DNA from: Methylocella silvestris BL2 | Lineage (GTDB): Bacteria > Pseudomonadota > Alphaproteobacteria > Rhizobiales > Beijerinckiaceae | Direction: 5' to 3' | Length of the DNA stretch: 64,000 nucleotides | Assembly (NCBI RefSeq): GCF_000021745.1 | Contig: NC_011666.1 | Span: 3,685,001 to 3,749,000, forward strand | Shown here: positions 1 through 64,000 of the stretch, in pieces | Position numbering within the stretch: the stretch's first letter is position 1 | Layout of the letters: each line of letters starts with the position of its first letter | The notes under the pieces: generated by a model | The model's database searches: none | The model's input: the letters and a program-made list of their open reading frames with translations, nothing else | What the model was told of the DNA's origin: nothing | Made by a program: the position numbers and the translations under genes

Positions 1-996
1 GCGATTTCGGACGTCGAGGCGGCCGCGCGCGCCATCGCGGAGATGTGGGTGCGCGGCGCGCCGCTGATCGGCGTCACCGCCGCCTATGGCCTCGCTTTGG
101 CCATGCGGGCGGATCCGTCGGACGCCAATCTCGAGCGCGCCTCTGCCCATCTCAAGGCGACGCGTCCGACCGCCGTTAATCTGCAATGGGCCGTCGATCG
201 CGTGCGGCGGCTGATCGAATCGGCGCCGCCGCCGCAGCGCTTCGCGGCGGCCTTCGCCGAGGCGGGCGTCATCGCGCGCGACGATATCGCCCTATGCGAG
301 GCGATCGGCATGCATGGGCTTTCCCTTATCAAGACCATCGCCGCCGGCAAGCCTCCCGGCGCGCCGGTCAATGTGCTGACGCATTGCAACGCGGGCTGGC
401 TCGCCACCGTGGATTGGGGCACGGCGACGGCGCCGGTCTACAAGGCCCATGACGCAGGGCTGGCCGTCCATGTCTATGTCGATGAAACGCGTCCCCGCAA
501 TCAGGGCGCCGCGCTCACCGCTTTTGAGCTCGGCCAGCACGGCGTCCCCCATACGGTGATCGTCGACAATGCCGGCGGCCATCTGATGCAGCATGGTGGG
601 ATCGACATGGTGATTGTCGGAACCGACCGCACGACCGCCTCCGGCGACGTTTGCAACAAGATCGGCACCTATCTGAAGGCGCTCGCCGCCAGGGACAACA
701 ACATCCCCTTTTATGTCGCCGCGCCGTCTCCCTCGATCGATTTTTCGATCGCCGACGGCGTTCGCGAGGTCCCGATCGAGATCCGGTCCGAAGCCGAGGT
801 GACGCATATTTCCGGATTGTCAGCGGACGGCGAAATCACGCGCGTGCGTCTGACGCCTGAGGGCAGCCGCGCCCTTAATCCGGCCTTTGACGTCACGCCG
901 GCGCGGCTGGTGACGGGGCTGATCACCGAACGCGGGGTGATCAAGGCCAATGCATCGGCTCTCGCCGCCGCCTTTCGCGAGCGCGTCGCCGGCTAG
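1..996 (+). CDS. mtnA: S-methyl-5-thioribose-1-phosphate isomerase, 5' end outside window
   Basis: The reading frame is open from the first base, so the start codon lies outside the window. MtnA interconverts 5-methylthioribose 1-phosphate and 5-methylthioribulose 1-phosphate in the cytoplasmic methionine salvage pathway. The visible protein begins inside the conserved block [14 protein letters not shown] and contains the family signatures HCNAGWLAT and [10 protein letters not shown]. The segments [18 protein letters not shown] and [12 protein letters not shown] are also typical of the MtnA/eIF2B-like isomerases. About 331 residues are present, so only some 30-40 N-terminal residues should be missing. 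It ends with TAG and is followed by a palindromic intergenic element. The identification is firm. Confidence 0.95.
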
Positions 997-997
997 A

Positions 998-1040
998 GTA
1001 TTTTCCGCAAAGACTGCGACCTTTTGCGATGAGAAAATGC
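998..1040. repeat. Palindromic intergenic element / bidirectional terminator candidate
   Basis: The arms GTATTTTC and GAAAATGC and the inner arms CGCAAAG and CTTTTGCG can fold into a bulged hairpin of about 15 pairs with an 8-nt loop. Its style (ATTTTC...GAAAAT) resembles the mosaic palindromes that are common between genes in Rhizobiales. It lies between mtnA and a convergent gene, so it may terminate transcription from both sides. The pairing is read directly; the class assignment is from memory of similar elements. Confidence 0.5.
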
Positions 1041-1092
1041 ATGATTTCAAAGAGATCGGGAATCCTCACGAATCCATAATTCGCGAAAATGC

Positions 1093-1647
1093 TTAGATCG
1101 CGTCGACTCGCTTCTCCCGCCGCCACCAGAGGAATGCGAAGCCAATTCCAGCGAGCGCGATGACGACCAGCGCGATGAACAGCGCCGACTGATCGAGCCA
1201 GGCGATCGCCGGGACGCAAAGCGCCATGACGACGCCATTGGCGCACATCCGCCACGAGCCGATATGCACGCCGGCGATAAAGGCGCCAAGCGCCAGCAGA
1301 AGCAGGATGGTGAGGCTTGTCGTATCTGTGTCGGCGATTGCCTGAACGCTCGGCAGCAGCACGAGATTCATGGCGACGAGGAAAGCGCCCCAATGCAGCG
1401 CCTGCGTCCAGATCAGCCGCCAGCGGCCGGCGCCCTCGCCGGCCGAGGACCAGCCCGCGGCGATGCAGACTACGGCGATGACCAGCGCCATGAACTCCCA
1501 ATAGCCGACCAGCGGCTGGCGCGACATGCTGATATAGGCCACGCCGCCAAGCGTCAGCGCGAGAATCAGCAGATAGGGCAGTTCGCGCAGCCAGAATTCC
1601 TTGAGGCTCGACGGCTCCGAAGGGTATGCATCGTCAAACTCAGTCAT
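1093..1647 (-). CDS. Hypothetical multi-pass membrane protein (paralogue 1)
   Basis: This 184-residue protein has about six hydrophobic segments that would span the cytoplasmic membrane, after a short charged N-terminus (MTEFDDAYPSEPSSLKEF). It is clearly paralogous to the next gene: both have a W-x-R-E-L-P-Y motif just before the first membrane helix and the block VGYWEFMALV between helices. I do not recognise the family and assign no function. It is transcribed in the same direction as its paralogue, 62 bases downstream of it, so the two probably share a transcript. The charged C-terminus (WWRREKRVDAI) is likely cytoplasmic. Confidence 0.8.
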   Translation of the reverse strand: MTEFDDAYPSEPSSLKEFWLRELPYLLILALTLGGVAYISMSRQPLVGYWEFMALVIAVVCIAAGWSSAGEGAGRWRLIWTQALHWGAFLVAMNLVLLPSVQAIADTDTTSLTILLLLALGAFIAGVHIGSWRMCANGVVMALCVPAIAWLDQSALFIALVVIALAGIGFAFLWWRREKRVDAI

Positions 1648-1709
1648 CTCGCTCGCTCATTTTAGCCGCTGTCCATGAGGTTGCGTCCATGGCGCCGGTG
1701 GAAGCCCGA

Positions 1710-2303
1710 TCAGTCGGCGCTGGACTGTTTCGGCGCGGCGGGCGCCTCGCGTTGCGCGCCGCGGTGCCAGGAGTAAACGACGCCGAGGCCGAGCAGGGCG
1801 ACGATCAGCCCAAGGACCACGGCGATCGCCGATTGCTGGAGCCAGGCGATGCCGGGCACGGCGAGAGCCATGACGACGCCGATAAAGCAGATCTGCCAGG
1901 ATAGAATGTTGATGCCGGCGGTGACCGTCCCGAGCCCAAGCAGCAAAAGCACGGTGAGGCCCGTGGCTTCCGGATTGAGCAGCCTTTGCACGCCGGGCAG
2001 CAAGGCGAGATTCATGGCGATGAGAAAGGACAGCCAATGCAGTCCTTGCGTGATCACCAGCCGCAGGCGCGCCTTGCGTCCTGGCGTCTCGGCCCAGCCC
2101 GTCGCGATCACGGCGACGCAGACGACCAGCGCCATAAATTCCCAATAGCCGACGAGATTGCGCCGCGACACGCTCGTATAGGCGACGCCAAGAAGCATGA
2201 GTCCCAGCACGACCACATAGGGCAGCTCGCGCATCCAAAAACTGTCTTTGGGGGAGGGCACGACCCGCTCGACGACGGGTCCGCTCGCGTCCAGTTCGCT
2301 CAT
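1710..2303 (-). CDS. Hypothetical multi-pass membrane protein (paralogue 2)
   Basis: This is a 197-residue membrane protein that starts at MSELDASG. That ATG follows a GGGG-containing ribosome-binding site, and upstream in-frame codons lie in sequence without coding character. It shares WMRELPYVVVLGLMLLGVAY and VGYWEFMALV with the neighbouring 184-residue protein, with about six hydrophobic helices in the same places. The two arose by tandem duplication. No catalytic or transport motif was recognised, so the function is unknown. Confidence 0.78.
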   Translation of the reverse strand: MSELDASGPVVERVVPSPKDSFWMRELPYVVVLGLMLLGVAYTSVSRRNLVGYWEFMALVVCVAVIATGWAETPGRKARLRLVITQGLHWLSFLIAMNLALLPGVQRLLNPEATGLTVLLLLGLGTVTAGINILSWQICFIGVVMALAVPGIAWLQQSAIAVVLGLIVALLGLGVVYSWHRGAQREAPAAPKQSSAD

Positions 2304-2546
2304 GATCGATCCCCAGCCAATCAGCGGCCAATCGGAGCCGCGCGCTCCGATTCGGTCAGATCCCCCGACGCCGCATTGATATAGCGAAACAGGATGAAAG
2401 CCTAGCCGAGGCGATCGTCGCGGCCAGGGGAACCTCGCTCGGAAGGGAGAGTTGACGCCTCCATGCTGGTTTGCGCGCCCGCGTCGCCTCGGCGAGGGGC
2501 GTCCGGCGCCAAGCATCGGATATCAGAGGCGTGAAAGGAGCTTCGC

Positions 2547-2789
2547 ATGTTTAAAATCGCTCTCGTCGCTTTCCTGCCGACGGCGGCCGTCCTGTTTGGA
2601 TTGATGTCGATCGGCCTCGCCCTTTCGCCAACGCTCTTGCACCATTTCGACCTGGCGTTCGGCTCTTATATGGCCGTTGCGGCGGCAAGCTTCGTTCTGG
2701 CTCTGCCGATTGCATGGCTGGTGGCGCGCCGCATGATCGTGCGACGGGACAAGCAGGTTCTCGACGCCCGCGAGGGGAAGATGGTTTGA
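2547..2789 (+). CDS. Small two-helix membrane protein
   Basis: An 80-residue protein with two hydrophobic stretches (roughly residues 5-28 and 40-62) followed by a strongly basic tail (ARRMIVRRDKQVLDAREGK), which suggests a hairpin in the inner membrane with a cytoplasmic C-terminus. The start is well supported by an AAAGGAG ribosome-binding site 6 bases upstream. It is transcribed away from the paralogous pair. The family is not recognised and no function is proposed. Confidence 0.7.
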   Translation: MFKIALVAFLPTAAVLFGLMSIGLALSPTLLHHFDLAFGSYMAVAAASFVLALPIAWLVARRMIVRRDKQVLDAREGKMV

Positions 2790-2837
2790 GTCATGGGCAG
2801 CTGGGACCCGCGGGATGCTCCCTCGGCGGGATGGCGC

Positions 2838-3344
2838 TCAGCGCAGGCCGAGATAATCCATCTTGCCGAGGTCGACGCCATTGTGGCGCAAGATCAAATA
2901 GGCGGCCGTCACGTGGAAGAAGAAATTCGGCAAGGCGAAATTCAGGAGAAAGTCCTGGCCGGTAAAGGTCATTTCGCCGTCGCGCAATTTTAGCGTCACG
3001 ATGCGCTCTTCGCCGCCATCGATCTGCGCCTCTGAGAGGGATTTGAGAAAAGCGGCGGATTTGGCTAGCCGCTCCTGCAATTCGCCAAAGGTCGTTTCAA
3101 CATCCGGATTGCTGGGAAAGTCGACGCCAGCCAGCCGCGCGGCCCCGCGCACACACGTATCGGCGGCAAGCTGCACCTGGCTTGAGAAGGGCAGCATGTC
3201 TGGCGCGAGCCGGTCTGTAATCAGGACGGAGGGATGGATCTTTCGCGCCGCGGCGTAAGCCTCCGCCTTCTCCATAATTTTCGCCAGATTGCCGAGCGTG
3301 CGGGCGAAGACAGGGACGGAGGCTTGATACATCGAAAGGGTCAT
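2838..3344 (-). CDS. DUF1993 family protein
   Basis: A 168-residue cytoplasmic protein matching the DUF1993 family over its whole length. It opens with MTLSMYQASVPVF, has the family segment DRLAPDMLPFSSQVQLAAD in the middle, and ends with the pattern LPNFFFHVTAAYLILRHNGV. DUF1993 belongs to the DinB-like helical-bundle group; its function is not established. It is a single gene with no obvious operon partners. Confidence 0.85.
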   Translation of the reverse strand: MTLSMYQASVPVFARTLGNLAKIMEKAEAYAAARKIHPSVLITDRLAPDMLPFSSQVQLAADTCVRGAARLAGVDFPSNPDVETTFGELQERLAKSAAFLKSLSEAQIDGGEERIVTLKLRDGEMTFTGQDFLLNFALPNFFFHVTAAYLILRHNGVDLGKMDYLGLR

Positions 3345-3428
3345 GGCTCGGCTCTGGTTTGGGAGGATCGGCCCTAACCTCCCAGCGTCGAGCCGCCGCG
3401 TCGCGGCTCAAAGCGGAAAGTTTGCGCC

Positions 3429-3872
3429 CTATTGGCAGACGTAACGATTGCCGTCATAGGCGAGATAGGTACCGCTCCCCGGATCGAAGGATTGGTATTT
3501 TCGCGCGCAGTAAGCGACCCAGTTCGGGTCTGCGCCGGGAGGGGGCGGCGGCGCCGCGTTGGCAGCCGATCCGGCGATGATCGCGCCCGTCGCCAACCCC
3601 AAAATGCCGCCGGCGATGGCGGCTCCGGCGACATTGCCGCCATTGTTGTAATAACCGCCGCCGTAATAGCGGCCGCCCCTGTAATAGCCGCCGCGATAGC
3701 CGCCGCGACCATAGCGCTGATATTGCGTCTGTTGGATCAGCGGCTGTTCCATCGACGCAATCGCATCGTTCATGCCGCCGGCGATCGGTCCGAGAGCGGC
3801 CGCTGGCGTCGCGGAGGTCGCCGCCGCGGCGGCTGCGAAGGCGGCGAGTTGCATGCAGGGGAATGACCGCAT
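3429..3872 (-). CDS. BA14K-like secreted or envelope protein
   Basis: A 147-residue protein that starts at MRSFPCMQ, chosen because of an AGAGGA ribosome-binding site and the signal peptide that follows (hydrophobic, alanine-rich, ending near PAAALG). The middle is a Gly/Tyr/Arg-rich low-complexity stretch of YRGG and YYGG units, followed by a glycine-rich hydrophobic segment (about residues 82-105) that could anchor it. The C-terminus (WVAYCARKYQSFDPGSGTYL, then DGNRYVC) is the BA14K domain found in Hyphomicrobiales, where related Brucella proteins have lectin-like properties. It is exported; its precise role here is unknown. Confidence 0.8.
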   Translation of the reverse strand: MRSFPCMQLAAFAAAAAATSATPAAALGPIAGGMNDAIASMEQPLIQQTQYQRYGRGGYRGGYYRGGRYYGGGYYNNGGNVAGAAIAGGILGLATGAIIAGSAANAAPPPPPGADPNWVAYCARKYQSFDPGSGTYLAYDGNRYVCQ

Positions 3873-3986
3873 CAAGATCCTCTTGGGTGATGAGTGGAGG
3901 GCCTGCCTGGCGACATCAGGCGAACGTCGCCGCTGCGCCGGCCTCGGGGTCGCGAACGCCAAAAGTCGTGGAACCGCAGGGTCTGG

Positions 3987-4036
3987 TGGTACCGCCACCC
4001 CGGCTCGAACGGGAGACCTCTAGATCCACAATCTAG
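3987..4036 (-). pseudogene. tRNA-His-like 3' fragment (probable attachment-site scar)
   Basis: On the minus strand this reads as the 3' part of a tRNA. There is a perfect 5-bp anticodon stem CTAGA/TCTAG around the loop TTGTGGA (anticodon GTG, His) at 4020-4036. A 5-nt variable loop and a T arm with the TTCGAGC loop closed by 5 pairs follow, then seven acceptor bases, a discriminator A and CCA. No D arm and no matching 5' acceptor strand (ACCGCCA) are present upstream, so it is not a functional gene. A 3' half next to an integrase is the usual footprint of tRNA-targeted integration. Confidence 0.6.
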
Positions 4037-4311
4037 ACGCCAAAGAACGCACCGTGTACGACGTTCTGCGCCAGGTCGCGATAACCCCTTGATTCGACTG
4101 CATTCATAGTGCGATATCCTTGGCTGGGCTTGTGCGGGTTTCGCTCTGTTCTGGTGAGTTATTGGTGAGTCAAATTCAAGGCTGGTTCACTCCTCGTCGC
4201 CCATCGCCGGGCAAAACGCAACCAACTTAGCGGCGCGGGGCTGGAGCAGCTTTGCAGATTTTCAGATCCGTAATCGCGCAATTTCGAATCAGTCGGAGAG
4301 GAGTTGTTTGA

Positions 4312-4889
4312 GTGCCGAAGATTACCAAACGCGTCATCGACGAATTGACGATCACCGGCAAGCGCCAAATTACTTGGGACGCGGAGCTTAAAGGATTTGG
4401 CATAGCGATATCGTCTGGTGGAGCTCGCTCGTGTATCGTACGCTATCGAAATTGCATGGGGCGCTCAAGAGAATTAACACTTGGCCGCTTTGGCGTTCTA
4501 ACGGTCGAGCAAGCTTGCAAAGCGGCCCTGGATGTCCTAGCCAGGGTCGCGAAGGGGGAGGATCCCCTCGCCGCGCGGAGAGAAACGCGCGCGGCCCCGA
4601 CCATGAACGATCTTTTCAACCGCTATGTTTCCGAAACGCGCTTCACAACGCTGCGAGCACGCGCGCGACCGTTATGCAGGTATTGAAAAATCATCTTCGT
4701 CCAAGGGTCGGAACCGTTAAGGTGAACGCCCTGACTCGCGCAGATGTCGCGCGCGTTCACGTTGGGATGAAGGATACGCCTCGACACGCGAATTCTACTC
4801 TGTCGGTCTTATCCAAGGCGCTCTCGCTCGCCGAACTCGGGGGCTATAGACCAGAGCACAGCAATCCGGTGCGCGGCGTCACACGTTAG
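4312..4889 (+). pseudogene. Tyrosine-type integrase, frameshifted and lacking catalytic domain
   Basis: The first frame (GTG at 4312 after GGAGAGGAG) encodes an N-terminal DUF4102-type arm-binding domain (AELKGFGIAISSGGARSC, then LGRFGVLTVEQA). Around 4640-4660 the reading shifts by one base. The core-binding domain then continues in the third frame (MQVLKNHLRPRVGTVKVNAL) and stops at TAG 4887-4889, after SNPVRGVTR. The catalytic domain with its R-H-R-Y residues is absent. Together with the tRNA-like fragment 275 bases upstream, this marks the remains of an integrated element. Confidence 0.85.
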
Positions 4890-4899
4890 CCCGCTGAGA

Positions 4900-6159
4900 C
4901 TAGTGTCGGGTCGTGGCCTTCGTGCTCACCTGCGCCAGGAAGAAGCGCAGCATTTCCCGACTGGCGTCAGGACCGCGCGGATCCGTGTAAGAACCGCTCG
5001 CGCTACCGCCGGACCACGCATGGCCTGCGCCGTGCAGGACCCACTGCTCGAGGACCTCCTGTCCGGCATCGTTGGAATGCACCGTGCGGGTATAGGCCAT
5101 TCCGCCCTGCGCCTCGCCGCGAGTTACTGCTGTGGCCAAGGTTGTTTGCGGCCTCGCCTGGGCAATGACCTGATCCCCATTGACCAGGTTGACCGTTCGA
5201 TCACTGTCGCCGTGAAATACGATGGTTGGCGCCGCGGGCCCGTCACCCCGCGCGCGGGTCACGCCGCCTCCGTTCATAGCGGCGAAAGCCGATGGCATGT
5301 CCTTGGCGGCGCCGCAGGCTAGTCCCGAATGCACGCCGACCGCGGCAAACAGGTCGGGATAGGTCGCTCCCATGATGGCGGCGGCGGCGCCCCCGGCCGA
5401 GAGACCCGCCACGTAGACCCGGGTCGGGTCGGCCGAAAATTCGTCGACGACCGCCAGCGCGATGCCCGCGATCAGCGAGGGCTCACCGCCCTCGCGGCGC
5501 TGATCTTCGGCCTTGAACCAGTTCCAGCACTTCTGCATGTTTGCCGACTGCGGTTGACGCGGATAGACGACCAGGAAGGTCTCTTTCTCGGCCAGATCAT
5601 TCATCCGCGTGCCGGCCGCAAAATCGTCCGGATTTTGGGTGCAGCCATGCAACATCATCACGACCGGGAGAGCCTGGCCGGCATAGCCGCTCGGGATGAA
5701 CACCTTGTAGGTCCGGCTGCCCGCGCTGTTGGAGTAGGTCCGCTCCTCGAAGCGAGCGCCATCGGCCATCGGCAGGGGCGCCTGCCCTCCGGTTGCGAGA
5801 CCTTCGCCAAGGCTGGAGAAGGAAGCCTGCCCGGCGACACGGCTGCGAAACGCCTGCATCGTCGCGGAGACGTCGGGGAAGCCGGAGGCCTTGCCGAGCG
5901 GTGCGGATGCGCCAGCGATCGGCCCGGCGGCATAACCCGGCGCTGTCCAGGCCCCGCCTGGAGACGAGGGAGCCGCCATGTCGATTGTCGGCCATGAACG
6001 CTTGGCGCGCCATGCCTGCCCTTGCGCCGTCCGATGTGGCTCGTCGTTCGTTGTGCCGGGCAGTTTGGAGCCCTGCAGGAGCCCCATGGCCTCGGTGAGC
6101 TTACCGGCCTTGGTGAGACGGGTCACCTCGCCCAGATCGATCTTGCTGAATGCGTTCAT
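4900..6159 (-). CDS. PHB depolymerase family esterase
   Basis: A 419-residue alpha/beta hydrolase of the poly(3-hydroxybutyrate) depolymerase/LpqC group. It has the oxyanion segment MMLHGCTQNPDDFA (about 169-182), the nucleophile elbow GLSAG with Ser254, and a late HGAGHAWSGG block with the catalytic His. The start at MNAFSKIDLG was chosen because the upstream in-frame extension has no coding character. The first 130 residues are poorly conserved and contain no signal peptide, so the enzyme is probably intracellular. It lies 49 bases downstream of a ribbon-helix-helix gene, a common pairing that suggests co-transcription. The substrate (PHB oligomer or another ester) cannot be read from sequence. 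Confidence 0.87.
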   Translation of the reverse strand: MNAFSKIDLGEVTRLTKAGKLTEAMGLLQGSKLPGTTNDEPHRTAQGQAWRAKRSWPTIDMAAPSSPGGAWTAPGYAAGPIAGASAPLGKASGFPDVSATMQAFRSRVAGQASFSSLGEGLATGGQAPLPMADGARFEERTYSNSAGSRTYKVFIPSGYAGQALPVVMMLHGCTQNPDDFAAGTRMNDLAEKETFLVVYPRQPQSANMQKCWNWFKAEDQRREGGEPSLIAGIALAVVDEFSADPTRVYVAGLSAGGAAAAIMGATYPDLFAAVGVHSGLACGAAKDMPSAFAAMNGGGVTRARGDGPAAPTIVFHGDSDRTVNLVNGDQVIAQARPQTTLATAVTRGEAQGGMAYTRTVHSNDAGQEVLEQWVLHGAGHAWSGGSASGSYTDPRGPDASREMLRFFLAQVSTKATTRH

Positions 6160-6208
6160 GGTTGTGATCTTTCGTTGACGGGGGAAGCCCCTGCTTTGCG
6201 GTGGGAGA

Positions 6209-6628
6209 TCAAACGGTTCGGTCGGAGAGCGCGGCCTTGACCGCAGGGCTGGCCTGGAAAGCGCCAAGCACTTCAACCGAGGCGATGGATGCCCGGGCGA
6301 GTTCGGGCGTAACGTCGTCGTCGATGAGGGCCAGTCCGAGAACCTGGATGTGCAGTGGCGCTCCAGCGTCGCGCGCCGCCTCAAGGTCTCGCCTGGTGAA
6401 GTGCGACAAGCCGAGACTAAGCTGCTTGCGGGCCACGGAATGGCGGACCGCTTCATCCTGCCGTTCGAGCAGGCTCCGCACCGCGGCGCGGATGAAGTCG
6501 GCGCGGTTTGCGTAGAAGCCGTCGCGCACCATTAGGTCGACGCGACCGAGATCTATGAAGCCCAGGTTGACGGTGACTTTTTCGCTGTCGGGCACTTTTT
6601 GCCGAAGCTCCTGAATTTTGTTCGCCAT
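6209..6628 (-). CDS. Ribbon-helix-helix (CopG-like) DNA-binding protein
   Basis: A 139-residue protein starting at MANKIQELRQ behind a GGAGGAG ribosome-binding site. Residues about 18-65 fit a ribbon-helix-helix fold: a beta strand (KVTVNLGFIDLGRVDLMV), then helices around GFYANRADFIRAAVRSLLER. The C-terminal half is helical and unrecognised. It is first in a two-gene unit with the PHB depolymerase-type esterase, so it may autoregulate that unit or tie it to polymer metabolism; this is inferred from position only. Confidence 0.7.
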   Translation of the reverse strand: MANKIQELRQKVPDSEKVTVNLGFIDLGRVDLMVRDGFYANRADFIRAAVRSLLERQDEAVRHSVARKQLSLGLSHFTRRDLEAARDAGAPLHIQVLGLALIDDDVTPELARASIASVEVLGAFQASPAVKAALSDRTV

Positions 6629-7618
6629 CCCACTGACTCCTCCACGCCATCCAGTTGGATGGTCTACAGATGGCGCACGGTGCTCGGAATACAAGGGGCT
6701 GCTGGACCGGCGAGAAACGGCAGTACTTGCCTATCCTTGTTCCGCTGGCGGCGCTCTCGGCATGATCCTGGTCCAGGTTTCCGCAATCGTCCTGCACACG
6801 ATACGCAAAGAGACGGCGAAAGCGGTGTGGCCGAATCTGATTCTGGTCGCGGCCCCCGCCTTCGTTGTCCGGGAACGTTGGTGAGTGTTTCGAAGATGCT
6901 CGAACATCTCGACGCGATCAAGGGATTCCCGGTCAAAGATTTCGACGGGCTCTAAGACATCTCGGTGACCTCGACCGAGGCGACCAACGAGAACTGTTTT
7001 CCGATTGAGCGATCATTTCGACATCCGTGCGGTGGTTTGGACGGTCGACATGCAGAGGTCTTAACCGGCACCACAATCACACTCAGCGCAACGAGGCCGC
7101 GACGTTCCGAACGCGAGAGCGCCACACCACCGGCGGGGCTATCCGGCCGCTCTTTTAGCATCTCCCGAAGCGATCGAAAATGGCATGGGCCCAGGGAGGC
7201 GTCGGTCGTAGCGCGGCGCGCTGTGGAGTCGTTGCGGGGGCCCTGCAACACCCGATTCTTGCGATTGGTCGAGCGGGCATTCCTAAGCTCGCAGCATAGC
7301 ATTCCTGAGAACGTCGGTTGTATCGCGTGGACGGCTGCCGACGCGGCAATGCCAATATCGCCTTCGTCTTCTGGGCCCTCACCCGCCGTTCGACGCCAGC
7401 GGCATCCAACTGTGTCTCAGAGGTCCCATCTCAAGAGCTGACTGTGGGCACCGGCAAGATGACGTCACTGACGCGCGGAATGTCCCTTGAGGCAGATCGA
7501 AGGTCGTCTGCGCTTTTAAATGCTTTAAGGGTTGGGCGGCAAGCAGGGTTGTCTCGATGTCTTCGATGCTTGTTTGCACCCATTGCAGAGGTTGACGTGA
7601 AGTCGGCGCCGGGACCTG
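6629..7618. other. Gene-poor spacer with one pseudogene scrap
   Basis: About 990 bases lie between two minus-strand genes. Apart from the DoxX-like remnant at 6735-6884, the open frames here are short, start without ribosome-binding sites and resemble nothing I know. The stretch looks like decayed sequence. The promoter of the ribbon-helix-helix/esterase unit should lie in its first 100 bases. Confidence 0.5.
6735..6884 (+). pseudogene. DoxX-like membrane protein, C-terminal remnant
   Basis: Two adjacent frames together read LVPLAAL, then GMILVQVSAIVLHTI, RKETAKAVWPNLILV and AAPAFVVRERW. This resembles the last two membrane helices of DoxX-like proteins, where a PLAALG motif precedes a helix, a short basic loop and a final helix ending in a GRW-like motif. 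A frameshift near 6760 separates the pieces, and the first half of the gene is missing. The match is by pattern only. Confidence 0.45.
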
Positions 7619-8251
7619 TCAGGGCTTCAAGAAGCGGTAGGCGAAGCGATCGGTCTCGCCCTTGATCGAGGAGTCGAACACCTTCATCAAGTGCGGGTCG
7701 TCCTTGTTCACGAGCATGGCGCCTACCGCGTCCAGCACGAAGCCGGCCGCCTCCACCTCCTTGCGCACGGATGCAGGGTCGATCCGATGCAGCGATTGGG
7801 CAGCACTCGTGCCAGTCCCGATGTCGGCGGTGTGGTCTACGATGACGTAGAACCCACCGGGCTTTAGCCGCTCGTAGACGGCTCGATTGAAGTCGGCCGC
7901 CGTCGCGCCTTTGGCCTGGATCAACGCGGTGTGGAGATCATGGTAGAACAGATGCAACCACAGGACATCCGCTGGTTGCGTGACCTCCGGCATCGCCACG
8001 AGATCGGCCGAGACGGCTTCGACATTCTCTCGGCCCGGCTCGCTCGCGAGCGTTCGCATGAGGCCGAGCGGATCGTTTTTGAAGTGGGCGACTTCGGCCG
8101 GCACGAAGCTGTAGACCCGTCCTTCGGGGCCCACGGCGTCGGAGAAGAGGCGCGTCCAGTCGCCGGCGCCTGGGTAAACGTCGATCACGGTGGAGCCCGC
8201 AACGACGCGTGCGAACCGGATCAACTCGGATTGTTTGGATTGGTTGTACAC
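7619..8251 (-). CDS. Class I SAM-dependent methyltransferase (COG4798-like)
   Basis: A 210-residue protein with a Rossmann-type SAM-binding core: motif I reads VIDVYPGAGDWTRLFSDAVG (about 22-41), followed by VYSFVPAE and a late YERLKPGGFYVIVDH strand. This spacing and the DHTADIGTG segment match the predicted methyltransferases of COG4798. No signal peptide precedes the domain when the MYNQSKQSEL start is used. It is the last gene of a five-gene minus-strand operon led by two SDR genes. The methyl acceptor is unknown. Confidence 0.8.
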   Translation of the reverse strand: MYNQSKQSELIRFARVVAGSTVIDVYPGAGDWTRLFSDAVGPEGRVYSFVPAEVAHFKNDPLGLMRTLASEPGRENVEAVSADLVAMPEVTQPADVLWLHLFYHDLHTALIQAKGATAADFNRAVYERLKPGGFYVIVDHTADIGTGTSAAQSLHRIDPASVRKEVEAAGFVLDAVGAMLVNKDDPHLMKVFDSSIKGETDRFAYRFLKP

Positions 8252-8358
8252 GGGGATCTCCTTTACGGTTGAGCATTCGACGGGCGCGCGGCGTGCGAGG
8301 CGGCGATCTACGGCTCATTCACCTTCGACGCCGAACCGAGAACCGCAGTTGGCCGGCG

Positions 8359-8772
8359 CTACGCCGGCCCGGACGCGTCCATCTGCGAGGCCCGGGCCAG
8401 CGCCTGCGTGTCGACGTATTCCCGGATGTTGGTCAGCCTGCCGTCCCGGACCGTGATGGCGAAGATCCAGTCGTCCTGGAACGTCTTGTTCGTAGCTTTG
8501 ATCTTTCCCCTCGCGAAGCCGACGACGAGCACCCGGTCTCCTTGGGCCACGAATTCCCGGGGTTCCGTGGATGTTTCCATCGACTTGGATGCGGTCTCAA
8601 GCAAATCCGCCAGCCCGGCGTGTCCGTGGCGCGTTCCGGCCAGCGGCCAGTCCACGCCCGGAATGATCCACTCGATGTCTTCGGCGACCAGCGCCAGCAG
8701 AGCCTCCCTGTCGCCGCGGCCGATCGCGGCGAAGAAGTCCTTCACGGTCTGGATGTTCTTCTCAATGCTCAT
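8359..8772 (-). CDS. SnoaL-like / NTF2-fold protein
   Basis: A 137-residue protein of the nuclear transport factor 2 superfamily, in the subgroup of bacterial ketosteroid-isomerase/SnoaL-like proteins. It shows an N-terminal helix pair with VKDFFAAIGRGD, then LVAEDIEWIIPG, and a beta sheet ending in WIFAITVRDGRLTNIREY. The start at MSIEKNIQTV was chosen as the family-typical beginning. It is the fourth gene of the five-gene operon. A second, truncated copy of the same gene lies at 12290-12470. Its substrate is unknown. Confidence 0.85.
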   Translation of the reverse strand: MSIEKNIQTVKDFFAAIGRGDREALLALVAEDIEWIIPGVDWPLAGTRHGHAGLADLLETASKSMETSTEPREFVAQGDRVLVVGFARGKIKATNKTFQDDWIFAITVRDGRLTNIREYVDTQALARASQMDASGPA

Positions 8773-8854
8773 AGGATCTACTCCATTTCGCGCGGATCGG
8801 ATCGCGCTCGATCCGGTTGCGTGCGTCGCGGCCCGGTCGGTTGGCACGTCGTGT

Positions 8855-9457
8855 TCATCCGTCGAACTTGACCAGGTCCTTGAAGATCAGCCGCCCCCAA
8901 CTATTTCCGCGCGCCTGGATTAGCAGCCCACCTTCGGAAAGCCCGCCAAGTTTGATCGGCGAGAAACCGAGATTTTCCGCGAGCGTACCAATCTCCACTG
9001 CGGCAGCGTCATCGTCGCTCGCCAGGAACACGACTCTCCTGCCACCATGCACGGTCGGATCTTGGTCAAGGGTGGCAGCGATCAAATGGTTGAAGCCCTT
9101 GACCAGCCTTGCACCAGAGAAAGCTTGCGCGATGAACTTGGAGGAAGGCTGTCCTCCCAGTTCCTCAGGGGGCACGCCGTAGGCGTTGGTCACATCGACG
9201 ATGGTCTTCCCCTGCCAGGTGTGGAGCGCCTTGGCGACCTCCGCATGCGACTCGAAACGAACGGCCAAAAAGATGACATCCGCCTTGACCGCGTCCGTCA
9301 GCTTTTTGGGAATGATCGTAGGCCCGATCGCGGCCGCATCGGCTGCGAGGCTTTCCGGGTCGCGTGTGGTCGCCACGGATACTTCGATGCCCTTGCGGGC
9401 AAACGCCTTGGCCAAGGCTCGCCCGATATTGCCGAAGCCTATAATTGCGTAGCTCAT
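8855..9457 (-). CDS. NAD(P)-binding oxidoreductase, F420-dependent NADP reductase-like
   Basis: A 200-residue protein with an N-terminal Rossmann motif GFGNIGRALAKAFARKG (7-23), then DVIFLAVRFES, VDVTNAYGVPPEELGG and KGFNHLIA. This arrangement is that of the COG2085 family (NADPH-dependent F420 reductase-like), many members of which act on unknown substrates in organisms without F420. It is the third gene of the operon, 29 bases after an SDR gene, which points to a shared redox pathway. Confidence 0.85.
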   Translation of the reverse strand: MSYAIIGFGNIGRALAKAFARKGIEVSVATTRDPESLAADAAAIGPTIIPKKLTDAVKADVIFLAVRFESHAEVAKALHTWQGKTIVDVTNAYGVPPEELGGQPSSKFIAQAFSGARLVKGFNHLIAATLDQDPTVHGGRRVVFLASDDDAAAVEIGTLAENLGFSPIKLGGLSEGGLLIQARGNSWGRLIFKDLVKFDG

Positions 9458-9486
9458 AGTGTTTCTCCGATCTTGTGTTGCCGGGA

Positions 9487-10239
9487 TCAGACCTGAGCCA
9501 TGCCTCCATCGACCGCGAGGTCCACACCGGTGATGTAAGAACTTTCATCGCAGGCGAGGAACGTGACGGCAGCCGCAATCTCCTCCGGCTTGCCCCTGCG
9601 ACCCATCGGAATCTGTGTGGTGAACTGTTCGATTGCTTGCTCGGCCTGTTCAGCCGTAAGACCCGTCGTCGTCGCTAGGGCGGGGGTATCGATTGCTCCG
9701 GGGCTCATGCAATTCACGCGGATCTTGCGGTCTTTGAGTTCCAGTGTCCAAGCGCGCGCGAAGTTTCGCACCGCCGCCTTACTCGCGGCGTAGGCGCTGA
9801 ACCCCGGCAGCCCCAATACGTTCGAGACTGAAGAGTTCAGGATAATCGAGCCGCCGTCTCTGAATAGCGAAAGGGCCTTCTGTACTGTGAAAAACAGCCC
9901 CTTTACGTTTACGTCGAAGGTTTGATCAAAATGGGCCTCAGTCGCTGCCGCGAGCGGTGCGATTGTCCCGGCGCCTGCGTTCGCGAAGAGAATGTCGATG
10001 TGACCATGTTTCTCTTTCACAACGGCATAGAGCTGGTCCAGGTCTTCCAGACGCGACACGTCGCCGACGACCGTCGCAACGTTTCCTTCAATAAGGGCTG
10101 CGACCTCCTTCAGCTCCTTCTCTCGTCGTCCGGTAATCACGACGTGCGCGCCTTCTTCGACAAAGCGCTTGGCCGTGGCCAACCCGATCCCGCTGCTGCC
10201 GCCGGTGATAACAGCGACCTTACCTTCTAGCTTTTTCAT
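9487..10239 (-). CDS. SDR family oxidoreductase (1)
   Basis: A 250-residue classical short-chain dehydrogenase/reductase. The cofactor motif is TGGSSGIGLA (12-21), NAGAG follows near residue 88, and the active site has a Ser in the SSVSN strand and YAASK with the catalytic Tyr and Lys. The end IDTPALA and ITGVDLAVDGGM is typical. The second cofactor loop has TGRREKE, suggesting NADP(H). It is a close paralogue of the SDR immediately upstream, and the two are co-oriented with a 48-base gap. Confidence 0.9.
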   Translation of the reverse strand: MKKLEGKVAVITGGSSGIGLATAKRFVEEGAHVVITGRREKELKEVAALIEGNVATVVGDVSRLEDLDQLYAVVKEKHGHIDILFANAGAGTIAPLAAATEAHFDQTFDVNVKGLFFTVQKALSLFRDGGSIILNSSVSNVLGLPGFSAYAASKAAVRNFARAWTLELKDRKIRVNCMSPGAIDTPALATTTGLTAEQAEQAIEQFTTQIPMGRRGKPEEIAAAVTFLACDESSYITGVDLAVDGGMAQV

Positions 10240-10287
10240 GATCTTCTATCCTTCGTTGTGTGGCCCAGGCCCGGGTCCGCGCCCAGG

Positions 10288-11022
10288 TCAGATTTGCGCC
10301 AGGCCGCCGTCGACCGCGACCTCGCTGGCGGTCATGAAGCTGCTGTCCGACGATGCGAGGAAGGCGGCCACGGCCCCGATCTCCGATGGGTCAGCCATGC
10401 GCTGCAGCGGAGTCATCACGGCGAAGGCCTTCTGGCCCTCCTCGCCCAGCGCTTCCTTCGCGAGTTCGGTCGCCGTCGCCCCGGGCGACAGCACATTGAC
10501 CCGGATGCCTGTGCCCTTGAGGTCCTCCGCCCAGGTCCGCGCGAGGTTGCGCACCGCCGCCTTGCTCGCGCTGTAAGCGGTGAATCCCGGGGCGCCCGTG
10601 GCGCCGGCGCTCGATCCGGTCAGGATGATCGAACCGCCCATGCCCATGAGGGGCAACGCCTTCTGGACGGTGAAAATCGTACCCTTCACATTGACGTCGA
10701 AGGTTTCGTCGATGTGCTCGGCGGTGATCTCGCCGAGCTTGAGCGGGCTTCCCACCCCGGCATTGGCGAAGACGATGTCGAGGGTTCCGCGCTCGGCCTT
10801 CACCGCCGCGTAAAGTCGGTCGAGGTCGGCCTCATTCGAGACCGAGCCCTTCACCGCCCGGGCATTGGGCCCCAGCTCGGCCACAGCCGTGTCGAGCGCT
10901 TCCTGCCGGCGGCCGAAGATGAAGACAAAGGCGCCCTCCTCGATGAAGCGCGTTGCTGCGGCGAGGCCGATGCCGGTGGCGCCGCCCGTGATGACGGCGG
11001 TCTTTCCATTCAATCGGGTCAT
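10288..11022 (-). CDS. SDR family oxidoreductase (2)
   Basis: A 244-residue classical SDR and first gene of the five-gene operon. It has TGGATGIGLA (12-21), FGRRQEA (probable NADP preference), NAGVGSPLKLGE, a SSAGATGAPGFTAYSASK active-site block and the C-terminal VAVDGGLAQI. It is clearly paralogous to the next gene. The 228-base gap to the divergent LysR gene should hold the operon promoter and the regulator's binding sites. Confidence 0.9.
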   Translation of the reverse strand: MTRLNGKTAVITGGATGIGLAAATRFIEEGAFVFIFGRRQEALDTAVAELGPNARAVKGSVSNEADLDRLYAAVKAERGTLDIVFANAGVGSPLKLGEITAEHIDETFDVNVKGTIFTVQKALPLMGMGGSIILTGSSAGATGAPGFTAYSASKAAVRNLARTWAEDLKGTGIRVNVLSPGATATELAKEALGEEGQKAFAVMTPLQRMADPSEIGAVAAFLASSDSSFMTASEVAVDGGLAQI

Positions 11023-11250
11023 GTCGTGCGGTCCTTGTTTCGCCGTCTCGGGTCTTTGACTGTGCGGGGAGGTCCCCCGACAGCCTCAACATGGGTTCGC
11101 CGGAGTCAGGCGGTGAGTGCGGAATCGCGCACATCGGTGGTGCGAAAACGATCCGGTCAGACGGTTGAATGCTGCGGCGTTCGCGCGCACTGCGGCTGAG
11201 CGTGTTAGAATGGGCTTCGGAAGGCGCAGCTTGCGGCGCGGGAATGCACC

Positions 11251-12147
11251 ATGATCGATTGGGATGACGTTCGCTACTTTCTTGCAGCCGCCCGCGGAGG
11301 CTCAGTGCGGGCCGCCGCCGGGCGCCTCGGGGTGAATCATTCAACCGTGCTGCGACGCATCGCCCAGCTCGAGGAACGCCTCGGGGCGCAGATGTTTGAA
11401 AAGCTGCCTTCGGGCTACCGACTGACGGCTGCGGGGGAGGAGGTCCTCGAACTCGCGAACCAGATGGAAGCGTCGTCGCACCAGCTGGAGACGCGCGTCT
11501 TCGGGCGCGACCAGAGCGTGCGCGGGCTTTTGCGGGTGACGCTGGCGCCGCCTCTCGCGACACACCTGCTCATGCCGGATTTCGCCGATTTCACGCGCCT
11601 GCATCCGGACATCGAGATGGAAATCCTGTCGTCCGGCGAGCTGGCGAATCTGACCAACCGAGAGGCCGACGTCGCGCTCCGCGTCGTCTACGACCGCAAA
11701 ACCCTGCCGCTCAACCTTCACGGCTTGAAGGGACCGGAGCTGTTCGGCGGCGTCTACATATCTCGCGATCGACTGGCCGCGTGGCGCGAGGGCGCGCCTG
11801 ATCCCATCCGGTGGATCGTCATAAGCATGCATGGCATTCCGGATTGGGCCAGCGAGGGTGAGGTTCGCGCCACGGGGGTTCCATTCAGGACGACGGACGC
11901 CGAGGCGCAGATCGTTGCTGTACGGCAAGGGATCGGGATGACGACACTGCCGTGCTTCATTGGCGATGCCGACCCCCTGCTGGTAAGGACGCCGGGCGCC
12001 GACCTGCACATGTACGGAACGGTTTGGCTCCTCACACAGGGGGAAACACGCAAGACGAAGCGCGTGCGGATTTTCACGGAGTTCGTATCCCGCAGGCTCG
12101 CCGCGTACGCGCCGCTTCTCGCGGGGCTGTCCATATCGCGCAACTAG
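11251..12147 (+). CDS. LysR family transcriptional regulator
   Basis: A 298-residue LysR-type regulator. Residues about 1-60 form the winged helix-turn-helix (YFLAAARGGSVRAAAGRLGV then STVLRRIAQLEERLG), followed by a linker helix and a periplasmic-binding-like effector domain from about residue 90. It is divergent from the SDR operon, the classical arrangement for a LysR regulator controlling the adjacent genes; the inducer is unknown. The start codon is close to the usual M-x-W-D-D-x-R-Y-F pattern of this subgroup. Confidence 0.9.
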   Translation: MIDWDDVRYFLAAARGGSVRAAAGRLGVNHSTVLRRIAQLEERLGAQMFEKLPSGYRLTAAGEEVLELANQMEASSHQLETRVFGRDQSVRGLLRVTLAPPLATHLLMPDFADFTRLHPDIEMEILSSGELANLTNREADVALRVVYDRKTLPLNLHGLKGPELFGGVYISRDRLAAWREGAPDPIRWIVISMHGIPDWASEGEVRATGVPFRTTDAEAQIVAVRQGIGMTTLPCFIGDADPLLVRTPGADLHMYGTVWLLTQGETRKTKRVRIFTEFVSRRLAAYAPLLAGLSISRN

Positions 12148-12289
12148 TCTAACGTCCGGCAGGTCGGCGAAGAGCCGGGGCATGAACTGTCTTGCGGCAG
12201 CCGACCAATTCGGGACGTTCAATCATTAGCGCGCGAGCATCTGCTCTCGCCAAAAGCCGTCATCGGGTCATCCGAGACGCGAAGGTCAA

Positions 12290-12470
12290 CTATGTGGAAC
12301 TCGCGGCCATCTCGGAGGCCCGCGCCAGTGCTTGCGTGTCGATATACTCCCGGATGTTAGTCACTTTGCCGTTTCGAACGGTAATGACGAAGACCCAATG
12401 GTCCTCCCACGTCCTATTCGAGGTTTTGATTCTCCCTCTAGCGAAGCCGACCATCAGAACCCGGTCACCC
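12290..12470 (-). pseudogene. Second SnoaL-like gene, 3' end only
   Basis: The minus strand encodes the C-terminal part of a close homologue of the 8359-8772 SnoaL-like protein. It includes GDRVLMVGFARGRIK, a DHWVFVITVRNG strand, TNIREYIDTQALARA and SEMAASST, ending at TAG (12290-12292). The DNA aligns readily with the intact copy. The gene breaks off where the inverted repeat of an IS3-family element starts, and its 5' part is not found beyond the element, so this copy is dead. Confidence 0.85.
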
Positions 12471-12522
12471 TGGACTTGCTCCGAAAAATGGGAAGCTCTT
12501 CTGAGGAAAAGAGGAGCATTTT

Positions 12523-12819
12523 ATGGGCAAGCCGCAGCGCCGGTTCGGGAAGGAATTCGAGGCGGAAGCCATTCGTCTGGCCGAGACGAGCGGCCGAACG
12601 CAGCGTGAGATCGCCGAGGATCTCGGTATCGGGCTGTCGACCTTGCGCCGTTGGCTCGACAAGCGTCGGGAGCATGATTTCGAAGCGCCGCCTCCCGAGC
12701 GGCAGGAGGATCTTGCGGCCGATTTGAAGCGTCTGCGGCGTGAGAACGAAATTCTGCGCCAGGAGCGCGGGATCCTGAAGAGGGCCGCGACTTTTTTCGC
12801 CAAGGAGGGAAGTCGATGA
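12523..12819 (+). CDS. IS3-family transposase OrfA
   Basis: A 98-residue DNA-binding subunit. It has a helix-turn-helix (ETSGRTQREIAEDLGIGLST, about 23-42), then a leucine-zipper-like helix with RRENEILRQERGILKRAATF. This protein normally binds the terminal repeats and is made alone or as an OrfAB fusion through frameshifting. It is intact, overlapping orfB by ATGA at 12816-12819. Since orfB is broken, it cannot support transposition of this copy. Confidence 0.88.
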   Translation: MGKPQRRFGKEFEAEAIRLAETSGRTQREIAEDLGIGLSTLRRWLDKRREHDFEAPPPERQEDLAADLKRLRRENEILRQERGILKRAATFFAKEGSR

Positions 12820-13661
12820 GATTTGAGCTCATCGATGCGGCGAAGGAAGAGTTCCCCGTCCTGCGTATGTGCAAGGTGCTCGGCGGCAGCGCCAGCGGGT
12901 ATTTCGCCTGGAGGGAGCGCCCGGCCTGCCGCCGGCAGAAGGGCGACATGGTGTTGCTCGCCCATGTCCGCTCGGCCTTCGCCTTATCGAATGAGACCTA
13001 CGGCAGCCCCCGCATGCTGCGCGAACTGCGCGACAATGGTCTGTCGATCGGGCGTCGGCGCGTCGCCCGGCTGATGCGAGAGAACGGGCTAGAGGCGCGG
13101 CAGAACGGCGCTTCAAGCGCACCACCGATAGCCTCCACGCCTTCCCGGTCGCTCCAAATCTCCTGGATCAGGACTTCGCCGCGGCAGGCCGAACCAGAAG
13201 TGGGCGCCGATATCTCCTACGTTTGGACGCGGGCGGGATGGCTTTACCTTGCCGTCGTTATCGACCTCTTCGCCCGGCGCATCGTCGGTTGGGCGACGAG
13301 CGACCGCCTCCATAAGGAACTGGCTTTGTCGGCGCTGCGTCGCGCCATTGCTTGGCGGCGACCCGGCGCCGGGCTCATCCATCACGCGGATCGCGGCAGC
13401 ACTGCGCTATCGACTACCAGGCTGAGCTGCGCCGCAGGGGCATCCTGATCTCGATGTCGGGCAAGGGAAACTGCTACGACAATGCGATGGTCGAAACCTT
13501 CTTCAAGACGCTGAAGACCGAACTCGTCTGGCGCACCGTCTTCCAGGACAGAGGCAACCGCCGCAATCGGTCGTTATATCGACGGGTTCTACAACCCCGT
13601 CCGGCGACATTTGGCACTCGACTTCATCAACCCGCTCCAATTTGAGAGGCGGGCCGCGTAG
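12816..13661 (+). pseudogene. IS3-family transposase OrfB, multiply frameshifted
   Basis: This is the DDE integrase-like subunit. The first 95 residues are in frame and include TYGSPRMLRELRDNGL. Reading then leaves the frame at about 13105 and returns near 13190 (ADISYVWTRAGWLYLAVVID, with the first catalytic Asp). It shifts again near 13400, before DYQAELRRRGILISMSGKGN, and once more near 13550, before IGRYIDGFYNPVRRH. The end is RRAA at TAG 13659-13661. Losses of single bases account for most shifts. No full-length transposase can be made. Confidence 0.88.
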
Positions 13662-13698
13662 AGTCGAAAAGGCTTTCCACTTTCTCGCGGCAAGTCCA

Positions 13699-13800
13699 GA
13701 TGGCGGCGGCCTGCGATTGTGGATAGAGCCGGATGGCGCCAGGCGTTGGCGGCTCGCCTATCGGTTCGACGGCGCCAGCTTCCGGCGTCAGCCGCCGCGA
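13699..13800 (+). pseudogene. Integrase arm-binding (DUF4102) scrap
   Basis: In frame 1 the sequence reads GGGLRLWIEPDGARRWRLAY followed by RFDG, the hallmark of the N-terminal DUF4102 domain of tyrosine integrases (typically DGGGLHLWVQPDGSKLWRLKYRF). The reading is lost after about 35 residues. It abuts the right end of the IS3 element, so a second integrated element once sat here. Confidence 0.55.
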
Positions 13801-13824
13801 TCTCCAAAGCAACAGGAAGGACCG

Positions 13825-14094
13825 ATGACGCCGGAGGCTAACGTCGACCTTCTCATCATCGGCGGCGGCGTCAATGGAGCGGGAATCGCTCGGGACGCGG
13901 CGGGCCGCGGCTTCTCGGTCCTGCTGTGCGAGCGGGGCGATCTTAGCCCCGCCGCCATCACGACGACCACGAGCACGGCGGTAGCGCGGTTGGGGACGAT
14001 GGGCAGCAATGAGGCGGGATCCGCCTCGGCCCCAAAATCGATCGCGGCCAGCGTGGCGGACGCGGCCTCGACATGCATGCCCCAGGCATCATAG
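13825..14094 (+). pseudogene. Glycerol-3-phosphate dehydrogenase (glpD) 5' remnant
   Basis: The ORF starts at an ATG with a GGAAGG ribosome-binding site and reads MTPEANVDLLIIGGGVNGAG followed by RDAAGRGFSVLLCERGDL. This is the FAD-binding N-terminus of GlpD (GGGVNGAGIARDAAGRG is diagnostic). Similarity ends after about 43 residues. The remaining codons are unrelated, so more than 90 percent of the roughly 500-residue flavoprotein is missing. The breakpoint lies close to 13955. Confidence 0.75.
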
Positions 14095-14320
14095 AGACCA
14101 CGGCGGCGAACGTGGAGGTAGCGAATGGTAACCGGAGATGATGGGGAAGTGGCGCGATGGTTGGCGCCCACGATTAGCGCTGCCGCGAATGCGCCGAGCT
14201 GCAGGCTGCATTATGCTGCAGTAGTTCCCATCGCCCCGCCTGCGAGGCCATGCCGATAATGAAGGGGCGGGCATGAGCCGCCAAGGCATGTTGAAGAATA
14301 AGCCGCGGGCGGCTGAGGCG

Positions 14321-15586
14321 TCACGATGCCGGCTTGCCCGACTTGTCGGCAGCGGGCTCGTCGACTCCCCGCTTGCGCAGCGCGCGGATTTGCTCGACCG
14401 TTATTGTGCCCTTGCGAAAACCGAACTGGCCGATTGCGTAATTGCCCAATGCGGCCAGCTCCTCATCGCTGTAGGGGCCGATGTAGGGATGCATGAAGAT
14501 CACGCCCTGGCTGGTCTCGATCTGCGTACCCTTCATCAGCGCCTGCGCGAGATTCGTGCCGGCCGGATCGCCGACCGAATGTGCGCCGCGCAAAGCCGCC
14601 CAGGGTGACTGGCGGCCGTCTCCGTTCGTCAAATGGCAGCCAGCGCATTGCTGGGCGAACAGGCGCGAGCCGAGCGAGCCGCTGGATGCGGCAGGCAGCC
14701 CGGCCTCGACCGCGGGCGGCCCATCGGGTTGCGCTGGAACGCCGCGCAAATAGGTCGCGATGGCGTGGATGTCCTCGGGCTTGAGAAAGCGCAGGCTCAA
14801 CCCGACCGCCTCGGCCATCGGGCCGGAGGCGGGGCCGTGGCCTTCGGCATGGCCGGTCGACAGATATTGTTCGAGCGCGGCGTCGGTCCAGCCGCCGATG
14901 CCGCTCGTGCGGTCGGCCGTGACGTTATAAGCGACCCAGCCGTCCTGTTCCGCGCCGGCGAATTTCCGGCTGTCCTTCAGCGCCATCATGAAATTGCGCG
15001 GCGTGTGGCACTCGCCGCAATGACCCAGCGCCTCAACGAGATAGGCGCCGCGGTTGTACTCTGCCGATTTGGAAGCGTCGGGCTCAAGCCGCCTGTTCGG
15101 ATTGTTGATGAGGTTCCAGAAGAACATCCCCCAACGCTGGTTGAACGGAAAGCTGATCTTGTTTTCAGGCGGCGCGGCCTCGACCGGCGCGAGGCTCATA
15201 AGATAACGCTTGATCGCCAGCGCGTCGTCACGCGTCATTTTTGTATAGGAGGGATAGGGCATCGCCGGATAAAGATGCTTGCCGCCCCGGCCGACGCCTT
15301 CGTGCAGCATTCGCACCCACTCGTCATCGGTGTAGCCGGCAATTCCCGTGGCCGCATCCGGCGTGATGTTTGGGGAATAGAGCACGCCGAACGGCAGGAT
15401 GAATGCGCGGCCGCCCGTGAAGGGCTTGCCGCCGGGCGCCGTGTGGCACGCGACGCAGTCGGCAGCATCAGTGACATAGCGCCCGTACGCGACGGCGTCC
15501 AATTGCGAATCCGCCATCGCGGCCATTGACGCAAGAACGGGCAGCGCAAGAAGAGATGATATGACGGCGGCCAGAATATTGCGCAT
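14321..15586 (-). CDS. Tri-haem periplasmic cytochrome c
   Basis: A 421-residue exported protein: a signal peptide (MRNILAAVISSLLALPVLAS, cleavage near AMA) is followed by three cytochrome c domains with CVACH, CGECH and CAGCH haem sites. The order and length match the cytochrome c subunits of membrane-associated dehydrogenases, such as the alcohol and gluconate types. It is the last gene of an operon with a 2Fe-2S protein and a molybdopterin hydroxylase large subunit, so it most likely takes electrons from that enzyme towards the quinone pool or an oxidase. The lysine-rich end (KSGKPAS) has no anchor. Confidence 0.9.
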   Translation of the reverse strand: MRNILAAVISSLLALPVLASMAAMADSQLDAVAYGRYVTDAADCVACHTAPGGKPFTGGRAFILPFGVLYSPNITPDAATGIAGYTDDEWVRMLHEGVGRGGKHLYPAMPYPSYTKMTRDDALAIKRYLMSLAPVEAAPPENKISFPFNQRWGMFFWNLINNPNRRLEPDASKSAEYNRGAYLVEALGHCGECHTPRNFMMALKDSRKFAGAEQDGWVAYNVTADRTSGIGGWTDAALEQYLSTGHAEGHGPASGPMAEAVGLSLRFLKPEDIHAIATYLRGVPAQPDGPPAVEAGLPAASSGSLGSRLFAQQCAGCHLTNGDGRQSPWAALRGAHSVGDPAGTNLAQALMKGTQIETSQGVIFMHPYIGPYSDEELAALGNYAIGQFGFRKGTITVEQIRALRKRGVDEPAADKSGKPAS

Positions 15587-15632
15587 GACGCCAAGTCTCC
15601 TTCGACCTCAGTGCTGCCGACCGACGCCGCGT

Positions 15633-17828
15633 CTAGGCTCGGCCGAGCGCCGCTTTAACCTTGTCGAAGGTAAATGGAACCGAGCGCAGCCTGGCACCTG
15701 TGGCGTTGAACACGGCGTTCGACACCGCCGAGGGCACCACCGAGGTCGAGGGCTCGCCGCTCCCCCACGGTTTCTCGTCCGGCCGATCGATCAGCTCGAT
15801 CACGACATCAGGCGCCTCCGGAAAGCCGATGATCCGGTAGCTGCCCCAGTCGAGGCTCGTCACCTGCGAGCGGTCGAAGGTGACTTCCTCCATGAGCGTG
15901 CGGCTGACCGTTTGCACCACGTTTCCTTCGATCTGATTTCTGACGCCGTCGGGGTTGATAATCTGGCCGCAATCCTGCGCCACGAAGAAGCGCACGACGC
16001 GAATCTCGCCGGTGGCGCGATTGACTTCGACATCGGCGACAGCGCCGACATAGGTGCGCACCAGCTCATATTTGACATAGGCAAGGCCGCGTCCTGTCGC
16101 GATAGTCGCGCTCTGGTCGCGCGTTGGCGCCGTCTTCTCCCATTTCGCCAACCGCGCCAGACGGTTCAACAGTTCGACGCCGCGCGGATCCTTCAGATAG
16201 CGCAGGCGATATTCGAGCGGGTCTGCGCCCGCGGCCGCCGCCAACTCGTCGAAGAAGGACTCGTTGGCGAAGGTGTTCTGCAGTCGTCCCGGCGTCCTGA
16301 TCCAGCTTGGCTTGAAAGGCGTCGTCTCGAGCCGGTGGGCGACGGTGTGGATGTTTGGAATGGAATAAGGGATTGCCGAATTGCCGATGATTCCGCCCGG
16401 CGATAAAGGAACATCGTGTGGCGGCAGCTTCGCAAGGTTGGCGGCGACCAGTTCGACAGTGCCGGCTGCGCCCTGCGGGATGAAAAACGATGATGACCAT
16501 GATATGATTTGCCCTCCGGCGTCGATCGCGGCCTCGAGATCGGCAAGCGTCGGGGGGCCTTTCGGATCCCAGCCATGCTCGTCCTGGCGCATCCACTGCA
16601 CGCGGACCGGGCGTCCGGCTGCCCGCGCCAGCAGCGCCGCGTCGGCCGCGGCGTCCTCGTGGCCGTTGCGGCCATAGCAGCCGGAGCCGTCGATGTAGAT
16701 GCAACGAACCTTGTCCTCTGGCATCGACAGCATCGCTGCGAGCTGCTTGCGGAGCACGTGTGTCGATTGAGAGGCCGTCCAGCAGGTGAGCTGCCCGTCG
16801 CTGATCTCGACGATGGCGCAGGACGGGCCGATCGATCCATGCGTGTGAATGGCGAAATCATAGGTCGCCTTCAGGCGCTTAGCGTCCGGCGGCGTCGCCG
16901 AGACGTCGCCGACGGTGCTGGTGACGTCGTCCTTGATGATTTTGGTGGCGCGTATGTGCTCCCAGAGCTTCGCCTGGTCCGGCAGGCCCTCCCACGCCGT
17001 CCATCGCGCCTTGAGCCCGCGCGAGGCCCGAATGGCGCCCCATTCACTCTCGGCGACGACGCCAAGAAAGTTGCCCTCGCGCACCACTTTCACGAATCCG
17101 GGCAGGTCACGAATCGAACTCTCGTCGACACTCTCGAGGTTGGCGCCGATGGCGGGCGGGCGCACCACCCGGCCGTGCAGCATGCCTTCGATGTAAAAAT
17201 CCTGCATATAGGTGAAGGCGGCCGTGACCTTGGCTGGAATGTCCAGCCGAGGGGCGGACCGGCCGACGATTTTGTAAAGCGTTGGATCCTTAGCCGGCGC
17301 CTTGGGATCAAGCTTGAGCGAAAACGCCTTGCCGCCGATGAGGTCGCCATAGTCGACTGAGCCGCCGGTCCTGGATGCAATCACGCCATTGGCGACGGAA
17401 AGATCGCCAATGTCGGCATTGAGCTGCGCCGCCGCCGCCTGCAGCAGGGCCTGCCGGGCCGTGGCAGCGGCCTGCCTGATCTGCATGCCGCCGATCTGGA
17501 TCGAATTGCTGCCATAGGTCGGACCTTGATCGGGAGTCAGCGACGTGTCGCCCTCTATTACGGCGACGGAGCTCATGGGAACGTCGAGTTCCTCGGCGAC
17601 AATTTGCATTAGCGCTGTGCGCACGCCGGTGCCAAGATCGACCTTGCCGGAATATAGGGTCACGGCCCCGCTCTCGTCGATTCTGAGAAAGCCGTCGACC
17701 TCATCCTTTGAGACCGACTTTGAAGGCGCTGCGTCGGCCATGGCGAGCGAATGCCGGAAGGGTGAAAAGGTGACGATAAGGGCGCCGGCGGCCAGCAAAG
17801 CCTCGCGGCGCGTTGGATTCATCAGCAT
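15633..17828 (-). CDS. Molybdopterin-binding subunit, isoquinoline 1-oxidoreductase-like
   Basis: A 731-residue large subunit of a xanthine dehydrogenase-family hydroxylase of the IorB/CoxL-like type. It opens with a twin-arginine signal (TRREALLAAGALIVTF), so it is exported folded with its cofactor. The family pattern is visible in GKVDLGTGVRTALMQIVAEE, QGPTYGSNSIQIGG, QDCGQIINPDGVRNQIEGN and the late KPWGSGEPSTSVVPSAVSNA. It hydroxylates an unknown N-heterocycle or aldehyde. The small 2Fe-2S subunit is encoded 9 bases upstream and a tri-haem cytochrome downstream, forming a periplasmic electron chain. No FAD subunit is present, as usual for this type. Confidence 0.92.
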   Translation of the reverse strand: MLMNPTRREALLAAGALIVTFSPFRHSLAMADAAPSKSVSKDEVDGFLRIDESGAVTLYSGKVDLGTGVRTALMQIVAEELDVPMSSVAVIEGDTSLTPDQGPTYGSNSIQIGGMQIRQAAATARQALLQAAAAQLNADIGDLSVANGVIASRTGGSVDYGDLIGGKAFSLKLDPKAPAKDPTLYKIVGRSAPRLDIPAKVTAAFTYMQDFYIEGMLHGRVVRPPAIGANLESVDESSIRDLPGFVKVVREGNFLGVVAESEWGAIRASRGLKARWTAWEGLPDQAKLWEHIRATKIIKDDVTSTVGDVSATPPDAKRLKATYDFAIHTHGSIGPSCAIVEISDGQLTCWTASQSTHVLRKQLAAMLSMPEDKVRCIYIDGSGCYGRNGHEDAAADAALLARAAGRPVRVQWMRQDEHGWDPKGPPTLADLEAAIDAGGQIISWSSSFFIPQGAAGTVELVAANLAKLPPHDVPLSPGGIIGNSAIPYSIPNIHTVAHRLETTPFKPSWIRTPGRLQNTFANESFFDELAAAAGADPLEYRLRYLKDPRGVELLNRLARLAKWEKTAPTRDQSATIATGRGLAYVKYELVRTYVGAVADVEVNRATGEIRVVRFFVAQDCGQIINPDGVRNQIEGNVVQTVSRTLMEEVTFDRSQVTSLDWGSYRIIGFPEAPDVVIELIDRPDEKPWGSGEPSTSVVPSAVSNAVFNATGARLRSVPFTFDKVKAALGRA

Positions 17829-17837
17829 GGGGGCTCC

Positions 17838-18305
17838 TCAGGTCGTGGAGGCGGCGCGCTTCACCGCACGTAGAATGCGAAGATGCGTGCCGCAGCGACA
17901 GAGGTTGCTGGCAAGCGCCTCGCGGATCTGCGTATCGCTCGGGTTCTTGTTCCTGGCGAGAAAGGCCGCAGCCTCCATGATCATGCCATTGATGCAATAG
18001 CCGCATTGCACGGCCTGCTCATCGATGAAGGCCTGCTGCATGGGATGGGGACGGTCGATCGAGCCGAGGCCCTCAAGCGTGACAATGTGACGGTCGCCCA
18101 CTGATGCGACCGGCATCAGGCAGGAGCGCACCGCCTGACCATCGAGATGAACCGTGCAGGCGCCGCACTGGCCAAGCCCGCAGCCAAATCGTGGCCCGTG
18201 CAGCTTCAGGTCGTTGCGCAGCGCGTAGAGCAGCGGCATGTTAGGGTCGTCTACGCTGATTGTTTCCGCACGTCCGTTAACGTTGAGCGAAAGGGATTTC
18301 GCCAT
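17838..18305 (-). CDS. (2Fe-2S)-binding small subunit of molybdenum hydroxylase
   Basis: A 155-residue protein with two iron-sulfur sites. The N-terminal plant-ferredoxin-type site is GCGLGQCGACTVHLDG (about 41-56), and the C-terminal helical site includes QCGYCINGMIMEA and CRCGTHLRI. This is the IorA/small-subunit arrangement. It has no signal peptide of its own and is expected to be carried across the membrane with the Tat-exported large subunit. It is the first gene of the operon; a 10-bp hairpin sits 34 bases upstream. Confidence 0.93.
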   Translation of the reverse strand: MAKSLSLNVNGRAETISVDDPNMPLLYALRNDLKLHGPRFGCGLGQCGACTVHLDGQAVRSCLMPVASVGDRHIVTLEGLGSIDRPHPMQQAFIDEQAVQCGYCINGMIMEAAAFLARNKNPSDTQIREALASNLCRCGTHLRILRAVKRAASTT

Positions 18306-18338
18306 GAATACAATCTCCTCTCCGAGCGATGTCGCGCG

Positions 18339-18364
18339 GCGCCGGATCTTGCTGGATCCGGCGC
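18339..18364. promoter_or_regulatory. Hairpin in the leader of the molybdenum hydroxylase operon
   Basis: A perfect 10-bp inverted repeat (GCGCCGGATC / GATCCGGCGC) with a 6-nt loop lies 34 to 59 bases upstream of the 2Fe-2S gene in the 328-base divergent space (18306-18633) before the esterase gene. It has no T-run, so it is not a simple terminator. It could be an operator or a leader structure. The rest of the space should contain both promoters; I see no clear boxes. Confidence 0.4.
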
Positions 18365-18633
18365 GGCAATGATCCTCGTCGGATTTGGTGAGCGCCTATA
18401 GGTACGTCGATCACGGCCATTCGGCAACGTAATCGTGATGGCGGAAGATCAATTCAGCTTCACAGTGAATGCGACCCGATTGGCTTGAAGTCTTTTCTGG
18501 CGACGGGTCATCACGCAACATTGATCGGAGTTCTCTGCAATAAGCGGAAGTTCATGGAAGACAGTTTCGTGGCTTCGCCTCCAGCTTTGCGCGCCATGTA
18601 GCTTGCGGGCCGGCAATAAAGCAGGGGAGAACG

Positions 18634-20322
18634 ATGTCTAAGTCACTCAGGCGGACTGTCTCGTCGTATTCAAGAAGAGCGCGCCGTTATTCGCCCTCAA
18701 GGATCTCATTGGCGGTTGGTTTGGCGCTTTCAATCGGGTCGCTGGTCGCGCCAATTCAGGCGCAGGCGGCCAGCGGCCCGAAAGTGCAAACCAATAAGGG
18801 TCCGGTCCAGGGCTTCATCGCGAATGGGGTGGCAGAGTTCCTCGGCATTCCCTATGCCGCCCCCCCTGTCGGAGATCTGCGCTGGCGTCCGCCTCAGCCG
18901 CATGAGGTCTGGCAGAAAGCCTTGGATGCGAGGAATTTTGGTCCTATCTGCTTGCAGACCGCTTCCAACCCGTACTCTGGACCGGCCAACATGAACGAGG
19001 ACTGCCTGTTCCTCAACATTTTCACACCGGAAATCCACACGGGAACAAGGCAAAGGCTTCCGGTGATTGTCTATATCCATGGCGGCGGCAACAGCTCGGG
19101 CGAAAGCACTGGCTATGACGGAAGCAAGCTCGCCGGCCAGGGCCACACGGTTGTGGTCACCTTGAATTATCGCCTGGGCTTGCTTGGCGACATGGCCAAT
19201 CCAGCGATCGACGCCGAAGGCCATCCCTTCGGCAATTATGATATCCTGGACCAGCAGGCTGCCCTCAGATGGGTTCAGAAGAATATCATAAACTTCGGCG
19301 GCGATCCGAACAATATCACGCTTGCCGGCCAATCGGGCGGCTCTGCGGACACGGAAGCCAGCGTCATGTCGCCACTGGCAAAGGGTCTTCTGCAACGAGC
19401 AATTTTGGAAAGTCACGTCTACGAGCCGACGCCCTTAGCGAGCGCGGAGGCGCAGGGCGCCGCCTTTGCGGTTGCCGCCGGGTGCGGCGCCGGCGCATCG
19501 CCGGCGGTTGCAGCATGTCTTCGCGCTCTCCCTGCTTCGAAGATCTTTGCTCTCGATTCGGGACCCTACCATTCCGAAATCATTGGCGACGGGCAGGTCG
19601 TGCCGAACGCATCGTTCCGGACGTTGATCCAGCAGGGGCGTTTCAACCATGTGCCGGTGATGAGCGGAACGACAGAGGACGAGGAAACCTTCAGCCTTGC
19701 CGGGACCGAATATTCCGAAAACCCAAGGCATCCGTTCACCGCAGCCGATTATCAGAACATGGTCAATTCCTATGCTTCCGCCAGTTATCCTTCCGGAACG
19801 GCCGCCAAGCTGCAGGCGCTTTATCCTCTCAACGCTTTTGTCACGCCGGCCCTGGCGATGGACGCGATCGGCACAGATCCGTGGGCGTGCAAGCAAAGGG
19901 GAATTAATAGTTTGCTGGCCGACAAGGTGCCCGTCTACGCTTATGAATTCGACGATCGCACGGCGCCTTCCTACTACCCCACGATGCCAGGTCTCCAATT
20001 GCTGGCCTACCACACAGGCGACATACAGTATCTCTTCCCGCTCTACCACGGTAGCCCGTTGGGCATCGTGCATGAGCTGAATAGAAAGCAGGAGAAGCTG
20101 TCGGACGAGATGGTCGCGGCCTGGACGAACTTCGCTTGGACAGGAAATCCGAACGGCGTCGGCAACAGCCCCTGGCCGCGCTACAAGAACAGACCTTCAG
20201 CCGCTTCGGAGAGAGCTCCTGCGATTCTCTCGGAAAACATTCCGGCTTTGTCGACGTTCACGGACCATGAATTCTCGCAAACGCATAACTGCGACTTCTG
20301 GGATTCGGTCTCGCCATTCTAG
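18634..20322 (+). CDS. Secreted type-B carboxylesterase
   Basis: A 562-residue carboxylesterase/lipase family enzyme. A long basic N-terminus leads into a signal peptide ending near APIQAQA (residues 41-47). The family block EFLGIPYAAPPVGDLRW follows, then the oxyanion loop IHGGGNSSGE and the nucleophile elbow GQSGG with Ser234 (GESAG in most relatives). The catalytic His is His460 in YHTGDIQYLF. The strand SEDCLYLNIF-like block is NEDCLFLNIF. It should hydrolyse esters in the periplasm or outside; the substrate is unknown. Two broken relatives lie at 42968 and 53240. Confidence 0.9.
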   Translation: MSKSLRRTVSSYSRRARRYSPSRISLAVGLALSIGSLVAPIQAQAASGPKVQTNKGPVQGFIANGVAEFLGIPYAAPPVGDLRWRPPQPHEVWQKALDARNFGPICLQTASNPYSGPANMNEDCLFLNIFTPEIHTGTRQRLPVIVYIHGGGNSSGESTGYDGSKLAGQGHTVVVTLNYRLGLLGDMANPAIDAEGHPFGNYDILDQQAALRWVQKNIINFGGDPNNITLAGQSGGSADTEASVMSPLAKGLLQRAILESHVYEPTPLASAEAQGAAFAVAAGCGAGASPAVAACLRALPASKIFALDSGPYHSEIIGDGQVVPNASFRTLIQQGRFNHVPVMSGTTEDEETFSLAGTEYSENPRHPFTAADYQNMVNSYASASYPSGTAAKLQALYPLNAFVTPALAMDAIGTDPWACKQRGINSLLADKVPVYAYEFDDRTAPSYYPTMPGLQLLAYHTGDIQYLFPLYHGSPLGIVHELNRKQEKLSDEMVAAWTNFAWTGNPNGVGNSPWPRYKNRPSAASERAPAILSENIPALSTFTDHEFSQTHNCDFWDSVSPF

Positions 20323-20552
20323 GCCCTTGTTCCCGAGCGGACGCTGACTTTTGGAGTGCCCGATAAGGGAAAACCCGGTCGTCGGACTTAACATTGATGA
20401 AATCCGATCCTAGCCCCCAGATTCGAATCAATCCTGAAGGAGGCGCGCTGCGTGAAGGGCCGCCTCCATCCCAATGGGAGGAAAATTCGACTTCTCGAAA
20501 AACGGCCCTTGGAAAATTGCAATCGTTGAATTTTGTACAAATGGGAGAAATC

Positions 20553-21707
20553 ATGTCCAAGTTATCACGCCTTTGGTCCTCTCTTCACGGACGCAGAAAC
20601 AAGCCTTCCGCCAAAGCATCCGTTCTGCTTGGACTCCTGGTCGCGGGCTGTGGTTCCGGCGCCTTTGCCGACCCCTTGCCCTGGCGAGACAGTGGCGGCG
20701 AGCCCATAGTGCTCAAGCGAATGGGGAGCTTCATGGTTGGCGGCGCTGTGGTGACTACGCCCGGCGACTTTACTCCAATGAGTCCTACACCCGCGGGCCA
20801 AACGCTCAGCGGCGATCATGCCTACGTACAGTTTGAAATACCAAGAGGCGCCAACAGGAACTCGATGCTGATGTGGGGCTCGTTGGTGAAAACGCCCTGG
20901 GAAACGACACCTGACGGGCGTGACGGCTTCGAGCAGATCTTTCTGCGTCAAAACTGGAGCGTCTTCCTTGCAGATAGGCCGCGCATGGGCGAGGCTGCGC
21001 GCACGACGGTCGGCGCTACCATAACGCCAACGGCGGGTGAGCAAGGGTTCTTTATTCAATTCCGTCTTGGCCTCTGCGCCGCCGGCTCGCCTCCTGTTCA
21101 ATGCAATTTGTACCGGGGGTCGAAGTTTCCGCCTGGCCCGACCGCGCTTGATCAGTTCAATCGTTGGCTTACGCAGAGCGTAGGTCCGGGGGATCCGGCC
21201 CTGACACTAAATGACCTCCTGGCAATTGTAGACAAGATCGGACCGACGGTACTCGTCACACATTCGGCCAGTTCGCTCTCAGGGTACCAAGCCGCAATGC
21301 AAAATCCGAACATAAAGGCCATCATCGGTCTAGAATCCACCGGCGTTCCCTGCCCATCAGACCATCCGTTCCCTCCGGTAGTCGGCAATTTCGGCACTAC
21401 CACCTGCACGCCGGTGGACCCAGCTCTCTTTAGGAATCTGGCAAAAATCCCGATCCTGATGGAGTTCGGCGACAATATCCCGAGCGGACCCAGCAATTAC
21501 TTCGGTCTGGACTTCTGGTACAGAATGCACGCGATAGACCTGGAATTTAAGAAGGCAGTTAACGCGATGGGTGGGCATGTGACCTTATTGGAATTGACGC
21601 AGAGGGGCATTAAGGGGAATACCCATTTTGCATTTACCGATGTCAACAATGTGCAAGTTGCTGGTCTCATACAAGATTACCTAGACGCGCAGGGTCTTGC
21701 GCGCTAG
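20553..21707 (+). CDS. Exported alpha/beta-hydrolase-like protein
   Basis: A 384-residue protein starting at the ATG after GGGAGAA. The N-terminal signal contains LLVAGC, which fits a lipobox, so it may be a lipoprotein; cleavage after AFA is the alternative. The body has ILVTH-type geometry: TVLVTHSASSLSGYQAA gives a GxSxG-like elbow with HSAS, and a late His-containing segment NTHFAF could supply the catalytic His. It resembles esterase/lipase-like proteins of unknown substrate. It follows the carboxylesterase in the same direction, 230 bases downstream. Confidence 0.7.
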   Translation: MSKLSRLWSSLHGRRNKPSAKASVLLGLLVAGCGSGAFADPLPWRDSGGEPIVLKRMGSFMVGGAVVTTPGDFTPMSPTPAGQTLSGDHAYVQFEIPRGANRNSMLMWGSLVKTPWETTPDGRDGFEQIFLRQNWSVFLADRPRMGEAARTTVGATITPTAGEQGFFIQFRLGLCAAGSPPVQCNLYRGSKFPPGPTALDQFNRWLTQSVGPGDPALTLNDLLAIVDKIGPTVLVTHSASSLSGYQAAMQNPNIKAIIGLESTGVPCPSDHPFPPVVGNFGTTTCTPVDPALFRNLAKIPILMEFGDNIPSGPSNYFGLDFWYRMHAIDLEFKKAVNAMGGHVTLLELTQRGIKGNTHFAFTDVNNVQVAGLIQDYLDAQGLAR

Positions 21708-21745
21708 CTGGGCTGGACACGCTGCTCTTCGGAGTCACCTAAATA

Positions 21746-21775
21746 GCGCGCGGCGGTATTTAGGCCGCCGCGTGC
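21746..21775 (+). terminator. Strong GC-rich hairpin, possible terminator
   Basis: GCGCGCGGCGG pairs with CCGCCGCGTGC over 11 positions with one G-T pair, around an 8-nt loop, starting 39 bases after the stop of the preceding gene. There is no T-run, so termination efficiency is uncertain. Confidence 0.4.
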
Positions 21776-22495
21776 GGTATTCGAGTCGGGCGTGGAATTA
21801 TCGGTTATCGGCACTCTCGGATTGCCGAGAACGACGGCGCGGGGAGGCTGGAAAGACTCATTTTTTGCGTTCACGCTGTTGAAGGGCGACATGACGGATT
21901 GTTACGCGTGGCTTCAAAAGGTCACTTGGGCGGTCGCTTGCCGGCGGCTCGGCGCTCTCCCGGAAGTAAGAGGCGCGATTCTTTACTCGTCGAGGGACTT
22001 ACGATAACGCCGATATTTTGCCGAACCACTGGCGGCTCATGGTTGCCCGTGGGCGATCGCGACTACTTGCGTACACTCGTGCCCTTCGCGTGAGTGACCT
22101 CTGACCGGCACATTGAGTTACAACAGCGGCTTCGTGTTGACGACGCTCCACATCGCATAAGCTGCCGCTCCAAATCCGCTCCGTGTCGAGATCATACCTT
22201 GCAAGCGGCGAGAGAAACGCGGCGGCAAGGACGATCGAGCCCGCGGCGAGGCGACATTTTGGAGATTTAATGGCGCCGCGCTCCCTCGCCGACTCCCGCC
22301 GCATGTCGCGGCGGGTTGCGAAGGCGTATGCGAGCAGCGCCGCGATAGGGATCGAGATGACGACCGGATCACAATTCCAAATACCATGCCCGCCTTAATT
22401 TAGCTCATCACGCGCCTTTGGAATCGCCGCCGTCGATCGCGATATCGGGCGCGCGGCATCATTACCATGGAGACAGCGTTTGAGGGTCCCAAGAG
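21776..22495. other. Spacer with a ctaG remnant, otherwise featureless
   Basis: About 720 bases with only short open frames. The one recognisable item is the ctaG scrap at 22198-22391 on the minus strand. The remainder shows no ribosome-binding site followed by a plausible protein. Confidence 0.45.
22198..22391 (-). pseudogene. Cytochrome oxidase assembly factor CtaG, N-terminal remnant
   Basis: The minus strand reads GHGIWNCDPVVISIPIAALL, then AYAFATRRDMRRESARERG, then CRLAAGSIVLAAAFLSPL. It parallels the intact CtaG at 29523-30323 (SIAWNFDPALLAILAAGALL, AYAFALRP, AGWACLAMVFVSPL) through the first two membrane helices. Reading upstream meets a TAA and the similarity stops after SPL, so about 65 of roughly 265 residues remain. 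Confidence 0.6.
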
Positions 22496-25042
22496 ATGGA
22501 CCAAATTCCGCGCGACGACCGCTGCGAACTGCGTCGGCAAAGTCGCCCTGGAAATCGCAGAAAAAAGAAAAGGCTCGGCGCCGACAACCCGCTTTGGCTC
22601 GACGTACTGGAATGGGGCCCGGACGCAGATCACGCCGGTTGGTTCGATATCGACTGGGACTCAGAGAATCGCTATCTAAAGGATAAGCTTCTCGCCCCCT
22701 TCCTTGGCGGGCAATATGGCGTCGAGCTGAAAGCCGGCAAACTTCAAGTCAAGTTCGATCCGGATGAAGGCAGTTTTGCCGTCTGGGCCTATGGTGCGCA
22801 CAAACTGCCGCTGTGTCCGTTGCATTACCAGCTTGTGCTCGGACGTGATGACGCTGAACTCGACCGTCTCGGCGATATGTTTGGCGATCTAAGACAGTGG
22901 CGTCCGGAGATCCGGGAGCGGACTCTCGCATTGAAGGCGAAACTTGCGGCTCTTGCGCGCGAACGCCCCGAAGCGAGACTTATTCTCGATCAAACCGTCG
23001 CCGCTCTGAATGCGGATTGGCGTGCTCTCGACGCGCTGATCCAGCGTCAGTTCTGGCGCATCGCCTATTTCGGCGTCGCGGGGGACGACATAAACTACCG
23101 TCGCTTCTTCAATATTAACGATCTCGCCGGCCTGCGCATCGAGCTTCCTGTGGTCTTTCGCCACGCGCATGCGCGGGTCCTGCCAATGATCGAAGAGGGC
23201 GTGATCGACGGGCTGCGCATCGATCACATCGACGGCCTGCTCGATCCTAAAGCCTATCTTGATCGTCTACGAGCCTCGGTCGAAAGGCCGTTCTATCTTG
23301 TTGTCGAAAAAATCCTCGCTCCGTACGAAGCGCTGCGCGACGATTGGCAGGTCGACGGAACCACCGGATATGACTTCGCCAATTTGGTTCTTGGCATTTT
23401 GATCAATCCCGCCGGCGAAGCAGGCTTCACCCAAACCTATAAGAGCTTCGCGGGCGTTGACGCGCCGTTTTCCAAGATCGCTTACGCATCGAAGATTCGC
23501 ATCATGGAAAATGAAATGTCGAGCGAACTCAACACGCTCGGCCAGGACGCAGCGCGCATCGCTCGGCAAAATCCGGAGACCGTCGATTTCACGAAACCGA
23601 TCCTGCAGCGCGCTATTAAGCAGATCGTCGCCTGTTTTCCGGTCTATCGCACTTACGTCGACTTCAATTCCGCAAGCGACGAAGCCGATCGTAGATATCT
23701 GGATTGGGCCGTTGCTCAGGCGCGTCGTTTGGATCATGCCCTCGACCCATCGGTCTTTAATTTCCTCGGCGCGGCGCTTTCGGGCGAGCTGACGAGGGAG
23801 CTTAATAGCGGCTTCAGCCGAGCTGCAGTCGCTCGCTTCGCGATGAAGCTGCAGCAATATAGCGGCCCCGTCATGGCGAAGGGGCTCGAGGATACCGCCT
23901 TTTATCGCTACAATCGCTTTGTGGCGCTCAACGAAGTTGGAGGCGATCCGCAACGCTTTGGCGTCACGCCGGCGGCATTCCACAAGGCCAACGCCGAAAG
24001 GGCAAGGAAATGGCCGCGCGCCATGCTCGCGACGGCGACGCACGACACGAAGCGGGGCGAAGACGCGCGGGCGCGACTCGCAGCGCTCTCGGACGCGCCT
24101 GACGAATGGACGCGCCAGGTCCAGATATGGAGCCGGCTGCTGCGGGCCCGCCGCGGCGACGTCGAGGGCGACGCGCCCCCGGATCGAAACGACGAATATC
24201 TGCTCTACCAGCTTCTGGCTGGATCGTGGCCGACGGAGCTTCTGGAAGCCCCCAATGCTTCGGCGCTCGAAAGCTACGCTCTGCGTGTCGCCGCCGCGCT
24301 TACCAAATCACTGCGCGAAGCCAAGACGCATTCATCCTGGACTGCTCCGAACGCAGACTATGAACAAGCGATGCAATCCTTCGCTTCGTCCGCGCTCGAC
24401 GCCGGCAACGCCGCGTTCTTGACCAGTTTCCTGCCATTCATTCGGCGACTCGCTCGTCTCGGCGTCGACAACAGCCTGGCGCAAACTACCCTCAAGCTGA
24501 CGGCGCCGGGGATTCCGGACATTTACCAGGGTTGCGAAACATGGGACCTGAGCCTTGTCGATCCGGACAATCGGCGCCCGGTCAATTTCGAGGCCGGTCA
24601 GCAAGCCTTGCGCGCCATCCGCCCGATGCTGGCGAAGCAGCCCGAGGCCACGATGCGCGGGCTGCTCGACCAATGGCAGGACGGCCACATCAAGCTTGCC
24701 GTGACGGCGGCGCTTCTTGATTTGCGCAAGCAGAATCAAACCCTGTTTGAGAATGGAAGTTACGAGGCGCTGTCGATCCATGGCGAAAAGTCCGATTTTG
24801 CGGTCGGCTTTGTCAGGGCGGCGGGCGACGTAGCGGTCGCAGTGCTGACCGCCCGCTTTCCAGGGCGCCGCGCAGCCGAGCCGAATTGGGACGATGCCGC
24901 AGCGCTACTGCCCGAGGGCGAATGGGCGGACATCTTTACCGCGTGCCATTTCACGGGCGGAGGGTCGGTTGCGCTCGCGGAGCTCTTCGCCGTTCTGCCG
25001 GTTGCGGTTCTTGTCAACCGCTCCCCGCCGCTCGCGCTTTGA
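22496..25042 (+). CDS. treY: Maltooligosyl trehalose synthase, 5'-truncated
   Basis: An 848-residue frame matching TreY (GH13), which turns the reducing end of maltodextrins into a trehalosyl unit. Similarity begins at NPLWLDVLEWGPD (about residue 30). About 100 normal N-terminal residues, holding the first barrel strands and the conserved D-x-x-P-N-H region, are missing and replaced by a basic unrelated stretch. The catalytic residues that remain are Asp243 (GLRIDHIDG), Glu271 (VEKILAPYE) and Asp517 (THDTKR). The usual partners treZ and treX are not adjacent. Loss of the first strands makes activity unlikely; an assembly error is the alternative. Confidence 0.85.
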   Translation: MDQIPRDDRCELRRQSRPGNRRKKKRLGADNPLWLDVLEWGPDADHAGWFDIDWDSENRYLKDKLLAPFLGGQYGVELKAGKLQVKFDPDEGSFAVWAYGAHKLPLCPLHYQLVLGRDDAELDRLGDMFGDLRQWRPEIRERTLALKAKLAALARERPEARLILDQTVAALNADWRALDALIQRQFWRIAYFGVAGDDINYRRFFNINDLAGLRIELPVVFRHAHARVLPMIEEGVIDGLRIDHIDGLLDPKAYLDRLRASVERPFYLVVEKILAPYEALRDDWQVDGTTGYDFANLVLGILINPAGEAGFTQTYKSFAGVDAPFSKIAYASKIRIMENEMSSELNTLGQDAARIARQNPETVDFTKPILQRAIKQIVACFPVYRTYVDFNSASDEADRRYLDWAVAQARRLDHALDPSVFNFLGAALSGELTRELNSGFSRAAVARFAMKLQQYSGPVMAKGLEDTAFYRYNRFVALNEVGGDPQRFGVTPAAFHKANAERARKWPRAMLATATHDTKRGEDARARLAALSDAPDEWTRQVQIWSRLLRARRGDVEGDAPPDRNDEYLLYQLLAGSWPTELLEAPNASALESYALRVAAALTKSLREAKTHSSWTAPNADYEQAMQSFASSALDAGNAAFLTSFLPFIRRLARLGVDNSLAQTTLKLTAPGIPDIYQGCETWDLSLVDPDNRRPVNFEAGQQALRAIRPMLAKQPEATMRGLLDQWQDGHIKLAVTAALLDLRKQNQTLFENGSYEALSIHGEKSDFAVGFVRAAGDVAVAVLTARFPGRRAAEPNWDDAAALLPEGEWADIFTACHFTGGGSVALAELFAVLPVAVLVNRSPPLAL

Positions 25043-25147
25043 TATTGATCCTGGCGGAGCAGGTCGCATCCGCCCCTGCCGCTCGACGTTCGGAACCAAG
25101 CTGGTAAGGCGACGTTTATCGGCCGTTCGCAGATAGAGCCGTGCCTC

Positions 25148-26104
25148 ATGAGCGACTTCCCCTTGAATTACCTTACGGGATACGGAGCCCGGGCTCTCGC
25201 TATCCTGCCGCTAACGAAGGGGATGATCGCAATTTCGTCGATCGTGACGCTCGTCGTGGCTCTATTGCTGCTCGGCGCCATATTCCGATCCCGCGCCGCT
25301 TTCGACCCGCGCGGTCTTGTCCAGGACACGGGGCCGCTTCGATGGGTCTATCTAGGCGCGGCCCTGACCGTCGCGGCGCTTGCCGGCGTGCTTGTCTGGA
25401 CCATGACCACCATGGCTGCGGCCGTGCGCACGGGACCGGAGGCGGCGCTGTCGCTCGAGGTCACAGGGCGGCAATGGTGGTGGGAAGTCCGCTACCTTGA
25501 CAGGGCTCATCCGTCAAACATCTTTACGACCGCCAATGAAATTCATATTCCCATCGGTAAGTTCGTCCGCGTTGATCTGCGTGGCGGCGACGTGAGCCAC
25601 TCATTCTGGGTTCCCGCCTTGGGCGGCAAGACCGACATGATTCCGGGCCAGGTCAACACGACCTGGCTGCAGGCAGATAAAGTCGGAAGCTATCGTGGCC
25701 AGTGTTCCGAATATTGCGGAAAGCAGCATGCGCACATGGCCTTCACCGTAATTGCGGAGAGCGAGGCGCAGTTTGAAGCATGGCGAACGGCGCAACTGCG
25801 AAGCGTCGCGCCGGCGGATCCGGAGCCGTCCGCGTCCGCGGAAGGCCGTGCGACTTTTCAGACCCGTTGCGGAGCCTGCCATACAGTGCGCGGCACGAGC
25901 GCCGGAGGCCGCGTTGGGCCCGATCTCACGCATGTGATGAGCCGGGGAACCATCGCCGCAGGAACTCTGCCCAACACGCTGGGTTCGCTCGCCGGCTGGG
26001 TTGCGGATCCGCAGCATTTGAAGCCAGGCGCAAAAATGCCCGTCCTGGAGATGTCGGGGCCGGAGATCCATAGTGTCACAGCTTATCTTGCCACGCTGAA
26101 CTAA
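25148..26104 (+). CDS. coxB: Cytochrome c oxidase subunit II with fused cytochrome c domain
   Basis: A 318-residue caa3-type subunit II. Two N-terminal membrane helices (about 26-46 and 66-90) are followed by the cupredoxin domain. The CuA ligands are His151 (SHSFWVP), Cys186, Cys190, His194 and Met197 in QCSEYCGKQHAHM. A C-terminal cytochrome c domain carries CGACH at 241-245 and a late Met. It accepts electrons from soluble cytochrome c on the periplasmic side. It is the first gene of the oxidase cluster, 105 bases after treY. Confidence 0.95.
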   Translation: MSDFPLNYLTGYGARALAILPLTKGMIAISSIVTLVVALLLLGAIFRSRAAFDPRGLVQDTGPLRWVYLGAALTVAALAGVLVWTMTTMAAAVRTGPEAALSLEVTGRQWWWEVRYLDRAHPSNIFTTANEIHIPIGKFVRVDLRGGDVSHSFWVPALGGKTDMIPGQVNTTWLQADKVGSYRGQCSEYCGKQHAHMAFTVIAESEAQFEAWRTAQLRSVAPADPEPSASAEGRATFQTRCGACHTVRGTSAGGRVGPDLTHVMSRGTIAAGTLPNTLGSLAGWVADPQHLKPGAKMPVLEMSGPEIHSVTAYLATLN

Positions 26105-26132
26105 CCCTTTCGTCAGAGCGCCTGGAGATCCG

Positions 26133-28085
26133 ATGGCAAGCCGGCATTTGACAATGAATATGCCCCCTCTGGTCGCACCCTCTCCGGAGCTTGAGGGCCG
26201 CCTGCGCGCGGCATGGAAAACGGAGCCGGGATGGCGCGGCTTTTTCACGACCGTCGATCATAAGGAGATCGGCCTTCGCTACATCGTCACCGCCTTCGCG
26301 TTTCTCATTATCGGCGGCCTGGAGGCGCTGGTGATGCGCCTGCAGTTGGCAGCGCCGAATATGAGCCTGCTCACCCCGGAGCAATATAATCAGCTCTTCA
26401 CAATGCATGGCGTCTCGATGATTTTTCTGTACGCCATGCCGATCCTGTCGGGTTTTAGCAATTATCTGTGGCCGCTCCTGCTTGGCTCGCGGGACATGGC
26501 GTTTCCGCGAGTCAACGCGCTTTCCTACTGGACCTACATTTTCGCCGGTTTGTTTATCTATGCGAGCTTCATGCTCGGCGTCGCACCCAACGCCGGCTGG
26601 TTCAATTACGTCCCGTTGTCCGGGCAAAACGCCAACCCTGGGATCAACATCGATTTTTACGCGTTGGGCATGATCCTGCTCGGCATTTCAACGACCGTTG
26701 GCTCCGTCAACTTCGTCGTTACCCTGATGCGCATGCGCGCCCCTGGCATGTCCGTCAATCGCTTGCCGGTGCTGGTTTGGGGCACTTTGACCGCCTCCAT
26801 CGCGAATATAGTCGTCGTGCCAAGCGTCAGCCTCGCATTCTTGATGCTATGGCTCGATCGCAATTTCGGCTCGCATTTCTTTACCGTCGGCGACGGCGGC
26901 CAGCCAATTCTCTGGCAGCATTTGTTTTGGATGTTCGGCCATCCGTGGGTCTATGCGATTGTCCTGCCGGCGATGGGATTTGTTTCCGACGGCCTGCCGA
27001 TTTTCTGCCGCAGGCCGATCGTCGGCTACACGCTTGTGGCGCTATCGACTGTTGCGACCATGGCGCTTGGCTTCGGCGTCTGGGTCCACCATATGTTTGC
27101 GACCGGCATTTCGAACCTGGCTTTGTCCTTCTTCAGCGGCGCCTCCCTTGTGATAACCGTGCCGAGCGCGATTGCAGTTTTCTGCTGGATTGCGACAATC
27201 TGGTCAGGTCGACCCGTCGCCACCGCGGCGTTCCATTTTTATGCCGGCATGATCGGGCTCTTTGTCATTGGCGGCGTCTCTGGCTTCATGACGGCGTCGG
27301 TTCCCGTCGATTGGCAGCTTACAGACACCTATTTTATTGTCGGACATATCCACTACGTGCTGATTGGCATCAACGTATTTCCAGTGATCGGCGCCTTCTA
27401 CACATGGTTCCCTAAAATAACCGGCCGCATGCTCGACGAAAGATTGGGCAAATGGAATTTTTGGCTGATGTTCGTCGGATTCAACCTCGGCTTTTTGCCG
27501 ATGCATATTTCCGGTCTGCGGGGAATGCCGCGCCGGATCTACACCTATGGGCCCGATATGGGATGGTCGACGCTCAATCTCATCACGTCGATCGGATCGT
27601 TTCTGTTCGCCGCCGGCGTGCTTCTCTTCATCCTCAATGTTGCGATAAGTCTGCGCCGCGGCGCGCCGGCCGGCGCAAATCCCTGGGACGCCGGCACGCT
27701 CGAATGGCTGACCGCTTCTCCGCCGCCGCCCCATAATTTCACGGTAATTCCACAAATCGGAAGCCGCCACCCCTTGTGGGAAGACCATCTAGACGACGCT
27801 GGAGCGTCGATTATCGATCGCGGCCTCGCGCTCGATGATGGACGCGAGACAATCGGAGTTACCGTGCTGGACGGCGAGCCGGATGTCATCCTGCGCATGC
27901 CTGGAGACAGCTGGCTTCCGTTCCTGCTCGGCCTTGCTTCGACCGGCGTGTTTATCGGCATGCTGACTCACTTGTGGATACTGGCGGGAATCGCCCTCAT
28001 CGGCTGCTTTCTCGTTCTGGCCGCATGGCTACAGCCGGCGCCGCTGCCGCCGATGCAATTGATCGCGGAGGCGGAGCATGTCTAA
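26133..28085 (+). CDS. coxA: Cytochrome c oxidase subunit I
   Basis: A 650-residue haem-copper oxidase catalytic subunit with about 12 membrane helices plus extra C-terminal helices. Visible ligands are His92 (MHGVSMIF, low-spin haem), His270 and Tyr274 (GHPWVY), His319-His320 (VWVHHMF, CuB) and the paired His of VGHIHYVLIG. The canonical HPEVY motif is HPWVY here, so the D-channel glutamate is replaced by Trp. It overlaps the subunit III gene by 8 bases. It reduces oxygen with electrons delivered through CuA of subunit II. Confidence 0.95.
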   Translation: MASRHLTMNMPPLVAPSPELEGRLRAAWKTEPGWRGFFTTVDHKEIGLRYIVTAFAFLIIGGLEALVMRLQLAAPNMSLLTPEQYNQLFTMHGVSMIFLYAMPILSGFSNYLWPLLLGSRDMAFPRVNALSYWTYIFAGLFIYASFMLGVAPNAGWFNYVPLSGQNANPGINIDFYALGMILLGISTTVGSVNFVVTLMRMRAPGMSVNRLPVLVWGTLTASIANIVVVPSVSLAFLMLWLDRNFGSHFFTVGDGGQPILWQHLFWMFGHPWVYAIVLPAMGFVSDGLPIFCRRPIVGYTLVALSTVATMALGFGVWVHHMFATGISNLALSFFSGASLVITVPSAIAVFCWIATIWSGRPVATAAFHFYAGMIGLFVIGGVSGFMTASVPVDWQLTDTYFIVGHIHYVLIGINVFPVIGAFYTWFPKITGRMLDERLGKWNFWLMFVGFNLGFLPMHISGLRGMPRRIYTYGPDMGWSTLNLITSIGSFLFAAGVLLFILNVAISLRRGAPAGANPWDAGTLEWLTASPPPPHNFTVIPQIGSRHPLWEDHLDDAGASIIDRGLALDDGRETIGVTVLDGEPDVILRMPGDSWLPFLLGLASTGVFIGMLTHLWILAGIALIGCFLVLAAWLQPAPLPPMQLIAEAEHV

Positions 28086-28692
28086 CATCGCGTTGGGAGC
28101 GCCAAACGCGGCCGCCGCGGGGTCTCCTTCAGGAAATCGAAGCGGCGTCGCTCGCGCCTCCGGCTGGTATGGCGTATGGCTCCTTGTCGTAACCGAGGGC
28201 TCGCTCTTCGCCTATCTTCTGTTCAGCTACTCTTGCAGCCTGCTGCAGGCGGGGGACGCATGGCCCCGGAGCGGGCCGCCTTCGCTGACGCTGGCCAGCC
28301 TGGGTACGAGTCTTTTGGCGGGCAGCAGCGCCGCGCTGCTATGGTTGCAGCGAGGTCCCGCAAAAAATGCGCGCCTATCCACAGGGCTTGCGCTCGCTCT
28401 CGTTCTTGGCGCGGCCTTCGTCGGCGTTCAGTCGTATGACTTCATTGCAAACAGCGCGACGGTGGCGGCTAGCGCCTCCGACTCCTATTATGTGCTGCTC
28501 TCCGGTCTGGACCTGCTGCACGCGGGCGCCGGGGTCGTTGCTCTCGCGGCGTTGCTATTCTGGTCGATGAGAGGACGCGTCCAGGATGCGGATGATCCGA
28601 ACGTCTCGATCGTCGCGATCTATTGGCATTTCACCGTTATCGTCTGGCTGTGCATTTTTGCCACATTATACCTGCTGCCCCGGTGGAGATGA
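28078..28692 (+). CDS. coxC: Cytochrome c oxidase subunit III family protein
   Basis: A 204-residue membrane protein with five hydrophobic helices. The pattern WYGVWLLVVTEGSLFAYLLFSY at the first helix and YWHFTVIVWLCIFATLYLLP at the last match the short subunit III/heme-copper oxidase subunit III-like family, including the final W-H-F...W motif. It overlaps coxA by 8 bases, showing translational coupling. It stabilises subunit I and may help proton uptake. Confidence 0.88.
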   Translation: MSNIALGAPNAAAAGSPSGNRSGVARASGWYGVWLLVVTEGSLFAYLLFSYSCSLLQAGDAWPRSGPPSLTLASLGTSLLAGSSAALLWLQRGPAKNARLSTGLALALVLGAAFVGVQSYDFIANSATVAASASDSYYVLLSGLDLLHAGAGVVALAALLFWSMRGRVQDADDPNVSIVAIYWHFTVIVWLCIFATLYLLPRWR

Positions 28693-28696
28693 CGCG

Positions 28697-29164
28697 ATGG
28701 CGCAAAATCAGACGGCGACGTCGCCGATAGAACATCCGGCTCCAGCGCGAGGCGAGATCGGCGTAGCCGCGCTCGCATTCGGCCTTATTGGCGCACCGGC
28801 GAGTTGGGCCGCACATTTCCTAATGAATGTAACCATCGCCAGCCGCGCCTGCTTTCCGGGCTCGCAGCCGTCCTCCTTGGCGAGCGCGGCCGCGCTCGCT
28901 CACGCGCTAATTTTGACGATCGACGGATTGGCGACGCTGACTGCATGCGCCGCGCTGGCGATTTCTTATCTTGCCTGGCGCTCGACGGCGCACGAAAAGG
29001 CAGCGAAGCAACGGCATGGATCAAGACCGGAGCACGCCGCCGAAGTCGGGGAGGGGCGGACGCGATTCATAGCGCTCGGAGGAATCTTGATGAGCAGCGT
29101 CTTTATTGTCGCCATTCTGTTCGATACCCTTCCCGCCATCGTCACCCCAGCCTGCGGCCAGTGA
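28697..29164 (+). CDS. Membrane protein of the cytochrome oxidase cluster
   Basis: A 155-residue protein with three hydrophobic segments (about 22-45, 63-88 and 128-148), starting at MAQNQTATSP a few bases after the subunit III stop. It is not recognised as subunit IV, but proteins of this kind commonly follow subunit III in alphaproteobacterial caa3 clusters, so a structural or assembly role is likely. Its stop codon overlaps the next start (ATGA), so it is in the same operon. Confidence 0.75.
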   Translation: MAQNQTATSPIEHPAPARGEIGVAALAFGLIGAPASWAAHFLMNVTIASRACFPGSQPSSLASAAALAHALILTIDGLATLTACAALAISYLAWRSTAHEKAAKQRHGSRPEHAAEVGEGRTRFIALGGILMSSVFIVAILFDTLPAIVTPACGQ

Positions 29165-29526
29165 TGCGAGCCGCGCGATCCAGCCTCGGGGCCTGCGCCT
29201 TGGCGCTGCTATGCTCGGCTTGCGACCTTACACATCCTGAGCGGGCGAGCGAGGCGCGACAGGGCGCAACGCTTATTTCGGCTCTCGGCTGCGGCAGCTG
29301 CCACACAATTCCGGGCATTGATGGCGCGAGCGCAAATGTTGGCCCGTCGCTGGAAGGGATCGGATCACGAATTTACGTCGCCGGCGTCTTGCGTAACACG
29401 CCAGAGAATTTGCAGCGCTGGATCCAGCATCCGCAAGAGGTCGTCCCAAACAACGCGATGCCCGATTTGCCGATTGACGACGCATCGGCCCGCAAGATTG
29501 TCGCTTATCTCGAGACCTTGCGCTAG
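29164..29526 (+). CDS. Small c-type cytochrome, probable lipoprotein
   Basis: A 120-residue protein. The N-terminus LALLCSAC fits a lipobox, suggesting a lipid-anchored cytochrome. Haem attaches at CGSCH (about 43-47), and the distal Met is probably in NNAMPDLPI. It is translationally coupled to the preceding gene and likely shuttles electrons to subunit II of the oxidase. Its stop codon overlaps that of the convergent ctaG (29523-29526), leaving no intergenic terminator. Confidence 0.88.
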   Translation: MRAARSSLGACALALLCSACDLTHPERASEARQGATLISALGCGSCHTIPGIDGASANVGPSLEGIGSRIYVAGVLRNTPENLQRWIQHPQEVVPNNAMPDLPIDDASARKIVAYLETLR

Positions 29527-30323
29527 GCGGTGTGAGCACGCCGACCGGCCTCCCGCATACAGGCGGCGAGCGCGGCAACGGCGTGAAGCGTAAGAATCAA
29601 TCCGAACGGCAACCACATCACGAGACCGCCCAGCTGCTGGTCTTGCAGAGGCGACAGGCCCCAGGACTCCGTCGTCGTCAAATGCGCGGCAAAGAGAACG
29701 CGCGGCGCGAACGTAAGCAGCGCTCCGAGTCCCATCATCTGCAGGGCGGTGAAAAAGCTCGCGGCTAGCGCTGCGCCAGGATTGAGCGAGAGACCGCGCA
29801 GCAAACAGCGCCAGAGCAGGACGCTGGCGGCGAGCAGGCTGATTTCCATAATCCAATAAATGAAATGGCTTTGCAACGCCGCATCGTAGGGCTGAGGCGC
29901 GTGCCAAAGCCACAGGGCGACGGCGAAGACGATGGGAGCGGCGACAGCTTCCAAGCGGCCGCGCCTCTCGCTGTCCAGGCGCAGCGCGCGGGCCACAAGG
30001 ACGTCGACGCCGCCAAGGACAAGCAAAGGCGCCGCGAGCAACGCCAGAATCATATGCTGACCGATGCGCGCCGAAAACAGCGCCACGCTGAGGTTACACA
30101 GCGGTGAAACGAAAACCATGGCCAGGCACGCCCAGCCAGCCGCAAATGCGAAGGGACGCAGGGCGAATTCATCGCGCCTCCGCTCGTCCCAGGGTCGCAA
30201 AGCAAAAGCATAAAGCAGCGCGCCTGCGGCGAGAATGGCCAGCAGCGCGGGATCAAAATTCCAGGCAATTGAAGTAGGCGTCGGCGCTGCCCCGCAATAG
30301 GGAATATATGTGTTGGTCACCAT
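29523..30323 (-). CDS. ctaG: Cytochrome c oxidase assembly factor CtaG (caa3 type)
   Basis: A 266-residue membrane protein with seven or so helices. The pattern SIAWNFDPALLAILA, SPLCNLSVALFSARIGQHMI and the later LWHAPQPYDAAL match CtaG of caa3 oxidases, which supports copper insertion. GGAG lies 5 bases before the second of two ATGs (30323), which I took as start; the first ATG (30326) overlaps the preceding stop. It is the last gene of the xox operon, yet its partner oxidase is encoded convergently next door. Confidence 0.9.
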   Translation of the reverse strand: MVTNTYIPYCGAAPTPTSIAWNFDPALLAILAAGALLYAFALRPWDERRRDEFALRPFAFAAGWACLAMVFVSPLCNLSVALFSARIGQHMILALLAAPLLVLGGVDVLVARALRLDSERRGRLEAVAAPIVFAVALWLWHAPQPYDAALQSHFIYWIMEISLLAASVLLWRCLLRGLSLNPGAALAASFFTALQMMGLGALLTFAPRVLFAAHLTTTESWGLSPLQDQQLGGLVMWLPFGLILTLHAVAALAACMREAGRRAHTA

Positions 30324-30766
30324 CATTTCTCCGTCGGACGCTCGGACAGAGTTTTGACGTAAGCGGCGAGCTCCCAGATCTGTTCCATGGGAATGAGGCC
30401 TCGGAACGTCGGCATACCGTTTGGCCGCCCTTCCACGATTGTCGCCGCAATGTTCTCCACACTCCCACCGTAGATCCAGCTTTGATCCATCAAATTGGCG
30501 CCCATTCCGCCGCCGCCGCTGGAGTGGCAACCGGAGCAATTCATCGCCTTGAAGAGCTGTCGGCCCGCCTCAATATGCTCCGGACTCCGGGCGTACTCGT
30601 CGCCTAACGCGCTTTTCTCGTTCACCGGCATTCCGCCGCCTGGCGCGATTGGAACAAGCGAGACTTGCGGGAGAGCGGAATTCGCTTTCTCGGCGCCGGA
30701 GGGCTGAGCGTCAGCCACGGCGGGAAGGAAGACTGAGGCGAATAGCAGCAGACATGGACCTTTCAT
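30323..30766 (-). CDS. Cytochrome c of the xox operon (XoxG-like by position)
   Basis: A 147-residue exported cytochrome. A signal peptide ends near AVADA, the haem site is CSGCH (about 77-81), and the likely Met ligand is in NGMPTF. In methylotrophs the cytochrome encoded beside xoxF (XoxG) accepts electrons from the dehydrogenase; this gene follows xoxJ with a 4-base overlap, so the same role is inferred. Sequence alone does not prove it is the XoxG family. Confidence 0.8.
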   Translation of the reverse strand: MKGPCLLLFASVFLPAVADAQPSGAEKANSALPQVSLVPIAPGGGMPVNEKSALGDEYARSPEHIEAGRQLFKAMNCSGCHSSGGGGMGANLMDQSWIYGGSVENIAATIVEGRPNGMPTFRGLIPMEQIWELAAYVKTLSERPTEK

Positions 30767-31581
30767 GGCGCAGCCTCCGCCTTTTGCGCCGGAATTGGCA
30801 GGAGCGGAACATGGTAATCGGCGAGGATTGCCTCGATCTCTGAGCGGCGCCGATCGATCGCCGCCTCGAGATCGGCCGCAAGCTTGGGGTCCTCTTTGCG
30901 CACGCCCATGCCGATGTCGAAGGCCATGGGGAGTTTGGCGCCGGCGCCGACCGGCGTCAGCCGCAAAGGCGCGTCCTGCTGGCTGGCGAACCAGCCGGCC
31001 TCCGGTCCCCACATGATGGCGACATCCGTTTGGCCTGAGAGGAGTCCGTCGATGATGCCGCGAAGCGGAGCCGGCTGCCCATAGTCGCCATAAACCATAT
31101 AGCCGCGGACATTCGCGACGATGCCGCGATCGGCCAGCTCGTGCGCCGGCGGCGTGTTCACGCCATCATTGCCGACCAGCTGCACCCCAATCTCCAGCCG
31201 CGCCAGCTTCGGGTCGTCGAATCCGGTTACGCGGGGTGCGTCACCCGGCTGTACGAATACGTAGCCGGACCGGTAATAGGGCTTTGTCGTGCGCAACATA
31301 TGCATGTCGACCGGGATGCCGATGACGACGTCGCAGACATGGGCGTTCAATGTCTTGCGCAGAAAGCCGCGCCTCTGCGCAAGCCAAAAGTAGCTGAGCT
31401 TTGCGCCGATGTCGGAGGCGATGACTTCAGCGATTTTATTTTCGAAGCCAGCCTCGCTGCGATCCGAGAATGGCAAATTATTGGGATCGGCGCAGACGCG
31501 GAGCTCGAGCGCCTGCAGGGAAAGCGGCGCCGCCGCCAGCGCAGCCCCCGCCATGCAGGCCCTAAGGAAGCGCGAAGACAT
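30763..31581 (-). CDS. xoxJ: XoxJ/MxaJ-like periplasmic binding protein
   Basis: A 272-residue solute-binding-fold protein with a signal peptide (cleaved near LSLQA) and the segments LRVCADPNNLPFSD, CDVVIGIPVDMHMLRTT and DVAIMWGPEAGWFA. These mark the quinoprotein-dehydrogenase-associated group. MxaJ/XoxJ proteins are needed for methanol dehydrogenase activity and are thought to act in its assembly or activation. It overlaps xoxF by 20 bases and the cytochrome gene by 4, so the three are translated together. Confidence 0.9.
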   Translation of the reverse strand: MSSRFLRACMAGAALAAAPLSLQALELRVCADPNNLPFSDRSEAGFENKIAEVIASDIGAKLSYFWLAQRRGFLRKTLNAHVCDVVIGIPVDMHMLRTTKPYYRSGYVFVQPGDAPRVTGFDDPKLARLEIGVQLVGNDGVNTPPAHELADRGIVANVRGYMVYGDYGQPAPLRGIIDGLLSGQTDVAIMWGPEAGWFASQQDAPLRLTPVGAGAKLPMAFDIGMGVRKEDPKLAADLEAAIDRRRSEIEAILADYHVPLLPIPAQKAEAAP

Positions 31582-33367
31582 ACAGCTCGCCTCCCTTGGT
31601 GGTCACCTCGGGCAGATCCTTCATTGCGTTGACGAAACCGAGCGCGGCGGTGCCGTCGCGCTTGTCGATGCCGCCGGCCACGATCGCGCCGGACCATCCG
31701 CCAACGCCCGATAGGACGGCGACATATTGCTTCCCATCCGGACCAAGATAGGTCACTGGCTGCCCGATGATGCCGGAACCCGTCTTGAACTGCCAGAGGA
31801 GTTCGCCCGTATTGGCGTTGATCGCCTTAAACCATCCGTCCATCGTGCCGTAGAAGGCGACGTCCCCGGCCGTGACTACGGTTCCGCTCCAGACGGGAAA
31901 TCGTTCCTGTATCGCCCAGACTTTCTTGCCGTTCAGAATATCCCAGGCGGCATATTCGCCGCGATTTTCGCCTTCGCCTGCATGCATATGAATGCTTGCT
32001 CCGACGTAGGGTGTGCCGGCGATATAGCCGACGTCTTCTTCCTCGGTATCGAAACATAGATTGTTGTGCGGAAGATAGAGCAGCTTTGTCTTGTTCGAGA
32101 ATGCGGAGGGCTGCCAATCCTTGGCGCCGGGCGGCGCCGGACAAATATCCCGGACAGTTTCACCAAGCTTCGGTTGCTTGGCGGCGACATATTGAAGCCT
32201 TCCGGTCTTCAAATCGACGCCCGTGGAGCTCGTGATTTTCTGAAATGGCTCAGCGGAAAGGACTTCGCCGTTTACGCGGTCAAGGACATAAACATAACCG
32301 TTGCGGTCTGGATGAACCAGCACCTTTCGCGGCTGCCCTTTCCACGGCATGTCGAGCAGGATCTCTTCGTTGACCCCGTCGTAATCGTAGAGATCGTGTG
32401 GGCTGTATTGGTAGAACCACCGCGCCTGCCCGGTGTCAGCGTCGCGCGCAAAAATGCCGGAAGTCCATTTATTGTCGCCAGGCCTCATCGAGGAATTCCA
32501 AGGGCCGGGATTTGAAACGCCGTAATAGACGAGATTGAGCTCCGGGTCGTACGACGCCCAGCCCCAGACAGAACCGCCGCCCTGCCGCCACATGTCGGCG
32601 GGCCAGGTTGTGACCCCCAGATCCTTGCCCTTATCCGAATCGTAAAACGGCTTGAACGCGGCGCCGATCAGGACGTCGGAGTCGGGGCCTGTACTGTAGG
32701 CGCGCCAGACGATCTTTCCCGTCTTGACGTCAAGCGCAGCGCCCCAGCCGCGCACGCCCATTTCGCCGCCCGAATCTCCGACAAGCACCTTATCCTTCAT
32801 AAGCAGAGGAGCCATCGTCATGGTCTCCCCCATGTTGATGTCGCCCATTTTGGTTCGCCAGACCTCCTTGCCCGAAGCGGCGTCAACGGCGATCGTATAA
32901 TCGTCGAGCGTGTTATAGATGAGCTTTCCATCGGCGAAGACTGCGCCGCGATTGACCACGTCGCAGCAAGCTTCTCCTTGCGACGCCGCGCTCGGCAAAG
33001 GATCGTAGCGCCATTTCAAAGCCCCGCTCTGCTTCAGATCCAGGGCGAAAAGGGTGTTGGGATAGGGCGTTACGACATACATCGTATCGCCGACGACCAG
33101 CGGCGCGGCTTCCGCGCCTCGGTCTGTCCCAAGCGAAAAGCTAAAGGCGACTTTAAGATCCCGAGCGTTCCCGGCGTTGATCTGATCGAGAGAGCTGTAA
33201 CGCGTGCTGGCGACGTCTTTCGCCGGCATGGTCCATTCTTTCGCAGCATCGGCTTTGACGAAAGGAGGCGGCGTTTGCGCTTCTGCAAGAAAAGCGGCAG
33301 AGGTCACGCCGAGGAACGCGGCCACCGCTAGCGCACGTTGTGTCAGGCAGCTATCGACATGAACCAT
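31562..33367 (-). CDS. xoxF: Lanthanide-dependent methanol dehydrogenase XoxF
   Basis: A 601-residue periplasmic PQQ dehydrogenase. The ATG at 33367 follows a GGAG site and begins a signal peptide cleaved near FLAEAQ. An eight-bladed propeller follows, with the vicinal Cys134-Cys135 of ACCDVV. Metal and active-site residues correspond to Glu181 (MGETMT), Asn286 (NPGPWN) and Asp328 in the motif DLYDYDG. The extra Asp330, two residues after the catalytic Asp, is the lanthanide-coordinating residue that distinguishes XoxF from calcium-dependent MxaF, which has Ala there. It heads the operon xoxF-xoxJ-cytochrome-ctaG. Confidence 0.95.
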   Translation of the reverse strand: MVHVDSCLTQRALAVAAFLGVTSAAFLAEAQTPPPFVKADAAKEWTMPAKDVASTRYSSLDQINAGNARDLKVAFSFSLGTDRGAEAAPLVVGDTMYVVTPYPNTLFALDLKQSGALKWRYDPLPSAASQGEACCDVVNRGAVFADGKLIYNTLDDYTIAVDAASGKEVWRTKMGDINMGETMTMAPLLMKDKVLVGDSGGEMGVRGWGAALDVKTGKIVWRAYSTGPDSDVLIGAAFKPFYDSDKGKDLGVTTWPADMWRQGGGSVWGWASYDPELNLVYYGVSNPGPWNSSMRPGDNKWTSGIFARDADTGQARWFYQYSPHDLYDYDGVNEEILLDMPWKGQPRKVLVHPDRNGYVYVLDRVNGEVLSAEPFQKITSSTGVDLKTGRLQYVAAKQPKLGETVRDICPAPPGAKDWQPSAFSNKTKLLYLPHNNLCFDTEEEDVGYIAGTPYVGASIHMHAGEGENRGEYAAWDILNGKKVWAIQERFPVWSGTVVTAGDVAFYGTMDGWFKAINANTGELLWQFKTGSGIIGQPVTYLGPDGKQYVAVLSGVGGWSGAIVAGGIDKRDGTAALGFVNAMKDLPEVTTKGGELYVFALP

Positions 33368-33660
33368 GAGAGGCTCCACAAATCCGCAGTAGAAGCCATT
33401 TCGCGTTGCTTGGTTCCGAGCAAGCTGCGACGCCGCGTTCACCGATAATTGACTCGATTCTAAAGGCTCGTTGCGATCCGTAAATCCCGAGAGCGGGCCT
33501 GGCGAGAGGGCCAACTTCCGATGAGGCATTTACGAGATTGGCTCGATCAGCGTTTCATCGGTTATTGTCGGCGCCTCGGCATCCCTTTTGAAGGGCCATG
33601 AACTCCGCGCCGCCGGCCCGACCTCGGCAAATGTCGTGACAAGCGTTCCGGCCAGAGGGT

Positions 33661-33756
33661 TCAAGGCAGTTTGTCGATCGCAATGGGCAATTGACGGACG
33701 CGTTTTCCGCTGGCGTGACAAATCCTATTAGCCACCGCCGCCGCCGTCCCGGCGTA
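33661..33756 (-). pseudogene. Molybdenum hydroxylase large subunit, C-terminal scrap
   Basis: On the minus strand the end of an ORF reads YAGTAAAVANRICHASGKRV then RQLPIAIDKLP. It matches the last 30 residues of xanthine-dehydrogenase-family large subunits (compare AVSNAVFNATGARLRSVPFTFDKV at the end of the intact protein at 15633-17828). Upstream the similarity fades, so the rest of the gene is gone. Confidence 0.5.
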
Positions 33757-33778
33757 AGCGTTCGACGCGACAATCGCC

Positions 33779-33997
33779 ATGACCACGGTTCTTGGCGCGG
33801 CCATCGCGTTCTCGCCGATAATCCCGCTCAAGGCGCTTTTGTGGAGCGCCGTCAACAATGGCGTTGTTGCCGTCCCCGTCATGACGATGATGCTGGTCAT
33901 CGCCAACAGCGAAAGGATAATGCAAAGCAATAGGATCGGCGCGCCGTTGAAATGGATGGGCTGGCTCCCCACTGCCGTCATCGTTTTGAGCATCCTG
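33779..33997 (+). pseudogene. Nramp-type divalent metal transporter, C-terminal scrap
   Basis: The plus strand reads IPLKALLWSAVNNGVVAVPV, MTMMLVIANSERIM and WMGWLPTAVIVLSIL. This is the final pair of membrane helices of Nramp-family Mn/Fe transporters (typically DPIKALFWSAVINGVVAVPVM and LGWLATAVM). The first 350 or so residues are absent and the reading runs out near 34000. Confidence 0.6.
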
Positions 33998-34035
33998 CGA
34001 AGTCATGTTCGCTGGCTCTGCTGCGACTGGGATCA

Positions 34036-35214
34036 TCATCGACATTCGGGCACAGCCCTCGTCTTGCCGCTCAGCCGCGCGCCGAAGGAAAGGCTCGACG
34101 GAAGCGCGCGGACGACAGCCTGCATCGCGCCAGCCGTCTGCGGCAGGATTGCGAGCCGCGCCAGCACCGCGCCGGCGGCGATGCGGGTCGAGAACTGCCG
34201 CCGCCACGCCTCCGAATAGTCGCGCCCCGCGGCGGCGCGCGATCTCGCGTCCCAGACGTCGTGGCGCGCCAGCGCGCAGGCGAGCAGCCAGCCCGATTGC
34301 AGCGCCATCGCAATGCCCTCGGCGATGATCGGATGGCATTCGCCGGCGATGTTGCCGACGCGGAAGATATCGGCGGCGTAACACGCACGGACGCCCGGCC
34401 GGATCGGGCCGGCGGCCAACCACGCGCCGTCGAGCGCGGCGCCGCCGAGCGCGATCCGCGCCGCCGGACACGAGGCCCGGATATGCGCAAAGACCGCCTG
34501 CGCCGCCGGGGCGCGATATAAATCCCGAACGCGCGCCAGCGCATCGCGGCGGAGGCAGCACGACAGCGACAGGCGGCCCTGATCGGCCCACACCATACCG
34601 CCGTAACCGCCCGGGAAAACGAGTAACGGCATCAGATCGCGGGCGAGCGACGCTCCCCTGAAATGAGCTTTGAAGCCGAAGAAATCCTGCCGCCGGTTTT
34701 TCCGTTCGAGTTGACTTGCCAGTGGCCCGCGCGCCCACGAGCCGTGCGCGGCGATCACCGCGTCGGCGGTCAGCACGCGGCTCTCGCCGGCGCTTTCGAT
34801 CCGCACCGCGGCTGCAGCGCCGCCGGCGCAGACATCGACGGCCCGCCAGGGCTGAAACACCGCGGCGCCAGCGTCAGTCGCCGCCTGCAGCAACACGCTG
34901 TCCAGCACGTCGCGGCCAAGCGCGCAGCCAAAGGCGTCGCCCGGCGCGCGCGGCATGCCGGCCTCGACCGCGGGCCCCGAAGCAAAAAGCGCGACGCGGC
35001 GGACGCTGGGCCCCGCCCTCGCCCGCACGGACGCGCCCGCGCCAAGCCGGTCGAGCAGATCAAGATTGACGGCCGACATGTATTCGCCGCAGACTTTTTT
35101 GCGCGGAAAGCGGCTCTGTTCGACAATCGCCACCCGCCGCCCCATGCCGGCCAAAGCCAGCGCCGCCGAGCAGCCGGCCGGACCCGCGCCAATGACGATG
35201 GCGTCGTAGCTCAT
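34036..35214 (-). CDS. FAD-dependent oxidoreductase, geranylgeranyl reductase-like
   Basis: A 392-residue flavoprotein starting at MSYDAIVIGAGPAGCSAALA, an FAD-binding Rossmann motif (GAGPAGCSAALALAG). Later blocks are PRKKVCGEYMS and ACYAADIFRVGNIAGECHPI with the second FAD-contacting segment, typical of the geranylgeranyl-reductase/hydroxylase group. It overlaps the methyltransferase by 4 bases in an operon with a type III polyketide synthase. It probably oxidises or reduces the polyketide product; the exact reaction is unknown. Confidence 0.88.
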   Translation of the reverse strand: MSYDAIVIGAGPAGCSAALALAGMGRRVAIVEQSRFPRKKVCGEYMSAVNLDLLDRLGAGASVRARAGPSVRRVALFASGPAVEAGMPRAPGDAFGCALGRDVLDSVLLQAATDAGAAVFQPWRAVDVCAGGAAAAVRIESAGESRVLTADAVIAAHGSWARGPLASQLERKNRRQDFFGFKAHFRGASLARDLMPLLVFPGGYGGMVWADQGRLSLSCCLRRDALARVRDLYRAPAAQAVFAHIRASCPAARIALGGAALDGAWLAAGPIRPGVRACYAADIFRVGNIAGECHPIIAEGIAMALQSGWLLACALARHDVWDARSRAAAGRDYSEAWRRQFSTRIAAGAVLARLAILPQTAGAMQAVVRALPSSLSFGARLSGKTRAVPECR

Positions 35215-35930
35215 GACCCCTGCTCGCCGGCGCGCGTGACACAGAAAATATGGGTGAACGGGCCGATCCCGCGCTCCTCGATCCGGTCGGCGCAATCCCG
35301 CGGCCAAAGCCCTGACAGCTCGCGGCCGCAAAACCCGGCGCGTACGCTAGCTGCGGCGTCGTGCCGGCTTACCGCATTGGCGCCAATCGCGCGCAACAGG
35401 GCTGTCGCCCAGACCGCAATCCGCGTCCGGCGGGGCTCTGTGGCAACGACGGCCGGCGCCAGCCGGCGGAGCGATTGAAACAGGGTCTGCAAGGCGCAGT
35501 CCGGAAAATGGTGCAGAAACAGATTGGCCGAAACAATATCGAAACCGCCGATGCCGGGTTTGTCGACAAAGGCGAAAACATCGCCCGTCACGGTTTCGAC
35601 GCGCCAGCCCAGCGCTGCGAAAGCCGCAACGCGCGGCGCGGCGACGAGATCGACCCGGTCGAGCAGGACGAGATCGACATCGGCCGCACTATGACGCAAA
35701 CGCCGTGCGACCGACAGCATGAACGAACCGTCGCCGCAGCCGATTTCCAGGATCCGCGCGCGCCCCGCCGGTATCTGCGCGCGCAAAAATCCCGCCATGA
35801 TCGCTGCCTGAAACATCAGCGCATTGATCAGCGCGAGGTCGCGGCGCGAGCGGATCGCGCGCGGATCGTCGGCGGGCAGGCTATCGAGCAACTCCGCTTC
35901 GATCCGGCGGGTGGCGAGAGAGGTCGCCAT
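35211..35930 (-). CDS. SAM-dependent methyltransferase of the polyketide operon
   Basis: A 239-residue class I methyltransferase. The SAM motif is ILEIGCGDGSFMLSVARRL (about 60-78), with LVLLDRVDLV and GFDIVSANLFLHHFPD following. The start at MATSLATRRI overlaps the preceding type III PKS stop codon by ATGA, showing translational coupling. By analogy with three-gene alkylresorcinol/alkylpyrone clusters it likely methylates the polyketide; the acceptor position is unknown. Confidence 0.88.
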   Translation of the reverse strand: MATSLATRRIEAELLDSLPADDPRAIRSRRDLALINALMFQAAIMAGFLRAQIPAGRARILEIGCGDGSFMLSVARRLRHSAADVDLVLLDRVDLVAAPRVAAFAALGWRVETVTGDVFAFVDKPGIGGFDIVSANLFLHHFPDCALQTLFQSLRRLAPAVVATEPRRTRIAVWATALLRAIGANAVSRHDAAASVRAGFCGRELSGLWPRDCADRIEERGIGPFTHIFCVTRAGEQGS

Positions 35931-37012
35931 CAAGCCGCGCCGGCCGTGTGGAACAGCATCGTTTCCGCCGTCAGGCCTGGGCCGAAGGCCATGGCGCAAC
36001 CAGAGCAATTTCCGTTGGAGCCGCCCAGCATCCGCTCAAGCACGAACATGATGGTCGCCGACGACATGTTGCCATACGCGCGCAGAACGTCGCGTGAGTG
36101 CGACAGGGCGTCGGGCGCCAGATCCAGCGCCCGCTCCACCGCGCCGAGTATGGAGCGGCCGCCGGGATGGATCGCCCAGAGATCGATGTCGGCGACGCAT
36201 CTGCCGTCAAGAATGTCGCCGATGGCGGCGCCAAGCGCGTGATGAATTGCGCCAGGCACCCTGCCGGACAGCACCATATCGAAGCCATGGTCGCCAATGT
36301 CCCAAGTCATTAGCGCGCGCGTGTCAGGGATGGCGACGGCGTGGAAGCGGTCAAGACCGATGCCGACGGGCCGCGCGCTTACCAGCGCCGCCGCGGCGCC
36401 GTCGCCCCACAGGCAAAATGACAGCAGTTCTTCGAGGTTTGCGCTCTCCTTGAGATGCAGCGTACAGAGCTCGGCGTTGACGATCAGCACCCGCGCCTCT
36501 GACTGCGACCGCACTATGTGCCGCGCCAGCTTCAGAGCCGTGATCGCCGCATAGCATCCCATGAATCCGACAATGGTGCGTTCGATCGAACCCGGAAGCT
36601 CGCATCGGGCGACGATGTCTAGATCGAGGCCGGGGGCGGAATAGCCCGTGCAGGTGGTGACGATCAGATGCGTGATGCGCTCCCGATCTTCGCCCAGGAG
36701 GGCCCGTTCGACCGGTTTTTGCGCCAGAGCGGGCGCCTGCGCGGAGAACAACTGCATCCGTCCGGCCGTCGATGGAAACGCGCCCCGCCTAAACATGCCG
36801 GCTGCATCAAGGCTCGCCCCGTCAGGATCGGCGGCGGGCGCGAAGCAGGAAAAGCGATGCTCGATGCCGCCTTTTTCCGCCATGCGGTTGAAAGCCTCGC
36901 GCAAGCGGGAATCGCCCGCCAGTTGCGAGCTCGCGAAGCGGAGAAAGAAGCTGTGGACGTCATGGACGGGAACCGCGGTCGCGATCGTGTTGATGTAAGC
37001 ATGCGACGGCAT
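35930..37012 (-). CDS. Type III polyketide synthase
   Basis: A 360-residue chalcone/stilbene-synthase-fold enzyme that extends an acyl-CoA starter with malonyl-CoA and cyclises the chain. The catalytic triad is visible: Cys153 (GFMGCYAAI), His282 (WAIHPGG) and Asn315 (YGNMSS). The start at MPSHAYINTI is preceded by GGAGG at a good distance; an upstream in-frame ATG at 37048 lacks one. It leads the operon with a methyltransferase and a flavoprotein. The product could be an alkylresorcinol, pyrone or phloroglucinol; the sequence does not say which. Confidence 0.95.
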   Translation of the reverse strand: MPSHAYINTIATAVPVHDVHSFFLRFASSQLAGDSRLREAFNRMAEKGGIEHRFSCFAPAADPDGASLDAAGMFRRGAFPSTAGRMQLFSAQAPALAQKPVERALLGEDRERITHLIVTTCTGYSAPGLDLDIVARCELPGSIERTIVGFMGCYAAITALKLARHIVRSQSEARVLIVNAELCTLHLKESANLEELLSFCLWGDGAAAALVSARPVGIGLDRFHAVAIPDTRALMTWDIGDHGFDMVLSGRVPGAIHHALGAAIGDILDGRCVADIDLWAIHPGGRSILGAVERALDLAPDALSHSRDVLRAYGNMSSATIMFVLERMLGGSNGNCSGCAMAFGPGLTAETMLFHTAGAA

Positions 37013-37239
37013 TCGGATGTGTCCTCCGACCTTGAACGCTGCTGCCAATATTGAAGGCTTTACCGTTTATTGGCCGTCTGGCCGAATTAAGCCACTTCCG
37101 GCTGCGTCTTCACGCAATTTTCATGCGCGCCGAACCCGCGTCTCGCCTGGGAACTCCGCGAACGGAGCGGAAACGACAGAACATTTACCGCTCGCGCACG
37201 AAGTCTGAACCGACGCCGGGGTCAACGGCTTCCGCCCGC

Positions 37240-37355
37240 GCCGCGGGTCTCGATATACAGACGCCATGCTTGCAGCATAGATCGCACGAAACACCGGCCT
37301 CGTGCTCCTTCAAGATTCCGATGATCTGCTCTTCGCTGAAACAGCTGCGCTTCAT
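37240..37355 (-). pseudogene. IS3-family OrfA, N-terminal fragment
   Basis: From an ATG at 37355 the minus strand reads MKRSCFSEEQIIGILKEHEA followed by GVSCDLCCKHGV. This is the start of the common IS3-family OrfA (usually MKRSRFSEEQIIGILKEHEAGVSVADLCRKHG). One residue is lost around GVS and similarity ends soon after. The matching C-terminal part occurs about 0.8 kb away on the opposite strand. Confidence 0.8.
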
Positions 37356-37487
37356 TTTCTGGTCCTCGCCTTGGGCCAGAGCGAACTTCAAACTGGATAA
37401 GCCTCAGGGCGCAAGGTCAAGGCCTCCCACGACGGCACGTTCACGAACAGATGCCGGGCAGAGATTGCCCGGCCCAATGACGACGTC

Positions 37488-37739
37488 TCATTTTTTCTCT
37501 GGCGCCATTTTGTCGCTTGGATGAGCCCCGCTTTGCGAACCGGTCTTCCCTTCGACATTGGGCGTTTCGGCGGCTGCCGGCGACCCTGCCATTCCACCGT
37601 TACCCTTTGCGCCTTTATCCGTAGCGTTCGTATCGCTGCTGGCAGCAGATGGAGAAGTTTTGGTCGTGGAATCCGCAAGAGCCGTCCCGCCTATAAATAC
37701 GGTCGCGACAGCGGCGAAAGTCATTAGTCGTCTGTTCAT
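37488..37739 (-). CDS. Small secreted Ser/Ala/Thr-rich protein
   Basis: An 83-residue protein. MNRRLMTFAAVATVFIGGTALA is a clear signal peptide with cleavage after ALA. The mature 60 residues are polar, rich in Ser, Ala, Thr, Gly, Lys and Asp, and probably disordered (SSDTNATDKGAKGNGG). I do not recognise a family. It lies between two IS3 fragments. Confidence 0.65.
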   Translation of the reverse strand: MNRRLMTFAAVATVFIGGTALADSTTKTSPSAASSDTNATDKGAKGNGGMAGSPAAAETPNVEGKTGSQSGAHPSDKMAPEKK

Positions 37740-38119
37740 TGGTTTTCTCCCTTTTTGTTCTGTGCAGAGCTAACCAATTGCTTTGGCTTTCGTTCCTTGA
37801 GCGTAAGTTCAGGCGCCCTCACGCTCCCGCTGAAGCAATCCGTGATTGATGCAAACGATCCTTGCTATTGGAGCCGTGTTTCGAGAAATTATCGTTCACA
37901 TCCTCTTATCATTTCGGTTCACGCCGAGGTGCCCTTCCGTAGCTCAAGCCAATCGTGCTTGTCGCGGGGGAGCCGCCGCGAACCGGACCGCTGCCAGCCT
38001 TTCGAGGTCCTTCGAGAGTCGGGCTCCCGATCTGCTGAACGGGTGGAGGAGGATGTCATTGCGCTTGGTGACGTCGCGGATGGCGCCCGGCGATCTTCAA
38101 CGCTGGCTTGTAACGCCAG
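37740..38119. other. Spacer between small secreted gene and IS fragment
   Basis: About 380 bases with no supported gene. It includes the promoter region of the small secreted gene. The short open frames have no ribosome-binding sites and no recognisable similarity. Confidence 0.4.
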
Positions 38120-38345
38120 CATCTACAAGTGAAAGGCCTGTTACGGCGGCATGGACGTGTCGGAGGCCAAGCGGCTGAAGACGCTGGAGGACGAGAACAC
38201 GCGCTGGAAGCGCCTCTGGCGGACGCCATGCTCGACAATGCCGCGCTGAAAGATATGTTGGGAAAAAAATGGTGACGCCCGCTGCCAAGCGAGAGGCCGT
38301 CGCGCATCTTCGATCGGCCTTCGAGATGAGCGAGGCACGCGCGCC
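38120..38345 (+). pseudogene. IS3-family remnant: OrfA C-terminus and OrfB start
   Basis: The plus strand carries GGMDVSEAKRLKTLEDENTR, then LADAMLDNAALKDMLGKKW in shifted frames, the coiled-coil end of an IS3-family OrfA. It is followed by VTPAAKREAVAHLRSAFEMS, the usual start of OrfB, and then similarity is lost. It is the same IS type as the OrfA N-terminus at 37240-37355 but lies on the other strand. Confidence 0.75.
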
Positions 38346-38386
38346 ATGGGGCGGTGAGAGCCGGAGGGCGACGAGACTGAAGCCTC

Positions 38387-41300
38387 TCAAGCCGCTTGGT
38401 CCGCCCCGTGACGCTCAGTCAAGCGCGGCGCGTCTGGCGGCGTCTTGTTGCGTCGGCCTTTGCCGAGCCAGCGACTGAATTGATCCATATAAAGATAGGT
38501 TACGGGAGTAGTGAAAAGCGTCAGCGCCTGCGAGACAATCAGGCCGCCTACGACCGAGACGCCGAGCGGCTGGCGCAAATCGGCGCCGGCGCCTATGCCG
38601 AATGCGATAGGCAAGGTTCCGAACAACGCCGCCATTGTCGTCATCATGATCGGTCGGAACCGAAGCACGCAGGCTTCAAAGACGGATTGCTCGGGCGAGA
38701 GCCCGTCGATACGTTCGCGCTGTAAGGCGAAGTCGATCATCATGATTGCATTCTTCTTGACGATGCCGATCAGCATGATGAGGCCAATAATCGCCATCAT
38801 GCTGAGGTCCAAGCCAAATAGCTTGAGGGAGATGAGCGCGCCGACGGATGCTGAAGGCAGACTGAGGAGGATTGTGAAGGGGTGGATAAAGCTCTCATAC
38901 AAAATTCCGAGCACGATATAAACAGCGAAGAGAGCGGCGGCGAGCAGAAGCGGCTGCGTCGCCAGTGACCTTTGAAACTCTTGAGCCGTGCCCTGGAACG
39001 ACGTCTGTAGCGTCGTAGGCTTGCCCATAGAAGATTCGATCTGTCTAATCGCTTCGACGGCTTCGCCAAGCGCAGTCCCTGGCGCAAGATTGAACGAGAG
39101 AGTCACCGCCGGAAACTGCCCCTGATGGTTAACCGCGATCGTCCCGGGAATCGGCTTCAGCCTCGCAAATTGGCTCACCTGGACCATCGCTCCGCCGCTC
39201 CCGCGGACGTAGAGTTGACTGAGGGCGGTGACATCTCGCTGGAATTCTGGCTCGACCTCCATCACCACATGATAGGTGTTCAGCGGCGCGTAGATCTGCG
39301 TCACATAAGCCTGCCCGTAAGCATCCGATAAGGTCTGTTGCACCGTGGAGATGTTAACGCCCAACCGCGATGCGGCGTCTCGATCGACGTCGATCATGAG
39401 CATTGGACTTCCCGTCTGCTGATCGCTGGCCACATCCTGCAGCAGCGGCGATCCTTTCAGCTTTTCGAGCAGCTTAGGCGCCCAGACGTCCAACTCGTTG
39501 ATGTCGGTGTCTTGTAAAGTGTACTGATATTGGGTGCGTGAAATTCGACCCCCCAGCTGAATGTTCTGAACCGACTGGAGATAGGTTAAGATCCCAGGAA
39601 TTTCCGCGAGCTTCAGTCTCAACCGCTGGATGATCTGGTCAGCGGTCGCATGACGCTCTCCAACCGGCTTCAGCTGAATGAATGCGCGGCCCGTATTGAA
39701 ACCCGAGCTGGCGTTGCCGCCGATCAAGCTGCCCACGGCGGTGATATCAGAATCCTGCATAAGGACACGCAATGCAGCTTCTTGCCGCCCTTTCATGCCG
39801 TCGAATGAAATATCCTGATCGGCTTGCATAAAGCCGGTCAACATTCCGGTATCTTCCTGGGGAAAGAATCCCTTGGGCATGCTCATGAAAAGATAAATTG
39901 AAATCGCAATAAGCGCGACGTTCAAAATCATCACGGGGGCGCGATATCGTAGCGAAAGTTTTAAAATATGCTCATATCCTGAGACGAGTTTTTCGAAACC
40001 GCGCTCGCTCATCTGGTAAAGCCGCCCATGTTTGACGCTGTGCGGATTCTTAAGAACGAGGGCCGCGATCATCGGAGATAATGTTAATGCGATGAATGCC
40101 GACAGCACGATCGCGACCGTGACGGTCACGCCGAATTCGCGGAATAGGCGACCGACAATGCCAGCCATGAAAAGCAGCGGAATGAACACGGCGATCAGCG
40201 AAATCGTGATCGACACAATCGTAAAGCCAATTTCCTTCGATCCATCGAGCGCCGCCGTGACCCTGTCCTTCCCCATTTCCATATGACGAAAGATGTTCTC
40301 CAGCATCACGATGGCGTCGTCGACGACCAGCCCGACGGCAAGCGTCAGAGCCATCAACGAAAGATTGTCAAGGCTGTAGCCGAGCCCGAACATCACAGCG
40401 AACGTGCCGACAAGTGAGAGTGGAACCGTGAGGGCTGGGATAATTGTCGCCCAAAACTCTCGCAGGAAGACGAAAATCACAACAATCACTAGCGCGATCG
40501 TACCCATGAGGGTGATCTTGACGTCCGAGAAACTGTCGCGGATCGAGATTGAGCGGTCGCTGACGATCGAAAGCTTGATGGCCGGGGGGACGCCAGCTTG
40601 TAAGGTCGGCAGCATGCTCTTCAGCCGATCGACGAGTTCCAGCGTGTTCGCGCCGGGTTGTCGCCAGATCCCGATCATTTCGCCGCGATGCTCGCCGACC
40701 CATGCCGCCTGCAACGGACTGTCCACGCCGGCGACGACTTGCGCGACGTCGCCAATACGGACTGGGGCCCCGTTGCGATAGGTGACGATCGCCTTGGCTA
40801 TTTGAGCCGGGAGGAAGAGCTGCCCATTGGTGGCGATTTGATAGGCTTGCGTCGGCCCCTGCAATGAACCTACCGGAAGGTTCGCCGTCGTAGCCATCAC
40901 GGCGCTGGCTATTTCGTCGAGGCCGATCCCGCGGGCGGCAAGCGAAAGCGGATTGATCAGGACCGTTGGCGCGTATTTCTGCTGTCCGAAGATTGAGACT
41001 TGCCCGACGCCGTCGAGTGTGGAAATACGCTGCGCAATATCGAGGTCGGCAAATTGATCGACCTGCGTCAATGGCATGGAGTCGGAGGTGAGGCCGAGGA
41101 TCAGGATCGGCTGATCGGCTGGATTGACTTTCCTGTATGTCGGCGGATTGGGTAAGTTCTTCGGCAGAAAGCCCTGCGCCGCATTGATGGCCTGCTGCAC
41201 ATCGCCGGCGGCGCCGTCGATGTTGCGCGAGAGATCGAACTGCAACGTGATGTTGGTCGTTCCAAGCACGCTCGCTGAGGTGATCTGATTGACGCCTGGG

Positions 41301-41521
41301 ATCTGCGCAAATTGACGCTCTAGCGGCTGCGCTACGGCCGAGGCCATCGTCTTTGGATCGGCGCCGGGAAGCTGGGCGCTAACAGAGATAGTCGGAAAAT
41401 CGACGCTCGGAAGCGCAGAGACAGGAAGAAGAATGTAGCCGATCAGCCCCGCGACCAGGAGCGCGACCATGACCAGGATGGTGGCGATTGGACGCTGTAT
41501 GAAAGGAGCGGAAATATTCAT
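38387..41521 (-). CDS. RND efflux permease (MdtB/MdtC-like)
   Basis: A 1044-residue inner-membrane proton antiporter of the HAE1-RND family with 12 membrane helices and two large periplasmic loops. The N-terminus MNISAPFIQRPIATILVMVA, the helix IV region TLAVGLVVDDAIVMLENIFR with paired Asp residues, and GIVKKNAIMMIDFALQ in the second half are diagnostic of the MdtB/C-like subgroup. It overlaps the adaptor gene by ATGA, so the two are co-expressed. No outer-membrane channel gene is adjacent. Substrates may be drugs or other amphiphiles. Confidence 0.94.
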   Translation of the reverse strand: MNISAPFIQRPIATILVMVALLVAGLIGYILLPVSALPSVDFPTISVSAQLPGADPKTMASAVAQPLERQFAQIPGVNQITSASVLGTTNITLQFDLSRNIDGAAGDVQQAINAAQGFLPKNLPNPPTYRKVNPADQPILILGLTSDSMPLTQVDQFADLDIAQRISTLDGVGQVSIFGQQKYAPTVLINPLSLAARGIGLDEIASAVMATTANLPVGSLQGPTQAYQIATNGQLFLPAQIAKAIVTYRNGAPVRIGDVAQVVAGVDSPLQAAWVGEHRGEMIGIWRQPGANTLELVDRLKSMLPTLQAGVPPAIKLSIVSDRSISIRDSFSDVKITLMGTIALVIVVIFVFLREFWATIIPALTVPLSLVGTFAVMFGLGYSLDNLSLMALTLAVGLVVDDAIVMLENIFRHMEMGKDRVTAALDGSKEIGFTIVSITISLIAVFIPLLFMAGIVGRLFREFGVTVTVAIVLSAFIALTLSPMIAALVLKNPHSVKHGRLYQMSERGFEKLVSGYEHILKLSLRYRAPVMILNVALIAISIYLFMSMPKGFFPQEDTGMLTGFMQADQDISFDGMKGRQEAALRVLMQDSDITAVGSLIGGNASSGFNTGRAFIQLKPVGERHATADQIIQRLRLKLAEIPGILTYLQSVQNIQLGGRISRTQYQYTLQDTDINELDVWAPKLLEKLKGSPLLQDVASDQQTGSPMLMIDVDRDAASRLGVNISTVQQTLSDAYGQAYVTQIYAPLNTYHVVMEVEPEFQRDVTALSQLYVRGSGGAMVQVSQFARLKPIPGTIAVNHQGQFPAVTLSFNLAPGTALGEAVEAIRQIESSMGKPTTLQTSFQGTAQEFQRSLATQPLLLAAALFAVYIVLGILYESFIHPFTILLSLPSASVGALISLKLFGLDLSMMAIIGLIMLIGIVKKNAIMMIDFALQRERIDGLSPEQSVFEACVLRFRPIMMTTMAALFGTLPIAFGIGAGADLRQPLGVSVVGGLIVSQALTLFTTPVTYLYMDQFSRWLGKGRRNKTPPDAPRLTERHGADQAA

Positions 41522-42687
41522 TGGACGCCGTCGGTTCCGACCGGCGCGTCGCTCAGCGTCTGTCCCGCGTCCAGGATGTGATCTTCGACTCGAACCTTTA
41601 CGCCAGGCTGAAGCCTGAATTGTCCGATTGTTATGACCTGATCTCCAGCCTTGAGGGCGCCGCTCACAAGCGCTAGGTTCTCTTCCGTTTGCACGACCGT
41701 TATTGGCTGCATAACCGCCTTCGACTCATCGTCAATCTTGTAGGTGAAGGCGCCGTTCGGCCCTGTCTGCACCGCGGCTGCTGGAATCGTCACCCCATCC
41801 TTTACCGTGCGCAGGACGGCATGCGCATTGACGAACTGGCCCGGCCAAAGCGTCTGATCAGCATTTTCGAATTCCGCCTTAAGTTTGACTGTTCCTGTCG
41901 TTGGATCAACGGCGTTGTCGATGAGATCGAGCACGCCCTCCGACAGTTTGCGTTTGTCGTCCGAAGCATAAGCTTCGACCTTTAGCGAACCCTCTTTCAT
42001 AGCCTGCCGAACCCGGTCGATGTCGACTTCCGGGAGCGTGAAGATGACGTAGATAGGCTCGATCTGCGTGATTGTGACGAGGTTTTGCTGATTGTTCGCT
42101 TGGATCAAATTGCCGATATCGACGTGACGAATACCGGTCACGCCGTCGATCGGCGACCTCAGAGCTGCATAATCGACGTTGAGCTGAGCCGCCTTGATCG
42201 CGGCTTCATCGCTTTGCACGGCCGCCTCGGTTTGCTGCACCGTCGTTTTTTGGGTAGCCACCTGCTGCTCGGGCGCGAAGCTATGCGTCAAAAGACTGGA
42301 GTAACGGGACAGGTCGACCTTTGCGTTCGCCAATGTGGCTTGATCTTTTGCGAGATTGGCGCTGGCCTGATCGAGCGCGGCTTGAAAGGGCCGCGGGTCA
42401 AGCTGGATCAGCAGATCGCCTGTGCGAACATATTGGCCTTCTTTGAAGTTGATCTTTGTGATGGCGCCTTCGACGCGGCTAGTGACCGCAACGGTATTGA
42501 ATGCAGTGACGATTCCAAGACCTCGCAGGATGATTGGGACATCCTTCGCCTCGGCCTTGGCCGCCATCACCGGGACCGGGCCGGGTACGGGGCGGGCAGC
42601 TTTCGTCCTTTCCGGCCAAGAAAAATAAAGCGCGGCGCCCAGGCCCGCTGCGCCAAGCAATGCCAGCATAAGTCGAAGCCGAAACAT
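41518..42687 (-). CDS. RND efflux periplasmic adaptor (MdtA-like)
   Basis: A 389-residue membrane fusion protein starting at MFRLRLMLALLGAAGLGAAL, a single N-terminal anchor. It shows the barrel-sandwich and hairpin pattern: VAVTSRVEGAITKINFKEGQ, then an alpha-helical hairpin (about 95-165), then SPIDGVTGIRHVDIGNLIQA, and GTVKLKAEFENAD in the beta-barrel. It links the RND permease to an outer-membrane channel. It is the first gene of the pair; no regulator is adjacent. Confidence 0.92.
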   Translation of the reverse strand: MFRLRLMLALLGAAGLGAALYFSWPERTKAARPVPGPVPVMAAKAEAKDVPIILRGLGIVTAFNTVAVTSRVEGAITKINFKEGQYVRTGDLLIQLDPRPFQAALDQASANLAKDQATLANAKVDLSRYSSLLTHSFAPEQQVATQKTTVQQTEAAVQSDEAAIKAAQLNVDYAALRSPIDGVTGIRHVDIGNLIQANNQQNLVTITQIEPIYVIFTLPEVDIDRVRQAMKEGSLKVEAYASDDKRKLSEGVLDLIDNAVDPTTGTVKLKAEFENADQTLWPGQFVNAHAVLRTVKDGVTIPAAAVQTGPNGAFTYKIDDESKAVMQPITVVQTEENLALVSGALKAGDQVITIGQFRLQPGVKVRVEDHILDAGQTLSDAPVGTDGVQ

Positions 42688-42967
42688 GAAAGCCTTTTGC
42701 AACACGGAGCCCTGTTTCAGGAGGGTACGCCTTTTGATGGCTTGATTTTGGCCTAAAGCTAAAAAGCCGATAAGATGTTCGTGAACAATAATCACGATAA
42801 GTTGAGTATTTGATCGAACAATATACTCGCTGTAATCAAACGTGTGAGTTTTGGATCTGCTTATATTTGGGCCCGGAAATCGGCAACACGTGGCATGCGC
42901 CTTACGGCATGCGAGTTTTGTGAACAACGGGCTACGCCCAACTGGCGGCCGCAGCCCTGAGTGTTTC

Positions 42968-43660
42968 CTACAAGGGATAGGTCAAGACAGAATCCCAGAG
43001 ATCACATTTATAGTTCGCTCTAAACTGCTTTTCGCTTTCCGAGCCATTGGGGATATCCTGTCTGAGGAACGTCGCCTCTCCCGATCGGGGAAATACCGGC
43101 CACCTGACGGCTCTCGGTCCGTTCGGGTCGCCGTTCTTCGCAAAAAGTGTCCACGCCGCCACCATTTGGTCGGACAAGGTAAGTTCGGCCCCCTCAAGTT
43201 CGCGCGGCAGCCCGGTGGTCTGGTCCAAATTCACTCCCAACTGGCCGCCGTGATACCCCGGAAACAGGAACTGGATGTCGGTGGTGTGGGATGCCAGAGG
43301 CTGGAAGCTGCCCGTGGGCGACATTGGATAGGGCATTTTGGGGAAGTAAAAGGGCGCCTTGGTATAGGTGAAGTCCCATCCATACGTCGGAACCTTGGCG
43401 GCCCATAATTTAAGGACGTGAAGACCACCGCATTTCTTCGGATCGCTCGCGACCCGGTTGTAGGCCAGTTCGGTATCGTTTCCATAGTTGCTGAGCGGAT
43501 ACTGAGCCAAAACGGCGCCAGCATTGGCGCCCCACGAGGCGCTCATGCCGGCCTCATATTGAGCCGGCGTCAGGGGCGCCTGCGGCGGGTCTCCACGACG
43601 AATATCTTGCAAGTCTCTTGATGGGTATGGAAACAGAAATCCGTTCTGGCTGTCATCTGG
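42968..43660 (-). pseudogene. Type-B carboxylesterase, C-terminal half
   Basis: The minus-strand frame has no in-frame ATG start and reads into the C-terminal third of a carboxylesterase. It starts near PLTPAQYEAGMSASWGANAG and includes ASHTTDIQFLFPGYHGGQLG (with the catalytic His), DQMVAAWTLFAKNGDPNGP and CDLWDSV at the end. These align with PFTAADYQ, YHTGDIQYLFPLYHG and CDFWDSV of the intact enzyme at 18634-20322. The serine elbow and all N-terminal parts are absent. It is the complement of the N-terminal half at 53240-54150. Confidence 0.85.
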
Positions 43661-44076
43661 CGCCTGTATGGGGAATCGCTCTCTCTGGCCGTCGCAGCCT
43701 ATATTGTCGGTCGGTACTCGGCTGTTGATGAGCGATCGCGAAGGATGAAGGGAGCACTCGATCGGCGACGGCTTGCGCGGGTCCTCGACTTCGTGGAGGC
43801 AAATCTCGGGCGGGAACTCGGCATTGTCGAACTAGCGGCTATCGCTCACCTGAGCTCAGGCCATTTCTCGGAAGCCTTTTGCCGCTCCGTGGGAATGTCC
43901 CGCATCGCTATATCTTAAGCCGACGGGTCGCCGTCGCGAAGCGTCTCCTCGCCGACGGAGAAATGTCCGTCGCCGAGGTCGCTTCCACGATGGGGTTCTC
44001 GAGTCAAAGCCACTTTGGTCGAATGTTTCGGCAGATCACCGGCACGACGCCAAAACGCTACCAGTCTTGCTCCTAA
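43650..44076 (+). pseudogene. AraC family regulator, C-terminal part, frameshifted
   Basis: The plus strand reads LYGESLSLAVAAYIVGRYSA, then LARVLDFVEANLGRELGIVE and LAAIAHLSSGHFSEAFCRSV, the first helix-turn-helix of an AraC DNA-binding domain. A frameshift at about 43895 is followed in another frame by HRYILSRRVAVAKRLLADGE and VASTMGFSSQSHFGRMFRQI, the second one. The N-terminal sensor half is missing: the reading starts at the same point (about 43650) where the esterase half on the other strand breaks off. Confidence 0.85.
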
Positions 44077-44126
44077 GTTGGTTCGTAGCCGCGTACTTCG
44101 CGTGTGAGAGGCAACCAATTGTTAAT

Positions 44127-45407
44127 TCATTCGGCGGGCGCCAGTTTTGCCGTTCCACCCACCATTTCATGTTCCTCGAACGGCTTCTCAGGATGCATCA
44201 TAAAGGCGCATGCCGCTCCGACGAGAAGTAATCCCATCGACATGAGGAACGGTAGAAACCAATTTGCCGTGACGTCGATCACAAACCCGGCGACCAGTGG
44301 GGACACGATCGCCGCAGCGGCGGAGCCGGTATTCATGAGCCCGGCAGCCGTCCCGGAATATTTCGGCGCAATATCCATGGGGATTGACCACATCGGGCCG
44401 ATGACCAATTCCGCGAAGAAGAAGCCCGCCGACAAGCAGAGCGCGACCAACGTGACGTCGTGGATGTAGAGCAGTGGCAGAAGCGATAGGAAGGCGCCGA
44501 GAAATCCTCCGATCGTGACGCTCAGCCGCGCAAGTCGAACATTGTTCGTGCGACGCAGAATGTGATCCGAGATGACTCCGCCGAGCGTGTCTCCAACGAC
44601 GCCCGCAAAAAACACACCCGACGCAAAAAGAGCGGAACTCTTGAGATCCAGGCCGAAATTGTTCTTGAAGAACAGCGGGAGCCAGTTGAGGTAAAGCCAA
44701 AGCGTCCAGCCATAGCAAAAATAAGTGAGCGTCACCGGCCACATCCGGGCCAGCAGAGGCTTCCACGGAATTTGAAGCTTGGCGCCCGGTTTGCGAACGG
44801 GCAGCTGCGCGAGTTCTTCCTCCGTGATGCCGGAGTGATCCTTCGGATCATTCCGAAAGTACCAAACCCAGACCAGCACCCACACCAGGCTGATGAGGCC
44901 GAGCAGGACAAAAGAGCCACGCCAGCTGAAGGCGATCACCAAGAGCGCGACGAAAGGCGGCGTGACCGCATTGCCGAGTCGGGCGAAAGCATGGGTCAGC
45001 CCTTGGGCGAAGCCTCGACGGCTCGGGGGCGTCCAATATTGCATGGCCCGGGTGGCCGTTGGGAAGGTTGCGCCCTCGCCGAAGCCAAGCAGTAGGCGCG
45101 CGAGGAACAATGTGAAGAGACCGTTGACGAGACCCGTCAGAATGGTCGCCACCGCCCAGATCAACCCGCATGCGAACAGCGTCCGACGCGCGCCGAAACG
45201 GTCTCCGACCCAGCCCCCGAAAACCTGAAAAACGAGGTAGGGATAGGCGAAGGCGGAGAACACGAGCCCGAGCTGCGTATTCGTGAGATTTAGCTCGCGC
45301 TGTATGGCGCCCGCAGCCGTGCCGATATTGACGCGATCGATGTAGGTTATGAAATACATGATACAGAGAAGCGCCAGAACGACATGCGTCGCCTTGAACT
45401 TTGGCAT
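44127..45407 (-). CDS. MFS transporter, anion:cation symporter type
   Basis: A 426-residue permease with 12 membrane helices of the ACS/glucarate-phthalate-like branch. Evident motifs are FITYIDRVNIGTAAGAIQRE in helix 1, FGGWVGDRFGARRTLFACGL (the MFS signature) and FGEGATFPTATRAMQYW. The ATG at 45407 is preceded by GGGAGGG; an in-frame GTG six bases upstream is less likely. It opens a minus-strand block in the hydroxyacid island and probably imports an organic acid for it. Confidence 0.9.
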   Translation of the reverse strand: MPKFKATHVVLALLCIMYFITYIDRVNIGTAAGAIQRELNLTNTQLGLVFSAFAYPYLVFQVFGGWVGDRFGARRTLFACGLIWAVATILTGLVNGLFTLFLARLLLGFGEGATFPTATRAMQYWTPPSRRGFAQGLTHAFARLGNAVTPPFVALLVIAFSWRGSFVLLGLISLVWVLVWVWYFRNDPKDHSGITEEELAQLPVRKPGAKLQIPWKPLLARMWPVTLTYFCYGWTLWLYLNWLPLFFKNNFGLDLKSSALFASGVFFAGVVGDTLGGVISDHILRRTNNVRLARLSVTIGGFLGAFLSLLPLLYIHDVTLVALCLSAGFFFAELVIGPMWSIPMDIAPKYSGTAAGLMNTGSAAAAIVSPLVAGFVIDVTANWFLPFLMSMGLLLVGAACAFMMHPEKPFEEHEMVGGTAKLAPAE

Positions 45408-45538
45408 CTTCACACCCTCCCGAATGTCTTCTTTTGGCCCACCGATCGTCTAAGCGGTTCTAGATTGGCGCCGCCTTTACGAGACTAATTTTATGTTTTT
45501 CAAAAGAGCGGACGGCCCGGTCTTTGAGCGCCGACGCA

Positions 45539-46321
45539 TCAAGCGTCCCGGGCGACAGTTACAGTCCCTACGCCGGCAAATGACGCTTCTGCGCTGCTGC
45601 CGGGAGCCAGACGCTCCATACAGGTGTAGGAGCCGGTGGTTACAAGATCACCGGCGCGGAGCGCCGCCCCAACGTCTAGGAGATCATTGGCCAGCCATAC
45701 GACAAGGTCGATGACGTCGCCGGCGGGATTGCCGCCGTCGCGGCTGATAATCATGCGATCGTCAACGGCGAGGCTGACGCTGGTGTTGATGAATGAGGGA
45801 TGGTCCGGCATAGGAACCCCGGAGCCGACCACCATGGCCCCATGCGACAGAAGGTCGGCGAGGAGAAGCTCGGGAGCGACCGTAGGCCAGTCGCGAAAGC
45901 GGCTGTCGATGATCTCGAACGCGACAACCACTTCGCTGATCGCGGTCAGGACTTCATCGCGCGCATAAGGACGCCCGATCGGCGGAAGGCCGGAGCGGAA
46001 GCGAAACGCCAATTCGGCTTCAAGGAGAAAGAGCCGGAAGGCGTCGCGCTCGAATTTGGCGCCGGAGGGATGCGTTCGATTTGCGAACAGAGGCGCGCGA
46101 GAGGCCGGAGCGTCGGCAGCTTTGCGTCCAACCTTCCAGCCCACAATAGGGCCAAGACGCCGGGCTAACGCGGATTGAACGCGATAAGCCTCCTCGCGAG
46201 AGGAAATCCGCGCATTGACGGGCAGCTCGCCTATGCTCGCGCCGGTTTCCTGAGCGTCGATCAGCAATGCCGCGAGAGCGGTCGCCTCATCGCATTCCAT
46301 CGCAGCCACTCGCGCAACCAT
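45539..46321 (-). CDS. 2-keto-4-pentenoate hydratase / FAH-family protein
   Basis: A 260-residue protein of the MhpD/fumarylacetoacetate-hydrolase superfamily. It has VGWKVGRKAADAP, EAELAFRF with the metal-ligand Glu pair, and VVVAFEIIDSRF with further ligands, then a LLSHGAMVVGSG block. Members hydrate 2-oxo-4-pentenoates or decarboxylate oxo-acids, using Mg or Mn. The start at 46321 follows GAGGA. It lies in the hydroxyacid island, where its substrate is not obvious; its neighbours suggest an oxo-acid. Confidence 0.85.
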   Translation of the reverse strand: MVARVAAMECDEATALAALLIDAQETGASIGELPVNARISSREEAYRVQSALARRLGPIVGWKVGRKAADAPASRAPLFANRTHPSGAKFERDAFRLFLLEAELAFRFRSGLPPIGRPYARDEVLTAISEVVVAFEIIDSRFRDWPTVAPELLLADLLSHGAMVVGSGVPMPDHPSFINTSVSLAVDDRMIISRDGGNPAGDVIDLVVWLANDLLDVGAALRAGDLVTTGSYTCMERLAPGSSAEASFAGVGTVTVARDA

Positions 46322-46359
46322 TTTTTCCTCACCGACAGCAGGTTTGCGCTGAATTGCGA

Positions 46360-47568
46360 TCAGCCCGCGGCAAGTTTGAGCAAAGGCGAGGCATTGGTCC
46401 CGTCGCGGCTTTCAAGCTCGGCCATGGCCGCCATTACGCCGCCTGCGCGGTGCGGGATTCCCGCCGCTGACAGACCCATCTCAACGCCGCTCAGGGCCGC
46501 CATAAGGACAAGCTCGTTGCATTGGCCAAGATGCCCGATGCGGAATACTTTTCCAGCCAGCTTGTTCAGCCCCGTTCCGAGCGACATATTGTATTTTTCG
46601 AGCACCACATTGCGGAAATGATCGGCGTCGTGACCGGGGGGCGTTAACACAGCCGTCAGGACCGGCGAATATTCGGAGGGCTCTTCACAGAGCACTTCGA
46701 GGCCCCAGGCGCGGACAGCCGCGCGCGTCGCGGCTGCGAGGCGATGGTGACGCTCAAACACCTGATCGAGACCTTCTTCCAGCAACATCGCGATCGCCTC
46801 GCGCAGCCCGTAAAGCAGGGTGGTCGCCGGAGTGTAGGGAAAGAAGCCCGCAGCGTTGGGTTTCAGCATCTCCTGCCAGTCCCAATAGGACCGCGGGAAT
46901 TTGTTGGTCTTTGACGCGGCGAGCGCCTTGTCGGAGATGGCCGTGAAGCCGAGGCCCGGCGGCAGCATCAAACCTTTCTGGGAGCAGCTAATGGTGACGT
47001 CGACGCCCCACTCGTCGTGGCGATAATCGACTGAACCGAGGGAGGAGATCGTATCGACAAGGAGCAAAGCCGGGTGGCCGGTCCTGTCGATCGCCGTGCG
47101 GATTTCGCCTATTCGGCTGGTGACCCCGGTCGAGGTTTCATTGTGGACGACCATCACGGCCTTGATCGCGTGGGAGCGATCTTCGGCCAGCTTCGCTTCG
47201 ATGGCGACGGGATCAGCGCCGCGGCGCCAGTCGCCCGGCATGAAGTCGGCGTCAAGGCCCCATTTCGCCGCCATCTGACGCCATAGGGTGGAGAAATGAC
47301 CGGTCTCGGCCATGAGCACCTTGTCGCCAGGCGACAAGGTGTTGACGATCGCGGCTTCCCAGGCGCCGGTTCCAGATGAGGGGTAAATGACGACCGGACC
47401 GGAGGTCTTGAAGACGCTTTTGCAGCCCGCCAGAACCTCTTCGCCAAGAAGCTGGAATTCCGGACCGCGATGATCGATGACCTGTTTGTTCATCGCCCGA
47501 AGCACTCTCTCGGGCACGGGGCTCGGCCCCGGAATCTGCAGGAAATGTTGCCCGTGGCGCTCTGTCAT
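46360..47568 (-). CDS. Class V aminotransferase, serine/aspartate-glyoxylate type
   Basis: A 402-residue PLP enzyme. The N-terminal FLQIPGPSPVPERVLRAM and the PLP lysine Lys198 in SCSQKGLMLPPGL are typical of serine-glyoxylate and aspartate-glyoxylate (BhcA-like) aminotransferases. So are HNETSTGV (about 142-149) and VDTISSLGSVDYRHDEWGVD. These turn glyoxylate into glycine. The start at MTERHG was preferred to an ATG two codons earlier; both are possible. The gene is divergent from the GntR regulator, with a perfect 14-bp palindrome between them. Confidence 0.88.
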   Translation of the reverse strand: MTERHGQHFLQIPGPSPVPERVLRAMNKQVIDHRGPEFQLLGEEVLAGCKSVFKTSGPVVIYPSSGTGAWEAAIVNTLSPGDKVLMAETGHFSTLWRQMAAKWGLDADFMPGDWRRGADPVAIEAKLAEDRSHAIKAVMVVHNETSTGVTSRIGEIRTAIDRTGHPALLLVDTISSLGSVDYRHDEWGVDVTISCSQKGLMLPPGLGFTAISDKALAASKTNKFPRSYWDWQEMLKPNAAGFFPYTPATTLLYGLREAIAMLLEEGLDQVFERHHRLAAATRAAVRAWGLEVLCEEPSEYSPVLTAVLTPPGHDADHFRNVVLEKYNMSLGTGLNKLAGKVFRIGHLGQCNELVLMAALSGVEMGLSAAGIPHRAGGVMAAMAELESRDGTNASPLLKLAAG

Positions 47569-47654
47569 TTCCATCCCCGTATGCAGCGGCCGGGATTGGC
47601 CCGGAATTCTCTTAACCCAGATTAGTGCATTAATTTTTTCATGATGCAATGAAT

Positions 47655-47668
47655 TTTTGAATTCAAAA
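47655..47668. promoter_or_regulatory. Candidate operator palindrome 1
   Basis: TTTTGAATTCAAAA is a perfect 14-bp palindrome in the 142-base space between the divergent aminotransferase and GntR genes. The inner 12 bases recur upstream of the FAD/Fe-S dehydrogenase at 48548-48559. This makes it a candidate binding site for the local GntR regulator. An adjacent TTCAT-N6-ATGAA pair at 47638-47653 might be part of the same region. Confidence 0.55.
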
Positions 47669-47710
47669 TACCGTCTCGACCCAACCGGGCAAACACGTTA
47701 TTTGATTCAT

Positions 47711-48490
47711 ATGGACTCAATGGATGGAGATGGGGGGAGGGCTCTTGCGCCCCCTGCGAGCGATGCCCGCCGGCCGGAAGACGGCGCCGACGCTTCTGCA
47801 TCGGGTCGGCCGGCGCATGCCGTATCATTGCATGGCGAAATTCTCGTGCGCCTGCGCGATTACATCGTCGAAGGCAATCTTGTCGGCGGAGCGCGCATTC
47901 CCGAGCGTCAGCTTTGCGAAATGTTCGGCATCTCCCGCACGCCGCTGCGTGAGGCGCTGAAAGTGCTGGCCTCCGAAGGGCTGGTTGATCTCCTGCCCAA
48001 CAGAGGCGCGCGGGTCCGCGAGCTGAGCGCCAAAAACCTCGTTGAGCTCTTCGACGTTATGGGCGGGCTCGAAGCTCTCGCCGGCCGTCTTGCCTGTGAA
48101 AACATTACTGGGGACGCCTTCGATGAAATCGAGCGGCTGCACCATGAAATGTATGGCTTTTATCTGCGCCGCGATCTGCACAGCTATTTCCAGTGCAACC
48201 AGGCCATCCATCAGAAGATCGCCGACGCCGCTCATAACTCCGTGCTCTCGGCCACCTATGCAAGCTTCTCGGATCGCCTAAGGCGGGTCCGGTTTTGCGC
48301 CAATCTCAGCCGGAAGCACGACAGATGGGGGGAGGCGATGCGCGAGCACGAGGCCATTCTCGACGCATTGCGCCGCCGCGCCGGCCCTGAACTGAGCGAC
48401 ATCCTCTTTCTGCATTTACGCAACAAGCAAGTCGCAGCCGCTGAACTCGGTCCGGAGCTGGCGCGCGCCGAAGGGGAGGCCAGGATTTAA
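47711..48490 (+). CDS. GntR family regulator with FCD domain
   Basis: A 259-residue regulator. Residues about 40-110 form the winged helix-turn-helix (VRLRDYIVEGNLVGGARIPE, then LCEMFGISRTPLREALKVLA). An FCD helical effector domain follows, with LHHEMYGFYLRRDLHSYFQC and NQAIHQKIADAAHNSVL providing metal- or ligand-binding His residues. The start is uncertain: I chose the ATG at 47711, since the TTG at 47657 lies inside a palindrome and no good ribosome-binding site distinguishes others. It most likely controls the surrounding catabolic genes in response to an organic acid. Confidence 0.88.
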   Translation: MDSMDGDGGRALAPPASDARRPEDGADASASGRPAHAVSLHGEILVRLRDYIVEGNLVGGARIPERQLCEMFGISRTPLREALKVLASEGLVDLLPNRGARVRELSAKNLVELFDVMGGLEALAGRLACENITGDAFDEIERLHHEMYGFYLRRDLHSYFQCNQAIHQKIADAAHNSVLSATYASFSDRLRRVRFCANLSRKHDRWGEAMREHEAILDALRRRAGPELSDILFLHLRNKQVAAAELGPELARAEGEARI

Positions 48491-48547
48491 GCGCTGCAGC
48501 GGCCAATCGCCTGATTTGAGTGCGTTTTGTGATGTGTTATTTTATGG

Positions 48548-48559
48548 TTTGAATTCAAA
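48548..48559. promoter_or_regulatory. Candidate operator palindrome 2
   Basis: TTTGAATTCAAA, a perfect 12-bp palindrome and the same core as the element at 47655-47668, lies 67 bases before the start of the FAD/Fe-S dehydrogenase. Its place in a promoter of the same island supports joint control. Confidence 0.55.
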
Positions 48560-48625
48560 TAAGGGCGCTGATAAGACTCCCGAAAAATACGCGGCGAAGA
48601 AATTAGCGGCAAAGGGAGCATCCAG

Positions 48626-51595
48626 ATGGTCGGGGCGACGCGCTCGGGATTCGAAGGACGGCTTCGCGCCGAGATCGCGGGCGACATTCTCTTCGACGCG
48701 TTCAGCCGCGGCCGCTACGCGACTGACGCATCGCATTACCAGATGATCCCGCTCGGCGTGGCCGTCCCCAAAACTGTCGAAGCGGCGGTCCGGGCCTTCG
48801 CGCTGGCGCGCGAGGAAGGCGTCCCCGTCACAGCGCGCGGCGGCGGCACCTCGCAATGCGGACAGACCATCAATCGCGGCCTGGTGATCGACGGCTCAAA
48901 ATATCTGCGCCGCATTCTCTCTCTCGACGTTGCCGGCCGCCGCTGCGTGGTCGAGCCGGGCATCGTGCTCGATGACCTGAACCGCCAGCTGAAACCACAC
49001 GGTCTGTGGTTTCCGGTCGATGTCTCGACAGCCTCGCGAGCGACGATCGGCGGCATGACCGCGAACAATTCCTGCGGCGGCCGCTCGCTGCGGTATGGCA
49101 CCACGCGGGACAATGTGATCTCGATCGAGGCGGTTCTGGCCGATGGCGCGGCGGCCCATTTCGGCGAGACCGCCACCGATCTTTCCGAACTGCGCGACGC
49201 CCATCTCAAACAATTCGCCGAGAAGCTGCTGGCCATCGGGGCGCGCGAGGCGGATGAAGTTGCAGAGCGCTTTCCAAAGGTCCAGCGGCGCGTCGGCGGC
49301 TATAATATCGACGCTCTCGATCCAGCGCGCGGCCGTGTCAACTTTGCCCACATTCTCGTCGGCTCGGAAGGCACGCTCGCCTATTCCACCGCGATCGAAC
49401 TGAAGCTTTCGCCGCTTCTGGGGCGCCGTGCGGTCGGAGTCTGTCATTTCGGCTCCTTCCACGCCGCGATGAACAGCGCCCAGCATATTGTCAAGCTGGA
49501 GCCAATCGCCGTCGAGCTCGTCGATGCGACCATGATCTCGCTGGCGAGCGAAATCCCGATGTTCCGGCCGACGCTCGACGCCGTCGTGCGCGGCGAGCCC
49601 CAGGCCCTGCTTCTGGTCGAATTCGCCGAAGACGACGCGGAGAATGTCCGGCGTCTGAAACAGCTGGGCGATCTGATGGGTGATCTCGGCTTCGGTTTCG
49701 ATCGCGAGGGCGCGCATTGGGGCGGCGTCGTCGAGACGCTCGATCCGTCTCTGCAGGCGGACATCACGGATCTGCGCACCTCCGGCCTCAATATCATGAT
49801 GTCGATGAAGGACGAGGCGAAGCCGATCTCTTTTGTTGAGGATTGCGCCGTTCCGCTGGAGCATCTTGCGGATTACACCGAGAAGCTCACGAGCGTCTTC
49901 GAGAAACACGGGACGCGCGGCACCTGGTACGCGCACGCCTCCGAAGGCTGTCTGCATGTGCGTCCGGTGCTCAATCTGAGGCTCGATAAAGACGTCAAGG
50001 CGATGCGGGCCATCGCCGAAGAGGCGTTCGCTCTCGTGCGCGCCTATAAGGGATCGCATTCAGGCGAACATGGCGACGGACTGGTGCGCAGCGAGTTCCA
50101 CGAGCCGATGTTCGGCCAGAGGCTGGTCAAAGCCTTCGAAGAGGTGAAGTCGGTTTTCGACCCGAAGGGAATCCTCAATCCGGGCAAGATCGTGCGATCG
50201 CCGCGTTTCGACGACCGCAGTCTGCTGCGCTACGCGCCGGGCTATGAGGTTCGCGACTTTGCCCCACAGCTCAGCTGGGCCGGATATCCCGGCGCCGTCG
50301 GCGGCCTGCAAGGCGCTGTCGAGATGTGCAACAACAATGGCGCCTGTCGAAAACTCGAGGGGGGCGCGATGTGCCCGTCCTATCGCGCCACACGTGACGA
50401 AAAGCATGTGACGCGCGGACGCGCCAACAGCCTGCGGCTGGCGCTTTCTGGTCAGCTTGGCGCCGACGCCTTCGCCTCCGACGCCATGGCCGAGACGATG
50501 AAGCTCTGCGTCTCGTGCAAAGCCTGCAAGCGCGAATGTCCGACGAGCGTCGACATGGCGCGCATGAAGATCGAGGTCATGGCGGCCCGGGCGCAAAAAC
50601 ATGGTTTTTCCCTGCGCGACAGGCTCATCGCCTATATGCCGCGCTATGCGCCCTTCGCAGCTCGCCTCGCGCCTTTGCTCAATCTGCGCAATCGCAGTCC
50701 CTTTCTGCGGCGGCTGATGGAAACGATCGTCGGCTTCAGCGCTCGCCGCGATCTGCCGATTTGGCGGCCCGATCGATTTTCAGCGCGCGCGCAGACGCTG
50801 GGGCCAGTTGACGGCCGAGAGCTTGTTCTTTGGGTGGACAGTTTCAACGCCGCTTTCGAGCCCGAAAATATCGAGGCGGCGATCACGACTTTGACCGCAG
50901 CCGGCTACCGCGTTCATATCGCCGGCCCGATTGACGGATCGGCGCGTCCGCTTTGCTGCGGCAGGACCTTTCTGTCGATTGGAAATGTTGCGGCGGCGCG
51001 CGCGGAAATGTCTCGCACGCTGACGGCCTTGCGTCCCTTCCTGGAGCGTGGCCTCGCCGTTGTCGGCCTGGAGCCGAGCTGTCTTTTTTCCTTCAGAGAC
51101 GAGGCGCTGGCTCTTCTGCCCGGTGAGGACGCGCGGCGCGTCGCGGCCCACGCAATGCTGTTCGAGGAATTCATCGTGTGCGAGGCGAAGGCGGGTCGAT
51201 TTCCGCCCGTCCTTGGTCCGGTCGGGAAGAAGGCGTTATTACATGGCCATTGTCATCAAAAGGCCTTCGGAGCCATGGGCGCGGTCGAGACCGCGCTGCG
51301 CCTCGTCCCCGGTCTTACGGTCGAGACGATCGAGTCAAGCTGCTGTGGCATGGCGGGGGCCTTTGGTTACCAGGCGGAGACGATGGACGTCTCTCTAGCC
51401 ATGGCGGAGCTGTCTTTGCTGCCGGCGGTCCGCAAGGCTGAACTCGACGCTCTTCTGGTGGCCGACGGAACATCCTGTCGTCATCAGATCAGGGACGGCG
51501 CGCCACGCAAGGCCGTGCATGTCGCGCGTCTCTTCGAGGCGAGCCTCAAGGCAGGGCAACGGACCGCAACCAAGGCGAAAGCGGCAGTTCAATGA
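48626..51595 (+). CDS. FAD-binding and Fe-S-binding 2-hydroxyacid dehydrogenase
   Basis: A 989-residue fusion of the YdiJ type. An FAD-binding type-4 domain (about 40-215) includes VPVTARGGGTSQCGQTINRG and TIGGMTANNSCGGRSLRYGT; an FAD-oxidase C-terminal domain follows to about 530. Two 4Fe-4S clusters come next (CNNNGACRKLEGGAMCPSY near 568 and CVSCKACKRECPT near 628), then two CCG domains (CCGRTFLS and SSCCGMAGAFGY). Relatives oxidise glycolate, D-lactate or D-2-hydroxyglutarate and feed the quinone pool. AAAGGGAGC fixes the start. Its stop overlaps the next gene by 4 bases. Confidence 0.93.
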   Translation: MVGATRSGFEGRLRAEIAGDILFDAFSRGRYATDASHYQMIPLGVAVPKTVEAAVRAFALAREEGVPVTARGGGTSQCGQTINRGLVIDGSKYLRRILSLDVAGRRCVVEPGIVLDDLNRQLKPHGLWFPVDVSTASRATIGGMTANNSCGGRSLRYGTTRDNVISIEAVLADGAAAHFGETATDLSELRDAHLKQFAEKLLAIGAREADEVAERFPKVQRRVGGYNIDALDPARGRVNFAHILVGSEGTLAYSTAIELKLSPLLGRRAVGVCHFGSFHAAMNSAQHIVKLEPIAVELVDATMISLASEIPMFRPTLDAVVRGEPQALLLVEFAEDDAENVRRLKQLGDLMGDLGFGFDREGAHWGGVVETLDPSLQADITDLRTSGLNIMMSMKDEAKPISFVEDCAVPLEHLADYTEKLTSVFEKHGTRGTWYAHASEGCLHVRPVLNLRLDKDVKAMRAIAEEAFALVRAYKGSHSGEHGDGLVRSEFHEPMFGQRLVKAFEEVKSVFDPKGILNPGKIVRSPRFDDRSLLRYAPGYEVRDFAPQLSWAGYPGAVGGLQGAVEMCNNNGACRKLEGGAMCPSYRATRDEKHVTRGRANSLRLALSGQLGADAFASDAMAETMKLCVSCKACKRECPTSVDMARMKIEVMAARAQKHGFSLRDRLIAYMPRYAPFAARLAPLLNLRNRSPFLRRLMETIVGFSARRDLPIWRPDRFSARAQTLGPVDGRELVLWVDSFNAAFEPENIEAAITTLTAAGYRVHIAGPIDGSARPLCCGRTFLSIGNVAAARAEMSRTLTALRPFLERGLAVVGLEPSCLFSFRDEALALLPGEDARRVAAHAMLFEEFIVCEAKAGRFPPVLGPVGKKALLHGHCHQKAFGAMGAVETALRLVPGLTVETIESSCCGMAGAFGYQAETMDVSLAMAELSLLPAVRKAELDALLVADGTSCRHQIRDGAPRKAVHVARLFEASLKAGQRTATKAKAAVQ

Positions 51596-52743
51596 CCGCC
51601 GAAATAGAACAAAAAGCCCTTGGCCCTTTCGCTGCGCTGATCGGCGCGCCGGACGGACGCAAGCGGCTGAACACGCCGTCGCTCATCCTAGATCTCGACG
51701 TTTTCGACGCGAATGTAGCCAGAATGCAGGCGATCTGCGACGCCAATGGCGTCAATCTGCGTCCGCACGCGAAAAGTCACAAAAGCTCCCGCATCGCGCA
51801 GGCGCAACGTGAGGCCGGCGCGATCGGCGTCTGCTGCGCCACTATCAACGAGGCGGAAGCGATGGCCGTGGCGGGCGTCGGCGGACTGCTGATCACCGCG
51901 CCTCTTGTCACCGACGTAAAGATTTCGCGCCTCTGCGATCTATGCGCGAGGGCGCCGGACACAATGGCGGTGATCGACAACGCCGATAACGCACTTGCCT
52001 TGTCTGCGGCCTTCGCCGGCCGGCCGGCGTTAAACGTTCTCGTCGATCTCGATATCGGCCATCACCGCACCGGCGCCGTTGATCCGGCGGCCGCTTTCAA
52101 ACTGGCGCGTATGATCGCCGCGACGCCCAATCTCACTTTGCAGGGCGTTCAGGCCTATGGCGGCCATTTTCAGCACATCCCTGACGCCGCGAAGCGCGGC
52201 GCGGCGGCGGCGCAGGGGCGCGAGCAGCTCAAAGCTCTCCTCGCCCTGATGCGCGACGCGCAGCTTGAGACCGGGATTGTCACCGGCGCTGGCACGGGCA
52301 CCCACGGACTCGACGGATCGTCCGGCGTCTTCACGGAAATTCAGGCGGGCTCCTATATTTTCATGGACGCCGAATATGCCACGATCAATTATGAAGGCGG
52401 CGATTGGCCCTTCGGCTTCTCCCTGTTCGTGCAGACCAGCGTTCTCAGCGCCAACCTTCCAACGCAGGTCACCACCGACGCCGGCACAAAATCCTTCGCC
52501 CTGAACGGGCCGCCGCCACGGATCGTCTCCGCTTCTCTACACGGCGCGGCTTACGGCTTTGCGGGCGACGAACACGGGCGCGTCATGCTGGAGCACGGCA
52601 TGGGTCGCCCGCAAATCGGCGAACGACTCGAATGCATCGTATCGCATTGCGATCCCACAGTGTGCCTCTACGACTACTTTGTCTGTGTGCGCGGGCAAAA
52701 GGTCGTCGATGTCTGGAAAATCGACGCGCGCGGGCGGGCATAG
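51592..52743 (+). CDS. DSD1-family PLP enzyme, beta-hydroxyaspartate aldolase-like
   Basis: A 383-residue alanine-racemase-fold enzyme of the D-threonine aldolase/D-serine dehydratase group. The PLP lysine is Lys61 in RPHAKSHK, and the C-terminal metal site is H352-C-D354. The Asp two residues after His matches aldolases, where dehydratases have Cys. YGGHFQHI and AGTGTHGLD are further family segments. A beta-hydroxyaspartate aldolase (BhcC) joins glyoxylate and glycine; the neighbouring aminotransferase and hydroxyacid dehydrogenase fit that role, but threonine-type aldolase activity is possible. It is translationally coupled to the dehydrogenase. Confidence 0.87.
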   Translation: MTAEIEQKALGPFAALIGAPDGRKRLNTPSLILDLDVFDANVARMQAICDANGVNLRPHAKSHKSSRIAQAQREAGAIGVCCATINEAEAMAVAGVGGLLITAPLVTDVKISRLCDLCARAPDTMAVIDNADNALALSAAFAGRPALNVLVDLDIGHHRTGAVDPAAAFKLARMIAATPNLTLQGVQAYGGHFQHIPDAAKRGAAAAQGREQLKALLALMRDAQLETGIVTGAGTGTHGLDGSSGVFTEIQAGSYIFMDAEYATINYEGGDWPFGFSLFVQTSVLSANLPTQVTTDAGTKSFALNGPPPRIVSASLHGAAYGFAGDEHGRVMLEHGMGRPQIGERLECIVSHCDPTVCLYDYFVCVRGQKVVDVWKIDARGRA

Positions 52744-53239
52744 AGAACGGCGACGGTCCGACGACGAGCGCGCATGTCACGCATACCCTCGGCAGCGCAG
52801 ACCACGTGCACTTGTCTGGGTCGCCAGACTTGCTGGACCCGCTTAGCATTCACCATCATCGACTCTCCGCCCTTCCAACGACGCTGCGCATCCCCGGAAC
52901 CTCGGCCGGCGCCGCCCGAGTGGCGCAATAGGCGGCGACGCCCTTCATCCGGGCGAATGCGGCGACCTTGTCGCGGAGTTCCGATCGGCCTTTCGCCGCG
53001 GCGGCGCGGCACAGCACATGCGTTTGCGACCTCAAGCGCCAAACTTCGGGGAGCAACCACGTTTCAGGGAAAAGACGAAGTCTACTTTCCGATTTTTGAG
53101 GGAATCCAAATCATATCAGGCGTGAAAAAACGATATCAACCTCGCATTGCACCGAGCCGTGATATTCCTAGCGCTGTCCAATTCTTGACGTCATCGCACG
53201 TGCGACGGTTGTGGAAAAGACTCGGGCGAATATAAGAAT
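52744..53239. other. Spacer without a supported gene
   Basis: About 500 bases follow the PLP enzyme. A minus-strand frame at 52856-53056 encodes 66 residues but has no ribosome-binding site and no known similarity. The AT-rich stretch near 53085-53250 may hold a former promoter of the esterase pseudogene. Confidence 0.4.
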
Positions 53240-54150
53240 TACTGCCCACGAACGCGAATGACGCAATACCCGTGGCGGACGAAGTAGAATTCCTTGGCGT
53301 TCCCTTCGCCACTCCGCCGCTCGGAAATCTTCGCTGGCGGCCGCCCCAGCCTCCGGCAAAGTCGACACAAGCGCTGAAGGCGAAAACGTTCGGCGGCACG
53401 TGCGTACAAAATCAGGCGGAGAGTTCGCCAAGCCCAGCCTGACCGAGGATTGTCTTTACCTCAACATATTTACGCCTAGCGACTATGCGGAGAAATCCCG
53501 GCCGCGACCCGTGATAGTGTGGTTCTACGGCGGCGGTCTCGTTGCTGGCGAAACAAACGACTACGATGGAAGCAAACTCGCGGGACAGGGCGACGTCGTT
53601 CTCGTGACGGTTAATTATCGGGTCGGAACGCTTGGTTTTTTCGCCCATCCACGCTTGACGCTGTAGGTCACGACCTCGGCAATTACGGCTTCACGGACCA
53701 ACAGTTCGCACTCAAATGGGTCCAGCGGAACATAGCCGGAGTCGGCGGTGATCCCCAGAAACATAACGATCTTCGGCCAGTCGGGCGGCGCGACGGCGGT
53801 GATGGGCGATCTTGTATCACCGACTGCGGCCGGCCGATTCCAGAGGGTGATCGTTGAGAGCGGCACACACATCATAACGACGCCGCTGGCGACGGGGGAA
53901 ACGCAAGGGCAGACCATTGCGTCGAAGGCCCGCTGCACATAATATCGCCACCTGCCTGCGTGCGCTCACGCCTCAACAGATCGGGGATCTTGGCCACCGC
54001 CGTCGAGCTATTACATTGTCGATGGCCACATCATAACGCAGCCGACCTATGAGGCATTCAAGAGCGGCCGCTTCAACCGCGTGCCGATCCTGACCGGCCT
54101 TGTGGCCGACGAGCAGGCGTTCTTCCTGCCGGAAATTTCCGCGATGTGAA
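53240..54150 (+). pseudogene. Type-B carboxylesterase, N-terminal half, frameshifted
   Basis: Successive frames read ADEVEFLGVPFATPPLGNLR, LTEDCLYLNIFTPSDY, VIVWFYGGGLVAGETNDYDG, GNYGFTDQQFALKWVQRNIA, FGQSGGATAVMGDLVSPTAA (serine elbow) and YEAFKSGRFNRVPILTGLVA followed by DEQAFFLPE. At least three frameshifts and stops separate them. The reading ends after what corresponds to about residue 350 of the intact enzyme at 18634-20322; the C-terminal third is missing here. That third is represented at 42968-43660. Confidence 0.88.
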
Positions 54151-54283
54151 TTCGGCCAGGCCGATCATTTTGCCCGACGTCAAACTAAGCGATCGATCTG
54201 TCGGAAAGCCGACAGACGCAACCTTGCCGAGCGTAATAGGTTTCAAGTTCGTCGAGCAATTCGCCCCTTCAGGGAGGCGGCTC

Positions 54284-54511
54284 ATGGACCCGGAAACCAT
54301 CGCCCTTTTGCAGGCGGAGTTTGAGCGCCGGATGACGCTGGTCCCTCTCTCTCAGCAGACCGATCAAGGGCGATTGGCGCTCGCCTACCACCTCGTTAGA
54401 CTGGCGGAGGACGGCGAGCGCGACCCCGAGCGCCTGATGCGGGCGGCGCTCTCTTGGCCGCGAGACCTACGCTGCGTCATCAGGGGAGGGCAACTTGCGT
54501 TCGAGACGTAA
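54284..54511 (+). CDS. Small conserved-looking protein, 75 residues
   Basis: It starts with MDPETIALLQAEFERRMTLV after a very strong GGGAGG ribosome-binding site. It is helical and charged, with PLSQQTDQGRLALAYHLVRL in the middle and a hydrophobic end (PRDLRCVIRGGQLAFET). I do not recognise a named family. The next ORF begins within its last codons, so the two may form a small operon. Confidence 0.55.
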   Translation: MDPETIALLQAEFERRMTLVPLSQQTDQGRLALAYHLVRLAEDGERDPERLMRAALSWPRDLRCVIRGGQLAFET

Positions 54512-54779
54512 ACTAAGCAGTTTTGAGCCGTTTTCCTCCGGCGCCGTGAAGCCGGGCCGCGAAGCGTCCGTGCAGTTGATTCGCTTTGACCAAAGCTTAA
54601 GGGAACAAGTCGATAGGGCTTACCAGGAATGGCAGGCTCATCTCCCCGCAGACGATGAAAGCCGCAATATGCCTCGGCGATTAGCAGGCGTGGGCTTCAG
54701 AGAGAGCATCATTAAGCCGGTCGACAAGCGGTTCATCGAACGCCTCACGAATTTAGGCATTCCGTTTGAATGGCTATGA
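54495..54779 (+). CDS. Hypothetical protein, 94 residues, TTG start
   Basis: It begins at a TTG behind GGGGAGGG and overlaps the previous gene by 17 bases. The N-terminus is basic (RSRRKLSSFEPFSS), then a helical acidic stretch follows (FDQSLREQVDRAYQEWQAHL). There is no recognised family and no signal peptide. The strong ribosome-binding site and the overlap argue for a real gene. Confidence 0.5.
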   Translation: MRSRRKLSSFEPFSSGAVKPGREASVQLIRFDQSLREQVDRAYQEWQAHLPADDESRNMPRRLAGVGFRESIIKPVDKRFIERLTNLGIPFEWL

Positions 54780-54811
54780 GGACGCCGCGACTCCGTTCAG
54801 AAGGAGAGAAA

Positions 54812-54904
54812 ATGACCACGGCCACTCCATTACAATTGGAGCGCGCTGCCCCCGAAGCCGCGTGCGTCGAGTTCATCGCCGAGACGGCGGCGGCCGGGGA
54901 GTGA
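54812..54904 (+). CDS. Very small ORF or gene remnant, 30 residues
   Basis: An ATG with an excellent AAGGAGAG site opens MTTATPLQLERAAPEAACVE and stops after 30 residues. A frame starting at the overlapping GTG (54901) continues for 33 more residues without stop (to about 55002), so one frameshifted gene is an alternative. No similarity is known. Confidence 0.35.
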   Translation: MTTATPLQLERAAPEAACVEFIAETAAAGE

Positions 54905-55107
54905 GGCTCAAGAACGGCGATCGCGAGAGCGAAAGCGGTCAGCTCAGCTGGATAGACGTTACGCCGGAAGCGGCGAACAGCGCGTCAAGCCAAGGAAATT
55001 GAGATTTTTGCCAATGGCAACTTTTCCGGGACACGAGCACGTTTTTGGCTTACAACTTATGATTGATTTTTCAATGCTGCTCGGCCGGAGATTGCCCGGA
55101 AGAAAAC

Positions 55108-55659
55108 ATGGACCGGCGTATTGAGGAACTCGCGCGAACGCTGAAAACGGTCGCGCGCTACAGTGCTGATTGTGAGGATTTGCTCATTCAATTTTTGGCC
55201 GTGCATCCTGACGCTTCGGGAGAGAAAATTTGTCGCGCCGCCCTGTACGCCGCGACGGGTCGCGCAAAGCTAGAGAGGCGGACGACGCCGTTGCTCCGCG
55301 AACTCGCGGTGAGGGGTGTATCTCTCGACGAGCGTTCTGAAATTCGACCGTCTACGCCGCCGCCAGAGCGATGCCGAACAGAAAACCATCGCCCTTCCGC
55401 GGATTTAAGTGCCGGGAACGGCGGCGAGGCCGACGAAAGGCTTATGTCGCAAAAACCCGGTCGAGGCGCTAAAGGCCGGACAGCAGCGCGAAGCGTAGCG
55501 GCCGAGATCGAAACGGCCGCCCTCGGCGTCGCGGAAGCCGTCTCCATAGGCCTATGGAGCATTCTAGCCGAATGCGACCGCGAGCAATTCAGACATTACG
55601 TTCGGAAGGCTCGGCGTTTCCGAGCGTCAAGAAGTTCTCGAGCCGCAACTGATTCCTAA
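55108..55659 (+). CDS. Hypothetical protein, 183 residues
   Basis: It starts at MDRRIEELARTLKTVARYSA with GGAAG upstream. The N-terminal 80 residues are helical and plausible as a domain (SGEKICRAALYAATGRAKLE). The middle is Pro/Arg/Glu-rich and probably disordered, and the last 50 residues are helical (GVAEAVSIGLWSILAECDRE) with a basic tail. The family is not recognised and no function is proposed. Confidence 0.5.
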   Translation: MDRRIEELARTLKTVARYSADCEDLLIQFLAVHPDASGEKICRAALYAATGRAKLERRTTPLLRELAVRGVSLDERSEIRPSTPPPERCRTENHRPSADLSAGNGGEADERLMSQKPGRGAKGRTAARSVAAEIETAALGVAEAVSIGLWSILAECDREQFRHYVRKARRFRASRSSRAATDS

Positions 55660-56090
55660 TCTCCTTGATCGCTGAGAACGGGATCGAACTGGCGTGGGGC
55701 GGAGGAAGGGCGCGAATGCACTCGCACCGCTGACGCGTCCAAGCGCTAACGGCTAGAAACCTGACGTCAGTTTGAACCCTCGACGAAGGTAGAACAAATG
55801 GCGGACATAAAAGGACGCGTCACGTCCCTCTACCGGGCTACTCCCGACCATAGGCGATAAGCCCTTGGGATTCAGGTCAAGGTGTAGGCGCTGCTTTAAA
55901 GCAACAGACTAAGAAATGGCCTGATCTCGGAAAGGGCGCCAGCGCTGGTTTTCACCCGTGGAAGCCGAGGCCGCGGTAGCGGCGGACGATGGCCTTCAAT
56001 CATCACTTCCAATTTTACTAAAGCAAGGACTCGCAGGCCAACCTTGCTGCCGGACCAATCCTTCGGATCTCCTCATTCCGCTCTCGAAGG
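55660..56090. other. Spacer without a supported gene
   Basis: About 430 bases with no open frame that has both a ribosome-binding site and recognisable content. No tRNA or repeat structure was noticed. Confidence 0.4.
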
Positions 56091-56417
56091 CTAGATCAAT
56101 TGTCCGTCCGGACAGTCCGGCGAACAGATAAAGCAACGCTCCGGGCCCTTGAGCTTGGTCATAAGCTTTAAGGCGCCGTCGATCAGCTGCTGCTTGGCGG
56201 CAGCGTCGAAGCCCGGCGAAGAGGGATCACAGGGGAAATCGGTCCAAATGACCAACCACTCCAGCGGCGGCTTCGTCTCGATCTTCCACGATTTGACATG
56301 CTTTATCAAAACGTCCGTCATGTCGAATTCAGCAGGCATATTCCGTGCCGGCAGACCGGCCGCGAGTTCGGTTCGGAGACGCGAGGGATCGGGTGAGATT
56401 AAGGAAGGGCAAGTCAT
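56091..56417 (-). CDS. Hypothetical protein, 108 residues
   Basis: It starts at MTCPSLISPDPSRLRTELAA. The C-terminal half is a plausible folded domain (HVKSWKIETKPPLEWLVIWT, FDAAAKQQLIDGALKLMTKL) ending in a Cys-rich tail CFICSPDCPDGQLI that might bind metal. It shares its start point with a plus-strand ORF (CATG), so at most one may be real. The family is not recognised. Confidence 0.4.
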   Translation of the reverse strand: MTCPSLISPDPSRLRTELAAGLPARNMPAEFDMTDVLIKHVKSWKIETKPPLEWLVIWTDFPCDPSSPGFDAAAKQQLIDGALKLMTKLKGPERCFICSPDCPDGQLI

Positions 56418-56589
56418 GAGCCTTACTCTCGAAACGCGGCGGCCGACGATCGGCGGTGGCCGCGCTGAAATCCCCGAGCCACAGCTTTGCGATGAAAGCT
56501 TTGGCGCGTTTGACGCCATCGCCGCCGCCACGGTCCTGCTTTCCTCCGCCGCTTTGGTATCGGCCGTCCGGGCAGGCAAAAGCCTATGA
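56416..56589 (+). CDS. Hypothetical protein, 57 residues
   Basis: It begins MSLTLETRRPTIGGGRAEIP after a strong GGAAGGG site and ends with a hydrophobic stretch (FDAIAAATVLLSSAALVSAV) that may span the membrane. It is divergent from, and overlaps by two bases with, the minus-strand ORF at 56091-56417. The ribosome-binding site favours this one; no family is recognised. Confidence 0.4.
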   Translation: MSLTLETRRPTIGGGRAEIPEPQLCDESFGAFDAIAAATVLLSSAALVSAVRAGKSL

Positions 56590-57041
56590 GCCGAGCCGAA
56601 TCGTGCGCTATCTCCCAAGGCGTGCCGCCACCGACGCTGCCGGCGTAATCTTCATCAAGGAAAACGGTGAAAGGCCACGCATGCGGCTGGAGGAAGAGAT
56701 CTGCGGTATGAGCCGCGCGCCGCGCTCAAGGGGGCTCTTACCTTCGAAGGCAGCGCTGCGATCTGATCGGCCTCGGGCCGGCGGGCCGCTTAAGTGTGTA
56801 CAAATCTAGGTCGCGCAAAGGCCTTAAGCGTGCGTGGCCGCCAGAGGCGTGGCGAGCCTTGGGTGAGACGCGCGCGTGCCGCCAATTCGCCCGCGAACCA
56901 ACCGCCTCAAATCCACTGCGTCCTGTCTTCACCCCGAGAACGGCTTGACCAGCCGCCAGGCTCCGCAAAGGCGCGCGGAACGCCAAAATGTGATACTCTT
57001 AATGTTCAGAGGGCGCTTTCCCCGTCCACGGGATCGAACGA
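56590..57041. other. Spacer without a supported gene
   Basis: About 450 bases before the cation transporter. Short frames only, none with a ribosome-binding site plus known similarity. The transporter's promoter should lie in the final 100 bases. Confidence 0.4.
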
Positions 57042-57752
57042 ATGGCGGGATGCTGCGTAGACGAACATTGTGGCTCAGCTGGCGGAGGCGCGAGGGCTAA
57101 CAATTCCCCGGACTGGCGGCGCGCGCTGTGGATCGCGCTCGCAACTAACGCCCTGATGTTCTTCGCGGAGATCGCGGCAGGCGCTGCGGCGGGCTCCGCG
57201 TCGCTGCAAGCCGACGCCCTGGATTTTCTCGGCGACTCGGCGAACTACGCGATCAGCCTCGGCGTCGCCGGCCTTGGCCTGTCGTGGCGCGCCCGCGCCG
57301 CTCTTCTCAAAGGCTGGGCGCTGATCGTGTTTGGGCTGTGGGTCATCGGCTCGACTGTCTGGCATGCCGCCGCCGGCGCCTTGCCGCGCGCTGACGTCAT
57401 GGGCGTTGTGGGCTTCCTCGCCTTCGCGGCCAATGCCGGCGTCGCGTTAATGCTCTATCATTTTCGCGCCGGCGACGCCAATATGCGTTCGGTTTGGATT
57501 TGCTCGCGCAATGATGCCATCGGCAATGTGGCGGTGCTCGCGGCGGCCGCTGGCGTGTTCGGCACAGGCTTCGGCTGGCCCGATTTGATCGTCGCCGGCG
57601 TCATGGCCGCGCTCGGCGTGAGCGGCGGAGTGCAAATCGCGCGGCATGCTCATAGCGAGCTCGACGAAGACGGCGATTACTCCTCCAGCAGCGAGCAACG
57701 CCGCAAGAATGTAGCGCAACGTTTGGTCAGGCAGTTATCGGCCCCAAAATGA
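57042..57752 (+). CDS. Cation diffusion facilitator (CDF) family transporter
   Basis: A 236-residue membrane protein with about six helices. LQADALDFLGDSANYAIS in helix 2 and SRNDAIGNVAVLAAA in helix 5 occupy the places of the paired metal-binding motifs of CDF transporters. A short N-terminal Cys cluster (CCVDEHCGSAGG) and a His/Glu/Asp-rich tail (ARHAHSELDEDGDYSSSS) could bind metal. It probably exports Zn, Co or similar ions in exchange for protons. It is shorter than most CDFs because the usual cytoplasmic domain is nearly absent. Confidence 0.85.
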   Translation: MAGCCVDEHCGSAGGGARANNSPDWRRALWIALATNALMFFAEIAAGAAAGSASLQADALDFLGDSANYAISLGVAGLGLSWRARAALLKGWALIVFGLWVIGSTVWHAAAGALPRADVMGVVGFLAFAANAGVALMLYHFRAGDANMRSVWICSRNDAIGNVAVLAAAAGVFGTGFGWPDLIVAGVMAALGVSGGVQIARHAHSELDEDGDYSSSSEQRRKNVAQRLVRQLSAPK

Positions 57753-58302
57753 GCCGTCTCCTTGCCCGCATCACGCGAGCCGACATTGCCCCGGGATCCG
57801 CACCCTCCAGCAGATGGGCGCCGACATGCTGATTGAGATCGCCCCGGAAGGGTTGATTAGGATCATGCGAGCGGAGCGCGAGGGATCGAGGAAGCCGCTG
57901 GAGCCGCCTAACCAAGACGCGGTGATCTGGTAGCATGACGACGACGGCGCCGGATCAGGCGCGCCACTGAGCAAAGAGGCACGAAACGGATGATCTTAGA
58001 TCTCTCGTCGAGGCAGCCAGGCGGTGCGTGCCAAGGGCTGAAGACGGCCAAATTCTCGCCTGGAATCGGCGGCAATCCTGCAAGAACCGCTGCCGCCCTT
58101 GAGAAATTTATTGAGGGCGAGCGATGACTGGGACTGGATGCTCGATCCGACGACCTTTCATCCCGGTTGCCAAACTAAATTCAAACGACCACGAATAATT
58201 TGGCAGCACCACTTCGTCGAAGAAATTGCGGATATGCGGGCGAGGCGAAGGATGGCGAAGCAGTGGCAATCGACGAGTGCGGCCTGCCCAGGGGGCGTTT
58301 TC
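57753..58302. other. Spacer with a 39-codon ORF only
   Basis: About 550 bases. An ORF at 57814-57933 (MGADMLIEIAPEGLIRIMRA and 19 more residues) lacks a convincing ribosome-binding site, and I do not call it. Nothing else is recognised. Confidence 0.35.
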
Positions 58303-58827
58303 ATGACTGAGGAACAAGCCGGCGGGAGATGCTCTTGCACGTGCGGGCGCGTCGCGGCGACGGTCAGAGGCAAGCCGATCCTGCACGCCATGTGCTACTG
58401 CACGAGTTGCCGGACGGCAGGGCTCGCCTTCGCCCTGAAGTCGGGGGCGCCGTCTGTCGTCGGCAGTGACGGCGGGACCGATCTCCTGCTCTACCGCAAG
58501 GATCGGGTTGGCCGGTTTACGGGCGGCGAGTTGCTGCGCGAGCATCGCCTGACGCCGACTTCGCCCACGCGGCGCCTCGTCGCCGCGTGCTGCAACACCC
58601 CGATGTTCCTTGAATTCACCCGCGGCCATTGGCTTAGCGTTTATGCCGGCCGCGTACCTGGAAACGTCACCCCGCTCGAGGTGCGGATCATGACCGGCGA
58701 TCGGATCGACAAAACGCCCCTACCCAACGATGCTCCTAGCTTTGCGACCCATTCGGGCAAGGCCATGCTGAAGCTGCTGGCGGCCTGGGCGGCCATGGGA
58801 TTTCGTAAGCCGAAGGTTGAGTGGTGA
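58303..58827 (+). CDS. GFA/CENP-V-fold zinc protein
   Basis: A 174-residue protein of the glutathione-dependent formaldehyde-activating (GFA) fold family. The start at MTEEQAGGRC follows GGGGG; a longer upstream frame lacks coding character. Zinc-ligand cysteines are C10, C12 and C14 (CSCTC) and C31, C33 and C36 (CYCTSC), with CC later in RRLVAACCNTPMFLEF. Some members of this family were annotated as formaldehyde-activating, but most are of unknown function. In a methylotroph a formaldehyde link is tempting but unproven. Confidence 0.8.
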   Translation: MTEEQAGGRCSCTCGRVAATVRGKPILHAMCYCTSCRTAGLAFALKSGAPSVVGSDGGTDLLLYRKDRVGRFTGGELLREHRLTPTSPTRRLVAACCNTPMFLEFTRGHWLSVYAGRVPGNVTPLEVRIMTGDRIDKTPLPNDAPSFATHSGKAMLKLLAAWAAMGFRKPKVEW

Positions 58828-59204
58828 TGGCTGTCCCCGAAATGATCGGCATGGAAAACGTCAATCATCCTGGCGAGTGTTGAGGGTAGAGGCCGCTAAA
58901 TACAACGCCGTCCACGAGGTGGTCCTGTCCGTCTTGCCGTCGCAGCCTCCGACGCGACGGCTATTTATCTGCGCGGAGCACGGAAGTTGGAATTTCCCTA
59001 AGGCGGGGTGTGCGGCCTGACCACTACTGGGTAAATCGGCACTCAACGCAGCTGCGCATGGGCGTGAATGGGCGGCTTTTGCCGCGCAACGTGCGCGACC
59101 GCGCCCGAATGTTTCAGGAGTTCGATCCTTTCGGGCGCGCCTCTTGGTAGGACGCCCCTCATTATCGCCGTCGTCCTTGGGAATGGCCTCGCCGCGGCGT
59201 CCGC
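58828..59204. other. Spacer without a supported gene
   Basis: About 380 bases between the GFA-fold gene and the convergent small secreted gene. The open frames are short and compositionally biased, and no gene is supported. Confidence 0.4.
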
Positions 59205-59486
59205 TCAATCCGAGAAGTTGCCCGGGCCTTCGGGATGGGCGGGGTCGGCGCCGAGGCCCATACGGCCGCGCGTTCCGGATTCATCGAAGGCCTTGCGGTC
59301 GCAATCGTCGCGGGAAAAGCAGGGTCGAAGATGCGGCGGCGTTTCGGCCCAGCGATCGACGTCTGGCGGATAGCTACAGGCTGGAACATTGTGGCCGCAG
59401 GCCGCTGCGCTGCGCTGTTGTAGGCTGCGCGCCTGCGCCCCGCCGCCCAGGCAAAACATCGCCACAAGGGCCGCGAGCCACGTCAC
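59205..59486 (-). CDS. Small secreted protein with HPEGPGN tail (1)
   Basis: A 93-residue protein with a GTG start, chosen because VTWLAALVAMFCLGGGAQA makes a signal peptide cleaved after AQA; no ribosome-binding site supports it. The end RKAFDESGTRGRMGLG then HPEGPGNFSD is nearly the same as in the gene at 60056. Three Cys residues in the mature part (ACGHNVPACSYPP, CFSRDDC) could form disulfides. It is probably periplasmic or secreted. Unknown family. Confidence 0.5.
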   Translation of the reverse strand: MTWLAALVAMFCLGGGAQARSLQQRSAAACGHNVPACSYPPDVDRWAETPPHLRPCFSRDDCDRKAFDESGTRGRMGLGADPAHPEGPGNFSD

Positions 59487-59634
59487 AAGAGGCGCTGGTC
59501 GGAAGACAAGAGAATCTGGCGCGGAAGGAATTGCGAAAAAGCGCGAGCCGCCCGGGCGCGCTTGAGGGCGTCCACGCTCGAAAGATTGATCTCCGGCTTT
59601 CCTGCGCAATGTTTCCACGCCAAATCTTTGTGAG

Positions 59635-59904
59635 CTATGGGAGCCCGTTCGCAGGGTTCCTGCCCTCGAGCATCGCGCCGAGGCTGCCGCTTGCGCCGCC
59701 TTTGATTTCGCCATATTGAACGGTCCAATCGGGGACCGTCGGCGCGCGCAGCGGCTGCGGCGCGAGCCCTGCGCGGCCGCCGATATTTCTGCGCCAATGC
59801 GCGCTATGCCTGTGAGGCGCCTGAAAGGCGGCGGCGGGCTGGATGCCCGCGCACACCGCGGCGCAAAGCAGTGTGGCGCCCGCGCAGATAAACATCTTCG
59901 CCAT
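59635..59904 (-). CDS. Small secreted protein, 89 residues
   Basis: It starts at MAKMFICAGATLLCAAVCAG behind AGGA, and this hydrophobic stretch is a signal peptide cleaved near AAAF. The mature part is basic, with His/Arg/Pro-rich sequence (RHSAHWRRNIGG) and a Gly-rich end (YGEIKGGASGSLGAMLEGRN). It lacks the HPEGPGN tail of its neighbours. The family is not recognised. Confidence 0.5.
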   Translation of the reverse strand: MAKMFICAGATLLCAAVCAGIQPAAAFQAPHRHSAHWRRNIGGRAGLAPQPLRAPTVPDWTVQYGEIKGGASGSLGAMLEGRNPANGLP

Positions 59905-60055
59905 GGGCATTCCTGTCATCTACCGCATGCAACAGTACAAGCAATGTTTGAGAGCCACGCGTAGCAAAAGGCGCCAGGCGATCCCGTCGGAGGGCGGAAT
60001 CGCCTGGCATGGAGCGCGCAGGGGGCCAACAGCGCACGCTCCACAACCGAGGTTG

Positions 60056-60373
60056 TCAGTCGCTCACATTGCCTGGGCCTTCAGGGTGGAAAGGACTCTC
60101 GCCGAGACCCTCTCGGCCCCGCGTGCCCGAGTGATCGAAATTGGCGCGGTCAAGCCGCGAAAGGCTGGGTCCCGCGCCGCCCGAATCGACGCCGCCTGAG
60201 GCAAGGCCGTACCATTTGTTGGGTTTGATCGTTTGCGCCACATGGTGGCGAGCCTTCGCCGTGTGATGGCCGTCGGTTTCGACTGCCCCTGCCGAGCCGG
60301 CGGCGCCGACGACAAGAACGATCATGGCCGCGCGCAATGCCCCGCGTGGGCGGCGCGCATCGAGACTATGCAT
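60056..60373 (-). CDS. Small secreted protein with HPEGPGN tail (2)
   Basis: A 105-residue protein with an ideal AAAGGAG ribosome-binding site 7 bases before the ATG. The signal peptide ends near AGSAGA. The mature part is short and basic (THH-rich linker, then IKPNKWYGLASGG) and ends RANFDHSGTRGREGLG then HPEGPGNVSD, the tail shared with the gene at 59205. It is probably secreted; the family is not recognised. Three such small exported proteins sit in one minus-strand run. Confidence 0.6.
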   Translation of the reverse strand: MHSLDARRPRGALRAAMIVLVVGAAGSAGAVETDGHHTAKARHHVAQTIKPNKWYGLASGGVDSGGAGPSLSRLDRANFDHSGTRGREGLGESPFHPEGPGNVSD

Positions 60374-60575
60374 GGAGTGCTCCTTTCACGAGCCGCTCAA
60401 GGATATCTTTCCGGCGGCTCTGAATGAAGTGAATATAGATCTTACGGGTCGTTTTCGAAACAAGTATAGTATAAATGATGATTTACCGTCTTCGTCTCTG
60501 GATTAAATATAAATTTAAAAACGCCATGCTCTCGAGCGCCGCGCAATGATTGCGTTTTCGGCATAAGCCTGCGGG

Positions 60576-61286
60576 TCACTGCCGCCATTGCAGGGTGAAC
60601 CCGGCGCCGCGCACGCTGTGAATAAGCGGCGTCTCGCCTGCGGCGTCGATCTTGCGGCGCAGCTTTCCGATATGCACGTCGATGAGGTTGGTGTTGGGGA
60701 GAGAACGATAGCCCCAGACGTCCTCCAGCAGCATGGCGCGCGAGAGCGTCTGTCCAGCATGGCGCATCATATATTCGAGCAGCTTGAATTCGGCCGGAAG
60801 AAGCGCGATCGCCCGCGCGCCGCGCTGCGCCATGCGCGAAATGCGATCGAGCATGAGCGGCCCCACGACGAGGGCCGTGTCCTGCGCGCTTTGGCTCCTG
60901 CGCAGCAACGCGTCGACGCGGGCGGCGAGTTCTCCCAGCGCGAAGGGTTTCGTGAGATAGTCATCGCCGCCCGCCTTGAGCGCGCGTATGCGCTCATCGA
61001 CCGCCGTAAGCCCGCTGACGAAAAGAACAGGGAGATGGGCGTCGTCCCGCCGAAGCCGCTCGATGATCGACAGGCTGTCGACTCCCGCCAACATGCGATC
61101 CGCGATAATCAACATCGGGTCCAGCGCGCGCGCCGCCTCAAACCCATCCTCGGCCGTGCTGACGGCGACGGACTCATAGCCGTTCGCCCGCAGTTCGTCC
61201 TCGATCGCCTTGGCGACGAAGGATTCGTCCTCGACGATCAGGATCGGCCTTTGCCAGCGCGCTGCGGTTTTGATGTCCGTTTCCAT
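60576..61286 (-). CDS. OmpR-family response regulator
   Basis: A 236-residue two-component regulator. The receiver domain (about 12-125) has ILIVEDES with the acidic pair, the phosphoacceptor Asp63 in IIADRML, and the late LTKPF lysine. The C-terminal winged-helix domain (about 140-235) has LLPAEFKLLEYMMRHAGQTL and NLIDVHIGKLRRKID. A GTG four codons upstream with a GAGA site is an alternative start. No histidine kinase gene is adjacent. It lies next to an RND efflux gene on the same strand, so it may regulate efflux. Confidence 0.92.
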   Translation of the reverse strand: METDIKTAARWQRPILIVEDESFVAKAIEDELRANGYESVAVSTAEDGFEAARALDPMLIIADRMLAGVDSLSIIERLRRDDAHLPVLFVSGLTAVDERIRALKAGGDDYLTKPFALGELAARVDALLRRSQSAQDTALVVGPLMLDRISRMAQRGARAIALLPAEFKLLEYMMRHAGQTLSRAMLLEDVWGYRSLPNTNLIDVHIGKLRRKIDAAGETPLIHSVRGAGFTLQWRQ

Positions 61287-61509
61287 GCTTCTGGCCACTT
61301 TCTCTCAACCCACAACGCGCCGCAGATTGGCGCTTGCGAGACCGGCTTCCTTACCGCCGCTGCGATAGACGCTTTGCTTCGCGCATCGCCGTACATTCAT
61401 AAATCGTTCGCATTCGGCTGATTTGAGGTCGCTGCAGGTAAAAATCGCTTGAGCGACGCTTCGTAAGCCGCGGACGCCTCGCCTCGGCGAGGCGCTGGCC
61501 CCACGCATT

Positions 61510-64000
61510 TCATAATCGGCCCTGCCGGACCGGAGCGCCCAATGGAGCGGTCTTCACGCCGCCCACCTCTGGCGGCGCGGAGGCTGCGTCGGCCATTTCA
61601 ACGGGGCGAACGATGTCGCCGGCGGCAAGCGTTTCCTGCGGACTGTCGATGATTCGGTCGGAGGCGTTAATTCCGGATCTCACCTCGACGTCTTCGCCAA
61701 GGTCGCGGCCGAGCTGCACGGGCTTGATCACGACCTTGTCGCCGGCTCCCACGGTCGCGACGCTCATTCCGTGAGGGCCGAAGATCAGCGCCGTCGCCGG
61801 CACCCGCAAGGCGCGGGGATCGCCCGGCAGATGAAATTGAACCTCGACGAAGGCGCCCGGCCACAGCTTGCCGTCGGGATTGGAGGCTTCAAGCTCGACG
61901 AGCGCAGTGCGTGAGCTCTTGGCGATGGAGTCCGACGTCGAAACGAGGCTCGCCTCGAATTTTTGCCGCCGGCCCGGTAGATCGAGGGTCGCCTCAAGCC
62001 CCGGCTGCATAAAGCCGATATAGGCTTGCGGGACGTTGACGTAGATGCGCATCGCATGGATGTCCGAGACTTTGAACAAGGGCTGGCCGGACTTCTGGCC
62101 GGAGTCGACAAGATCGCCGATCTCGACATTGCGCGCCGTCACGACGCCGTCGAACGGCGCTTCGAGCCGCTCGAAGGAGGCGAGCGCTTCGAGCCGCGCG
62201 ACATTCGCCTGCGCAGCGACCACAGAGGCGTTCCTGGAGGCGAGCGCGCCCTGCTTTTCGTCATCCGCCTGCTTCGAGACGATGTTGCGGCCAACGAGGC
62301 TGCTCCACCTTTCGGAGGTCACCTTGGCGAGTTTTGCGTCCGCCTCCGCGCTGACGAGGACGGCGCGCGCCTGAGCCAGCTGCTGGTCGACCTCAGGCGA
62401 GTTGATTGTCGCGAGGACGTCGCCTTTCTTGACGTGGTCGCCGATATCCTTCTTCCAGGCGGTCACGTAACCGCTGGCGCGGGCGTAGATCGAACCCGTA
62501 TTGAAGGCGGCGACGTCGCCCGGCAGCGTCAGCTCGGTCTCCTTTGGACCGGGCGTCGGCGTCTTGAGGCGCACGCGGGGGACGGCGAGCTCCTCGGTCC
62601 GCGCGGCGATTTCCTGCTCGCCTTTTGCGCGCACCATCACGCCCGAAACGGCGATCCCCACAGCCGCGAGCGCAAAGCCGAGGAGCAGAACCCGCAGGCG
62701 TCCGGACGACGGCGGAGCTATGGCGAAAAGCGGCATTGGATCTCCTTCAAGAAGGCGGAATGCCTCCGCGGCGGCCTTCGCGACGGCCGTAGTGGAGGAA
62801 GCGCGAGGCGCGCGCAGCAGGGCGAAAAGGACAGGCGCGAACACCAGCGTCGCGCAGGTCGCGAGCATCAGTCCGCCGATCACGGCGCGTCCGAGCGGCG
62901 TGTTCTGGCCGGGTTCGATCGCCATCGGCGCCATGCCGATGATCATGGCGAGGGCCGTCATCAGAACAGGGCGAAACCGCGCCGCCCCGGCCGCCAGCGC
63001 CGCCGCCGCCGGCTCGACGCCGCGTGCGAGCTCTTCGCGGGCAAAGCTGATGACGAGAATGCTGTTGGCGGTGGCGACGCCCATGCACATGATGGCGCCG
63101 GTCAGCGCCGGCGCAGATAGCGGCGTCCGCGTGATGAATAACATCCAGACGATGCCGGCGAGCGCCGCCGGCAGGGCGAGAATGATGACCAGAGGATCGA
63201 GCCACGACTGGAAGTTGACGACGATCAACAGGTAGATGAGCAGGATCGAGAAGCCAAGGCCGAACAACAGCTGGCGATAGGCGCTCGTCATTGTGGCGGC
63301 CTCGCCGCGGATTGTGACGGTTGCGCCCATTGGCGCCTCCGCGCGGGTTTCCGCGATGATCTTTTCGACATCGGCCCTGACGGCGCCGAGATCTCGGCCT
63401 GCCGCCGAAGCGTAAATGTCGATCGCTGGCCGGATGTTGTAGTGAGTGACGACGCTTGGCGCCGGCTCCGGGGTGAAGGTCGCGACGGCGCCGAGGAGCT
63501 GCGAGTCGCTGGGTCCAGAGACAAGGACGTTCTGAAGGCCCGGCAAGGTGTCGATCGCATATTGCGGCGTCTGGATCGAAACGGGATAGGATACGCCGTT
63601 CGATGGGTTCAGCCAGTAGACGGGCGTGCTCTGACTGCTGCCGGACAAGGTGTCCTGCAGGCTTGTCGATGCGTCATGCTCGGTCAGCCCGACGACGCCG
63701 GCCAGATCGCGGTTGAAATCGACCTTGAGCGCCGGCGCCGCGAAGACCTGCTGCACGCGCGCGTCGGCCGCGCCGGGCACGTGATTAATGCGCTCGAATA
63801 GGGTGTCCGCATACGCCCTGTCGGCCGCGGCGTCGAAGCCGGCGATCTGTACGTCGATCGGTGCGGGCGCGCCGAAATTCAAAATCTGTGTGACCATGTC
63901 GCCGGGCAGAAACGCGAAGGACACGCCCGGAAAGGCGTTCCGCAACCGCTGCCGCAAGGCCGTCTCATAGGTCGCGACCAATTCTTCGCCGGGCGCGAGC
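61510..64000 (-). CDS. RND efflux permease fused in frame to its periplasmic adaptor, 5' end outside window
   Basis: The frame is open through the right edge. Its first part (62737-64000) is the C-terminal half of an HAE1-RND permease: DPLVIILALPAALAGIVWM, MGVATANSILVISFA and a TALAMIIGMAPMAI helix, to the last membrane helix near FAPVLFALL. The same frame then runs, without a stop, into a complete adaptor protein from MPLFAIAPPSSGRLR (an ATG at 62736 behind AAGGAG). That adaptor has an anchor helix, barrel-sandwich VDQQLAQARAVL, and RNVEIGDLVDSGQ. The permease stop codon is missing. This is either a fusion or a readthrough pair. Confidence 0.85.
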   Translation of the reverse strand, partial: LAPGEELVATYETALRQRLRNAFPGVSFAFLPGDMVTQILNFGAPAPIDVQIAGFDAAADRAYADTLFERINHVPGAADARVQQVFAAPALKVDFNRDLAGVVGLTEHDASTSLQDTLSGSSQSTPVYWLNPSNGVSYPVSIQTPQYAIDTLPGLQNVLVSGPSDSQLLGAVATFTPEPAPSVVTHYNIRPAIDIYASAAGRDLGAVRADVEKIIAETRAEAPMGATVTIRGEAATMTSAYRQLLFGLGFSILLIYLLIVVNFQSWLDPLVIILALPAALAGIVWMLFITRTPLSAPALTGAIMCMGVATANSILVISFAREELARGVEPAAAALAAGAARFRPVLMTALAMIIGMAPMAIEPGQNTPLGRAVIGGLMLATCATLVFAPVLFALLRAPRASSTTAVAKAAAEAFRLLEGDPMPLFAIAPPSSGRLRVLLLGFALAAVGIAVSGVMVRAKGEQEIAARTEELAVPRVRLKTPTPGPKETELTLPGDVAAFNTGSIYARASGYVTAWKKDIGDHVKKGDVLATINSPEVDQQLAQARAVLVSAEADAKLAKVTSERWSSLVGRNIVSKQADDEKQGALASRNASVVAAQANVARLEALASFERLEAPFDGVVTARNVEIGDLVDSGQKSGQPLFKVSDIHAMRIYVNVPQAYIGFMQPGLEATLDLPGRRQKFEASLVSTSDSIAKSSRTALVELEASNPDGKLWPGAFVEVQFHLPGDPRALRVPATALIFGPHGMSVATVGAGDKVVIKPVQLGRDLGEDVEVRSGINASDRIIDSPQETLAAGDIVRPVEMADAASAPPEVGGVKTAPLGAPVRQGRL
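62742..62747 (-). promoter_or_regulatory. Internal ribosome-binding site before the adaptor part
   Basis: On the minus strand AAGGAG lies about 6 bases before the ATG at 62736, inside the RND-adaptor frame. It would allow the adaptor (61510-62736, 408 residues) to be made separately even though no stop codon ends the permease part. Confidence 0.6.

Follow-up and report, generated by a model that had tools for sequence, protein, structure and literature searches.

Two complementary type-B carboxylesterase pieces flanking a catabolic gene cluster in Methylocella silvestris BL2, probably the halves of a gene split by an inversion of about 10.5 kb

The window, by which is meant the whole stretch of 64,000 nucleotides of Methylocella silvestris BL2 that was analysed, holds a cluster of catabolic genes enclosed between two pieces of a type-B carboxylesterase. 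The pieces are separated by about 10 kb, lie on opposite strands and have complementary ends (Table 1), with the strands and directions that the preliminary description of this DNA had expected for an inverted segment. An intact paralogous esterase in the same window served as the yardstick for residue numbering.

Table 1. Features of the esterase locus in window coordinates
Feature	Coordinates	Strand	Remarks
Intact paralogous esterase, yardstick	18634..20322	plus	562 aa, GQSGG present
C-terminal esterase piece (COesterase)	42968..43600	minus	open frame throughout; tblastn and PF00135
Left junction zone, esterase homology to AraC homology	43600..43660	none	
C-terminal AraC-family fragment	43649..44076	plus	frameshifted; stop 44074-44076
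Catabolic gene cluster	44127..52743	both strands	Pfam/NCBIfam; NCBIfam matches below cut-offs
N-terminal esterase piece	about 53257..54137	plus	frameshifted, contains GQSGG
Right junction zone, esterase homology to small-ORF array	54138..54172	none	
Repeated small-ORF array copy	54172..54923	plus	copies from G000:C1:3388967 onwards and in G008:C5

The minus-strand piece had been recognised from the outset as the C-terminal third of an esterase starting from 42968, and this was confirmed by its fully open frame, by a tblastn match of the intact enzyme at 43585-42986 (query residues 364-559, 37% identity, E 7.6e-29) and by a PF00135 score of 37.7 bits, above the curated cut-off of 27 bits. Its frame is open beyond 43660, and recognisable homology starts at a median position of 43588 among 42 homologues. 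The piece also has two additional stretches, in the neighbourhood of PMSPTG and LDQTTG. The piece is without the GQSGG motif, which we take to be the serine nucleophile motif of type-B carboxylesterases, and for this reason it is dead. For the N-terminal piece, the plus-strand location previously given (53240-54150) held good, the intact enzyme giving plus-strand tblastn matches at 53287-53439 (residues 68-118) and 53400-54128 (residues 107-355, E 3.2e-38), but the piece turned out to be frameshifted and not an open frame. In the numbering of the intact paralogue it covers residues 68 to about 355, those before about 68 being unrecognisable, and in our own reading of the frames it is made up of six segments with five frame changes. 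The search with PF00135 returned four segments, at 95, 48.1, 44.7 and 34.9 bits (cut-off 27), the last of which has an internal TAA, and GQSGG was found in the piece just as in the intact paralogue. The N-terminal piece is a decayed pseudogene, dead through its frameshifts; with the enzyme spread over two loci, one of them frameshifted, there is no single uninterrupted frame for the whole protein. The GC content of the N and C pieces (59.6 and 58.5%, respectively) tells little, because that of the intact paralogue is likewise 58.5%.

At the left junction, the AraC-family fragment had been described as cut at about 43650, at the very point where the esterase breaks off. Its homology does start there, corresponding to residue about 174 onwards in a homologue of 319 residues, and the fragment itself is frameshifted as well. 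A second AraC copy, 92% identical over 405 bp, lies outside the window (window 43675-44078 against G000:C1:3754941-3755343, minus strand, that is L105 5941-6343 or window-equivalent 69941-70343), the two copies being inverted repeats 26 kb apart. This second copy is also without its 5' half and has other neighbours, and its start lies some 26 bases further inward. The inverted AraC repeat is a possible substrate for an inversion. The N-terminal half of AraC was not found by tblastn with two homologues of about 37% identity, a search of limited sensitivity that covered the window and 16 kb to its right (80 kb), which is the same outcome as previously reported for the DNA beyond 54.15 kb; the second junction therefore does not confirm the flip. 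As to their later history, the two AraC copies have decayed differently from each other.

The right junction leads into a repeated small-ORF array, whose two ORFs in the window have no match in Pfam. In both other copies of this array, which lie in the same genome and in G008 (L086 4968-5637 and L087 6384-6988), an upstream member is present (69% alike over 216 bases), and it is missing at 54172. With a truncated flanking gene on either side, both zones look like breakpoints in the flanking genes as well as in the esterase. Among the inverted repeats listed, none places one arm at each junction, and no word of 6-9 bases is shared between 43590-43675 and 54120-54185 in either orientation. Elsewhere in the window, positions 56089-56466 and 57382-57677 are matched at 87% in G008:C39 and, inside a cation-efflux gene, at 93% by G000:C1:1621002-1621297.

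The cluster between the pieces comprises, on the minus strand, genes for an MFS transporter, an FAA_hydrolase/hydratase-like protein and a BhcA-like aminotransferase and, on the plus strand, genes for a GntR/FCD regulator, an FAD/Fe-S dehydrogenase and a BhcC-like aldolase. The first five of these genes recur in the same order and on the same strands at G009:C1:620937-628264, in different surroundings, which shows that, as judged from gene order, they form a unit. In that genome the gene adjoining the unit is presumably PEP-carboxylase-like, and what we take to be permease and ethanolamine-ammonia-lyase-like genes are found a few genes away, while no esterase is present in the 19.9 kb read around the five-gene stretch. 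The preliminary description had held that relatives carrying the island in its present orientation without an esterase at its edges would speak against an inversion. Such an arrangement is partly what G009 displays, but in different surroundings, and because of this difference G009 does not show the ancestral orientation of the island at the present locus.

Orthologues of the C half were sought in 99 genomes of relatives (E 1e-3) and in sets of 397 family (1e-25), 385 class (1e-32), 398 phylum (1e-32) and 397 order (1e-14) genomes, as well as in genome contigs and plasmids; the sets overlap, and each includes the window's own genome. No intact close orthologue was found in any of these collections. 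Over most of the C piece, matches reach at best 49% (G014 and G002) and 45% (G009 and L035), and strong matches are otherwise rare (six of the 397 family genomes at E 1e-25; G1317 and G1409, from another family, at about 1e-31). Searches with the left and right flanks (15 genomes of the genus) and with the island (16 genomes) likewise revealed no unsplit locus, and the best relative of the left flank (G011, L090) has no esterase in 16 kb. No relative was seen to carry both flanks, so that this search for the uninverted order has little power.

The end-to-end fit of the two pieces is close. Residues 355 and 364 of the intact paralogue bound a gap of 8 residues between them and, when the gap is measured on 42 homologues, its median is again 8 residues (range -8 to 31), in agreement with the earlier statement that the first piece begins about where the second ends. 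If two breakpoints are placed at random, with uniform probability between residues 60 and 500, the chance that the gap is no larger than 10 residues is 4.7%. In this genome PF00135 detects five full-length genes and, besides the two partial loci, a single further short match, which lies in a 278-codon frame; the full-length COesterase genes number 5, 9, 5, 6 and 10 in G000, G002, G009, G014 and G035, respectively. By a hand count over six genomes, 13 of 36 full-length genes have another full-length esterase at no more than 10 kb, the corresponding figure for this genome being none of five; G009 even has a divergent pair (G009:C1:4783941-4785461, minus strand, and 4786139-4787698, plus strand). 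A figure of 0.5% for the chance of two fragments within 10.6 kb was set aside because members of this family often lie close to one another. For the same reason closeness alone does not prove that the pieces were one gene, and it is therefore the end-to-end fit that bears most weight.

The relationship between the two pieces was further examined on 67 aligned homologues, of which 42 main-clade and 25 outgroup rows were sorted by hand from the loci; L044, a C-only match within a very long frame, was left out of alignments and trees, and two of 28 loci (L136 and L145) yielded no homologous frame of at least 400 codons. N has a mean identity of 48.8% to the main clade and of 41.1% to the outgroup, against 42.9 and 24.3%, respectively, for C. 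Within the main clade the N-C regression (r 0.82, residual sd 2.06) predicts from the value of N that C should have 45.0%, slightly above the observed value; this prediction is extrapolated, as no real main-clade protein has an N value under 54.6. Over the C region the outgroup proteins reach at most 35.0%, and the C piece stands well above them; over the N region the nearest outgroup protein has an identity of 47.9% to the main clade, barely under that of the N piece. In an AU test over 131 branches, 13 were accepted for N and 16 for C, with two common to both. Taken jointly, the halves fit best on the stem of the main clade, as they had in an earlier placement on 40 homologues that the present one supersedes. 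N is best placed on this stem (AU 0.976), a position that may reflect long-branch attraction of a decayed sequence, and C has there an AU value of 0.312, at 7.4 log units below its own best. When C is considered alone, it is best placed beside L035 or L036, both of which N rejects (AU 0.001 and 0.008). Matches of the halves to different subfamilies at different identities, named in the preliminary description as evidence against a single gene, are not clearly seen; yet the case is close, because C prefers a branch rejected by N and the N piece hardly exceeds the nearest outgroup protein.

The identity profiles of N and C over the same targets are uncorrelated (rho 0.17 for 42 main-clade targets, 0.16 for 35 targets). 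The median rho of real main-clade proteins is 0.70, and six of them degraded to the same identity retain mean values of 0.40-0.80, which counts against the pieces having been one gene. Among the 25 outgroup proteins rho extends from -0.48 to 0.46, a range so wide that a lineage on the stem could lack the correlation too, although this is not in itself support for one gene. A naive rank correlation of bit scores (rho 0.20, 41 proteins) is weak evidence, as outgroup proteins also scatter around zero. With regard to decay, departures at sites conserved in at least 90% amount to 20 of 109 in N and 11 of 54 in C, and at family-wide conserved sites to 12 of 87 and 1 of 20, respectively. Every frameshift falls in N, for which the chance is 0.067 if there are five of them and 0.20 if there are three.

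In our opinion these data are probably best explained by a single basal esterase gene that was broken by an inversion of about 10.5 kb, followed by decay and by loss at the second junction. The ancestral gene would have been one type-B carboxylesterase on the minus strand, a divergent basal relative of the clade expanded in the genus. In the numbering of the intact paralogue, the inversion would have cut it at about codons 355-364, with one end inside the esterase, at 43.60-43.66 kb, and the other at the far side, at 54.14-54.17 kb, and the flip would have carried the N-terminal two thirds together with the adjacent catabolic cluster to the far end and onto the plus strand, leaving the C-terminal third in place. 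The 5' part of AraC and one right-hand array member would have been lost at or before the rearrangement. The fragments themselves, with their strands, fit and decay, and the truncation of flanking genes at both junctions are observed; that the pieces share an origin, that a single inversion separated them, and when this happened relative to the loss of the AraC part are inferences of ours. The single gene split by inversion, as first proposed, retains in its favour the fit, the similar divergence and the shared placement; against it stand the N-terminal half of AraC, which was not found, and the uncorrelated profiles.

Alternatively, the pieces may derive from two esterase paralogues, once divergent neighbours, that were truncated independently and between which the catabolic cluster came to lie, the left one losing its 5' part together with that of AraC and the right one its 3' part at the start of the small-ORF array. 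Divergent esterase neighbours do exist, as the pair in G009 and the 13 of 36 genes at no more than 10 kb from another indicate, frameshifts are confined to one half, C prefers L035 and N rejects it, the identity profiles are uncorrelated, the N-terminal half of AraC was not found, and a head-to-head deletion would account for the left junction alone. Two paralogues would nevertheless require two truncations and a fit of 8 residues arising by chance (about 5%), in a genome where none of the five full-length genes has a neighbour at no more than 10 kb, and both halves are similarly diverged from the main clade; on balance we regard this origin as unlikely, though deserving serious attention. An insertion of the cluster into the esterase gene, with a later, small inversion that turned one half only, is very unlikely: the unit of five genes found in other surroundings in G009 speaks for it, but two events are required, no tRNA is present in the window, the ends have no repeats and no transposase or integrase is among the ten proteins scanned with Pfam. 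An assembly artefact is hardly credible, since the AraC inverted repeat (405 bp, 92%, 26 kb apart around the region), which could mislead an assembly, stays clear of the right junction, neither junction has repeats, the genome is a single contig and 99.98% complete, and the frameshifts point to old decay.

On a wider scale, the region from 43.6 to 70.3 kb might be a rearrangement hotspot in which the AraC copies and the small-ORF arrays drove several rearrangements in succession and of which the split esterase would be one of the scars, a proposal that we consider quite unlikely. For the inversion itself, the locus would be a small case of ordinary genome decay, in which a probable single rearrangement around a BhcA/BhcC-like catabolic cluster is bounded by two scars. 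It also has a practical side, since the open C piece might be annotated as a gene and the frameshifted N piece overlooked.

Both pieces match the family of type-B carboxylesterases (COesterase, PF00135), with paralogues in the same genus and in a few relatives. Compared with these paralogues, the copy described here is broken and distributed over two strands, and its highest aligned identity among the 67 homologues is 51.6% for the N piece and 51.4% for the C piece. A gene disrupted by a chromosomal inversion has one half at each end of the inverted segment, on opposite strands, and the two halves fit end to end. Unlike such genes, the present locus has no inverted repeat at its junctions, and no reciprocal partner was found at its second junction; like them, it has its esterase halves on opposite strands, at the ends of the segment and with an end-to-end fit.
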